Shown here: positions 1-36,922 of the stretch, piece after piece | Layout: every line of letters begins with the position of its first letter | Position numbering within the stretch: the first letter of the stretch is position 1 | Origin: a virus | Direction: 5' to 3' (one strand) | IMG/VR virus record: IMGVR_UViG_3300025159_000228 | Span: 1 to 36,922 of that record | Length of the DNA stretch: 36,922 nt | The notes under the pieces: generated by a model | Told to the model about the DNA's origin: nothing | Database searches by the model: none | Seen by the model: the letters and a program-made list of their open reading frames with translations, nothing else | Translations under genes and position numbers: made by a program

Positions 1-2
1 AC

Positions 3-107
3 GCGATACTCGGGCGCTTCTGCCAGCGCCACGGGAAGCGGCGTCTGCGAGACGTGTTGGACGGTGAACGAGGGCGAGCCCCGGCGATGCAGGCCCCGCG
101 TGGCTGA
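3..107 (+). CDS. C-terminal fragment of an upstream gene cut by the window edge
   Basis: Frame 3 is open from the window edge to a TGA at 105-107, giving 34 residues rich in Arg and Lys. The stop overlaps a GTG at 100 that suits the next gene, the same coupled start/stop arrangement used throughout this strand, which supports it as the true 3' end of a gene. The fragment is too short to assign to a family. Frame 1 is also open here, so the alternative is that the nuclease gene itself begins further upstream. Confidence 0.45.
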   Translation, partial: AILGRFCQRHGKRRLRDVLDGERGRAPAMQAPRG

Positions 108-477
108 GCGCACCGAGTCCGAGATCACGCGCGAGATTCTGCGTGCGTGCAACCTACTGCCAGGCGTCACGCTTTGGCGCGTCAACAGCCGCGTGCTGCG
201 GATGCCCGGCGAGAAGGGACGCTCGCGGCTCGTGCGCTTCGGCGGGATGAAGGGGATGAGCGATCTGATCGGGTGGAGAATGATCACCGTCACGATGATT
301 GCGCGCGATCAGTCCTCCTGGCCTGGTCGGTACGCCGTCTGGGTCGCGCTCGAAGTCAAGCGGCCCGGCCAGGACGCCACGGCCGAGCAGCAGGCGTTCC
401 TCGACGCCGTGCGCGCCGCTGGCGGGCTCGCCGCCGTGGTCCACTCTGCCGCCGAAGCTGTCGAGGCGCTGCGATGA
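100..477 (+). CDS. VRR-NUC domain nuclease
   Basis: A 125-residue protein with the layout of stand-alone phage VRR-NUC nucleases (PD-(D/E)XK fold). It shows an N-terminal helix with ESEITREIL, a central GMSDLIG segment carrying the metal-binding Asp, and an EVKRPGQ segment with the E-x-K pair, followed by EQQAFLDAV and a final helix. These enzymes probably act on structured DNA during phage replication or recombination. I chose GTG 100 because it overlaps the stop of the upstream gene by 8 nt and gives the usual family length; GTG 64 in the same frame is the alternative. The 3' end overlaps the next gene by ATGA. The catalytic residues are visible; the biological substrate is not known from sequence. 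Confidence 0.85.
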   Translation: MAERTESEITREILRACNLLPGVTLWRVNSRVLRMPGEKGRSRLVRFGGMKGMSDLIGWRMITVTMIARDQSSWPGRYAVWVALEVKRPGQDATAEQQAFLDAVRAAGGLAAVVHSAAEAVEALR

Positions 478-794
478 GCTGCCCACGGTGCGGGGCCGCC
501 GTCCTGCTCGACGTCGTGCACGAGCGCGCGCGCACCGATCCGACGCGCGTCGGGTGGAACGTCGATGCGATGCGGCGCTGTCTCAACGGGCACACGCAGC
601 CGATGCATTCCTACGTCATGCCGCATCGGGCGCGGCAAGTCGGGTTTCGCGATCCTCGCACGCCGCGCGAGGCGCGGTGCTCGCGCTGCGGCGCGGCCTT
701 TCTGCGGGACCGCTCCCGTCGCAAGTTCTGCGACCCGTGCCGCACGCACACGCACACGCTTGAGCGCCGCCGTGACGAGCGGCGCCGCGCATGA
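474..794 (+). CDS. Zinc-ribbon protein
   Basis: A 106-residue basic protein with an N-terminal CPRCG and a second pair formed by CSRCG and CDPC about 20 residues apart, so at least one treble-clef or ribbon zinc site is likely. The C-terminus is Arg-rich. It starts at the ATG inside the ATGA overlap with the nuclease gene and ends in an overlap with the next gene, so it is translationally coupled to both. Small zinc-ribbon proteins beside VRR-NUC nucleases are common in phage early regions and may bind nucleic acid. No specific function can be assigned. Confidence 0.75.
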   Translation: MSCPRCGAAVLLDVVHERARTDPTRVGWNVDAMRRCLNGHTQPMHSYVMPHRARQVGFRDPRTPREARCSRCGAAFLRDRSRRKFCDPCRTHTHTLERRRDERRRA

Positions 795-1375
795 ACCTCC
801 GCCTCGACGATCTCGGCGCCAGCAGCAAGCAGTACGAGCGCTGGTCGCGCCACCGCTGGGCGAACGTCTGGCCGCTGCACGACCGGCGGCTCTTCGGCGC
901 GTGGGGACCGTACCGCGAGCTCGCGCCTTGGCAGATGGAGATAATCTTCTCCGCCTGTGCCCGCGCCCGCCGCGTCCTGATCGTGGCGATCACCGCGAAC
1001 TGGGTCGAGGCGGACGGCACGCTCCTGCCCTACGCGGAGAAGTTCCCCGATCAGGCGCGCGTCGTCGTCGCGCACGCCACGCGCGGCTCCATCGAGGTGG
1101 CGCTCCACGGCTGGACGCACTGCATCCCGGATCGTGGGCGACACCTCCCGCGCTGGATCGGCAGTAACCGCGCCTGGCATCGGGAGCCGGAGGCGATCGA
1201 GCCCTCGGTCGGCTGCAAGTGGTTCGGCTACGCGCTCGGCGTACCTGTGACGCAGTATGTGGCGCCGGGCTCCCCGGTGCCCGAGGGCTGGCGCGTCTGG
1301 CATGACCGCGACTTCGTGCTGCACTGGGAGGACAGTATGGACGAGCTCGAGGCGGCGCTGTGCGCGCGCGACTGA
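791..1375 (+). CDS. Polysaccharide deacetylase-like protein (CE4-type fold)
   Basis: A 194-residue protein. The N-terminal RLDDLGASSKQ resembles the Asp-Asp motif of NodB/CE4 deacetylases, and the central VALHGWTHC resembles their metal-binding H-x-x-x-H motif, followed by a conserved-looking HLPRWIGSNRAWHRE segment. From memory this layout matches the WbmS-like deacetylase relatives found in O-antigen clusters. It would remove N- or O-acetyl groups from a sugar or polymer. It overlaps the zinc-ribbon gene by ATGA, and its own 3' end overlaps the methyltransferase by 16 nt. It is shorter than most CE4 enzymes, so it may be a divergent or single-step variant. Family assignment is moderate; substrate is unknown. 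Confidence 0.6.
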   Translation: MNLRLDDLGASSKQYERWSRHRWANVWPLHDRRLFGAWGPYRELAPWQMEIIFSACARARRVLIVAITANWVEADGTLLPYAEKFPDQARVVVAHATRGSIEVALHGWTHCIPDRGRHLPRWIGSNRAWHREPEAIEPSVGCKWFGYALGVPVTQYVAPGSPVPEGWRVWHDRDFVLHWEDSMDELEAALCARD

Positions 1376-2082
1376 CCCTCGCGCATCATCTCGACCGCTG
1401 GGAGCCGCGCCTGCGGCGGCTCGCGGAGAAACTCGGCTGGCCGCAAGCGTGGCTCCAGGAGTTTCAGACCTATCTCGCGCAGCCGCGGATGACGCCCGAG
1501 GAAATGTGGGTGAGATACACCCTGAAGCGCCTGGACGCCGAGCAGCGCCTGAAGCCCGTGATGACGGAAGCCGAGGCGCTCGCGTTCTACACCGAGTGCG
1601 ACTACATGCTCTGGCGCAATCTGGTCCACCGGCGCCACAGCGCGTGGCGGCGCGTCCTCTGGACGATGCGCGGGACGCACGGCGCGCTGATGGAATACGG
1701 CTGCGGCATCGCGCCGGTCACCACGTACTGCGTGCGGCAGAAGCCACAGTGGCAGTATCACGTCGTGGACCTCGCGGCGGCGCCGCATTTCCGCTATGCC
1801 CAGTGGCGTCTCCGAGACGTCGCGCGCGCGGTGGCTCCCTATAACGTCATCACGGCGCTCGATGTATTCGAGCACTTGAGCGATCCTCTGGCGGCGGCGA
1901 AGTGGCTGCGGACCCAGCTGGCGCCGGGCGGCGTGCTGCACTGGAACTTCGTCGGGAATCCCTTGCGCAACGATCTGGACCTCGCGACCGAGGCACAGCG
2001 CGAGGAGACGTGCGCATACCTCTACCGCGAGTTGGAGTTGGTTTGGGAGCGCGACGGTTACCGCGTGTCGAGGCGGCGATGA
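1360..2082 (+). CDS. Class I SAM-dependent methyltransferase
   Basis: A 240-residue protein with an N-terminal helical region of about 105 residues and then a Rossmann methyltransferase core. Motif I is MEYGCGIAP near residue 110, the acidic ribose-binding end of strand 2 is HVVDLA, and the post-motif region is ITALDVFEHLSDP, typical of class I enzymes acting on small molecules or sugars. The GTG start overlaps the preceding gene by 16 nt. In this glycan cassette O-methylation of a sugar residue is the natural guess, but no substrate residue can be read from the sequence. Confidence 0.75.
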   Translation: MRARLTLAHHLDRWEPRLRRLAEKLGWPQAWLQEFQTYLAQPRMTPEEMWVRYTLKRLDAEQRLKPVMTEAEALAFYTECDYMLWRNLVHRRHSAWRRVLWTMRGTHGALMEYGCGIAPVTTYCVRQKPQWQYHVVDLAAAPHFRYAQWRLRDVARAVAPYNVITALDVFEHLSDPLAAAKWLRTQLAPGGVLHWNFVGNPLRNDLDLATEAQREETCAYLYRELELVWERDGYRVSRRR

Positions 2083-2219
2083 AATTCAGTCTAACTGCTC
2101 CTATACATTTCATCGCTCTAGCGACAGTGCTCGTGCTGCTGATCATGCGAGGAATGTGGAATGTCAACGACGCCGATCTATATATCTGGCTTCTGCTCGC
2201 CATCGCCACGCGTCCATGA
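2079..2219 (+). CDS. Small membrane protein (46 aa)
   Basis: A 46-residue ORF starting at an ATGA overlap with the methyltransferase and ending in an ATGA overlap with the O-antigen ligase-like gene. Residues 9-24 (HFIALATVLVLLIMRG) form a hydrophobic segment, and a second one lies near residues 34-43. Base composition is clearly more AT-rich than the flanking genes, hinting at a different origin. Coupling suggests it is a partner or leader for the following polytopic membrane protein. No family recognised. Confidence 0.6.
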   Translation: MKFSLTAPIHFIALATVLVLLIMRGMWNVNDADLYIWLLLAIATRP

Positions 2220-3253
2220 TCCCCTGGCTGGTCGCCTCCGCCGTCGCGCTCGCGCCCTGGAATCCGATCAAGATGGTCTGCGACGCCGACATCCACGCGG
2301 CACGCAACCGCTGGCTGCGCGCGCTGCTGCTGCTCGGGATCGCCTGGTTCGCCTGGCAGGGCGCCGCATGGCTGGCGATCCTCGCGTTCTGGTGCCTCGT
2401 CCGCTGGCGCAGCATGGAGCTGCACGGCCCGCTCCTTGGCTGGGTCGCCGTCGCCGCCACCTGGGGCCTTCTGCGCACGCTGCCCGAGACCGCCTGGATC
2501 TGGCTCCCCTGGGCGTGGCTGGCTGGCGCCGTCTACCACGTCGCGTGGTGCCTCGTCCTGCAGAGGGCGGACTGGTCAGCGGTCAAGCGCCGGAGCTGGG
2601 GGCGCCGCACCAAGGGGCTCCTGGGCTCCCCCGTGGTCAGCAGCTTCTACTTCGTCCTGCTCGCCCCGTTCTGCCCTTGGTGGGGATGGCCGCTCCTCGC
2701 CATCGGGCTCTACCTGACGTGCTCCTGGACGGCCTTTCTGGCGCTGGGGGTAGCCTTGATCTGGGTCCACCCGGATTCGTGGCTCCTGGGGGCGCTGGGG
2801 ACCGCAGGCGGCATCCTGGCGGTGGTCCTGACACGGCTGACGGGCTGGCGCGTGCTCGAACGGACGCCGCGGGGCGACTCCCCGGACGGGCTCTGGTCTC
2901 GGGTCGCCATGATGCGGTGCCTGCTCCGCGGCTGGTGGCGCGACGGACACCGCTGGTTCGGGTGCGGGCCGGGCAGCCTCAAGACCGCGGGGCGTCTCTG
3001 GGGCTCCCGATCCGTCAGGGAGTTGCCGATCGGCGAGGCCCACAACGAACCCCTCCAAGTGCTTTACGAATACGGGCTCGTCGGACTCGTGGGCGTGCTC
3101 GCCTTCGCCGCGCCGATCGTCTGGCATCTGCGGCTCGGCGATCCCTGGGCGGCGGCCTGGGTGGCCGGCGCCGTGATCTCGCTCGTCCACTGGCCGTGGC
3201 GCCACCCGGTGCTGGGGCTCATGCTGCTCACCATCAGCGCGAGATTGATATGA
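2216..3253 (+). CDS. O-antigen ligase/polymerase family membrane protein (Wzy_C/WaaL-like)
   Basis: A 345-residue polytopic inner-membrane protein with about eight to ten hydrophobic segments. The diagnostic part is the large periplasmic-loop motif: WFGCGPGSLK, then about 20 residues later EAHNEPLQVLYEYGLVGLVG. In O-antigen ligases and Wzy polymerases the Arg/His of this loop act on undecaprenyl-diphosphate-linked glycans. It is slightly shorter than typical members (about 400). I start it at ATG 2216, inside the ATGA overlap with the small membrane protein. Its role would be polymerising or transferring a glycan made by the neighbouring enzymes in the host envelope. Whether it is a polymerase or a ligase cannot be told from sequence. 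Confidence 0.8.
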   Translation: MIPWLVASAVALAPWNPIKMVCDADIHAARNRWLRALLLLGIAWFAWQGAAWLAILAFWCLVRWRSMELHGPLLGWVAVAATWGLLRTLPETAWIWLPWAWLAGAVYHVAWCLVLQRADWSAVKRRSWGRRTKGLLGSPVVSSFYFVLLAPFCPWWGWPLLAIGLYLTCSWTAFLALGVALIWVHPDSWLLGALGTAGGILAVVLTRLTGWRVLERTPRGDSPDGLWSRVAMMRCLLRGWWRDGHRWFGCGPGSLKTAGRLWGSRSVRELPIGEAHNEPLQVLYEYGLVGLVGVLAFAAPIVWHLRLGDPWAAAWVAGAVISLVHWPWRHPVLGLMLLTISARLI

Positions 3254-3621
3254 AGCCGACGACTGATCCTTGGTCATGGAGTACGCCGCCTGAACGAGTA
3301 CTCGCATGTGGGTGCTTTAAGCTGAAAGATGCAGCATGGTTCGGTTGTGATGAGCATGAGCGTCCGGGTGGCTGGGAAAGCTGGGACGCCTACAGAGATG
3401 GTTGGGCGCACGTCGAATGTAAGTACTGTCATGTCCGAGGGTTTCTCGGGGGCATTGACGATTTCACGTCAATCGGTTTCTTGGCTGATGCCGGACTCGT
3501 ATACGCTCATCGTGGTTGCGCGATCCGCCATCGCGAAGAATCGAAGCCGGCCGCCATCACGCATTCAGAGACGCGCCCGTTCTGGCATCGAGCGAAAGAA
3601 TTGTTCACGAGGGGATTGTGA
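3250..3621 (+). CDS. Cys/His-rich hypothetical protein
   Basis: A 123-residue protein joined to the preceding gene by ATGA and to the following one by TGATG. It contains CGC, CDEH, CKYCH and HRGC clusters, so one or two zinc sites are likely, and several Trp residues. Composition is visibly less GC-rich than the surrounding sugar genes. It looks like one of the small phage-type ORFs interleaved with the glycan enzymes. No family or function recognised. Confidence 0.65.
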   Translation: MKPTTDPWSWSTPPERVLACGCFKLKDAAWFGCDEHERPGGWESWDAYRDGWAHVECKYCHVRGFLGGIDDFTSIGFLADAGLVYAHRGCAIRHREESKPAAITHSETRPFWHRAKELFTRGL

Positions 3622-4478
3622 TGAAATGCGCCGTAATCGGCGGGGGTCACATCGGACGCAGGCACGCCCATAACTTCGCGCGCCTCGGCTACGACGTGGC
3701 GGTCTACGACGTCGTGCCAAACCGGGGCACCGTGGCGCGGTGGAGCGAGGCGGTCGAGGGGGCGGATCTCGTGGTGATCGCGACGCCGCCGAGTCAGCAC
3801 GTCACGGACGTCATGGCCGCGCTCGACGTCGGTGCGCGCTGGCTGCTGGTGGAGAAGCCGCTGGCGACGAGTGCCGCCGAGGCGGACGGGCTCCAGCACG
3901 CCGCGCTCGCCGCGGGCGCCCATGTCTACGTCGGCTACTGTCTCCGCTTCGCGCTGGCGACGCTCCAGCTCAAGGACGCCATCGCGCGGATCGCCCCGGT
4001 GCGTGTGCTCGAGGCCGTGTACAGCGAGCAAGGCCCCCTCGAGCGTCAGCCGTGGCTCACCGATCCGGCCGAGGGCGGCGTGCTTCTGGAGCATTCGCAC
4101 ATGCTGGATCTGCTGCTCCAGATGTTCGGCATGCCGCTCGACATCGACGGGTTCGCCTATCGCGATGAGTGCTGCGCCAGCTTGCGGTGGTACGCCGATG
4201 AGCTCGGCATGGCCTTCGAGGGCACGCTGCGGATGGATTTCTGGTCGCCCCACGAGACGCGGCTCAAGGTGATCGGCGAGCGCGGCGTGGTGGAGTGGAG
4301 GCGGGAGTACCTGGAGGAACCCGATCAGATCAAGCCCGCGTGGGAAGATCCCTCCGCGTGGCTCCTCCACGAGGCGCAGGAGCTGCATACGCTGCGGATG
4401 ACGGGCGAGAGCAACAACAGGCTGTGCACGATGGACGAGGCGATCCGAGTGCTCGACTTCGCGGAGAGGCTGCGATGA
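3621..4478 (+). CDS. Gfo/Idh/MocA family NAD(P)-dependent oxidoreductase
   Basis: A 285-residue protein. The N-terminal Rossmann fold begins at residue 2 with AVIGGGHIGRRHA; residues 52-57 read VIATPP, and the family signature VEKPLA holds the catalytic Lys79. The C-terminal domain includes GGVLLEHSHMLDLL, matching the His160-x-x-Asp163 active-site pair. Members oxidise or reduce sugar hydroxyls, often making a 3-keto nucleotide sugar that a DegT aminotransferase then aminates. Such an aminotransferase lies 4 kb downstream. It is shorter than typical (330-380). The start at 3621 shares its A with the preceding stop. Confidence 0.85.
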   Translation: MKCAVIGGGHIGRRHAHNFARLGYDVAVYDVVPNRGTVARWSEAVEGADLVVIATPPSQHVTDVMAALDVGARWLLVEKPLATSAAEADGLQHAALAAGAHVYVGYCLRFALATLQLKDAIARIAPVRVLEAVYSEQGPLERQPWLTDPAEGGVLLEHSHMLDLLLQMFGMPLDIDGFAYRDECCASLRWYADELGMAFEGTLRMDFWSPHETRLKVIGERGVVEWRREYLEEPDQIKPAWEDPSAWLLHEAQELHTLRMTGESNNRLCTMDEAIRVLDFAERLR

Positions 4479-4645
4479 AAGTCTTTGTGGTGATCTTCCA
4501 TGATATCGAAAGCGGCGAAATTTTGAGTGTCTATGCCACAAGCAAGGCCGCAAATGCAGCAATACGTGAGCATAAGAAACAAGGAGGTTCGACCGACGTC
4601 GCATGGGAATTCGCCGATATCGAAGAGTGGCAGGTTCAAACATGA
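4475..4645 (+). CDS. Small AT-rich hypothetical protein (56 aa)
   Basis: A 56-residue ORF overlapping the oxidoreductase by ATGA and the NeuA-like gene by 4 nt. The protein begins MKVFVVIFHDIESGEI and resembles a small beta-alpha-beta phage protein. Codon use is distinctly AT-richer than both neighbours, so it probably has a separate history. The coupling suggests it is expressed. No function assignable. Confidence 0.6.
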   Translation: MKVFVVIFHDIESGEILSVYATSKAANAAIREHKKQGGSTDVAWEFADIEEWQVQT

Positions 4646-5205
4646 TCTTCGCCGTCATCCCCGCGCGCGGCGGCAGCAAGCGGCTCCCGCGCAAGAATCT
4701 GCGCGAGATCGGCGGTAAGACGCTCGTCGCCTGGGCGATCGAGAGCGCCCGCGCGGCGACGCGACTTGATGAGATCGTCGTGAGCACGGACGACAACGCG
4801 ATCGTGCAGGAGGCGGCGCGTCTGCGCTGCGCGTGGATTCTGCGGCCGGAGTATCTGGCGCAGGATGAGACGCCGACGCTTCCGGTGCTCCTACATGCGG
4901 TGCAGTTCTATCCGGCGTCCACAGTCATCGTCACGCTCCAGCCGACAGTACCGTTTCGTCTCGGCATCGAGATCGACGAGGCCATCGAGGCGCTCGACCG
5001 TTTCGAGGCGGACTCCACGGTCACGGTCGCGCATGGGCATCCAAACGGGAGCGTCTACACCACGCGCCGGGCGTGCCTCGACGCCGGCCGCATCATGGGA
5101 CCGCGGTGCGTGGACCTCGTCGGCCCGGCGCATATCAACATCGACAACGAACACGATCTCGTGCGCGCGGAGCGCCACTATGCCGCCTACCTACGTGATC
5201 GCTGA
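4642..5205 (+). CDS. neuA: CMP-nonulosonate (acylneuraminate) cytidylyltransferase, compact form
   Basis: A 187-residue protein with the nucleotide-binding signature ARGGSKRLPRKN at residues 8-19, VVSTDDNAI in the fold core, VTLQPTVPFR for sugar contact and INIDNEHDLVRAE near the C-terminus, where the Asp binds metal. NeuA/PseF/LegF enzymes activate a nonulosonic acid with CTP to give the CMP-sugar donor. The usual length is about 225-230, so this version is trimmed. The start is ATG 4642 in a 4-nt overlap, and the 3' end overlaps the NeuB-like gene by 26 nt. The symbol denotes the family; sialic, legionaminic or pseudaminic specificity cannot be read. Confidence 0.82.
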   Translation: MIFAVIPARGGSKRLPRKNLREIGGKTLVAWAIESARAATRLDEIVVSTDDNAIVQEAARLRCAWILRPEYLAQDETPTLPVLLHAVQFYPASTVIVTLQPTVPFRLGIEIDEAIEALDRFEADSTVTVAHGHPNGSVYTTRRACLDAGRIMGPRCVDLVGPAHINIDNEHDLVRAERHYAAYLRDR

Positions 5206-5887
5206 GCTCGGCATCGCGCACGAGGGCGACCGCGACACCTGGCGCCGCCTCATCGACGTGGCGGTGGAGGCCGGCGCCGACGCGATCAAGGGCCAGTACT
5301 GGTCCGACAGCCTGAAGATGGCGACGCATCGCGGACGCGGGGGCGATGCGGCGTGGTTCGAACACTACCGGATGCCTGCGGAGTGGCTCCACGATATTCC
5401 GACGTCAGTCGAGGCGATGTGCACCGTCTACCTCCGCGAGGACGTGATGAAGATCGCCCCGCTGACGCATCGCCGCAAGGTCGGCTCCTGGGAATCCTCG
5501 CGCAGCGACGACTTGCTCCTTGACTGGTTCTGGCACGATGAGAGCGCCCCGATCGTGGTCTCGACGGGCGGATGGTCCCACGCCCAACTCAACGGGCGGC
5601 GGCGCCACAAGCGCTTCGAGTACCTCCACTGCATCCCGCAGTATCCGACGCTCGCCAAGGAGATGGCGCTCAGTATGATCCACAGGTACGGGCTGCACGG
5701 CTTCTCCGACCATACGGGATGGTGGGAGACCGGCGCCCGTGCGGTCCTAGCCGGCGCGCAGATCATCGAGGCGCACGTGATGCTGAACTGCACCCCAGAG
5801 ACGAATCCGGACTATGCGGTCTCGCTCGTGCCAGCCGCCTTTGACATGTATGTCCAGCGTATCCGGGAGGCGGAGACATGGATGTGA
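5180..5887 (+). CDS. neuB: NeuB-like nonulosonic acid synthase without SAF domain
   Basis: A 235-residue TIM-barrel protein that would condense a 2-acetamido hexose with phosphoenolpyruvate. Family features: AELGIAHEG near the start, EAGADAIKGQ, VVSTGGWSHAQ, and the two putative Mn-ligand histidines in YLHCIPQYP (His150) and GFSDHT (His178), then GAQIIEAH. Canonical NeuB has about 335-350 residues and ends in an antifreeze-like SAF domain that contributes an Arg to the partner active site. Here the protein stops after the barrel and no SAF sequence follows in any frame. The usual Asn of the N-H-x-G motif is Ala and the usual EKH is EAH. Synthase activity is plausible but not assured. Confidence 0.78.
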   Translation: MPPTYVIAELGIAHEGDRDTWRRLIDVAVEAGADAIKGQYWSDSLKMATHRGRGGDAAWFEHYRMPAEWLHDIPTSVEAMCTVYLREDVMKIAPLTHRRKVGSWESSRSDDLLLDWFWHDESAPIVVSTGGWSHAQLNGRRRHKRFEYLHCIPQYPTLAKEMALSMIHRYGLHGFSDHTGWWETGARAVLAGAQIIEAHVMLNCTPETNPDYAVSLVPAAFDMYVQRIREAETWM

Positions 5888-6687
5888 GGCGCCTCGGCAT
5901 CGCGACCGTCGCGCGCTCCGACTGGGGGCACACGGGCGAGTTGCGCCAGGCGCTGCGGTGCGCCTGGGTGCATCATCCGGCGCGCACCGTGCGGCACCTG
6001 GAGGGGCTCATCATTCCCACCGACCGCTGGGAGATGGGCGAGATCGCCTGCCGCGCCCTCGGCGAAGGCGTGCCGATCATCCAGCTGCACGCTGGGGAAT
6101 CCACGCCCCACGCCTTCGACGACGACGTGCGCCACTTCATCTCGCGGATCGCCGCGCTCCGGCTCTGCTGCCATGACCTGCACCGCCAGCGCCTGCTCAC
6201 AATGGGCATTCCCGAGGAGACGATCCACGTCACTGGGGCGCCGGGGCTCGACCGGCTCACGCGCCCGCACATGGCGCGCAGCGTCCTGGCGCGGCATCTG
6301 CGTCTGGACGCGGCTCGCCGCTGGGCGCTCGTGATCTTGCATCCGACGACGCGGGCGACCGTGGACGCCGAGGCGGAATACCGCCAGTGCGTCGCCGCGA
6401 TCGGCGACCGGCAGGCGCTGTGGTTCACGCCCTGTCAGGACCCCGGTCGCGAGCGCTACACGCGCGACCGCATGGTGGACTGTGTCACGGACGCGGCATG
6501 GCGTGCGCTCCTCTATGAGGCGGACGTGCTGATCGGGAACTCCTCGGCCCTCGTCATCGAGGCGCCGTTCGTCGGGCTGCGCACCGTCGAGATCGGCGTG
6601 CGCCAGCAGGGACGGGAGCGCGTGCCCTACGGAGACGGCCAGAGCGTGCCGCGCATAGTACGGCTATTGCAGGAATGGACGCCATGA
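5878..6687 (+). CDS. neuC: NeuC/WecB-like UDP-N-acetylglucosamine 2-epimerase, compact form
   Basis: A 269-residue GT-B-fold protein. The N-terminal IATVARSDWGHTGELRQAL aligns with the TGTRADYG-type start of NeuC. PTDRWEMGEIACRAL and IIQLHAGEST correspond to the central Asp-Arg and Gly-Glu motifs. IHVTGAPGLDRL precedes the C-terminal domain, and DVLIGNSSALVIEAPFVG with VEIGVRQQGRE is the UDP-binding end. Hydrolysing members convert UDP-GlcNAc (or the bacillosamine analogue) to ManNAc-type sugar, the NeuB substrate. The usual length is 370-390, with most of the missing residues in the N-terminal domain. It overlaps neuB by 10 nt. Specificity (NeuC versus LegG/PseG-like) is unresolved. Confidence 0.78.
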   Translation: MDVRRLGIATVARSDWGHTGELRQALRCAWVHHPARTVRHLEGLIIPTDRWEMGEIACRALGEGVPIIQLHAGESTPHAFDDDVRHFISRIAALRLCCHDLHRQRLLTMGIPEETIHVTGAPGLDRLTRPHMARSVLARHLRLDAARRWALVILHPTTRATVDAEAEYRQCVAAIGDRQALWFTPCQDPGRERYTRDRMVDCVTDAAWRALLYEADVLIGNSSALVIEAPFVGLRTVEIGVRQQGRERVPYGDGQSVPRIVRLLQEWTP

Positions 6688-6709
6688 TCCGCGCACAGGA
6701 GGAAACGCC

Positions 6710-7072
6710 ATGAAAATCAGCGACGAGACCTCATGGAAGAAGTGGCGCGACGCAAACATGGACAGTGGGTACGGACAGGCCGTGATCGAGTACGCAGAGC
6801 GTTGGGCGAACCTCATCGAGGAACGCGCGGGCGGGGACGAGGCGTTGCTTACATCTGTGGCGAAACAGGCGAGCCATGATGCCAACACCGACGGCATCAC
6901 GAGATTCATGTATGGCGCGGCGGTCAGTGTACTGGCGACGTCGTGGGCGTGGGGCGAGACGTTGCGCCGATGGCATAACCTGGAGACGCAAATCGGACAC
7001 GAAGGCGAGCGTGCCAATGCGGGTACTGGTGTCTTGAATCCAGCCCTGTTGAATCTGGAGGAGACGCCGTGA
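6710..7072 (+). CDS. Conserved-looking phage hypothetical protein (120 aa)
   Basis: A 120-residue, largely helical protein with a good Shine-Dalgarno (AGGAGG) 8 nt before the ATG, one of the few genes here with its own spaced RBS. The segment WRDANMDSGYGQAVIEYAERWA resembles a small phage protein family of unknown function that I recognise only by its look. It is not a sugar enzyme. It overlaps the SDR gene by 4 nt. Composition is less GC-rich than its neighbours. Confidence 0.6.
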   Translation: MKISDETSWKKWRDANMDSGYGQAVIEYAERWANLIEERAGGDEALLTSVAKQASHDANTDGITRFMYGAAVSVLATSWAWGETLRRWHNLETQIGHEGERANAGTGVLNPALLNLEETP

Positions 7073-7962
7073 AATGCCTTCTCATCGGCGGCGCCGGCTT
7101 CATCGGCTCGCACCTCGCGCAGGCGCTGGTCGCGCTCGGACACGAGGTCTCGATCATCGACAATAGAATGCGGAATACAGGCATTCCGCTGCCTAATGCA
7201 TGTCGTGTGTGCGATTTCGATATTTGCGAGATGCCCGCGCTCATCGACTTTTGGAATCTGACTCCCTGGAATTGGTGCTTCCACCTCGCCGCGATTGTCG
7301 GTGTCCCCAACGTCGAGCGCGAGCCCGGACGCACGGCGACCGTCGCCTCCGTGTCTGCAACATGGCTCCATGCGATCAAGGCGACAAAGCACTTCGTCGC
7401 CTCGACGTCCGAACTCTACGGCGGGCACTGCCCGATTACCAGCGAGGACGCGCCGGTGGTGATCCCGGACCTGACCGCGCCGCGCGCCGCCTACGCGGTC
7501 GGCAAGGTGTGGCAGGAGACGACAGCGATCCTCTCGGGGCAGTCCTACGTGATCGGGCGCTTCCACAACGTCTACGGTCCGGGCATGGGCACGGACCACG
7601 TCATCCCGCGCTTCTGCCTGCAACTCCGGGACCCCGGCGACCATGTCACCGTCGAGGACCCCACCGCGATCCGCGCGTTCTGCTACATCGCCGACGCCGT
7701 GCAGGGCATCCTCGCGGCGATGACGCTCGATCGCGTGATCGTGAACATCGGCAATCCCGAGGAGCCCGTGACGATGCGCCGGCTCATGCAGCGCCTGCAG
7801 GACGTCGCGGGTATTGAGCGCCCGATCATCATCGGCTCCGCCCTGCGCGGCTTCCCGCGCGCGCGCATCCCAGGCATCGAGCGCCTGACGAGTCTGACCG
7901 GGTGGCGCCCGCGCGTCCCGCTCGCGCTGGGATTGCGGGCGACGTGGGAGGCGTATCGATGA
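7069..7962 (+). CDS. NAD-dependent epimerase/dehydratase (extended SDR)
   Basis: A 297-residue extended short-chain dehydrogenase. The NAD-binding GGAGFIG is at residues 7-13, FHLAAIVGVP is the usual central motif, the active site has STSELYG at residues 112-118 and Tyr142-x-x-x-Lys146, and FHNVYGPGM follows. A Glu in the STSE motif is typical of 4,6-dehydratases, GDP-mannose dehydratase and UXS decarboxylases rather than simple 4-epimerases, so a 4-keto product is likely. That product could feed the DegT aminotransferase encoded next but one. GTG start overlapping the previous stop by 4 nt. Nucleotide-sugar specificity is not readable. Confidence 0.83.
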   Translation: MKCLLIGGAGFIGSHLAQALVALGHEVSIIDNRMRNTGIPLPNACRVCDFDICEMPALIDFWNLTPWNWCFHLAAIVGVPNVEREPGRTATVASVSATWLHAIKATKHFVASTSELYGGHCPITSEDAPVVIPDLTAPRAAYAVGKVWQETTAILSGQSYVIGRFHNVYGPGMGTDHVIPRFCLQLRDPGDHVTVEDPTAIRAFCYIADAVQGILAAMTLDRVIVNIGNPEEPVTMRRLMQRLQDVAGIERPIIIGSALRGFPRARIPGIERLTSLTGWRPRVPLALGLRATWEAYR

Positions 7963-8138
7963 AAAGATTGCGCGTGTTCTGGGGTCCATTTCGCCCCTGG
8001 ATCAAAGAACGCCCACCCGAGTATCCATCACTACGACGCTTGTGGACTGATGGTGAGCAGTGGCTAGAATATCCCACGAATCTCGCCTGTCCTGATATGG
8101 CTGAACTAGAAATAGTCAAGCGAGTGTTCGGCCTGTGA
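7959..8138 (+). CDS. Small hypothetical protein (59 aa)
   Basis: A 59-residue ORF linked by ATGA to the SDR gene and by GTGA to the aminotransferase gene. It is Trp/Pro-rich and basic at the N-terminus, without membrane segments or recognisable motif. Codon composition is AT-richer than both neighbours, as for the other tiny ORFs of the cassette. Expression is inferred from the double coupling. Confidence 0.55.
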   Translation: MKRLRVFWGPFRPWIKERPPEYPSLRRLWTDGEQWLEYPTNLACPDMAELEIVKRVFGL

Positions 8139-9100
8139 TCCCGCACTGCATGCCCTTTCTCGCGCCACGGCAGGAGGAGTACGTGCGCGACGCGATGCAG
8201 CGCGGCGAGCTGATGCGCGGCGCCTACCTCGACCGGCTCGAGGAGGCGCTGTCGCGTCAGTGCGGCGGGTACGCCGTCTGCGTGTCGAGCGGCACCGCGG
8301 GCCTGTTCCTGGCGATGGAAGCCTCGCGCCGCCCGGTGTACCGCATGCCGGCGCTCACGTATCTGGCGCCCGCGCAAGCCGCACGGCTCTGGGGGGCGTG
8401 GCCGCTCTTCGTGGACATCGACCCGGTGACCTGGGGCGCCGCCGTGCCTGTGGACGTCCAGGTGCATCTCTACGGCATGATCGCGCCAGGGACAGCGCCG
8501 ATCGACGACGCCTGCGAGGCGCTTGGCGCCTGGACCCTGCGCGGACGCTTCGGCGTCCTGAGTTTCAATCAGAATAAGCTCGCCACGGGCGGGGGCGGGG
8601 GCGCCGTACTGTGCGCGGCGAAGTACGAGGCCGACCGGATGCGCCACCTGATCCGCGGCGCTCGCGTGCCTGGGGCGCCGCACATCTGGGACGCGCTCGG
8701 TTGGCCCTTCGAGATGTCGAACCTCCAGGCCGCCGTCATGTGCGCCCAGCTTGAGATGCTGACGCAGACCATCGCGCGCAAGCAGCAGCTCGCGTGGCGC
8801 TATGCGATGGAGCTGCCCGAAATCCCGTGGCAGCCATCGATCACCTACTGGCAGCCGGTCGGGCTCCTGCCCGTGCCCGCCGGGCCCGTAGTCGCCGCCT
8901 GCCAAGCCGCGGGCGTCGAGGCACGACACGTCTGGCCCTGCCTGCCAGACCTGCCGCTCTTCGCCGACTGCCGGCGCGACGGTGACTTTCCGGTGGCGCG
9001 ACACGTGGCGGAGTACGGCATCTCGCTGCCCTGCTCGGTGGACCTGACGGAGAGCGAGCAGGCGACGGTGATCGCTACGGTGCGGAGGGCGCTCGCGTGA
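8135..9100 (+). CDS. DegT/DnrJ/EryC1/StrS sugar aminotransferase
   Basis: A 321-residue PLP enzyme of the type that aminates keto-nucleotide sugars. SSGTAGLFLAME (51-62) is the PLP phosphate site, IDDACEALG (123-131) holds the Asp that pairs with the pyridine nitrogen, and FNQNKLATGGGGG (144-156) holds the Schiff-base Lys148. The C-terminal RHVAEYGISLPCS matches the family end. It is somewhat shorter than the usual 370-390. The GTG start is in a GTGA overlap. With the SDR (4-keto) or Gfo oxidoreductase (3-keto) it would make an amino sugar, a candidate substrate for the formyltransferase at 12271. Confidence 0.87.
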   Translation: MIPHCMPFLAPRQEEYVRDAMQRGELMRGAYLDRLEEALSRQCGGYAVCVSSGTAGLFLAMEASRRPVYRMPALTYLAPAQAARLWGAWPLFVDIDPVTWGAAVPVDVQVHLYGMIAPGTAPIDDACEALGAWTLRGRFGVLSFNQNKLATGGGGGAVLCAAKYEADRMRHLIRGARVPGAPHIWDALGWPFEMSNLQAAVMCAQLEMLTQTIARKQQLAWRYAMELPEIPWQPSITYWQPVGLLPVPAGPVVAACQAAGVEARHVWPCLPDLPLFADCRRDGDFPVARHVAEYGISLPCSVDLTESEQATVIATVRRALA

Positions 9101-9729
9101 TCCTTCGCGACTTCCTCTTCTACGAGGAGCCCGGCGTCACGCTGTACTGCGGGGATTGCCGGGAGGTGCTGCCATTGGTGGATGGTCCAGTAGACATGAT
9201 CTGGACCGATCCTCCGTATCTTTACGAGTTCACCTGGGCGTATCCTTTCGTTGCTGAGCATGGGGCGCGCGTATTGGTTCCCGGGGGGCATTGCTTCGCC
9301 TATGCGGGCCACCGATTCATTTACGACACGTTGCCGAAGATGGTCAAGCACCTCGAGTTTTGGTGGTTAGTGGCTTGCCTGCACGCTGGTGGTAACGCCG
9401 TCATCTGGTCGCGAGGTGTTGGTGCTCACTGGAAACCAATCATCTGGTGCCGCAAGCCGCCTGCCCTGCCTGTATCGCCACCGATTACCGACACGACGCG
9501 CACCGCGAGAGAGAAAGAAGACCACCCTTGGCAGCAGGGCGCGGACGGCGCGGTTTATATCGACAGGCTGATTTCTGCCGGAGCGGTTGTGCTTGACCCG
9601 TTCGCTGGAAGTGGAACGACCCTGCGCATGGCGAAGGATCTCGGCCGCCGCGCCATCGGCATCGAGATCGAGCCGAAATACTGCGAGATCACCGTCAAGC
9701 GTCTGCGCCAAGAGGTGCTGCCGCTGTGA
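9097..9729 (+). CDS. Orphan DNA N6-adenine/N4-cytosine methyltransferase
   Basis: A 210-residue beta-class amino methyltransferase: the catalytic DPPY is at residues 38-41 and the SAM-binding DPFAGSGTT at 167-175, followed by GIEIEPKYCE. DPPY favours adenine N6 methylation, but N4-cytosine is possible. No restriction endonuclease is next to it, so it is an orphan, likely protecting phage DNA from host restriction or regulating it. It is short for the class (about 230-300), with a small target-recognition region between the motifs. It sits in a GTGA-coupled chain between an aminotransferase and a glycosyltransferase. Its composition is slightly less GC-rich, consistent with separate acquisition. 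Confidence 0.87.
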   Translation: MILRDFLFYEEPGVTLYCGDCREVLPLVDGPVDMIWTDPPYLYEFTWAYPFVAEHGARVLVPGGHCFAYAGHRFIYDTLPKMVKHLEFWWLVACLHAGGNAVIWSRGVGAHWKPIIWCRKPPALPVSPPITDTTRTAREKEDHPWQQGADGAVYIDRLISAGAVVLDPFAGSGTTLRMAKDLGRRAIGIEIEPKYCEITVKRLRQEVLPL

Positions 9730-10667
9730 TCCTCGGCCTGTATGTCCCTCGCCGGTCCTTCTTCGTCTTCGCTGGTCCGCTCGCACGCGCGGCGAAGCGG
9801 CGCGGCCACGAGGTCGTCTACGTCGGCGATCCCGCGGACGCCAAGCCCGATGACGAGTGGACGAAGGACGAGTTACCGGAGGCCATCGCGGGCGACGTCG
9901 TCATCCGCCCCGAGATGTTCGCGGGCGATTGGCTGGCCGGCCCGCCGCCGCTGCCGTATGTGCGCGGCGTCAAGTGGTGCCATCTCGAAGCGTGGTACGA
10001 CCAGCTGACGGTGCGCGCCGACTTCGCCCACGTCCAGCACCGCACGCTGCGCCACGGGATGCTCGCGCTCGACGGGCTCGCGGACGTGCCGTTCACCGAC
10101 GAACGGCATCTCCTCTGGTTCCCGCCCAAGACGCGCATTCCCGGGCCGCACCGCGCGTGGCGGTACGCGATGACGTGCGTGCTCGCGATCGTTCTCTGGC
10201 GGGCCGCTCGCCACGCCCGCGTGAAGCTCCTGATCAAGACGCGCGCCAAGATCCGCCTGCCGAAACTCGTCGAGGTGCTGGCGGACGAGGTGCTCGGTGA
10301 CGACACGTTGTATCCCTGGGCGTCGCTGACTGCGCTCCGGCGCGCGTCGCTTGCCGTCGTCCACCAATCCGCGGCGGGCTGCGAGGCAGCGGCGGCGGGT
10401 GTCCTGGCGCTCAGCGTGCGCCTGCCGCAGTGGCATCTCCGGCACTGCGGCACCTACGCGCTGATGCGCGCGCGCCAGGGGAGCCCGTATGCGTGGCCCG
10501 GCGTCGTCGAGTCGATGAGCGTCGAGGGGGCCGCGCGGTGGCTCGACCACTGGGAGCCGACGATGACGCAGGATCACGAGGCGCGGCGCGCGTATGTGGA
10601 CAGCTGGCTCGCCGGGAGAACGCGGGGAGTCGCCGAGGAGATCATTCAGCGCATGGAGGCGATGTAA
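9726..10667 (+). CDS. GT-B-like glycosyltransferase
   Basis: A 313-residue protein. The N-terminus (GLYVPRRSFFVFAGPLARAAKRRGHEVVYVGD) has the Rossmann-like start of GT-B glycosyltransferases, and the C-terminal SLAVVHQSAAGCEAAAAGVLALSV looks like the acceptor/donor-binding strand-helix of surface-polysaccharide transferases (Ser/Glu/Ala/Gly pattern). The middle is divergent. It starts at GTG 9726, coupled by GTGA. It is likely cytoplasmic and adds a sugar to a lipid-linked or protein acceptor. Donor and acceptor are unknown. A 5-nt-period repeat array begins right after its TAA stop. Confidence 0.62.
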   Translation: MILGLYVPRRSFFVFAGPLARAAKRRGHEVVYVGDPADAKPDDEWTKDELPEAIAGDVVIRPEMFAGDWLAGPPPLPYVRGVKWCHLEAWYDQLTVRADFAHVQHRTLRHGMLALDGLADVPFTDERHLLWFPPKTRIPGPHRAWRYAMTCVLAIVLWRAARHARVKLLIKTRAKIRLPKLVEVLADEVLGDDTLYPWASLTALRRASLAVVHQSAAGCEAAAAGVLALSVRLPQWHLRHCGTYALMRARQGSPYAWPGVVESMSVEGAARWLDHWEPTMTQDHEARRAYVDSWLAGRTRGVAEEIIQRMEAM

Positions 10668-10673
10668 CTACGT

Positions 10674-10859
10674 GGAAGGGCCGGACAGGGGCGAGGAATG
10701 GTATGGCAAGGCCGGGCTGGATCAGGCTCGGCGCGGCGTGGCGCGATGGGGCACGGCCTGGCGAGGCAAGGCTGGGCGTGGCAAGGCAAGGAGTGGCTCG
10801 GCTGGGCCCGGCCTGGCCGGGTTAGGCGCGGTTCGGTGTGCTCGGGTTTGGCATGGCAT
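10674..10859 (+). repeat. Pentanucleotide-period array 1 (GGNNN repeated)
   Basis: The intergenic stretch upstream of the 200-aa gene is built of 5-nt units starting with GG. From 10690 every unit keeps phase (34 units to 10859); three more units at 10674-10688 lie one base out of phase. In the 31 units from 10705, position 1 is G in all, position 2 is G in 28 and position 3 is C in 23; the last two positions vary freely. The period is not a multiple of three, so it is not a coding repeat. The array ends directly before the AAGGAG ribosome site of the next gene. Confidence 0.9.
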
Positions 10860-10875
10860 CCATAAGGAGAATCAC

Positions 10876-11478
10876 ATGAAGAAGGCGACAGCGATCGGTC
10901 CAGTGAGCAACGGCGGCGCGAACGACATCGCGCTCACAGAGCCCTACGCGGTAAAGGTAGCGATCGAGGGCACGGCGGCGCTCCTGTTCCACGCCTGGAA
11001 CGTCGAGGCGGTGCAGGAGAAGGCCAAAGCCGCCAAGGGCTCGAAGGGCAAGAAGGAGGACAACGTCGAGTCCTACGTGTACCGCAACGAGGCGAACGAG
11101 ATTTGCATTCCCGGCGAGTATTTCCGCCAGGCGATCATCCACGCCGCGAAGTACATCCAGGACCCGCGGAGCCCGCGCAAGAGCGCGATGGACCTGTTCA
11201 AGGCGGGGCTCGTCGTACTCACCGAGTACGCCTCACTCGGGAAGGTGGAGTGGGATTACCTCGACCAGCGGCGCGTCGTCGTGCAGCGCAACGGCGTCAA
11301 CCGCGTGCGCCCCGCATTCCACAAGGGGTGGCACGCCACATTCGAGTTGCAGGTGATCCTGCCCGAGTACATCACGCGCGAGATCCTCGGCGCGGCGATC
11401 GGGAACGCAGGCCGGCTCGTCGGGCTCGCGGACTTCCGGCCGACCTATGGGAGATTTCAGGTCGCGGAGTTCAAGTAA
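10876..11478 (+). CDS. Conserved-looking 200-aa phage protein bracketed by pentamer arrays
   Basis: A 200-residue protein with a canonical RBS (AAGGAG, 6-7 nt before ATG). Features: VKVAIEGTAALLFHAWN near the N-terminus, a Lys-rich linker (residues 48-60), CIPGEYFRQAIIHAAKY, DPRSPRKSAMDLFKAG, and a Gly/aromatic C-terminus, GRLVGLADFRPTYGRFQV. I recall similar proteins from environmental phages without known function. The alternating beta pattern and Gly-rich end faintly recall RAMP/Cas7-type RNA-binding folds, but that is speculation. It is the only gene here with non-coding arrays on both sides, unlike the tightly overlapped neighbours. The frame is open further upstream through array 1, but the RBS fixes the start. 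Confidence 0.75.
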   Translation: MKKATAIGPVSNGGANDIALTEPYAVKVAIEGTAALLFHAWNVEAVQEKAKAAKGSKGKKEDNVESYVYRNEANEICIPGEYFRQAIIHAAKYIQDPRSPRKSAMDLFKAGLVVLTEYASLGKVEWDYLDQRRVVVQRNGVNRVRPAFHKGWHATFELQVILPEYITREILGAAIGNAGRLVGLADFRPTYGRFQVAEFK

Positions 11479-11482
11479 GGCC

Positions 11483-11607
11483 GGCCGGGCTCGGCAGGGT
11501 TCGGCATGGACAGCTGTGGAATGGCCCGCAGAGGTTTGGCAGGGTCGGGCAAGGAGTGCATAGATGTGGAAGGGTAAGGGCTGGTCAGGCAAGGCATGGC
11601 GTGGGCT
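11483..11607 (+). repeat. Pentanucleotide-period array 2 (GGNNN repeated)
   Basis: Twenty-five consecutive 5-nt units in one unbroken phase follow the stop of the 200-aa gene. Position 1 is G in all 25 and position 2 is G in 21. The array runs through the RBS (GGCAA-GGAGT), the ATG at 11564 and the first 14-15 codons of the next gene. It shares the 10-mer GGCAAGGAGT with array 1 (10785-10794 and 11548-11557). The strict phase across coding and non-coding sequence shows that the repeat came first and the gene start was overlaid on it. Confidence 0.9.
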
Positions 11608-11872
11608 TAAAGACTTCATCGCCGCCGAGGGCAATTTGCTTGGCAGCGACATCTTGTGCGAAGTCACGATCCACATACTGAGCGATTTTACGCGCCGCGT
11701 TTATGTCAGTAAAATTCAAGCCCCGCCCGCGGTCCTCGCGAAGATCGTCGAGAGCGTCGTGCGGACGGGCGTGGACATCGGCGCGCAGCACGGCATCACC
11801 GTTCAATTCCAGGCGGGACCGCCGCCGCAAGGAGGCACGCATGCCCCAGGACCACCGCAACCGCAAGGATGA
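11564..11872 (+). CDS. Hypothetical protein whose N-terminus is encoded by array 2
   Basis: A 102-residue protein. An AGGAG lies 7 nt upstream of the ATG, and both are parts of the pentamer array. Residues 1-14 (rich in Trp, Lys and Gly) are the direct translation of the repeat; the ordinary sequence begins near LKDFIAAEGN. The C-terminus is Pro/Gly/Gln-rich. No in-frame ATG exists downstream until well into the protein, so this start is preferred, though a TTG start near 11638 is possible. It overlaps the next gene by 32 nt. No function assignable. Confidence 0.55.
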   Translation: MWKGKGWSGKAWRGLKDFIAAEGNLLGSDILCEVTIHILSDFTRRVYVSKIQAPPAVLAKIVESVVRTGVDIGAQHGITVQFQAGPPPQGGTHAPGPPQPQG

Positions 11873-12014
11873 CACGCGCGACGGCAAGCTCGTGCAGTTC
11901 GACGCCCTCGTGGCGATGCTGAAGCGCCGCCCGCCGATGCGCTCGATCGAGGATGACCGCTACCAGTTCTGGTGGCGCGAGGCCGAAGCGCTGCTCGTGG
12001 AGATCGAGGGATGA
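11841..12014 (+). CDS. Small acidic-basic hypothetical protein (57 aa)
   Basis: A 57-residue ORF with a strong RBS (AAGGAGG, 7 nt before the ATG), ending in an ATGA overlap with the next gene. The N-terminus is polar (DHRNRKDDTRDGK), then a helix with LVAMLKRRPP and a WWREAEALLVEIEG end. No recognisable domain. The unusually strong RBS and coupling support expression. Confidence 0.6.
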   Translation: MPQDHRNRKDDTRDGKLVQFDALVAMLKRRPPMRSIEDDRYQFWWREAEALLVEIEG

Positions 12015-12274
12015 GCCAGCGGGAACGCTACGAATCAGGACAAGCCTTTATCGATGATGACACTGGCATGGCCAGCCTCACACACCAATGCTCCCTGTGG
12101 TCGATCGGGGATCGCCATGACGTCGAACGCCTAATCGCGGACCTCCAGGCACTCCTGCCTCGTCTCGGTCTGATTCCCAGAGCATCTTCTTCGTCAGCGC
12201 CTACCGACGCCTCATGGGCGCTGGATGCTGATTGCGCCACGCTGGTCCGTCAACGTGGACTTCTACCATCATGA
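12011..12274 (+). CDS. Small hypothetical protein (87 aa)
   Basis: An 87-residue ORF starting in an ATGA overlap and ending in an ATGA overlap with the formyltransferase gene. Composition is less GC-rich than the sugar genes. The central RHDVERLIADLQALLPRLGL is likely helical, and the C-terminus is Ser/Ala-rich. No family recognised. Confidence 0.55.
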   Translation: MSQRERYESGQAFIDDDTGMASLTHQCSLWSIGDRHDVERLIADLQALLPRLGLIPRASSSSAPTDASWALDADCATLVRQRGLLPS

Positions 12275-12954
12275 CGCTCGTCGTCTTCACCTCCAACCAA
12301 CCGCGCCACGCCGCGCTCGTGCGCGCGCTCCAGGGCGCGGGGCACCAGCTCCTCGCCGTCTTCGTCGAGCCCAAGACGTTCGCGGCGCCCGAGACTCCTG
12401 CGCTGCGCGAGTACTGGTGGCGCGTGCGGGAGGCAGAGCGCGCGGTGTTCGGTGGCGATCTGCGCATCAATGCGCCCGTCATCGCCGTGCGTCCTGGGGA
12501 GATTAGTGCGCTCCTGGACGCCTGCGTGCTGGGGCATGCTGCCACACGCATCGTCGTGTTCAGCGCATCGTGGATCACGTCGCCGCTCTACGATATGATC
12601 GCTCAGAAGGCGCTCAATCTCCACGCTGGTATCGCGCCAGCCTATCGCGGCAGCGCCTGCAACTTCTGGGCGGAGTACGACGGGCGCCCGGAGTTGGTCG
12701 GGGCGCAAGTGCAGCAGCTCGCCTCCACGCTCGACGATGGGCGCGTGTTGGCCGAGGTGCGCAGCGATCTCGCGATCACGGACCCGTTCCGCCGCGGCAT
12801 GGATGTCGTGCAACGCGGCATTCGCGCGATGGTACGATGTGTGGCGCACTCGGACGTGAAGTGGTCCGGGTACTGGTATGACCGCTGCCGCGTCTCGCAT
12901 CACGTTGACTTCACCGAGGCGGTCGCCGCTGAGTACCTGGCGAGGCTGGGATGA
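12271..12954 (+). CDS. Formyltransferase-fold enzyme, likely sugar N-formyltransferase
   Basis: A 227-residue protein with the formyl_trans fold. The catalytic block NLHAGIAPAYRG (116-127) supplies the Asn and His of the Asn-His-Asp triad, and TLDDG (153-157) supplies the Asp. These enzymes transfer formyl from N10-formyl-THF. Members in surface-polysaccharide clusters formylate an amino group on a dTDP- or UDP-amino sugar, which suits the aminotransferase upstream. There is no C-terminal tRNA-binding domain as in Fmt, so methionyl-tRNA is unlikely. ATG 12271 is chosen because it sits in the ATGA overlap; the frame opens slightly earlier. Confidence 0.8.
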   Translation: MTLVVFTSNQPRHAALVRALQGAGHQLLAVFVEPKTFAAPETPALREYWWRVREAERAVFGGDLRINAPVIAVRPGEISALLDACVLGHAATRIVVFSASWITSPLYDMIAQKALNLHAGIAPAYRGSACNFWAEYDGRPELVGAQVQQLASTLDDGRVLAEVRSDLAITDPFRRGMDVVQRGIRAMVRCVAHSDVKWSGYWYDRCRVSHHVDFTEAVAAEYLARLG

Positions 12955-13115
12955 AACCACAGACTGATGAGGAGCGCTTCCAGTTGCTCTCCGAAATTGG
13001 CGCCTTCCTCTTGGCCGTCGAGATCCCCCTGCGACACTACTTCGAGGGCCTCGATCTGCAGGCGGAGGATCTGCGACGACGCATTGATGACATCCTTGAG
13101 GTAACTCATCTATGA
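12951..13115 (+). CDS. Small acidic helical protein (54 aa)
   Basis: A 54-residue ORF coupled by ATGA to the genes on both sides. It is predicted mostly helical, with HYFEGLDLQAEDLRRRIDDILE, possibly a short coiled coil. No membrane segment or motif. It belongs to the set of tiny ORFs interleaved with the glycan enzymes. Confidence 0.55.
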   Translation: MKPQTDEERFQLLSEIGAFLLAVEIPLRHYFEGLDLQAEDLRRRIDDILEVTHL

Positions 13116-13972
13116 AACCGCCCCGCCGCGCTCACGGCATTCTCGCGCATTATTTCCGCGGTCCCGACGATCCCGTGACCGACGACGCGCTCACCGCCGA
13201 ACAGTGGTCAGACGGCCTCGACGCCTACGGCACGCGGCTCATCGGCGCGCAGGAGTGGCTGGAGGCGTTCCGCAAGAAGAAGCTCGGCGACGCCGTCTGC
13301 GTCACGATGGATGACGGGCTCGTCTGCCAGCGGATCGGGTTGGAGGTGCTTGAGGCACGCAAGTTGACCGCGTTCCTGTTCATCATTACCGGCACGCTCC
13401 TCGGTGTCCGGAACATGGTCGCGGACGCGCGGTGGATTCGCATGCAGTATGAGACGCCGCAGGCGTTCGATGCGGCGTGGCGTCCCTATGCGCGAGCGAT
13501 GCTGAAGGCGCGTCCGATGCCGCGCGCCTTCCTCGAGAATCGCCCCTATCTCACCGTGCCCGAGCGCGAGTTTCGCTGGTGGCGCAACGCGCTCGTGACG
13601 CCGGAGCAGTACGAGCGCGTGATGTGGGCGCTGGCGCCGAAGAAGACGCCGCCCTGGCACTGGTTCGGTGCACCAGACTTACGCGACTATCATGGACGCC
13701 TGCACCGCGTCGGCTTCCATTCCCATAGCCATCCGATGACTCTGGCGACGTTGAGCGTCGAGCAGCAAGCGCTGGAATATGCAACCTCCGCGTATCTGAT
13801 CGGCACGGTAGGCACTTCTGCCTATATGTCCCATCCCTGCGGCTCGTACACGCCCGAGGGGCTGCGCCGGCTCAGAGCGGAGGGCGTCCTCCTCGGCTTC
13901 GCCGCCACGATGATGCGCCCGCATCCGCTCGCGATGCCACGGTGGTCCACGGGGAATTGGAGGTTGCCATGA
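13112..13972 (+). CDS. Polysaccharide deacetylase (NodB/CE4)
   Basis: A 286-residue protein with the NodB motifs: VCVTMDDGL (catalytic base and metal Asp, residues 62-70), GFHSHSHP (metal histidines, 201-208) and MSHPCGSYTPEGLRRL (the loop that usually reads R-x-P-Y/F-G). No signal peptide is present, so it should act in the cytoplasm, on a nucleotide- or lipid-linked sugar rather than on peptidoglycan outside the cell. It is coupled by ATGA to a 54-aa ORF before and a 42-aa membrane protein after. Its last eight codons (encoding STGNWRLP) are part of a direct repeat with 14118-14134. It would remove an acetyl group during glycan assembly. Confidence 0.8.
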   Translation: MKPPRRAHGILAHYFRGPDDPVTDDALTAEQWSDGLDAYGTRLIGAQEWLEAFRKKKLGDAVCVTMDDGLVCQRIGLEVLEARKLTAFLFIITGTLLGVRNMVADARWIRMQYETPQAFDAAWRPYARAMLKARPMPRAFLENRPYLTVPEREFRWWRNALVTPEQYERVMWALAPKKTPPWHWFGAPDLRDYHGRLHRVGFHSHSHPMTLATLSVEQQALEYATSAYLIGTVGTSAYMSHPCGSYTPEGLRRLRAEGVLLGFAATMMRPHPLAMPRWSTGNWRLP

Positions 13973-14134
13973 GCCGCTGGAAGTGCGACTGCGACGAGTC
14001 GATTGATCCCGCCTATGTCGTCATCGACATCCTAGGGCTCGCCTGCGTACTCGGCATCGTCGTGCTCTACGTCGCGATCGTGCGGTGCGCGTCATGAACG
14101 CCGTGGCGCTGATCGCCTCCACGGGGAATTGGAG
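13946..14134 (+). repeat. 17-bp direct repeat pair marking a tandem duplication
   Basis: TCCACGGGGAATTGGAG occurs at 13946-13962 and again, identical, at 14118-14134, 172 nt apart. In each copy it is followed by a purine-rich stretch and ATGAG, the start of a 42-codon gene. In the first copy the repeat is the 3' end of the deacetylase gene, so it also serves as RBS (GGAG) for the next gene. The second copy carries a remnant of that deacetylase tail (see 14094-14144). Confidence 0.9.
13969..14097 (+). CDS. Small membrane protein, copy A (42 aa)
   Basis: A 42-residue ORF beginning in an ATGA overlap with the deacetylase, with GGAG in the repeat as RBS. A short N-terminus with two Cys (CDC) is followed by one transmembrane helix, VVIDILGLACVLGIVVLYVAIV. 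It resembles the ORF at 14141 in length, layout and upstream sequence, so the two are probably tandem paralogues. Function unknown; a small membrane regulator or modifier of glycan export is only a guess. Confidence 0.6.
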   Translation: MSRWKCDCDESIDPAYVVIDILGLACVLGIVVLYVAIVRCAS

Positions 14135-14144
14135 ATTCGCATGA
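14094..14144 (+). pseudogene. Remnant of the deacetylase C-terminus left by tandem duplication
   Basis: A 16-codon frame from ATG 14094 to TGA 14144 ends in ASTGNWRFA, nearly the same as the STGNWRLP end of the deacetylase at 13972, and is encoded by the second copy of the 17-bp repeat. It is best seen as a by-product of a duplication that copied the end of the deacetylase gene with the 42-aa gene. It may still help translation by carrying ribosomes to the next start through the ATGA overlaps at both ends. Confidence 0.55.
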
Positions 14145-14269
14145 GACTCAGGTGCTTTCACGAGCCGATCGACGACGCGGACATCGTCATCGTTCTCGTT
14201 GTGCTGATCGCCGCCAGCGTGGGCCTGGTCAGCGCCGGCTTTCTCCTCGGCGCATGGTGGGCCTCATGA
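14141..14269 (+). CDS. Small membrane protein, copy B (42 aa)
   Basis: A 42-residue ORF with GGAG 7 nt upstream, coupled by ATGA to the glycosyltransferase at 14266. One transmembrane helix (IVIVLVVLIAASVGLVSAGFLLG) follows a short polar N-terminus with C-x-x-x-x-I-D, matching C-x-x-x-x-I-D in copy A. Same length and same upstream repeat as copy A, with the coding sequence considerably diverged. No function assignable. Confidence 0.6.
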   Translation: MRLRCFHEPIDDADIVIVLVVLIAASVGLVSAGFLLGAWWAS

Positions 14270-15021
14270 CCGCCTACGCGATCATCGCCTCGGCGCGTCC
14301 TGAGCTGGCGCGGCTCGCGGTGCGCAGCCTACGGACGTTCGCACCCGAGGTCCGAATTCTCCTGCGCTGGACGGCAGGACAGCGCGCCGAGGAGCACGCG
14401 GAGACCATCGAGGCGGTGCGACAAGAACGCGCCTATGGGGATGCCGAGCAGATCATCCTTTTCGATGACGACGCCTGCGTGCTGTCGCGCCAGTGGCTCC
14501 CGACGCTCCAGCGCTACCATGCCGAGGACTACGACGTCGTCGGCGGCATGCGGTCGCGCGGCCTGGTGAATCAGGTCTGCGTAGATGGTCAGATCGTGCC
14601 GCATGCGCATTGCCTGAGTTTCACGCGCGACGCCTTCGAGCACGCCGTCACGTTCCGAGCACGCCACGAACCCGGCCTCGGCTATCTGCGGTACGACACG
14701 GGCGTGCTCGCGTGTCTCCGGTGGCGCTGCAAGGTGCTGCCCTTCACGCATGCAGGTCAGTACTATCAGGGACGAGGCGGCATCGCGGAATACATCGATG
14801 AGTGGGGCTCGACGCTCTGGGCCCATCTCGGTCGCGGCACCTCCTTTGCGCCCCGCGGGCCACTGCGCGAGATGATCCGGAGGATGGCCGCGCGGTGCGG
14901 CGCCAGACGCGCGCAGAAGATCCTCCGGTACCAGACCCTGCGCGCGGCGTACCTCACGCGGACCGCGGAGTTACTGCGCGCTCCAGCACAACAGGGCGAG
15001 CAGGCCGATCGTGACGAGTAG
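14266..15021 (+). CDS. GT-A/family 2-like glycosyltransferase
   Basis: A 251-residue protein. The N-terminal AYAIIASARPELARLAVRSL and, 50 residues on, IILFDDDACV give the nucleotide-binding start and D-D-D metal motif of GT-A glycosyltransferases. GYLRYDTGVLACLRWR in the middle may be the acceptor region. ATG 14266 is chosen because it lies in the ATGA overlap; ATG 14254 is an in-frame alternative. It ends the + strand chain and overlaps the convergent small membrane protein gene by 51 nt. It probably adds one sugar to the phage-specified glycan. Confidence 0.7.
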   Translation: MTAYAIIASARPELARLAVRSLRTFAPEVRILLRWTAGQRAEEHAETIEAVRQERAYGDAEQIILFDDDACVLSRQWLPTLQRYHAEDYDVVGGMRSRGLVNQVCVDGQIVPHAHCLSFTRDAFEHAVTFRARHEPGLGYLRYDTGVLACLRWRCKVLPFTHAGQYYQGRGGIAEYIDEWGSTLWAHLGRGTSFAPRGPLREMIRRMAARCGARRAQKILRYQTLRAAYLTRTAELLRAPAQQGEQADRDE

Positions 15022-15108
15022 CCACACATCAACCGGATCGCCGACCAGTGAGGCGAGCAGCCCGAGGGGAACGCTCACGACCGCCAGTGCGCTCGCCAGG
15101 AGCTTCAC
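14971..15108 (-). CDS. Small two-helix membrane protein, holin-like candidate
   Basis: A 45-residue protein starting at GTG in a GTGA overlap with the previous gene of this strand. It has two hydrophobic segments (residues 3-20 and 27-41) separated by a Gly-Asp-Pro turn, the layout of a small class II holin. It is the last gene of the rightward-to-leftward virion operon, and its 3' end overlaps the convergent glycosyltransferase. A second holin-like protein is encoded at 36419, so the role is uncertain. Confidence 0.5.
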   Translation of the reverse strand: MKLLASALAVVSVPLGLLASLVGDPVDVWLLVTIGLLALLCWSAQ

Positions 15109-15473
15109 CGCTCGTTCTCGCGCACCCAGGGGCACCAGCGGGCGAAGGCCCCGGGGCGGAACTCGTGGCGGAGGGCCTGGCGCTCCTCGGCCGACAGCGT
15201 GACGATGCAGCTTAGGCGATCTTGCGCCGTGAAGAGTAGCCCCTGGCTCTTGAGCACCACCCCGTGCTCGGCGCTCGATGCGGAGCGGATCTCCCAGCCG
15301 ACGTAGAGTTGCGCGCCGACGATGGCGAGGATGCCCAAGAGGATCAGGGTCAGCGCGCCTGATGCCTTCAGCCGCCACCGCCCGAAGCCGAAGTCGATCA
15401 TCTCTTGCGGCTGGCGCTGCTCGCGGAAGTCGCCCTGCGGATCGTCAGCCCGTCGCACCGGCGGCACCCCCAT
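15105..15473 (-). CDS. Single-span membrane protein at the end of the virion operon
   Basis: A 122-residue protein with a polar N-terminus, one transmembrane helix near residues 39-60 (ALTLILLGILAIVGAQLYVGW) and a soluble C-terminal part with CIVTLSAEERQALRHEF and a Trp/Cys motif, probably periplasmic. A strong RBS (GGGAGGTAAGG) lies just before the ATG inside the end of the preceding gene. Position and topology would suit a spanin-like or lysis-accessory protein, but no family motif supports this. Confidence 0.6.
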   Translation of the reverse strand: MGVPPVRRADDPQGDFREQRQPQEMIDFGFGRWRLKASGALTLILLGILAIVGAQLYVGWEIRSASSAEHGVVLKSQGLLFTAQDRLSCIVTLSAEERQALRHEFRPGAFARWCPWVRENER

Positions 15474-15475
15474 CC

Positions 15476-18400
15476 TTACCTCCCGAGAGAGCGCAGCAGA
15501 TCGCCGAAGCCGCCACCGCCCGGTACGGCGGGCGGCGGCGCCGCAGGGCCGCGCGTCTTCTGTTCGATCACGAGCCGCTCGCGGCGCGTCAGTTCCTGGT
15601 CCAGCAGCGGCGACTCGCGCCGGAGTTGCTCGATCGCCTGCCGTCGCCGTGCGTAGACGCGCTGAAGCACGCGGTCGGCCTTGCTCCCGCCGACGCCCTC
15701 CGTGCCTGGCCCGTCGATGACCCGCGCGATCTCGTCCTTGAGGGCGGCGCCCATCGGCAGGATCGGCACGCCGAGGCTCGGCGCCCGCTCGCCCTTGCCG
15801 ATGAGCACCGAGAGACGCTGGCGCTCCTCGAGCGTCAGCTTCACTGGCTTCTCGGCCTCGGTGCGGATGTAGGGCGTCTCGCCGGGCGCCTCGGGCGTCG
15901 GTCCCACGGCCCGCGGGGAGCGCGGGACCACCACGCGAGTGCGGATCATCCACTCCGTCACCCGATCCGGCGTCACCTCGGAGCTGTAGAGCGGCGAGAT
16001 GCCGTCGATCCCGAAGCCTGGCGGCAGGATGATCGGGTCCCCCCACAGGTTGTGGACCGGCGGGCCGTCGTAGTTCGGCAGGCCCGAGCGCCAGTGGTCG
16101 TAGAGCGTGTCCACATCCTTGCGGATCGGGTCGAGCGTCCGCATGGTCTGACGCGCGAGCGCTGGCACCCCGGAGCGCGCGAGCGAGTCGAAGAAGCGCT
16201 TGAAGTCGCGCTCGTCGCCCTCCATCGCGTCGAGGAAGTCGCGGAGCCCAGTCAGGAACGTCTTGGAGATCATCGCCTTCTGCGTGGCGATCATGGCCGC
16301 CTGGAGCACTTCCAGCGCGCCGACCTCGTTGAGTTGACCGAGGATCTCCTGTCCGGAGACCGTGATTCCGAGGATGGTGCCGAACGGCTCCAGGCGGTTG
16401 TAGGAGACGTAGGTCTTCGTCAGCGGATTCCACACGGAGTACGGCTGCCAGCCCATGCTGCGCAGCTGCGCCTTCATGCGCGCGTCCTTCGGTCCCTCGC
16501 CCGTGACAAGCGTCATGTACGGCGTCGGCTGCTCCGGAGCGATGGGAGCCATCGCGTAGCGCCGGAGGACTTCACCGATCATGAGCCCGCCAGCGAGTTT
16601 GCCTGCCGCCAGCGCCCGGCGCTCGCCGCCCACCTTCAGATCCGCCCGGATCGTGTCCGAGAGGAATGCCAGCACGGGCACGCGCTCGCTCGCGTAGTGC
16701 ACGAGGTTCGTCGGCGTCCGCGTGAACGGCAGGATGGTGCGCCCGAAGATGGGCACGTTCTCCGCGAAGCCGCGGGCCGCGCGCCCCAGGCCGCCGAGCT
16801 TGCCGAGGTCGTCGAACTCGCGCGTGAACGTCTGCGTCAGGGCGAAGTCCTGCGCCGAGGCCGCCAGGCCGTACTTGTCGGGCTCGCGCTTGAGGTCGCG
16901 CACGCGCTTCCAGAAGGCGCTGCCGGAGAGTCCCTCGGTCGCCGCCTCGCGGTAGGCGAGGGCGTTCAGCTGCATGCGGTAGCCGAAGCCCTTGAACAGC
17001 TCGTCTTCCTTCTGCAACGCCTTGCCGGGCGTGCGGATGATTGCCCCGAAGAAATCCACGGCGCCGCCGACCGTCGTCTCAGGGTTGAGCCCGAACGCGC
17101 GCGCGGTGATCGCGGGCGTGCGCTCGATCTTCGTCGGGCCGAACTCGCCGAACTCCTTAAGCCCGAGTCGGAGCATGTCCTTGAAGCCCTCGAGGACGCC
17201 GTAGACCATCGCCGCGGACTCGCCGAAGTAGACGGAGCGTTGCCCCGCCAGCGCGTCCACGTCGAAGGCCGCCGCAAGGAAGCGCTCGACCGGCGCGTAG
17301 GCGGCGACCACGGCATTGCTCAGCGAGTTGGCGACATGGGTCTGCGGGCCGCTCAGGAGCGCGTTGATCCACGCCTCGTAGAGCATGTCCTGGCCGGCGC
17401 GGAGCCAGCTGACGCTGGCTTCCATCGCGCGCTTACGCGCGGCGCCCGGAAGCGCGAGCATCCGCGCGGCGTGGGCTTCGATCGTCATGCCCGCCTCGGG
17501 CGCGCCCTGGAGCCGCTGCGCCATCGCTTGCAAGTCGGCGGGCGCCATCATGTCGCGCAACTGCTCCAGCCCGATCTTGCGCGCTTCGAGCCCGCGACCG
17601 ACTTGCGTACCGAGCAGCGCATCCTTCGCCGCCAGATCGGAGGTGATCGTGAAGGCGCCCCAATATTCTGCCTGCGCCGCCTGGTCGCCCTTCATGGCCC
17701 GCGTCGCCACGTCCTTGTAGTAGTCGGCCGCCGCGCGATAGTGCCCGGCAACCGCCGTCTGGAGTGTCGCGAGGTCGTACTTCGCCACGTCGAGGCGGAG
17801 GGCATCCTCCAGCGGCATCGCGCGCGCCGCCTTCTGGATCGTCTCCGCGTGCGGCACGACGCCCTCGGTCATGCGCGTCGCGTTGAAGTCGCCGATGTTC
17901 TGGATGACGGCGGCGAGATTGACGGCCATGCCTTCACGGCGCGACGGGGTGGCGCCTGCCATCGCGCGAGGACCGGCGCGCATCTCGGCCGCGGCCGCAC
18001 GGACTTCCTGCTCCGCGATCTTCAGATCATCGGCGAGCGTCCTATAGTTCGGGGCGGTCTCGGCGACACCGCGCAGCGCCGCTTTCGCCTGCTTGTACCG
18101 TGCCGCCGCCGCCTTGCCGGCTTCGGTCAGCGGGCGCCCGATCAGCGTCTCGATCGGCTGCAGAAACGTCGGCGGTTTCCGTGCCTTGCCAGGCACGATC
18201 ATGCCGAGCAGCAAGCCGGTCATGCCGCCGATCTTCTGCGCCAGCTCCTCGTCGAGCCCGCTCTTGCGCGCGGTGTCTGCTGCCAGCTCCTCGGAGACGG
18301 AGCCCACCGGATCGAGCAGCTTCAGGCGCACTTCCTCGGGCAGCGTCCCGCGCTCAATGGCCTGCTGCACGCCGTCGAGCCCCACCCCCGTCAATGTCCG

Positions 18401-18736
18401 GAGCACGGTATCGACGGCCTGGCGCACTGGCCCCTCGCGCAAGTCCTCGAGGCCCGTGCCCTCGGTGATGGCCGGCGGCACCGCGCCTTCGGTCGTACGC
18501 TGCACGCGCTCGACGGCTTCGAGCTCCTTGCCGCCTTTCGCGGCCTCCTCGAGCCCCTGCTCGCCCTGGATCGGCGTGCCGCCGAGCGCCTCCCACTCCG
18601 CGTCGTCGCGTTCGGCCTGGCGCTGCTGCCAGAGGCTCTCGAGGGGGAGATCGTCGCGCAGGCTCTCGAGCCGCACGGGCGGGCGGATCTCGAGCTCAAT
18701 CTTCTGTTGCGGCGCGTCCCGCGTGTCGTCAGCCAT
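15476..18736 (-). CDS. Large internal virion (ejection) protein, gp16-like position
   Basis: A 1086-residue protein in the place of T7 gp16: after tail tubular A/B and two smaller internal virion proteins. The N-terminal 120 residues are acidic, followed by hydrophobic segments near TGLLLGMIVPG, a long helical region, and LLSGPQTHVANSLSN, a motif I associate with large phage ejection proteins. The C-terminal 80 residues are basic and Pro/Gly-rich. I see no lytic transglycosylase motif, unlike T7 gp16. It probably forms part of the channel that delivers DNA across the host envelope. It is coupled by TGATG to the preceding gene. Confidence 0.72.
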   Translation of the reverse strand: MADDTRDAPQQKIELEIRPPVRLESLRDDLPLESLWQQRQAERDDAEWEALGGTPIQGEQGLEEAAKGGKELEAVERVQRTTEGAVPPAITEGTGLEDLREGPVRQAVDTVLRTLTGVGLDGVQQAIERGTLPEEVRLKLLDPVGSVSEELAADTARKSGLDEELAQKIGGMTGLLLGMIVPGKARKPPTFLQPIETLIGRPLTEAGKAAAARYKQAKAALRGVAETAPNYRTLADDLKIAEQEVRAAAAEMRAGPRAMAGATPSRREGMAVNLAAVIQNIGDFNATRMTEGVVPHAETIQKAARAMPLEDALRLDVAKYDLATLQTAVAGHYRAAADYYKDVATRAMKGDQAAQAEYWGAFTITSDLAAKDALLGTQVGRGLEARKIGLEQLRDMMAPADLQAMAQRLQGAPEAGMTIEAHAARMLALPGAARKRAMEASVSWLRAGQDMLYEAWINALLSGPQTHVANSLSNAVVAAYAPVERFLAAAFDVDALAGQRSVYFGESAAMVYGVLEGFKDMLRLGLKEFGEFGPTKIERTPAITARAFGLNPETTVGGAVDFFGAIIRTPGKALQKEDELFKGFGYRMQLNALAYREAATEGLSGSAFWKRVRDLKREPDKYGLAASAQDFALTQTFTREFDDLGKLGGLGRAARGFAENVPIFGRTILPFTRTPTNLVHYASERVPVLAFLSDTIRADLKVGGERRALAAGKLAGGLMIGEVLRRYAMAPIAPEQPTPYMTLVTGEGPKDARMKAQLRSMGWQPYSVWNPLTKTYVSYNRLEPFGTILGITVSGQEILGQLNEVGALEVLQAAMIATQKAMISKTFLTGLRDFLDAMEGDERDFKRFFDSLARSGVPALARQTMRTLDPIRKDVDTLYDHWRSGLPNYDGPPVHNLWGDPIILPPGFGIDGISPLYSSEVTPDRVTEWMIRTRVVVPRSPRAVGPTPEAPGETPYIRTEAEKPVKLTLEERQRLSVLIGKGERAPSLGVPILPMGAALKDEIARVIDGPGTEGVGGSKADRVLQRVYARRRQAIEQLRRESPLLDQELTRRERLVIEQKTRGPAAPPPAVPGGGGFGDLLRSLGR

Positions 18737-20370
18737 CAGTCACTCGTGGGCGTCTCGGTGGGCTTGCGGAGCCGCTTCCGGCCCTCGGTCTGCGTGCCGC
18801 CGGCACCGAAGGTGCGCGTGCCCGGCCCGCCGCCGCGAATGATGTTCTCCTCGTTCTCCATGCGCAGCAGATCCAGGATCAGCCGCCGCTGCTGCTCGTA
18901 GACCGTCCGCGGCAGCCGTGGGCGCTCCTGTTCGAGCCGGGCCTTGGCCGCCTCGGCGTTCGGCGCCCCGAACATCAGCATCTTGCGGATCTCCAGCGAC
19001 TTGAGAATCATGCGCTGCTGGCGCATGGGGGCGACCTTCTCGGCGATCTCGCGCGCGAGGTCCATCGGCGCCTCGCGCCCGCCCGTGACGATGGACCGCG
19101 CGCTAAACTCGTCCATCATGATTTTCCAGAGGGCTTTATCGGCCTTGTCCCATTCGTCCATGATCGCCGAGAGGCCCACCTGGGCGCGCATATACTCCTT
19201 CGCTTCGCTATGGAAGTTCCGCTGGTCGGATTCCATGGCGTTCCGCTGCTGCTCGATCGTCTGCAGCAGCGCCACGGTATCTTTCGTGTTCAGATCGCCG
19301 CGCTGGTTCGCGAGGCGCACCTGGACGGGACTCGGAACCCGCCCCGGCGTGACCGCGTCGAGCTGGAACTCGGCCAGCAGCGCCTGATTCCGCGACGGCC
19401 CTTCCTCCGGCGCCTTCGCGATCATCGTGCGGATGCGCGCGGCGTCGTCCCGCTCGATCCAGCGCTGGTCGATCAGGAAGTTCAAGTCCTCCAACGATCC
19501 GCGCCCCTCCGCGGCGGCGCGTTCCAAGTCCAGCACCATCGCCTCGCCGACGCGCGTCGCTTCCTTGTCGAGATACTCCTGGTACGTCTTCTCCTGCGCC
19601 AGCGCGTCTTTCCGTCGCTGCTCAATACGGCGCTCGGCCTGCTCGGTCAGGGCGTTCCGCTTCTCGGGAGCCAGCCCGAGCCCCGCGTATTCCGCCTGGC
19701 GTTCGAGAAAGCTCTCCGGGTCCATCTCCAGGTGCCGGGTCGCCCGCTCGCCGAGGAGCCGGTCGCGGTAGGTGAGGCGCGTGCTGGCTTTCTCCGCCGC
19801 GGTGAGGGAGGGGCTCTCGGCGATCACCGCGTAGCCCGCGTCCAGATGCCGGCGGAAGCCCGCCAGATCGTCGATCGCCGTCAGCCCCGCCAGCTGGGCG
19901 CGGGCGTCGAGGGTCGAGGTCCGGAGCCCCGCGTCGCGCTCCCGATAGAGCGTGTTCGCCTTCTGGCGCGCGGCGATCCCGAGGTCCGCGCGGAGCGCCG
20001 CCAGTCGGCGCGTGACGAGCGCCCGGGCATCGGCGGACTGAAGCCCCTGCATCGTCGTGTCCGCCGTGTCCTGGATCAGCCGGTCGGCCGCGGACTGGTA
20101 GCGGTCGGGATCGCGCTCGGCGAGCTCCAGGTCGGCGAGCCCGGTCTTGGCCGCCAGCTCGAACGAGGCGACGGCGTTGGCCGCCTCGCTCTTGGCGAAC
20201 TCCTGGCGCCGGATCGCCTCGGTGCGGGCCAGCAACTCGCCGACCCGCTGGAGGGCCTGGCCCCCACGCCCGATCGCCTCGAACGCCCCAGCGCCAAAGC
20301 CGGTGGCCGGCGCCGCCGCGGGGACGCTCGCCGGGATCTCCGCTTGCGCCAGGACGATCGGGATCTTCAT
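18736..20370 (-). CDS. Internal virion protein, gp15-like
   Basis: A 544-residue, very helix-rich protein (many Glu, Arg, Ala, Gln; long amphipathic stretches with coiled-coil potential), in the position of T7 gp15 between a gp14-like and a gp16-like protein. The N-terminus (AEIPASVPAAAPATGFGAGAF) is flexible, and the C-terminus is Gly/Arg-rich. No catalytic motif. It starts in an ATGA overlap with the upstream gene. Assignment rests on gene order and composition. Confidence 0.65.
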   Translation of the reverse strand: MKIPIVLAQAEIPASVPAAAPATGFGAGAFEAIGRGGQALQRVGELLARTEAIRRQEFAKSEAANAVASFELAAKTGLADLELAERDPDRYQSAADRLIQDTADTTMQGLQSADARALVTRRLAALRADLGIAARQKANTLYRERDAGLRTSTLDARAQLAGLTAIDDLAGFRRHLDAGYAVIAESPSLTAAEKASTRLTYRDRLLGERATRHLEMDPESFLERQAEYAGLGLAPEKRNALTEQAERRIEQRRKDALAQEKTYQEYLDKEATRVGEAMVLDLERAAAEGRGSLEDLNFLIDQRWIERDDAARIRTMIAKAPEEGPSRNQALLAEFQLDAVTPGRVPSPVQVRLANQRGDLNTKDTVALLQTIEQQRNAMESDQRNFHSEAKEYMRAQVGLSAIMDEWDKADKALWKIMMDEFSARSIVTGGREAPMDLAREIAEKVAPMRQQRMILKSLEIRKMLMFGAPNAEAAKARLEQERPRLPRTVYEQQRRLILDLLRMENEENIIRGGGPGTRTFGAGGTQTEGRKRLRKPTETPTSD

Positions 20371-20873
20371 GTCCCGCCCGTCGTCGTGTACGGCGCCTGG
20401 GTGGAGGGCGGAGTCTGGGCGCCCCGGTAGATGCCATAGACCGTGCCGGCACCCTGGAGCAGAGACGCCCCGGCCCCGAGCGTGCCCGCCCGGCGCGAGG
20501 CCCCGGCCTCGAACCGTCGCAGGCGCTCGGCGCTCTCGAGCCCCGTGGCCTGGACCTCGCCGCCGTACCGGATCCTAGCCTCCTCCAGGGCCGCCTGTTC
20601 AGCGCTCTCGAGCTGGACGAGTAAGGAGCTGCCCTCGCTGCCGATCACGCCGCTGGCGCCGATTCTGGCCCGCTGGGAGGCCAGCACGCGACGGTTGCGC
20701 TCCCTGGCGTTCTCCGCGGCGACCTGCGCCGCCTGCTGCGCCGCCGTGGCCTGATTGCGTGCCACTTTGGCCTGATAGTCGAGCGCCTTGGCCTGCTGCT
20801 GGCCCGACTGATAGGCCGCGTAGGCGCTGACGATGGTCCCGAGGGCGGCGATGGCTCCGGCGATGACGGCCAT
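20367..20873 (-). CDS. Internal virion protein, gp14-like
   Basis: A 168-residue protein with an N-terminal hydrophobic helix (AVIAGAIAALGTIVSAYAAYQSG), a long Ala/Gln-rich coiled-coil region and a Gly-rich C-terminus, the usual layout of podovirus internal virion protein B. The RBS (GAGGTAGG) is 3-4 nt before the ATG. It follows the small acetyltransferase-like gene with an 11-nt gap. It likely inserts into the host outer membrane during ejection. Confidence 0.68.
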   Translation of the reverse strand: MAVIAGAIAALGTIVSAYAAYQSGQQQAKALDYQAKVARNQATAAQQAAQVAAENARERNRRVLASQRARIGASGVIGSEGSSLLVQLESAEQAALEEARIRYGGEVQATGLESAERLRRFEAGASRRAGTLGAGASLLQGAGTVYGIYRGAQTPPSTQAPYTTTGGT

Positions 20874-20884
20874 GACCTACCTCA

Positions 20885-21331
20885 TCACAGGGCCCCGACC
20901 CAGATCACACCCGTGGACCCATCCGGGTAGTAGCCCCGGACGGTCTGGCAGGCGTGGTGGCCGGCGGCCTGGAAAATGCGCTGCATCGGGAGGTTGTCCT
21001 CCGCCGTGACGCCGCTGAAACTCGTCGCGCCGACGTTGCGGCCGACGTCGAGCCGTGCCTGATGGAGCGCGTGCCCGAGCCGGCGCCCGCGGGACTCGGG
21101 CTCCACGACGACGTCCTGCCCGTGAAGCACGAGGGCGCCGGTGAGCATGCCCAGCGAGAAGCTGGTGAAGCCGGCGATGCGCCCCTTCTGTTCCACGAGC
21201 AACGTCGGGTAAGCGTAGAACCACTCCGCCGGGCGGTCGGGCCAGCCCGGATGCCCCTGGGCATAGAGGCGCCGCACGGCGTCCTCATCCTCCGGGCGCA
21301 TCCAGGTCACGGCCGCCATCGGGTCCACCAT
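20885..21331 (-). CDS. GNAT-fold acetyltransferase
   Basis: A 148-residue protein with GNAT landmarks: MRPEDEDAVRRLYAQGHPGW at the N-terminus, VVVEPESRGRRLGHALHQA with the acetyl-CoA-binding R-x-x-G-x-A pattern, and TAEDNLPMQRIFQAAGH in the usual motif B place. GNAT proteins of unknown substrate often sit in the tail region of podoviruses. The start may be ATG 21331 or ATG 21319; 21331 has an AGGA at fair spacing. It overlaps the upstream gene by 25 nt. A virion or host target for acetylation is possible but unknown. Confidence 0.72.
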   Translation of the reverse strand: MVDPMAAVTWMRPEDEDAVRRLYAQGHPGWPDRPAEWFYAYPTLLVEQKGRIAGFTSFSLGMLTGALVLHGQDVVVEPESRGRRLGHALHQARLDVGRNVGATSFSGVTAEDNLPMQRIFQAAGHHACQTVRGYYPDGSTGVIWVGAL

Positions 21332-21654
21332 GTGACGCCGTCCTGCGTCGCGAACGGCAGGAACCCCAGCCCGAGCGCCAGGCGCCCCAACGCGGGGGCA
21401 TCGGGCAGACGCTCGTCGTCCTCCGGCAGCATGAAGGTCACGCGCTGATGGCCGGCGCGCCACGCCTCGGCCAGCCCCGCCTGGAGCATCGCCCGCAGCG
21501 TCGTCGGGGCGGCGCCAGGGCAGACGATGACGTGCTCGACCACGAAGGCGTCGCCGTTGACGTAGCCCGTGAGCACGCCGCGCGTGCGCCCGTCCGGGGC
21601 ATAGGTGAAGATCGTGCGCCCGGAGACGACGAAGCCGGCAGCCGGCGTTGTCAT
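21307..21654 (-). CDS. Small tail-region protein, possible degenerate acetyltransferase
   Basis: A 115-residue protein coupled by ATGA to the tail tubular B gene. VEHVIVCPGAAPTTLRAMLQAGLAEAWRAGHQRVTFMLPEDD and a C-terminal LGRLALGLGFLPFATQDG resemble a shortened GNAT domain (helix after the central strand, then the aromatic end), but the R-x-x-G loop is not clear. Paired with the GNAT gene downstream, it may be a divergent relative. Function unknown. Confidence 0.5.
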   Translation of the reverse strand: MTTPAAGFVVSGRTIFTYAPDGRTRGVLTGYVNGDAFVVEHVIVCPGAAPTTLRAMLQAGLAEAWRAGHQRVTFMLPEDDERLPDAPALGRLALGLGFLPFATQDGVTWWTRWRP

Positions 21655-23882
21655 GCGCCCCCCAGGTCCAGCACGCCCGAGATCAGGAGGATCGTGCTCG
21701 GCAGGGGCTTCGACTGCTGGAGCGTCAGGATGCCGCAGTCCCAGCCGAGATGCGTCAGGCGCAGCTCGCCCGTGTACGGCGTCGTCCAGTTCGTCGTGTT
21801 GAATGGCAGCACGTCATAGGTCGCCGTATCCACGTCCGTGCGCGCCTCCAGGCCGATGGTCCGCAGGACCCGGACGACGACCTCCGCCCAGCGCATCTTC
21901 TTCGTCTGCGAGGTCTCTCCGCCGATCGCGACCTCTGGGCGGAGCGTCTGGACGAGCGAGGTGTAGGGCAGGCCGACCTCGACGCGCCGCGCGGCGGGCG
22001 AGACGGTGACGTTGCCGTCTGCCACGACCTGCGTGCCCTGGTCGAGCCCATCCCCGATGACGTGCACGGTCGCGCCGTCCAGGTGGCTCAGCCCGATCAT
22101 GACGTTGCAGGTGAGCCCCACGCCGTTGTCGCAGGTCAGCGCCGCGTCCGTGTGGAGCTGACTGTAATAGAAGGCGCAGTCATCAAAATACTCGATGAAG
22201 CGCTTGGTGCTCCCGCCGATCGTGCGGACCGTCGTGACCCAGACCTGATCGCGGTCGCCGTCCGGGTGCGGAATCACGGCGACGCTCTCGAACTGGCCGC
22301 AGGTCGTGTGCCGGCTCCACGCCACGACGTTCTCCTCGCGGCGGTAGGAGCAGCAGAGCAGCACCCCGTCGCTCCGGAGCGCCCAGAGCCTCGACTGGGG
22401 CTCGCGCTGGTACGCGAGATCGATGATCGTCGCATCCTCGGTCAGATGGTGCGCGAGCAACAGGAGGTCGGGCGCCGTGAAGATGTCGCTGACGCTGTCC
22501 TCGCGCACGGTGAATTCCCGGAGCTGGCGCCCACCACGCGAGACGAAGAGCGTCTGGTCGGCGACGCGAACCGGGGTCACGCCGCGCGTGCCGTGCGTCG
22601 TCTCGCTGCCGACCTGGATGTTCGTGGGCGTGATCGGGTCGCCCGTGCCGCCGCCCCGCGCGACGTACTCCCCGCCGACCGTGAAGACCTGGAGCTGGCG
22701 CGCGCCGATCAGGGATCGGATCGTGTTAATGGACTTCGAGTTGATCGGGAACACGACCGCGTCATCATCGAGCGTGCCGAGACCGAAGTTCTCGTAGTCG
22801 CCGGTCTTGCTGCCGCAGATCCGGTGGCCCGCTGGCAGGTAGAGGCGGTCCTCGAAGAAGTCGCCGCACTCGGGATACTCCGCCGTCAGGCCCCAGAGGC
22901 CCTCCTCGAGCGTCCAGGCGCCGGCCTCGGCGGCGGTGGCGGCGCTCGCGGTGCCCCGGATGGTCGCGCCGGCCACGGTGGTCGAGAGCACGCAGGTGAT
23001 CTCGTACTGGCCGCCATTGATGACCGCATACTTGCCGCAGTCCGTATCGGAGAGCACCGACGTGCCGCGCCAGCCGGCCAGGGCCAGGGTCAGCGTCGTC
23101 GCCTTGCCCACGGGGTCTTTCGCCGCCGGCGTGACCGTGGTCCGCGGCGAGCCCGTGATCTTCCAGGAGCCGCTACAGGTCGCGGTGAGGGAGAGGAACG
23201 CGTCGCAGATCACACCGGTCACCTGCGTCCCGCTCGTGTACGTCAGGATGCCCAGGCGCGCGCCCGCATTGTCGCCCGCGACCACGACGATCTCGCGGTC
23301 TTCGTCCGCCGGGTAAAAGGAGGGCTCCGCGTTCGACGTGACGGTGACCGTGCCGCTCACCGCCGACACGCTGAGATGTCCCGGCGGGCGGTCGCCGTAC
23401 TCGACGGTCGGCGGGGGCGTGAACGTCACCGTCTTGTAGCGCCAGCACGTGTCGCTGTAGCGCTCGAAGCGCCGCGTCGCCTGGTTGCAGGACAGCGCGT
23501 AGAGCACGTCGGCGGACTGGACGAAGTCGAGGTCGTAGAGGTCGGCCGCCGCGTGGACCGTCGTGACCTCGACCGGGTTGCCGCTCGACTCGATCCGCGC
23601 GTTCTGGTGGTAGAAGCGCGTGTAGAGGTCACCGAGCTCCAGGATGTACGCCTGACTCCTGGAGAACTCGAAGGGGCGCACCACGGTGCGCTGCGTCGCG
23701 TCCTTCACCTGCGCGACGAAGCGGAGGCCCGGCCGGCGCGTCACGCCGCCTTGCGGGAGGTTGTGGTAGTTCAGGATCTGCTGGGCGCCCTGGGCGTACT
23801 TCGCCAGGTCGGGGCGCGTGTAGATCGTCTCGGCGACCTCGCCAGTACCGAAGCCGAAGATGACCGGGATCGGGCGGGGCAT
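21651..23882 (-). CDS. Tail tubular protein B (gp12-like)
   Basis: A 743-residue protein in the place of T7 gp12. The N-terminus (FGFGTGEVAETIYTRPDLAKYAQGAQQILNYHNLPQGGVTRRPGLRFV) is the typical tail tubular B start, with the R-R-P-G motif. Beta-rich segments follow, with FEDRLYLPAGH, SLIGARQLQVFTVGGEYVA and RQLREFTV, which are characteristic propeller elements. It forms the nozzle of the short tail. It begins 2 nt after the tail tubular A stop. Many Cys residues (more than ten) are notable for a virion protein. Confidence 0.85.
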   Translation of the reverse strand: MPRPIPVIFGFGTGEVAETIYTRPDLAKYAQGAQQILNYHNLPQGGVTRRPGLRFVAQVKDATQRTVVRPFEFSRSQAYILELGDLYTRFYHQNARIESSGNPVEVTTVHAAADLYDLDFVQSADVLYALSCNQATRRFERYSDTCWRYKTVTFTPPPTVEYGDRPPGHLSVSAVSGTVTVTSNAEPSFYPADEDREIVVVAGDNAGARLGILTYTSGTQVTGVICDAFLSLTATCSGSWKITGSPRTTVTPAAKDPVGKATTLTLALAGWRGTSVLSDTDCGKYAVINGGQYEITCVLSTTVAGATIRGTASAATAAEAGAWTLEEGLWGLTAEYPECGDFFEDRLYLPAGHRICGSKTGDYENFGLGTLDDDAVVFPINSKSINTIRSLIGARQLQVFTVGGEYVARGGGTGDPITPTNIQVGSETTHGTRGVTPVRVADQTLFVSRGGRQLREFTVREDSVSDIFTAPDLLLLAHHLTEDATIIDLAYQREPQSRLWALRSDGVLLCCSYRREENVVAWSRHTTCGQFESVAVIPHPDGDRDQVWVTTVRTIGGSTKRFIEYFDDCAFYYSQLHTDAALTCDNGVGLTCNVMIGLSHLDGATVHVIGDGLDQGTQVVADGNVTVSPAARRVEVGLPYTSLVQTLRPEVAIGGETSQTKKMRWAEVVVRVLRTIGLEARTDVDTATYDVLPFNTTNWTTPYTGELRLTHLGWDCGILTLQQSKPLPSTILLISGVLDLGGA

Positions 23883-23884
23883 TG

Positions 23885-24724
23885 TCAGCGCACGCGCGTC
23901 AGCGTGCGGCTCAGCAGGCGCTTGAGCGCCCGCCCTTCCTGCCCATCGCGGCTCTTCGCGGCCTTCCATTTGTCCGCTACCTGCTTGGCGAGCACCTCGG
24001 CGAGCGCCGCGTTCCGCGTCAGCGGGTAGGCCGCGCGAAACGCCAGCTCGTAGGTGAAGGCGTCCGTGAAGAGCGGATCCCACTTTGTCACGTCGTCCGC
24101 CCGCCCGATGTAGAGGATCGCGGGCGAGCACCCGTCGGTCACGAGCACCTTGTACGACGTGCCTGCGTCGCAGCCGTACTCGATGCGCCACGCCTCCTCT
24201 TCGCCGAGGTTGGCCTCGAGCACCATCAGCGCGAGCGGCGCGCACGTGCCATCGGGAAGCGTGAACTGGTACGTGTACTCCCAGACGGGCTTGCAGGTCA
24301 ACTCCGTCATGCCGCACCCGGGGCCGGCGCGCATCGAGGCGAAATTCCAGTTGTGCCCGCGCAGCACCTCGTCCAGCGTCGGCGTGTAGAGCGCGTTCAT
24401 GAGTTGCGCGGAGGGTTTGTTCTGCGTCAGGCTCGTGATCGTCTGGTCCCCGATCAGCAAGAGCGCGTTGTTGACGATGTCGAGCGAGGTCGCCGGCATG
24501 CCGCCGATGCCGCCCACGATCGTCCAGTAGAGCGCGCACCCGCCCGTGGGCACCGGGACTTGCAGGTCCACGCGGAACGAGGCGGCCGCCATCGCGGACG
24601 GATACGCCTCGGAGGGCCACCCCGCCGTCGCGAGCACCTGGTAGGGCGGCGACGGGAACCGGCCCGAGACCGTGACGACGCACGTATTGGCCGCGAGCTC
24701 CTGGCTGCCGATCGTGAGCGCCAT
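23885..24724 (-). CDS. Tail tubular protein A (gp11-like) with extra N-terminal domain
   Basis: A 279-residue protein. Residues from about 78 on match podovirus tail tubular A (gatekeeper ring between portal and nozzle): SLDIVNNALLLIGDQTITSL, then NALYTPTLDEVLRGHNWNFAS, and later DPLFTDAFTYELAFRAAYPLT. The first 75 residues form a separate beta-like segment with several Pro, and the junction (GGIGGMPATSLD) contains the Met that would be the usual start. The start ATG 24724 sits in a TGATG overlap with the fibre-like gene, supporting the longer form. An internal start at the junction Met is possible. Confidence 0.8.
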   Translation of the reverse strand: MALTIGSQELAANTCVVTVSGRFPSPPYQVLATAGWPSEAYPSAMAAASFRVDLQVPVPTGGCALYWTIVGGIGGMPATSLDIVNNALLLIGDQTITSLTQNKPSAQLMNALYTPTLDEVLRGHNWNFASMRAGPGCGMTELTCKPVWEYTYQFTLPDGTCAPLALMVLEANLGEEEAWRIEYGCDAGTSYKVLVTDGCSPAILYIGRADDVTKWDPLFTDAFTYELAFRAAYPLTRNAALAEVLAKQVADKWKAAKSRDGQEGRALKRLLSRTLTRVR

Positions 24725-25761
24725 CAGGCGTTTTTCCCGCGGCTGTCGATCCACCCGGTGGTCGCAATGCGCAAGCGATGCGTCGCGCCCGAGGCGCTGA
24801 TCCGCGAGCGGATCTGGGCGCTCGTGTCTGCGCGCACGAGGATCTGGCCGGGATTCGGCGACACGGTCGTGCCGCCGCCTGCGGTCTGACCGAGCGGGCC
24901 AGCGCTGACGGACGCCGCCTCGTCGGTGACGGCGAGATCGCTCAGATACACGACGGGCGTCCCCCCGGCGGACGTGTCGTCGTAGGCCAGTGCGTTGACG
25001 AGCGCGAGGACGCTCACGCCGGTCGGTACGCTCAGGGTGCGCGTCACCGCCGCCGTGCCGGGATTCGAGACGTTGATGTCGAGCGGCGGGTCAGACCACT
25101 GGAACAGGTCGCCGTCCTGCACGAACGCGAGGATGTTCGCCGACCCATCCGTCCGCACGGAGCCGATCCGGCGGTACTGGTCATAGCTCGCCGGGATGTT
25201 CGCCGCCGTCACCGAGGTATCGAAGCCGGCATCCACCACGCCGGTGTCGCTGCGCCGGATCAGGAACACGTGATACCACGTGCTGGTGCCGACGGCGCCC
25301 GAGAAGAGCCCGCCCTGATTCGTGCCCACCGCCCACGCCGCATCGATCTGCTTGGTGAGCGCCGCCGTGAGATTCAGGAGCACGCGACTCGTGATCGTCG
25401 CGTGGTAGCTCGCGGCGGCGCCGACGGCAATCGTAATGTCGTGGTCGGTATCCACGGCGTGCGAGAGTCCGAGCCCCGTCAGCTCGCTGAGCCAGGTCGC
25501 CACCGCGGCGGTCTGAAATGAGGGATACGCGCCCGCCCCGTTGGAGGTGAGCACCTGCGCGGCCGTGCCCGCGCCATCAGGCACCGCGATGAACGTGTTC
25601 CCGTCGCTCACCGGCACGAGGTATTGCGTGAGACACGAGTGCCGCCACGCCGAGCCGTCCCAGCACTTCAGGACGCGATCCGTCGCGTCGAACACCCAGG
25701 TGTAGCCAGTCACACAGTCCGTGACGGCCCCGGGGTCGTCACGAACGAAGAGCCCGCGCAT
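24724..25761 (-). CDS. Tail fibre/appendage-like protein
   Basis: A 345-residue protein rich in Thr, Ser, Ala, Gly and Asp with few Lys, as in trimeric fibre proteins. It begins with a short domain containing YTWVFDATDRVLKCWDGSAW, a beta-hairpin seen in many phage fibres, then GTAAQVLTSNGAGAYPSFQTA, a fibre linker motif. The C-terminal half is beta-rich. GGAGG precedes the ATG by 4 nt. It lies between capsid genes and tail tubular A. It may recognise the host surface, but receptor-binding specificity is not readable. Confidence 0.65.
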   Translation of the reverse strand: MRGLFVRDDPGAVTDCVTGYTWVFDATDRVLKCWDGSAWRHSCLTQYLVPVSDGNTFIAVPDGAGTAAQVLTSNGAGAYPSFQTAAVATWLSELTGLGLSHAVDTDHDITIAVGAAASYHATITSRVLLNLTAALTKQIDAAWAVGTNQGGLFSGAVGTSTWYHVFLIRRSDTGVVDAGFDTSVTAANIPASYDQYRRIGSVRTDGSANILAFVQDGDLFQWSDPPLDINVSNPGTAAVTRTLSVPTGVSVLALVNALAYDDTSAGGTPVVYLSDLAVTDEAASVSAGPLGQTAGGGTTVSPNPGQILVRADTSAQIRSRISASGATHRLRIATTGWIDSRGKNA

Positions 25762-25772
25762 CGGGCCTCCGT

Positions 25773-25808
25773 GGCGAGGACGCGGCCCGTGAGGACCGCG
25801 CCCTCGCC
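25773..25808 (-). terminator. Strong hairpin after the capsid-associated gene
   Basis: A 36-nt inverted repeat begins 8 nt after the stop of the capsid-associated gene: a 7-bp arm (GGCGAGG with CCTCGCC), one A-C mismatch, then a 5-bp arm (CGCGG with CCGCG) and a 10-nt loop. It has no U-run after it in the direction of transcription, so it may act as a partial terminator, RNA 3'-end stabiliser or processing site that raises capsid over tail expression, as the terminator after T7 gene 10 does. Confidence 0.5.
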
Positions 25809-25816
25809 GTCAGGGG

Positions 25817-26401
25817 TTACGGCTCGCGCACGTGCAGCACGAGCGTGAACTTGCCGCTGGTCAGCGCCGCGCCCTCCTTGGTGCCCGCGGTGTACGCGCC
25901 GGGCGCCCCGCCCTGGGAATAGGCGTTGCCGTCGTTGTAGAGGTTCGTCAGCACGATGTCCGTGTCGCAGGTGTACGTGTAGCCCACGCCGCACCCGTCG
26001 CCCGTCGTGCCGTGCTTCTGGATCTTCGAGCAGTCGAACGCCCACTGCTGCTGCAGGGCCGCGAGCATGATGCCCTTCTGGTACAGCGTGTTGACCGGCC
26101 CGATGAGCCGCGCGCAGCAGTAGGGGTCGCCCACCGCCAGGACGGTCGTGGGCACGCAGGTGCCCGCCGCGGTCCGCTCCCAGTAGAGCTCGCCGCCGAG
26201 GATCTGGGTCCCGGCCCGGACGCGGATGAGGCTGACGCACTCCCCCACGCCGAGCACGCGGCCGGTCGCCGCGATGAAGCTGCCGGTCTTGAACGGCGAG
26301 CGCGCCGCCACGGCCTTGATGCCATAGCCGCAGTCGAGGTCGGCGAGCTCGGTGCCGCGCCACTTCGGGTGGCTGCTGTTGTAGCTGGGATTCTCTGCCA
26401 T
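25817..26401 (-). CDS. Capsid-associated structural protein of unknown role
   Basis: A 194-residue protein directly after the major capsid gene (15-nt gap with a GGGAGG RBS). It is beta-rich, with seven to eight Cys (CGYGIKAV, GECVSL, GTCVPTT, CCARLIG, CSKIQ, CGVGYTYTCD) and an internal repeat of short hydrophobic strands. The position suggests a head decoration, stabilising or head-to-tail protein. The Cys content could allow disulphides in the mature particle. No family recognised with confidence. Confidence 0.6.
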   Translation of the reverse strand: MAENPSYNSSHPKWRGTELADLDCGYGIKAVAARSPFKTGSFIAATGRVLGVGECVSLIRVRAGTQILGGELYWERTAAGTCVPTTVLAVGDPYCCARLIGPVNTLYQKGIMLAALQQQWAFDCSKIQKHGTTGDGCGVGYTYTCDTDIVLTNLYNDGNAYSQGGAPGAYTAGTKEGAALTSGKFTLVLHVREP

Positions 26402-26416
26402 GTCTGCTCGCCTCCC

Positions 26417-27343
26417 TTACACGCTCTCGTCGATGTCGATCTCGACCACGCCGGCATCCAGGATGCGCGCGGCGCCGAGCGAGGTCTCGAGGTAGGTCTG
26501 CCAGGAATAGCTCAGATCGTCGCGCTCGCTGACCCGCACGTTCAGCTCGAGCGCGAACGACAGGCCCACGGCGCTCTTGTGGTACAGGTAGTTGCTGCGA
26601 ATGTTGCCGGTCTTCGGCAGCACCGGCGTGATCGTGCCGCCCGTGAGGACGGCGTTCTCGTCGGGGATCGCGTCGGAGATCATGATGACGCGCGCGCCCA
26701 TGAAGGTCGCGCCCTGCCCGATGGTGCCCTGCTGGATCGCCGCGAGGTTGGAGTAGTCGCGGCTGGTGACCTGCGCGTCTGCCATCAGGTCTTCGATGGC
26801 ATAGGCGGAGATGAGCAGCGCCCGGTCCTGGCGCGGCACGCCCGCGTTGTCCAGAATCCGGTTGGCCTGGCGCCACTTCGCCATCGTGAAGCCGGTGCCG
26901 CCGTTGGCGATCTGCTGCGAGGCGGGCAGCGCCACGTTGGTCCGCGCGTCCGAGGCGTCCACGCTGACGGCGTTGCCGTCGATGGCGTTGACGATGGTCC
27001 GCGCCACGCGCACGCGCCAGGCGCGCGCGAGGTTCTGGGTGTACTCGTTCTTCGGATCGACCATCATCTTGGCGGTGTCGAGCGTGTCGAGCAGCTCGCT
27101 GCCGGCGTAGTCCGCCATGATGGCGAGCCGCGCCGAGTGCGTCATCGGGGTGTGGGGCGTCGGATTGTGGCGGCTGGTGACGTTCGTGAGCTCCACGCCG
27201 CCCAGGCGCTCCCACTTGTCGGTCTTGCCGGTGATCGTCCGCACGCGGACGGTGGACCGGATCATCTCCGGGTCCTCCGCCATCAGGCTGACGATCGTGT
27301 CCTGCAGGGCAGGCACGAAGCTGATGTCAACGTTCGTGGCCAT
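26417..27343 (-). CDS. Major capsid protein
   Basis: A 308-residue protein following the scaffold gene block, with the composition and layout of podovirus/HK97-fold capsid proteins. It shows FVPALQDTIVSLMAEDPEMIRSTVRV (N-arm), SARLAIMADYAGSELLDTLDTAKMMVDPKNEYTQNLARAWRVRVARTIVNAI (E-loop and spine-helix region), and TFMGARVIMISDAIP with LYHKSAVGLSFALELNVRVSERDDLSYSWQTYLETSLG at the C-terminus (P-domain strands). It has its own RBS (GGGAGAG) and a 170-nt leader with hairpins, unlike the overlapping genes around it. It should be the most abundant virion protein. Confidence 0.8.
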   Translation of the reverse strand: MATNVDISFVPALQDTIVSLMAEDPEMIRSTVRVRTITGKTDKWERLGGVELTNVTSRHNPTPHTPMTHSARLAIMADYAGSELLDTLDTAKMMVDPKNEYTQNLARAWRVRVARTIVNAIDGNAVSVDASDARTNVALPASQQIANGGTGFTMAKWRQANRILDNAGVPRQDRALLISAYAIEDLMADAQVTSRDYSNLAAIQQGTIGQGATFMGARVIMISDAIPDENAVLTGGTITPVLPKTGNIRSNYLYHKSAVGLSFALELNVRVSERDDLSYSWQTYLETSLGAARILDAGVVEIDIDESV

Positions 27344-27513
27344 TGAAGCGCTCTCCCACTCAGTGCTCGGACTGCCTCACCAAGCGGCGAGTAGTCGGGG
27401 ACACTCCCCGGCTCGCCTCACGGCCTTGTCGCGCCGTTCCCTCGCCCCGTCTGTCCGGGGCGTCGCGGGGGCCTCGCGGCTAATCCCGCAATTGTGCTGC
27501 TACGTCACGACCG
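27344..27513 (-). promoter_or_regulatory. Hairpin-rich leader before the major capsid gene
   Basis: This is the longest non-coding gap in the virion operon. It contains a 7-bp stem with a 6-nt loop (CGCCCCG and CGGGGCG, 27443-27462) and a 6-bp stem with a 3-nt loop (CGGGGA and TCCCCG, 27396-27410). Such structures could terminate upstream transcripts, stabilise a processed capsid mRNA or belong to a capsid promoter region. I see no convincing -35/-10 pair. Confidence 0.5.
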
Positions 27514-27678
27514 CTACAGTCGCTCGCGGCACAGTGTCCCGTCCGGACCCAGAACAGGACGCCACCAGACACCTTCCGCATCAGGGAAGGCGATGGGGTC
27601 CGTGCGCGTCTTCAGCGGTGTCATCCCGATCCAGAAGAGAGGAGCCTCCGGAAGCGCGCGCAGCTCGTCGAGTGTCAT
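27514..27678 (-). CDS. Small hypothetical protein (54 aa)
   Basis: A 54-residue ORF joined by TGATG to the preceding zinc-finger-like gene and ending at the hairpin leader of the capsid gene. It has several Trp and Pro residues (PLFWIGMTPLKT, EGVWWRPVLGPDG), suggesting a compact beta domain. No family recognised. Confidence 0.55.
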   Translation of the reverse strand: MTLDELRALPEAPLFWIGMTPLKTRTDPIAFPDAEGVWWRPVLGPDGTLCRERL

Positions 27679-27923
27679 CACCCGAGCACCACCTTGATGC
27701 CGGGCAGCTCGCCCGTGGCGTGCCCCTGGTAGACGACCAGGTGGCAGCCGCAGAGCTCGCACCGCCCGCTGACGCTCGGCTCCTCGACCGTGTTCGCGTG
27801 GCGCTTGGGCGGCCACGCCTTCGGCCGGAAGACGTGCTGGTCTTCCTGCTCCTCGCACTCATCCTTGCCGGCGTACTGGTACTGCGAGGGCGCCACCGTC
27901 TGCGTCTTCTGGCGCTGGCCCAT
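27678..27923 (-). CDS. Small protein with C-terminal zinc knuckle (81 aa)
   Basis: An 81-residue ORF coupled by TGATG on both sides. The N-terminal half is polar (Gln, Lys, Glu) and the C-terminal half contains CELCGCHLVVYQGH, a Cys/His cluster that could hold zinc. It lies between scaffold and capsid. It may be a minor structural or assembly factor; no family recognised. Confidence 0.6.
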   Translation of the reverse strand: MGQRQKTQTVAPSQYQYAGKDECEEQEDQHVFRPKAWPPKRHANTVEEPSVSGRCELCGCHLVVYQGHATGELPGIKVVLG

Positions 27924-28147
27924 CAGCTGCGCCTCCGGATGATCACGTCGAAGAAGATGCAGGTCGCCGCCGTGCCCCAGAAGTCGCTGGCGGGGGTCGT
28001 CTCGCTCGTCTCCACGATCATGGCGTCGATGCCCGTGCCGATGCCCGCGCCCCCGCGGCTCTCGGAGCCTTGCGCGGTCAGGGGCTCTAGGCGCACACAC
28101 GTGCCGTCGATCTTCTCGACCTTCATGCCCCAGCGTGTCAGTTCCAT
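27923..28147 (-). CDS. Small beta-rich hypothetical protein (74 aa)
   Basis: A 74-residue ORF with a GGGGAG RBS 6-7 nt before its ATG, 11 nt after the scaffold gene. It has Gly-rich middle (SESRGGAGIGTGID) and short beta strands at both ends, ending in Arg residues. It lies in the scaffold-to-capsid interval. Function unknown. Confidence 0.55.
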   Translation of the reverse strand: MELTRWGMKVEKIDGTCVRLEPLTAQGSESRGGAGIGTGIDAMIVETSETTPASDFWGTAATCIFFDVIIRRRS

Positions 28148-28158
28148 GCTGTCTCCCC

Positions 28159-28998
28159 TCAGCGCGCGCTGGCGCGCGTCACCGCGATGATCTCGTCCAC
28201 CAGCGCCATGCGCCGGGGATCGCCCTCGGGCATCTCCTGCAACTGCTTCCTGATCTCGTTGGCGCGCTCCGTCGCCGCCTCGCGGCTGAGCGTCTGGTAG
28301 CCCTCGCCCGACATCGCGCCGTGCTCGACGAGCGCCGTGCCGACCTGCGCCCAGGCGCGCACCATCGCCGGGTGCCGGCTCGCGGCGTAGAGCGCGCTCG
28401 CCGGGTTCGTCAGCGCCTCCTCGAGATCCGCGCCGCCGAACTCCGTGATCGCGCGGTTGGCGCGCCCGACCATCGCGTCGTAGTTCGGGCCCCACTCCGT
28501 GCGGAGCTTGACCTCGACGGCCTTCGCCTCCTGGGTCGCCGCGCTCAGGCGCGTGCGCTCGAGCCCGCCGTAGAAGTCGATCGCCGCCTGCACGACCGCG
28601 GGCGGCGCGCCGGCCGCATGCATCGCCGAGAGGAACTGCGCCTCCACCGCCGCATCCCAGCCGCTGTCGATCGCCGCCTCGGGGCGCTTGACCTGGTACT
28701 GCGTCGGCGCGTCGGGGACGCCGAGACGCTTGCGGAGCTCCGTCTGATACGCGGTGCGCTCCTCGGGCGTGGCCTTCTCGCCAGGCTCCAGGAGCCCGCT
28801 CGGCTTGGTCCCCACGAGCTTCTTGGTCTCGACGAACGCCTTGGCGAGCTGGGGGCCGACCTCGGTCCAGTCGGCACCTTTGAAGCTCTCCAGCGACTTC
28901 TCCTGCGCCAGCGGCGCGAGGTCGCCCGTGAGCCCGGTGCGCCAGTCCGAAGGCGGCGGCGCGGGATCGACCGGCAGGACGGGGACAGGATCCGCCAT
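28159..28998 (-). CDS. Capsid assembly scaffolding protein
   Basis: A 279-residue, acidic, helix-rich protein upstream of the capsid gene, the usual place and composition of podovirus scaffolds. It has a Pro-rich N-terminus (PVPVLPVDPAPPPSDW), a middle with TEVGPQLAKAFVETKKLVG and PDAPTQYQVKRPE, typical of the T7-type scaffold family, and a basic C-terminal helix (ANEIRKQLQEM plus EIIAVTRASAR) that could bind the capsid protein. I prefer ATG 28998 over GTG 29001 because AGGAG lies 5 nt before the ATG and only 2 nt before the GTG. TGATG overlap with the upstream gene. Confidence 0.78.
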   Translation of the reverse strand: MADPVPVLPVDPAPPPSDWRTGLTGDLAPLAQEKSLESFKGADWTEVGPQLAKAFVETKKLVGTKPSGLLEPGEKATPEERTAYQTELRKRLGVPDAPTQYQVKRPEAAIDSGWDAAVEAQFLSAMHAAGAPPAVVQAAIDFYGGLERTRLSAATQEAKAVEVKLRTEWGPNYDAMVGRANRAITEFGGADLEEALTNPASALYAASRHPAMVRAWAQVGTALVEHGAMSGEGYQTLSREAATERANEIRKQLQEMPEGDPRRMALVDEIIAVTRASAR

Positions 28999-29210
28999 CA
29001 CTTCTCCTCTTTCGCCTTCGCGCGCCGCAGCGCGCTGCTCTTGAGCAGGATGTGGAGCAGCAGGTTCGTCGCGCCCGCGCGCGCCAGCGGATCGGGCATG
29101 GCCGCCGCAGCGACCTTCAGGTCATCCAGTACGAGCGTCGTATCGCGCGACGGCGCGAACACGTGCGCGTAGGCGTCGGCGGTGGTGCGCTGGGCGGGGG
29201 TCAGACTCAT
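28998..29210 (-). CDS. Bbp19-like small phage protein
   Basis: A 70-residue protein with an ATGA overlap to the RyR gene. The pattern AYAHVFAPSRDTTLVLDDLKVAA...PDPLARAGATNLLLHILL follows the small Bbp19-type family I associate with podovirus head regions: an aromatic helix, a leader strand, then Asp-Pro and a final hydrophobic helix. The C-terminus is Lys/Glu-rich. Its precise role is unknown, but it is usually encoded between portal and scaffold, as here. Confidence 0.65.
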   Translation of the reverse strand: MSLTPAQRTTADAYAHVFAPSRDTTLVLDDLKVAAAAMPDPLARAGATNLLLHILLKSSALRRAKAKEEK

Positions 29211-29572
29211 GCGTCGTAGATCCATTGGCGAGCGATCTCGCACAACGCGACGAACACAGCATCCTTGTCGCGCTCCAATTGCCCGAGCTGGGCGTATGGA
29301 ACGAGATCGGGATGGTGGCGCTGTTCGCGATCGTAGACCTCACCGTAGGTCCATCCATTTGCGAGATACGCCTGCATCCACGAGCCATGTAACTCTTCGG
29401 GCGACGTTGATCTCCGCTCGCCGCACTGCCTGTCTATCACGCCCAGGAATTGCTTGCGGAAGTCATCTTCGCGCTCTGACCATGCACTCGGCACGATCGG
29501 CGCGCCAGCGGCTTGCGCCGCAAGACGCGCAGCTTCATAGACAAACACTGCGCGTCGTTCCACCAAGCTCAT
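29207..29572 (-). CDS. RyR-domain protein
   Basis: A 121-residue protein whose C-terminal half matches the RyR repeat domain: SPEELHGSWMQAYLANGW, then TYGEVYDREQRHHPDLVPYAQL, followed by LERDKDAVF. The hallmark residues are W-x(8)-G-W-x-Y-G and H-P-x-L-x-P-Y, all visible. RyR domains occur in ryanodine receptors and in many bacterial and phage proteins of unknown role. The N-terminal half is helical and basic. The codon composition is AT-richer than its neighbours, so it may be a moron gene. ATGA overlap with portal upstream and with the Bbp19-like gene downstream. Confidence 0.82.
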   Translation of the reverse strand: MSLVERRAVFVYEAARLAAQAAGAPIVPSAWSEREDDFRKQFLGVIDRQCGERRSTSPEELHGSWMQAYLANGWTYGEVYDREQRHHPDLVPYAQLGQLERDKDAVFVALCEIARQWIYDA

Positions 29573-31263
29573 CGCGCGCTCCCGTTCGTTGCCTCGGGCC
29601 CCGGCGCCAGCTCCTTCAGGAACGGCGTGGCGCGGCCGGCCGCCGTCGCCGCGCGCTCCATGACGTCGAACTTCTGCAGATTGTCGGCGCGCTCCTGGCG
29701 CTGCGCCCGCGTCTGCGCGATCACCTCGTCGCTCTTGAGCTGGTCGCTCGGCAGGCCCGTGATCTCGGCGCGCGCGCGAATCATCTTGTCCGTGTCGAGC
29801 AGGTCCCACTCGTCCGCCGGCACCTTGGCCTTGCCCTCGGCGATGGTGAGCACCAGAGCCACCACCCGGTCCTGCGCCGCCAGCTCGATGGTGCGCTGCG
29901 CCCGGGCCAGCGGCCCCTCGTACTCGATGTCGATGTCGGCCGTGTCGCCCAGCTCGCGGAGCTCGTCGGGCAGCGGCAGGAGCGCGCCCGCGCGCGCCAT
30001 CAGGGCGAAGCAGCGCTGCACCAGCGGGTTCAGGAACTCCGACTCCAGGCGCCCCGTGGTGGGGCCCAGCAGGCGCTGCATCTGCTCCTGGAGCGCCAGC
30101 ACCTCGGTCGCCGTCATGTCGGGCTTCTCGTGCAGGATCAGCTGGTCGGTGAAGTAGATGGCGCGGATCGCCTGGCGCAGCTCGCTGAGCGTCAGCTGCG
30201 TCAGGTCAACTTTTTGCCCCGTGTTGATGAAGCCGAACGAGTCGGGAATCGAGCCCGCGGCGTTGATGACGTTGCGCCCGCCGGCCGTGAGGTCGAGGTC
30301 GCCGACCACGCTGTCATCGCGCTCGTAAGTCGGCGGGATCATCGCGAGCGGGGCGGCCTTCAGCACGATCTCCTTCGCCGCGTTCAGGGAGGCGACGTCG
30401 GGCAGCGCCGTGTGCGACGGGCCGCGCCCGTAGGTCTCGCCGCTCGACTTGGTCCAGCGTGGTGCCATATAGGAGAACTCCTCGTACCCGCTCTCCTCGA
30501 CCTTGCGCTTGGTCTCCGCGACGACGTAGCACGAGGCCCACGCCATGTTCCTGGCGCCGCGCTTGGCCTGGCCCGTGCGGTCATCGTAGATGCGCTCGGC
30601 ACGCGGATACACGGCATGCAGCAGCTCGACGGGGCGCTCCGGCTGCGTCGCGAGGCGGCGCACGAGCTCCTCGCCGATCGCCTCCTTCCACTTCGCGTAC
30701 ACGCTCCGCAGCGGCAGGCTGAACTTGCGGAACAGCGTATCGACGCGGTGGTCGGCATCCTCGCTGATCACGTAGGTGCCGCAGGCCGGGACGAGGAACC
30801 GGAAGCCGCCGAAGCCCCCTGACCGCGGCACGTCCTTCTCTTCCACGAGGAGCGCGCCCGTGCCGAACGCCACCAGATCGAGGTACATCTCGTGCACGCT
30901 CTGGTTGAACTCGCTCTGCCGCAGCGCCGCGTGGATGCGGCGCGCGCAATCCTCGAGCCAGTCCTGCACGGGCTTGAGGTCGTTCAACTCCGCTTGCCGC
31001 ATCTTCAACGACAGCCACGGCTGCGTCGCGGGCGTCATCGAGGCATGAATCGAGGCCGCGAGCAGGATCGCGCTGTGCGGCGCCGTGGCGTCGTAGAGCT
31101 TCGCCGTCTGCTTCTCGCCCTCGGCGCGCTGGACCAGGATGTTGCTCTTGTAGGGGATCACGTAGTCGGCGATGTCCTGCCAGACCGTGCGGGCCGTGGC
31201 CTGCTGGCCCCACAGCTCGTCCCAGCGCTTGAGCAGGCGGATCGCCGTGTCCTGCTGCGCCAT
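29569..31263 (-). CDS. Portal (head-tail connector) protein
   Basis: A 564-residue protein with the podovirus head-tail connector layout: N-terminal RWDELWGQQATARTVWQDIADYVIPYK, DATAPHSAILLAASIHASMTPATQPWLSL, then VHEMYLDLVAFGTGALLVEE, and the GRGPSHTALPDVASLNAAKEIVLKAA block, with TATEVLALQEQM and ESEFLNPLVQRCFALM near the stem/wing helices. It forms the dodecameric DNA gate at the capsid vertex. It begins 1 nt after the preceding small gene stop. Length fits the family. Confidence 0.9.
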   Translation of the reverse strand: MAQQDTAIRLLKRWDELWGQQATARTVWQDIADYVIPYKSNILVQRAEGEKQTAKLYDATAPHSAILLAASIHASMTPATQPWLSLKMRQAELNDLKPVQDWLEDCARRIHAALRQSEFNQSVHEMYLDLVAFGTGALLVEEKDVPRSGGFGGFRFLVPACGTYVISEDADHRVDTLFRKFSLPLRSVYAKWKEAIGEELVRRLATQPERPVELLHAVYPRAERIYDDRTGQAKRGARNMAWASCYVVAETKRKVEESGYEEFSYMAPRWTKSSGETYGRGPSHTALPDVASLNAAKEIVLKAAPLAMIPPTYERDDSVVGDLDLTAGGRNVINAAGSIPDSFGFINTGQKVDLTQLTLSELRQAIRAIYFTDQLILHEKPDMTATEVLALQEQMQRLLGPTTGRLESEFLNPLVQRCFALMARAGALLPLPDELRELGDTADIDIEYEGPLARAQRTIELAAQDRVVALVLTIAEGKAKVPADEWDLLDTDKMIRARAEITGLPSDQLKSDEVIAQTRAQRQERADNLQKFDVMERAATAAGRATPFLKELAPGPEATNGSAR

Positions 31264-31264
31264 G

Positions 31265-31522
31265 CTACGCCCCCAGCGTCTCCGCGCCCTGCGGGCCGGC
31301 CCCGCCCGCGGTCGGCGTCAGGAGGCGACGCTCCCCTGCGAGGATTTGCGACGAGCGCCCGCGGCGGCGCCGGATCGCGAGCCCGGCCCGCGCCTTCTCC
31401 TCCTGGATCTCGCGGTCGGACTTCGAGGGCGGAGGCGGAGACGGGGGAGGCGGTGACGGCACGCGGCCCCCGAAGGCGACGACCGGGAGGAGCAGGAGCC
31501 CGAGCAGCGTGAGGTCGATCAT
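31265..31522 (-). CDS. Small protein with signal-like N-terminus and portal-adjacent motif (85 aa)
   Basis: An 85-residue protein. Its first 16 residues are hydrophobic (LTLLGLLLLPVVAFGG), followed by a Pro/Ser run, a basic patch and a C-terminus RGRSSQILAGERRLLTP...GAETLGA. That basic G-R-S-S-x-I-L plus final L-G-A pattern occurs in small proteins encoded just before podovirus portal genes. The added hydrophobic leader is odd for a virion protein. It is coupled by ATGA to the preceding gene. Confidence 0.6.
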   Translation of the reverse strand: MIDLTLLGLLLLPVVAFGGRVPSPPPPSPPPPSKSDREIQEEKARAGLAIRRRRGRSSQILAGERRLLTPTAGGAGPQGAETLGA

Positions 31523-31809
31523 TCGCGCACCCCGAGGTCTTGCAGGACGCGCGCGCGGGCGGCGGGCGCCAGCGCGTCGAGCGCCTCGCGGTACACGCGC
31601 TCCCGCGCCTGCTGCTGCTCGGCGAGGGTGGGATTCACGAGGCCGTTGAGCACGTGGGCGCGCACCAGCTCGTCCACGGTGACGCCCGCATGCTGCGCCC
31701 GAGCCGCGAGCGCGCGGTCCTGGGCCGCGCTCGTCGTGACGGTGTAGGAGCCGGCCCACGCGGGCGCGGTGGCCAGCAGCAGGCCCGCGAACACCATCAG
31801 CGTTCTCAT
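31519..31809 (-). CDS. Exported small helical protein (96 aa)
   Basis: A 96-residue protein with a textbook signal peptide: MRTLMVFAGLLLATAPAWAGSYTV, with a signal peptidase I site after A-W-A. The mature part is helical and contains AAQDRALAARAQHAGVTVDELVRAHVLNGLV, a ribbon-helix-like pattern, and ends in a charged helix. Coupled by ATGA on both sides. It should reach the periplasm of the host or be a membrane-tethered factor; the role is unknown. Confidence 0.65.
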   Translation of the reverse strand: MRTLMVFAGLLLATAPAWAGSYTVTTSAAQDRALAARAQHAGVTVDELVRAHVLNGLVNPTLAEQQQARERVYREALDALAPAARARVLQDLGVRE

Positions 31810-32780
31810 GGAAAAACCTCCGTGACCAAATAAAAGACCATCGTGCCCTGGCTCAGATTCGTCGCCGCGCCGTCCCCGAGGTTGCCCGTACCGCTCGTGA
31901 TCCGGTACGTCACGGTCGTCGTCGAGGCCCAGGACATCAGCACGCCGTTGAACAGCGCGCCGTTCGCGGTGCGCGCGGCGGCGTTCAGGCTCGCGCCGAG
32001 CTCCGCGTCCGCATCGCCGAACTGCGCGGTCGCGGCGTCGAGGTCCATCGAGGCGAGCAACTCGGTCCCGCCCGCCGTCGTCCCGAGCGTGCCCGAGAGC
32101 GTCGCGGTCGTGCAGACGGCGGTGCAGGCGTAGGTCGTCGTGAGGTCCGCGATGACGGCCTTGAGGAACGTTTTGGCCGGGAGCGTAGCGATGGTGAGAT
32201 CGCATGTCGTCGCGGCGGCGACGCAGTTGGTGCGCAGCACGGTGACCTTGTAGATCACCGAGCGGACGTTCGCGGTCTCGTTGACCGTGACCCCTGTGCC
32301 GGAGCCCGCCGTGACCTTGCCGGCCTCGGCGTAGAGCGTGCCGGTGCTCCACGTCCCCAGCGTCGTCCCGTCTGTCGTGACCTTCGCGTGGCCGACGGCA
32401 TGGCGGGAGAGGCGAACGTCGTATGAACCGATCGACGCAATGGATGCCGCGTTACCCCAGAGCAGTTGCCCCGCAGCGACCAGGACCAACCCGGACGAGT
32501 TAAGCTCCAGCACATCGCTCCCGCCCGCGCTATAACTCGTATTCCCAGCTCCCGCCGCGGACTTGAACAATCCTGTCGTGGGAAAGTTCGTGAACGCCAG
32601 ACTCGGCGCCGCCTTCGAGCCGTTAGGGAGGAGGAGTGGACCTTGCGTGATCGTCAGCTTCGGCAGACTCGCCCGCGCCCAGATCGCCACGTCGCTGAAC
32701 GTCGAGGCGGGCGTCAGCGCGAGCCCGAGCAGCACGACCGCGAGCAGCGCGAGCGTGAGGCGCTTCACTGGCTCACGCAT
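31806..32780 (-). CDS. Fibre-like beta-rich protein with signal-like N-terminus
   Basis: A 324-residue protein. It starts with basic residues and a hydrophobic stretch (LTLALLAVVLLGLALTPAS), resembling a signal peptide, then Thr/Ser/Ala/Gly-rich beta sequence. It carries the fibre-type repeat GNTSYSAGGSDVLELNSSGLVL, which resembles the motifs of tail fibre shafts. The C-terminal half repeats strands with Asn, Thr and Asp. It could be a virion fibre, or an exported protein displayed on the host surface. It overlaps the upstream gene by 16 nt and the downstream by ATGA. Confidence 0.6.
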   Translation of the reverse strand: MREPVKRLTLALLAVVLLGLALTPASTFSDVAIWARASLPKLTITQGPLLLPNGSKAAPSLAFTNFPTTGLFKSAAGAGNTSYSAGGSDVLELNSSGLVLVAAGQLLWGNAASIASIGSYDVRLSRHAVGHAKVTTDGTTLGTWSTGTLYAEAGKVTAGSGTGVTVNETANVRSVIYKVTVLRTNCVAAATTCDLTIATLPAKTFLKAVIADLTTTYACTAVCTTATLSGTLGTTAGGTELLASMDLDAATAQFGDADAELGASLNAAARTANGALFNGVLMSWASTTTVTYRITSGTGNLGDGAATNLSQGTMVFYLVTEVFP

Positions 32781-33106
32781 TGCACTTTCACGTTGGTGTC
32801 CGCGCTCTGGCGGATGAAGCGCGCCTTGCTGGCGGGGCGCACATAGGCGAAGTCGCCCGCGTTGAGCGCGAAGTCGTTGCTGTCAGGCGTCGCCGTCGGC
32901 GAGTGCAGGCTCAGGTAGACGCCGTTATCCACAACGTAGAACAGCGCGCCATCTCGGTTGCCGTCGCCGCAGAGGTCCGCGGTGACCCCCAGCGCCGTGG
33001 TGCTCACGGTCAAGCTCTCCTCGCTCGACGTCGGGACGCCCGGCGTGGCGATCTGCGCCCCCGCGGGCGCCGCGAGCAGCAGCAGCAGGACGATCAGTCG
33101 GCTCAT
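32765..33106 (-). CDS. Exported small beta-rich protein (113 aa)
   Basis: A 113-residue protein with a clear signal peptide (MSRLIVLLLLLAAPAGAQ, cleavage likely after A-G-A). The mature part is beta-rich, with NGVYLSLHSPTATPDSNDFALNAGDFAYVRP and two Cys (one in VTADLCGDGN and one near the end) that could form a disulphide in the periplasm. Coupled by ATGA to the conserved small gene upstream. It precedes the fibre-like gene. Whether it is a virion or host-envelope protein is unknown. Confidence 0.65.
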   Translation of the reverse strand: MSRLIVLLLLLAAPAGAQIATPGVPTSSEESLTVSTTALGVTADLCGDGNRDGALFYVVDNGVYLSLHSPTATPDSNDFALNAGDFAYVRPASKARFIRQSADTNVKVQCVSQ

Positions 33107-33264
33107 CGCTCCCCCCGCAGGATCGCGCCCTTGCGCGGTGTCTGGACGTGCGTGTAGTCCGCGAGCTGCGCCATGCTCATCCCCGTCTTCGTGCGTTTGC
33201 CGTGCTTCGCCCTCGTCATCTCGGCCATCATGAAGCGGCGCTGGCGCTCACTGACGGATGGCAT
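33103..33264 (-). CDS. Small conserved phage protein with SERQRRFM motif (53 aa)
   Basis: A 53-residue ORF that lies partly inside the 3' end of the gene before it (17-nt overlap). The sequence MPSVSERQRRFMMAEMTRAKHG... TKTGMSMAQLADY fits a recurrent phage protein pattern (S-x-x-Q-R-R-F-M plus R-A-K-x-G-K and a Gly-Met-Ser-x-x-Q-L end). I chose ATG 33264, with GAGG 9 nt upstream; ATG 33270 is too close to the RBS. Function unknown; usually encoded near terminase or portal. Confidence 0.7.
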   Translation of the reverse strand: MPSVSERQRRFMMAEMTRAKHGKRTKTGMSMAQLADYTHVQTPRKGAILRGER

Positions 33265-33403
33265 CAGCATGATCCTCGGCGAGCACAGCGCCGTAGAAGA
33301 TCCTCACCGAATCATAATCACGGTCGAGAATCCACTCGGGTTGATTCTGCAACCAGCGGAGATATGCCTGCGGCGGATTGCCGCTTGGCCATCGCGTGTT
33401 CAT
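33248..33403 (-). CDS. Small hypothetical protein after TerL (51 aa)
   Basis: A 51-residue ORF starting 2 nt after the terminase large subunit stop, with GGGAGG 7-8 nt upstream of its ATG inside the terL end. Begins MNTRWPSGNPPQAYLRWLQNQPEW and is Trp/Arg-rich with a C-terminal acidic-to-basic change. No family recognised. Its end overlaps the next gene by 17 nt. Confidence 0.6.
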   Translation of the reverse strand: MNTRWPSGNPPQAYLRWLQNQPEWILDRDYDSVRIFYGAVLAEDHADAIRQ

Positions 33404-33405
33404 GT

Positions 33406-34773
33406 TCAGCGCCTCCCGTGCAGGTGTTCGTACACGTCGAAGCTCGTCTTCGCGGGCTTCGGACGCGGCCGGCTCACGCCGTCTTGCATCGCCCACGCCG
33501 CAGTGCGTGAGGGCTGCTCGTCGCGCACCGTGATCGCGAGGTAGCGGAAGGCGTCGGCGCCGTGCGAGGCCCAGTCGTGGAGGGGCTTGTCCTTCCAGTC
33601 CTGGCGCTTGTCGTCCCACTCCTGGCGGTACTGCGCGAGCGCGTCGATCAGGCGCGCGCACTTCGTCTCGTCGAACCAGCAGCGGGCGAAGAGGCGGCGC
33701 GCCTGGGCGATCGAGGCCAGCACGTCGGCCTGCCCGAGCACGGTCACGGGGCGCAAGCCGAGCTGCTGCGCCTGCTGCGCGAGCGTGCGCCCCTCGGCCG
33801 CTTGCTGCGCGTGGCCTGCGTCGTGCGGCAGGTGATGGCGCCCGTAGAGGTACGGCCGGCGCGCCAGTTCGCGCACGTAGTACTCGATGCCCTCGAGCGA
33901 GGACTCCACGTAGTCGATCACGTGCAACTCGCGCCCGAGCTGCTGCACGAAGATGATCGCCGTGGCATCGCTCCACCCGAGGTCCCAGAACGTGTTGACG
34001 GGCACCGCGGGCTCCCACGACACGCTCTTGATGCGCCCCTCGGCGCGCGCCGCTTCGAGCTGCCGGGCGAAGTAGGCGCCCTTGAGCGCGGCTTCCCACG
34101 AGCACTCGTACTCCTGCGCGAACTCGTCGGGGCCGATCTGCGTGCGCGCCAACTCCACCTCGGCGTGCGCCGCCTCGCCCTCGAGATTGCCGATCACGCC
34201 GCTGTCCGAGAAGCGATACGTCGTGCAGTACCACTCCGGATCGCGGTGGCGCGCGTGGTACAGCGTGTGGAAGTGGTTGCGCCCCTTCGGGGTGCCGATG
34301 AAGAGCGCGAAGCCGCGCTTGGCCGCGAGGGCGGGGCGCACGACCTGATCCCACGCCGCCGGGTCCATCTGCGCGTACTCGTCGAGCACCACGCCGTCCA
34401 GATGCATGCCGCGGAGCGCATCGTAGTCGTCGGCGCCGAGGAGCTTGACGAACGCGCCGTTCGGAAAGTCCGCGCGCAACTCGCTCTCGTTCACCCGCAC
34501 GGGCGGCGCAGGCACGGCGAGCTTGAGCGTCTTCCAGCTCGCGGCCTTCGCCTGCTTGTAGAACGGCGCCATGTAGGCGTACTCGCCCTGCGGCTTCTCG
34601 GTCGCGGCCTTGACGAGGAGATTCACGGCGAGGGTGGTCTTGCCGAGTCCTCGGTGGCAGACCAGGACGGAAAACCGTTTCCGGGCGAGCCGGTCGAGGA
34701 GATAGCGCTGGGCGCCGTTGGGTCGAAATCGGACAGGCTGCGCGGCGGCGTCGGCGTCGCGCTCAGGTCCCAC
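33406..34773 (-). CDS. terL: Terminase large subunit
   Basis: A 455-residue protein with the ATPase plus nuclease architecture. RFRPNGAQRYLLD precedes the Walker A-like CHRGLGKTT (39-47); Walker B and catalytic residue are VVLDEYAQMD (128-137). The C-terminal RNase H-like nuclease has NTFWDLGWSDATAI, YVESSLEGIEYY and HGADAFRYL, with its metal-binding aspartates. It drives DNA packaging into the prohead. I start it at GTG 34773 because no ATG lies nearer to the conserved N-terminus; the frame opens further upstream, overlapping the TerS frame. RGLGKTT instead of the usual G-x-x-x-x-G-K-T is normal for this group. Confidence 0.88.
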   Translation of the reverse strand: MGPERDADAAAQPVRFRPNGAQRYLLDRLARKRFSVLVCHRGLGKTTLAVNLLVKAATEKPQGEYAYMAPFYKQAKAASWKTLKLAVPAPPVRVNESELRADFPNGAFVKLLGADDYDALRGMHLDGVVLDEYAQMDPAAWDQVVRPALAAKRGFALFIGTPKGRNHFHTLYHARHRDPEWYCTTYRFSDSGVIGNLEGEAAHAEVELARTQIGPDEFAQEYECSWEAALKGAYFARQLEAARAEGRIKSVSWEPAVPVNTFWDLGWSDATAIIFVQQLGRELHVIDYVESSLEGIEYYVRELARRPYLYGRHHLPHDAGHAQQAAEGRTLAQQAQQLGLRPVTVLGQADVLASIAQARRLFARCWFDETKCARLIDALAQYRQEWDDKRQDWKDKPLHDWASHGADAFRYLAITVRDEQPSRTAAWAMQDGVSRPRPKPAKTSFDVYEHLHGRR

Positions 34774-35000
34774 ACGATCAGCGTCGGCCCCTGCGTCGTG
34801 ATCTGCACGCTGTCCTTCGGCACCGGGTCCGTGCGCTTCAGAACCTGCTCGGTGGCCCATTGCGCTTTCGCGTCATTCCGTGAATGCAGCCACGTCTCGA
34901 GATTTTCCGTTGCGCGCACGCGCATGCGTTTCCAGCGAGTCCCGATCGGGTCGAGCATTTCTTCGCGCGTCGGCACGAGCGCTCGCGGAGAGGACGCCAT
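34623..35000 (-). CDS. terS: Terminase small subunit candidate
   Basis: A 125-residue ORF immediately before the terminase large gene, in the usual place of TerS. It has RATENLETWLHSRNDAKAQWATEQVLKRTDPVPKDSVQITTQGP: two helices, then the D-P-V-P-K-x-x-V linker seen before the TerS C-terminal segment. The 3' 150 nt overlap the terL start in another frame and encode a Ser/Pro-rich tail, so the real protein could be shorter. I chose ATG 35000 over the TTG near 35039. A 14-nt repeat array lies between it and the upstream gene and may be its binding site. TerS is divergent, so this rests on position and linker pattern. Confidence 0.6.
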   Translation of the reverse strand: MASSPRALVPTREEMLDPIGTRWKRMRVRATENLETWLHSRNDAKAQWATEQVLKRTDPVPKDSVQITTQGPTLIVWDLSATPTPPRSLSDFDPTAPSAISSTGSPGNGFPSWSATEDSARPPSP

Positions 35001-35030
35001 ACACGACGCACACGTAGCGCGCGCCGGCAA

Positions 35031-35086
35031 CAGCGTCAAGAGCGAGGCGTCAACAGGCAGGCGTCAACAGCGAGCGATCAACACTC
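35031..35086. repeat. Four tandem 14-nt direct repeats before terS
   Basis: Units at 35031-35044, 35045-35058, 35059-35072 and 35073-35086 align end to end on the + strand; the common core is GTCAA(C/G)A with flanking purine-rich ends, and units 2 and 3 share the 12-mer AGGCGTCAACAG. They fill most of the gap between the small HTH gene and terS. The regular 14-nt spacing points to a protein-binding iteron: packaging (pac/cos) site bound by TerS, or a replication/partition origin. Confidence 0.75.
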
Positions 35087-35345
35087 AGGGGCGGAAAAAA
35101 AACACGCGCTCCAGCAGGGCCGCGTAATCCTGTCGGATGAGCCGATAGCGGCGCGCGGCATTGACTCGGTGGGTCATGACTTGGTCCGGATGCGGCGCTC
35201 GCCCTTCGCGGCGCGCCCGCATGGCCCACTTGCGCACGGTCTGCTCCTTGCGCCCCCAGAGCCGCGCGAGGTCGGCATACGTGTACCACACGTGCGGAGC
35301 GGCGGGCAGGCGGAAGCTCACGGCCAGGATACAGGTGTCGCTCAC
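35085..35345 (-). CDS. Small HTH DNA-binding protein
   Basis: An 86-residue protein with one helix-turn-helix region: YTYADLARLWGRKEQTVRKWAMRARREG, similar to MerR/excisionase-type winged helices, followed by a basic helix. It is coupled by GTGA to the gene before it and ends at the start of the 14-nt repeats, so it or TerS may bind these. It could regulate the virion operon or participate in packaging. A candidate terminase-related or early regulator; no closer identity. Confidence 0.6.
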   Translation of the reverse strand: MSDTCILAVSFRLPAAPHVWYTYADLARLWGRKEQTVRKWAMRARREGRAPHPDQVMTHRVNAARRYRLIRQDYAALLERVFFFRP

Positions 35346-35947
35346 GACGGCGGCTGCAGTCCTGCCGTGCGCAAGAGATTGAGCGCGGCGCGCTTCTTCG
35401 CCTCATGCTGCTCGAGCGCCGCCGCCGCATCCAATGCGGCGGGCGGCGGCGCGTTCCTATCTAGGTTCTCTTCGAGAATCTTCTTTATGGGATTGGGAGG
35501 GGAGGGGGGCATACCAGAGGGGGTAGCACGTGCTTTAGCATCTGCCATAGCTTTTGCTATGCCACCTGCTTGACCTGCCTTTGCTTTCTTTTCACGGAGT
35601 TCCTTGAGTTGGGCCTTGCTTGGGTTGTATTCGAGAAAGTCGTGGACGACATATCCGCGCCGGTTTTTTTCTAGCAAACCGCTAGCACACAAGGCGTCGA
35701 TGAGCAGCGAGGCGTCGATGTCGTCGCCCACTTCGAAGAGGCCAGGCACCCCCCCGGTGGCCACACCGATGTGCTGGAACGGCCAGAGACGCTTCAGTTG
35801 TTCCCGGGAGATGTGCCCATCAGTCAGATAGCGCATGCAGTAGCACGTCGCGGAAAACCAGAGCCACCCGGCCAGTGGCGCCAGATTGCCGAGTTGCGTG
35901 AACTTCGGATGATCCGGCGTCAGGTCCTCAAAACGAACCCATGTCAC
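35342..35947 (-). CDS. Winged-helix-like phage protein, replication initiator/DnaD-like candidate
   Basis: A 201-residue protein. The first 110 residues look like a winged-helix pair (RFEDLTPDHPKFTQLG, LSREQ-type helix in HISREQLKRLWPF, then SLLIDALCASGLLEKNRRGYVVHDFLEYNPSKAQLKELREKKAKAGQAGG). The VHDFLEYNPS segment followed by a basic helix is common to phage replisome organiser/DnaD-like proteins. The rest is a Pro/Ala linker and a C-terminal helix (EQHEAKKRAALNLLRTAG). GTG 35947 is chosen because of the RBS AGGTGGA directly upstream, part of a hairpin; the frame opens earlier. First gene of the leftward operon. Confidence 0.65.
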   Translation of the reverse strand: MTWVRFEDLTPDHPKFTQLGNLAPLAGWLWFSATCYCMRYLTDGHISREQLKRLWPFQHIGVATGGVPGLFEVGDDIDASLLIDALCASGLLEKNRRGYVVHDFLEYNPSKAQLKELREKKAKAGQAGGIAKAMADAKARATPSGMPPSPPNPIKKILEENLDRNAPPPAALDAAAALEQHEAKKRAALNLLRTAGLQPPS

Positions 35948-36095
35948 TGCTCCACCTCCCCTAAGGTGGAGGGCGACGCCCGTGTAGGGGCACGAGCGCC
36001 GCCCTCGAGCGCACTGCACCGTCCCGCAGGAGGACGCGCCGAGTCTCGCATGATCGTGGTTGCGCGCGCAAGCGGAATGTGCTACCCGAAGGCTC
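35948..36095. promoter_or_regulatory. Divergent intergenic region between virion operon and lysis-like cassette
   Basis: The only divergent gap in the window. Beside the hairpin at 35951-35970 it holds a perfect 12-bp palindrome, TTGCGCGCGCAA (36060-36071), 24 nt before the ATG at 36096, a possible operator. Promoters for both directions must lie near here, but no strong -35/-10 pair could be identified by eye. Confidence 0.5.
35951..35970 (-). promoter_or_regulatory. Hairpin sequestering the ribosome site of the DnaD-like gene
   Basis: A perfect 7-bp inverted repeat with a 6-nt loop (TCCACCT and AGGTGGA) lies 3 nt before the GTG start. In the transcript the 3' arm is the Shine-Dalgarno AGGTGGA itself, so the hairpin would mask it. 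This suggests translational control of the operon's first gene. No U-run follows, arguing against a terminator. Confidence 0.6.
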
Positions 36096-36422
36096 ATGGC
36101 GTTCCACTTCAAGCCTGAAGTCGGAATGAGCGCGGGCCTAGCCGCCGCGGTGCTCGTCCAGGTCGCGACCGAGGTCTTCGACCGCTACCACGCCGAGTGC
36201 TGGCTGACGAGCGCCAACGACGGCACGCACCGCGCCGACTCGTTCCACTATCGCGATCTGGCGTGGGACCTCCGCACGCAGCACCTGAAGCCACTCGACA
36301 AGCGCACCTTAGTGCGCGAGCTGCGCCAGCGCCTCCTGCCGCAGTTCGAGGTCATCTTCGAGGACGAGGGTGGTCCGAACGAGCACGTGCACGTGGAGTA
36401 TGACACCGGGAGGCTCCCATGA
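36096..36422 (+). CDS. M15-type zinc peptidase, endolysin candidate
   Basis: A 108-residue protein with the Zn-binding pattern of small phage M15 peptidases: DGTHRADSFHYRDLAWDLRT (H-x(6)-D, two zinc ligands) and NEHVHVEYD (second His pair) near the C-terminus. M15 enzymes cut the peptide stem of peptidoglycan. A plausible endolysin, as it stands first in a cassette followed by a holin-like and a lipoprotein gene; a virion-borne hydrolase is the alternative. The short length (108) is at the lower limit for the family. Weak RBS (AAGG) 4 nt before ATG. Confidence 0.72.
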   Translation: MAFHFKPEVGMSAGLAAAVLVQVATEVFDRYHAECWLTSANDGTHRADSFHYRDLAWDLRTQHLKPLDKRTLVRELRQRLLPQFEVIFEDEGGPNEHVHVEYDTGRLP

Positions 36423-36598
36423 TCGACGCGCTCGAAAAGGCGACCCGACCGTTGGTCACCCTCGCCCTGACGGCCGCCCTGATCTACGGCTTCCTGCTCG
36501 ACAAGGTGGGCGCCGAGGCGTTCCTCGGGATCGTCGGCGGCGTCATCGGTTTCTGGTTCAGCCAGCGCCAGCTGGCCAAGGAGGCGCCCAAGCCATGA
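36419..36598 (+). CDS. Small two-helix membrane protein, holin candidate
   Basis: A 59-residue protein overlapping the peptidase gene by ATGA. Two hydrophobic segments (residues 12-29 and 34-47: LVTLALTAALIYGFLLDKV and AFLGIVGGVIGFWFSQR) with a basic C-terminus give a holin-like topology. The GGVIGFWF-S-x-R ending is common in small phage membrane proteins placed beside lysis genes. ATGA overlap to the lipoprotein gene supports a lysis operon. Confidence 0.65.
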   Translation: MIDALEKATRPLVTLALTAALIYGFLLDKVGAEAFLGIVGGVIGFWFSQRQLAKEAPKP

Positions 36599-36843
36599 TG
36601 ACGCGGTGGCTCCCACTCATGCTCCTGCTCCTCACCACCGGCTGCACCTCCGCCCTCGCCGGCATGTCCCCAGAGCAACTCGCGGCGCTCGCCAAGGACA
36701 AGAACGCCAGCGTGACCTGCTTCTCGGGCGTCTACGCGGGCGCCAAGGTCAACATGCTGTTCCTCACGGCCGATAAAGGTGTCCCCGCAGGCGTCACAAT
36801 CGACGACGGGTGCAAGGCCGCCTTCACCTCCCCGCCCAAGTAG
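36595..36843 (+). CDS. Small lipoprotein, outer-membrane spanin-like position
   Basis: An 82-residue protein with a lipoprotein signal: MMTRWLPLMLLLLTTGCTSALAG, with the lipobox L-T-T-G-C. The mature part has two more Cys (TCFSGVY and DDGCKAAF) that could pair, and a repeated G-V-x-A motif. In phages a lipoprotein after a holin is usually an o-spanin or a superinfection-exclusion lipoprotein. The start ATG 36595 lies in the ATGA overlap; ATG 36598 is in the same frame. No match to a family by eye. Confidence 0.65.
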   Translation: MMTRWLPLMLLLLTTGCTSALAGMSPEQLAALAKDKNASVTCFSGVYAGAKVNMLFLTADKGVPAGVTIDDGCKAAFTSPPK

Positions 36844-36865
36844 CGCCTGGCCATTCTGGCAGGCG
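36844..36865 (+). terminator. Possible terminator hairpin after the lipoprotein gene
   Basis: A 6-bp inverted repeat (CGCCTG and CAGGCG) separated by a 10-nt loop immediately follows the TAG stop. A short AT-rich stretch (ATTTGTCCC) comes next but is not a proper U-run. The last 57 nt of the window hold nothing else that I can identify. Confidence 0.4.
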
Positions 36866-36922
36866 ATTTGTCCCAAAAGCGACGAAACGCGGCAGTGGTC
36901 GGAGACTGCGCAGCGCGGAAGT

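Follow-up and report, generated by a model that had tools for sequence, protein, structure and literature searches.

A four-unit tandem repeat between a small HTH gene and terS in an uncultured short-tailed phage, a candidate operator of the late genes

The genome of an uncultured short-tailed phage carries a tandem array of four 14-nt units between a small HTH gene and terS, and short arrays were found to accompany separate small HTH genes before terS at other loci. The reading we favour, at a little short of an even chance, is that the adjacent HTH protein uses the array as its operator, through which the late operon would be switched. Copies of the protein would lie side by side and head to tail on the four direct repeats, along a stretch that would begin at the end of the protein's own gene, and their binding would switch transcription of the terS-terL-portal-capsid operon, with the protein acting most likely as a late-gene activator rather than as a repressor. 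The main rival is a split small terminase, while TerS-bound pac/cos sites and replication iterons are less likely. If this is right, a small HTH gene followed by a few 10-14-nt tandem units and terS would be a simple sequence rule by which a switch of the late genes, or else a split module for packaging recognition, could be found in uncultured phages beyond the Gram-positive model systems. The view that "repeats next to terS are pac" would then become a testable choice between regulation and packaging.

Gene neighbourhood

The window (the whole stretch of DNA analysed, 36,922 bp) is a linear record without end repeats, in which the genes of interest run leftward in the order replication initiation-like, small HTH, terS, terL and portal (Table 1). 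The longest terL ORF reaches 238 nt into terS (34623-34860), and an overlap is found here in L097 and L005 too. For most relatives, homology to TerL sets in near residue 43, so that terL probably starts further downstream than this ORF does. A DNA methyltransferase gene is located at 9097-9729 (PHROG 67, E 1e-34).

Table 1. Features of the window around the repeat array.
Feature	Position	Strand	Remarks
Tandem array, four 14-nt units	35033..35088	(-)	unit 4 overlaps the HTH gene stop codon
Possible degenerate fifth copy, GTTGCCGGCGCGCG	35018..35031	(-)	tentative; read from the sequence, no statistics
Replication initiation (DnaD/Rep-like) gene	35342..35947	(-)	PHROG 2447, E 1.5e-20; upstream of the HTH gene
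Small HTH protein gene, 86 aa, GTG start	35085..35345	(-)	sub-threshold HTH matches; proposed array binder
terS, 125 aa	34623..35000	(-)	assigned by position; C-terminal motif GPTLIVWD common to relatives
terL, 484 aa as longest ORF	33406..34860	(-)	PF03237, E 5e-11; PHROG 2
Portal gene	31263-29569	leftward	PF12236

Structure of the array

In its best register (35033-35088) the array reads GCGTCAAGAGCGAG / GCGTCAACAGGCAG / GCGTCAACAGCGAG / CGATCAACACTCAG. A sequence-only reading of this DNA had described four abutting 14-nt units, which are present, but had placed them at 35031-35086, 2 nt off. Units 1 and 3 are identical at 13/14 positions, units 2 and 3 at 12/14 and units 1 and 2 at 11/14; unit 4 matches units 1, 2 and 3 at 7/14, 9/14 and 8/14 positions, respectively. 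The 12-mer reported as common to two units was confirmed in the sequence (AGGCGTCAACAG), and the reported GTCAA core is found in three units, unit 4 having ATCAA instead. On the minus strand, which is the gene direction, the core reads TTGAC three times and TTGAT once, and each unit starts with a TGTTGAC-like sequence. The described placement between the small HTH gene and terS also holds: the HTH stop codon (35087-35085) lies inside unit 4, and the 84 bp from there to the terS ATG (35000) are mostly filled by the four head-to-tail units. Around the terS start codon there is a GC-rich inverted repeat (34993-35038); as RNA it folds into a long hairpin that contains the AUG (z of -2.4 for RNA folding of the 111-nt gap region), and it could mask the start codon or be part of a control region.

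The lag-14 self-match of the array is 31/42. Of 200 genomes simulated per Markov order, 0 (order 1), 2 (order 2) and 3 (order 5) reached this value at any lag between 6 and 40, and none did so at lag 14. Local simulations of 120 bp reached it in 2 of 5000 cases. The pattern TTGAY-N9-TTGAY occurs three times in the window against an expectation of 0.05, all within the array, and TRF on the window reported a 14-nt x 3.6 repeat (score 65) and a 28-nt x 2.0 repeat (score 77), the latter being the top score among 36 rows. The array is unique within the genome, and its origin by chance is unlikely. The sole other spot of the window with equal short-lag self-match, 10730-10797, lies within overlapping ORFs.

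Replication slippage in a short untranslated gap could also leave an array, in this case a non-functional one, but we regard this as quite improbable. It would agree with the occurrence of an equally strong short-lag repeat elsewhere in the window, and with an array sequence that is not conserved beyond near-identical contigs; against it, arrays recur at the same place in unrelated sequences, and unit 4 has diverged yet stays in register. What is supported is an array of the protein-binding type.

Recurrence of the HTH-array-terS layout

Searches for close relatives with TerS, HTH and Rep yielded three contigs that match the window at over 99.9% identity and in which the stretch 35001-35100 is unchanged. 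Five more distant loci were also obtained in the Rep search, the best of which (L089, 56% identical) has a different terminase downstream, indicating that the Rep gene travels with different packaging modules. At L089:1138-1659, after this Rep gene, a lookalike of the lambda Nu1-type small terminase was seen by eye. A pattern search for the array in viral contigs returned seven stretches, the three near-identical contigs and four others that were dropped, being two-unit matches only in unlike sequence. Beyond the near-identical contigs, TerL relatives are at most 59% identical.

Repeat arrays next to terS had been called typical in the sequence-only reading. A survey of 80 TerL relatives did not bear this out, as tandem repeats before terS showed no general enrichment (8/80 at p<0.05, mean p 0.51). 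The search of related phages that it had proposed gave a divided result: the array sequence was absent outside the near-identical contigs, but the layout was found, with periods of 10-14. A small (w)HTH gene of its own directly precedes terS at eight loci, six of which have a short tandem array (period 10-14, p<0.01) in that spot, while an array at p<0.01 was detected in 4/63 comparison loci, which are other terS-upstream regions (Fisher, 3.7e-5). Without the window, which was the starting point of the comparison, and L075, which was noticed through its array, the count is 4/6 (Fisher, 0.0011); without L177 as well, whose HTH gene was assigned by eye (neither Pfam at E<=3 nor PHROGs at E<=0.1 gave a family), it is 3/5 (Fisher, 0.0064). 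Among the four comparison positives only L008 has a period <=14 (one <20), the short-period cut having been chosen post hoc.

As to the make-up of these groups, the HTH status of L161 comes from PHROG 66 (E 0.0018) and that of the other loci mostly from sub-threshold matches. Of the 36 upstream small ORFs in group B, 26 were searched against Pfam and the remainder were judged by eye. At L072, L116 and L159 the ORF taken as upstream resembles a real TerS, so that TerS is misplaced there. Candidates below 80 aa (including L132, with an 11-nt x 2 repeat), an oxygenase-like ORF type and near-duplicates were dropped before the count. The count includes doubtful loci of the L180 type but neither L193 nor any locus whose upstream DNA was too short, which left 63 scored.

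The layout takes several forms. In L097, whose portal and TerL are 67% and 56% identical to those of the window, a small HTH gene is followed by a gap that contains a 13-nt x 2 repeat and then by a window-like TerS. In L075, a Syntrophaceae MAG contig with a 37% identical TerL, the order is Rep-like gene (by eye), small HTH gene, 13-nt x 4.5 array, TerS and TerL. Arrays before terS were also found in L177 (11-nt x 3) and L178 (10-nt), both from the TerS search, and in L192 (10-nt), from the profile search. Two of the eight HTH-preceded loci are without a significant array, namely L005 (HTH, gap, TerS and TerL, with a weak 13-nt repeat, p 0.16) and L161 (p 0.22), which counts against the operator reading. 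The repeat sequences of the HTH-array-terS loci have nothing in common, as expected because binding sites co-evolve with the binding protein. In L080 (Rhodoferax phage P26218), the gap before a terS-like gene (33146-33653) is richer in repeats than any other part of the genome; they are of the CTGCTACAACTGCTAC type and occur in both orientations.

The HTH protein as the candidate binder

Since the arrays associate with a separate HTH gene, the HTH protein is the first candidate binder. The sequence-only reading had named the adjacent HTH product as one of several possible binders, and the 6/8 against 4/63 count makes it the best one. In the window, its matches to HTH families are sub-threshold: best E 4.6e-4 in Pfam, E 3e-4 to 9e-3 in PHROGs (DNA binding, MerR-like and excisionase/regulator), and E 0.037 between this protein (P0001) and HTH_17, under the family cut-off. 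The HTH protein of L178 is above that cut-off (27.5 bits against 27), and the window protein could be aligned with its counterparts from L005 and L097. Its structure model is of low confidence, which, together with the sub-threshold matches, counts against the operator reading. Sequence searches of the PDB with the HTH and TerS profiles gave nothing useful.

A scan of 33000-36922 for sigma-70-like promoters found 0 sites, which is a further point against an operator. The nearest fit by eye is TTGACG-N17-TACGTG, in which TTGACG comes from the terS-proximal unit and the second hexamer (-10) is poor. In L021 and L022 two TTGACA boxes 17 nt apart and a -10 are found directly before terS, so that for the wider group a promoter in this position is plausible.

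The gene for Ltr of Staphylococcus phage 13 has four direct repeats at its 3' end, which are required for the late promoter ahead of terS-terL, and Alt of Lactococcus phage TP901-1 binds four imperfect direct repeats (PMC13123087). The window is similar to these systems in having a small HTH gene directly upstream of a late operon with terS-terL and, as for Ltr, an array of four units that reaches the stop codon of its putative regulator gene. It differs from Ltr and Alt in that its HTH protein had no match to the RinA, ArpU or Ltr families in Pfam, PHROGs and NCBIfam, no promoter was recognised downstream of the repeats, and the array abuts terS itself. In the open-access library searched for work on terS-adjacent repeats or separate HTH partners, no title or abstract with this layout was found, Gram-positive Ltr excepted.

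The HTH_17/MerR-like proteins BldC and RdfS are examples of a head-to-tail arrangement on DNA, by binding or in a model (PMC5859096, PMC11963761). The HTH proteins of several of our loci are of the same broad kind as those of RDF/Xis and BldC, and likewise have several head-to-tail sites nearby. Unlike the spacing of the filament-forming RDF/Xis and BldC-type proteins, which runs from ~9 bp to one helical turn, the period in the window is 14 nt; that this is not one helical turn counts against the operator reading. Another difference from RDF/Xis is that no integrase was established beside the window gene, whereas L005 has one upstream. Around the end of that integrase gene (PF00589), GGGGTCAGT-like repeats were seen by eye (L005:2938-3128), possibly integrase arm sites.

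Domain content of TerS and the packaging alternatives

The window TerS had no match in the family databases and no DNA-binding domain was recognised in it. Its single-sequence model (pLDDT 63) consists of one long helix and a beta hairpin with no HTH, so that an N-terminal HTH is apparently missing. This weakens the proposal of the sequence-only reading that TerS binds the array, in which TerL would cut nearby, as at pac/cos sites. The array does lie directly before terS, a place that fits SPP1-like pac regions: in SPP1, pac contains direct repeats and covers promoters together with the beginning of the TerS gene (PMC4737164, PMC6316719), and the closeness of the repeats to terS is shared with SPP1/SF6 pac and lambda cosB. 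Unlike in those systems, however, the TerS of the window is without a recognised DNA-binding domain, in so far as a model of this kind can be relied on. Relatives show no general excess of arrays before terS either, and the box repeats of SF6/SPP1 hardly affected binding by the DNA-binding domain. We therefore consider TerS-bound pac/cos improbable.

A split small terminase, in which TerS has lost its DNA-binding domain and the HTH protein together with the TerS core marks the packaging start, is unlikely but deserves more weight. It would account for a window TerS without a family and a model without HTH. In L177 and L178, Terminase_2 matches TerS only over positions 59-128 and 65-127 of 141, in the second half, while the TerS proteins of L179 and L181, where no upstream HTH gene was seen by reading, match at full length (2-138 and 1-139); the half match suggests that TerS in L177 and L178 has handed DNA recognition to its neighbour. 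A profile of the three window-type TerS proteins could be aligned with the full-length L028 TerS, at its C-terminal end. Comparison of the window-type TerS profile with a set of Terminase_2-type TerS found nothing. There is also a precedent in PICI Rpp, a protein distinct from TerS that forms a pair with it and alters the choice of packaged DNA (PMC9026076). The window resembles that pair in encoding a separate small, predicted DNA-binding partner beside a putative packaging site; Rpp differs in being satellite-derived and in redirecting a complete TerS.

Against a split terminase, L192 has the HTH gene and the array beside a full-length TerS with its own N-terminal domain. A regulator fits better than a missing terminase domain for this reason. 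In addition, the TerS model of the window is a single-sequence prediction, and L023 and L006 have a DUF5681-type TerS without a recognised HTH and no HTH gene-array layout in the upstream DNA examined. In wider hunts for HTH-less TerS, matches were obtained in 10/395 and 1/398 genomes with no new HTH-less one recognised, and a hunt in phage records gave 0. PF03592 was matched in 15/247 genomes, of which two new loci (L199 and L200) were taken as controls; the remainder were duplicates, fragments or proteins that visual inspection did not place as TerS, and were dropped. A two-protein TerS, with the HTH protein recognising a fast-diverging array and TerS giving the ring and the contact with TerL, could have arisen repeatedly with different HTH types and repeats, although this is rather doubtful.

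Replication alternative

The least probable reading is that the units are replication iterons bound by the Rep/DnaD-like or the HTH protein. The rep gene is two genes upstream of terS, an AT-rich island (35475-35700, GC 0.51-0.53 against ~0.68) is found in the vicinity, and SPP1 origins consist of direct repeats and an AT-rich region. However, the island lies within rep, ~400 bp from the array, the GC skew has no clear switch at the array, and similar arrays precede terS in L177 and L192, where a neighbouring rep gene is not established. The possibility of iterons, also raised by the sequence-only reading, is further weakened by tandem repeats inside the rep gene itself in three Rep-bearing relatives (L092, L093 and L075). 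In two of them, these are 12-nt repeats inside window-related replication-initiation genes (L092:3353-3396 and L093:3367-3401), which could be origin iterons. The island inside the replication gene of the window could itself be an element at which an origin unwinds. L064 and L066, two of the three near-identical contigs, stop exactly at window position 35720, where an 11-nt direct repeat, AGGCGTCGATG (35692-35720), ends with its second copy; this could be either an assembly break or a real DNA end.
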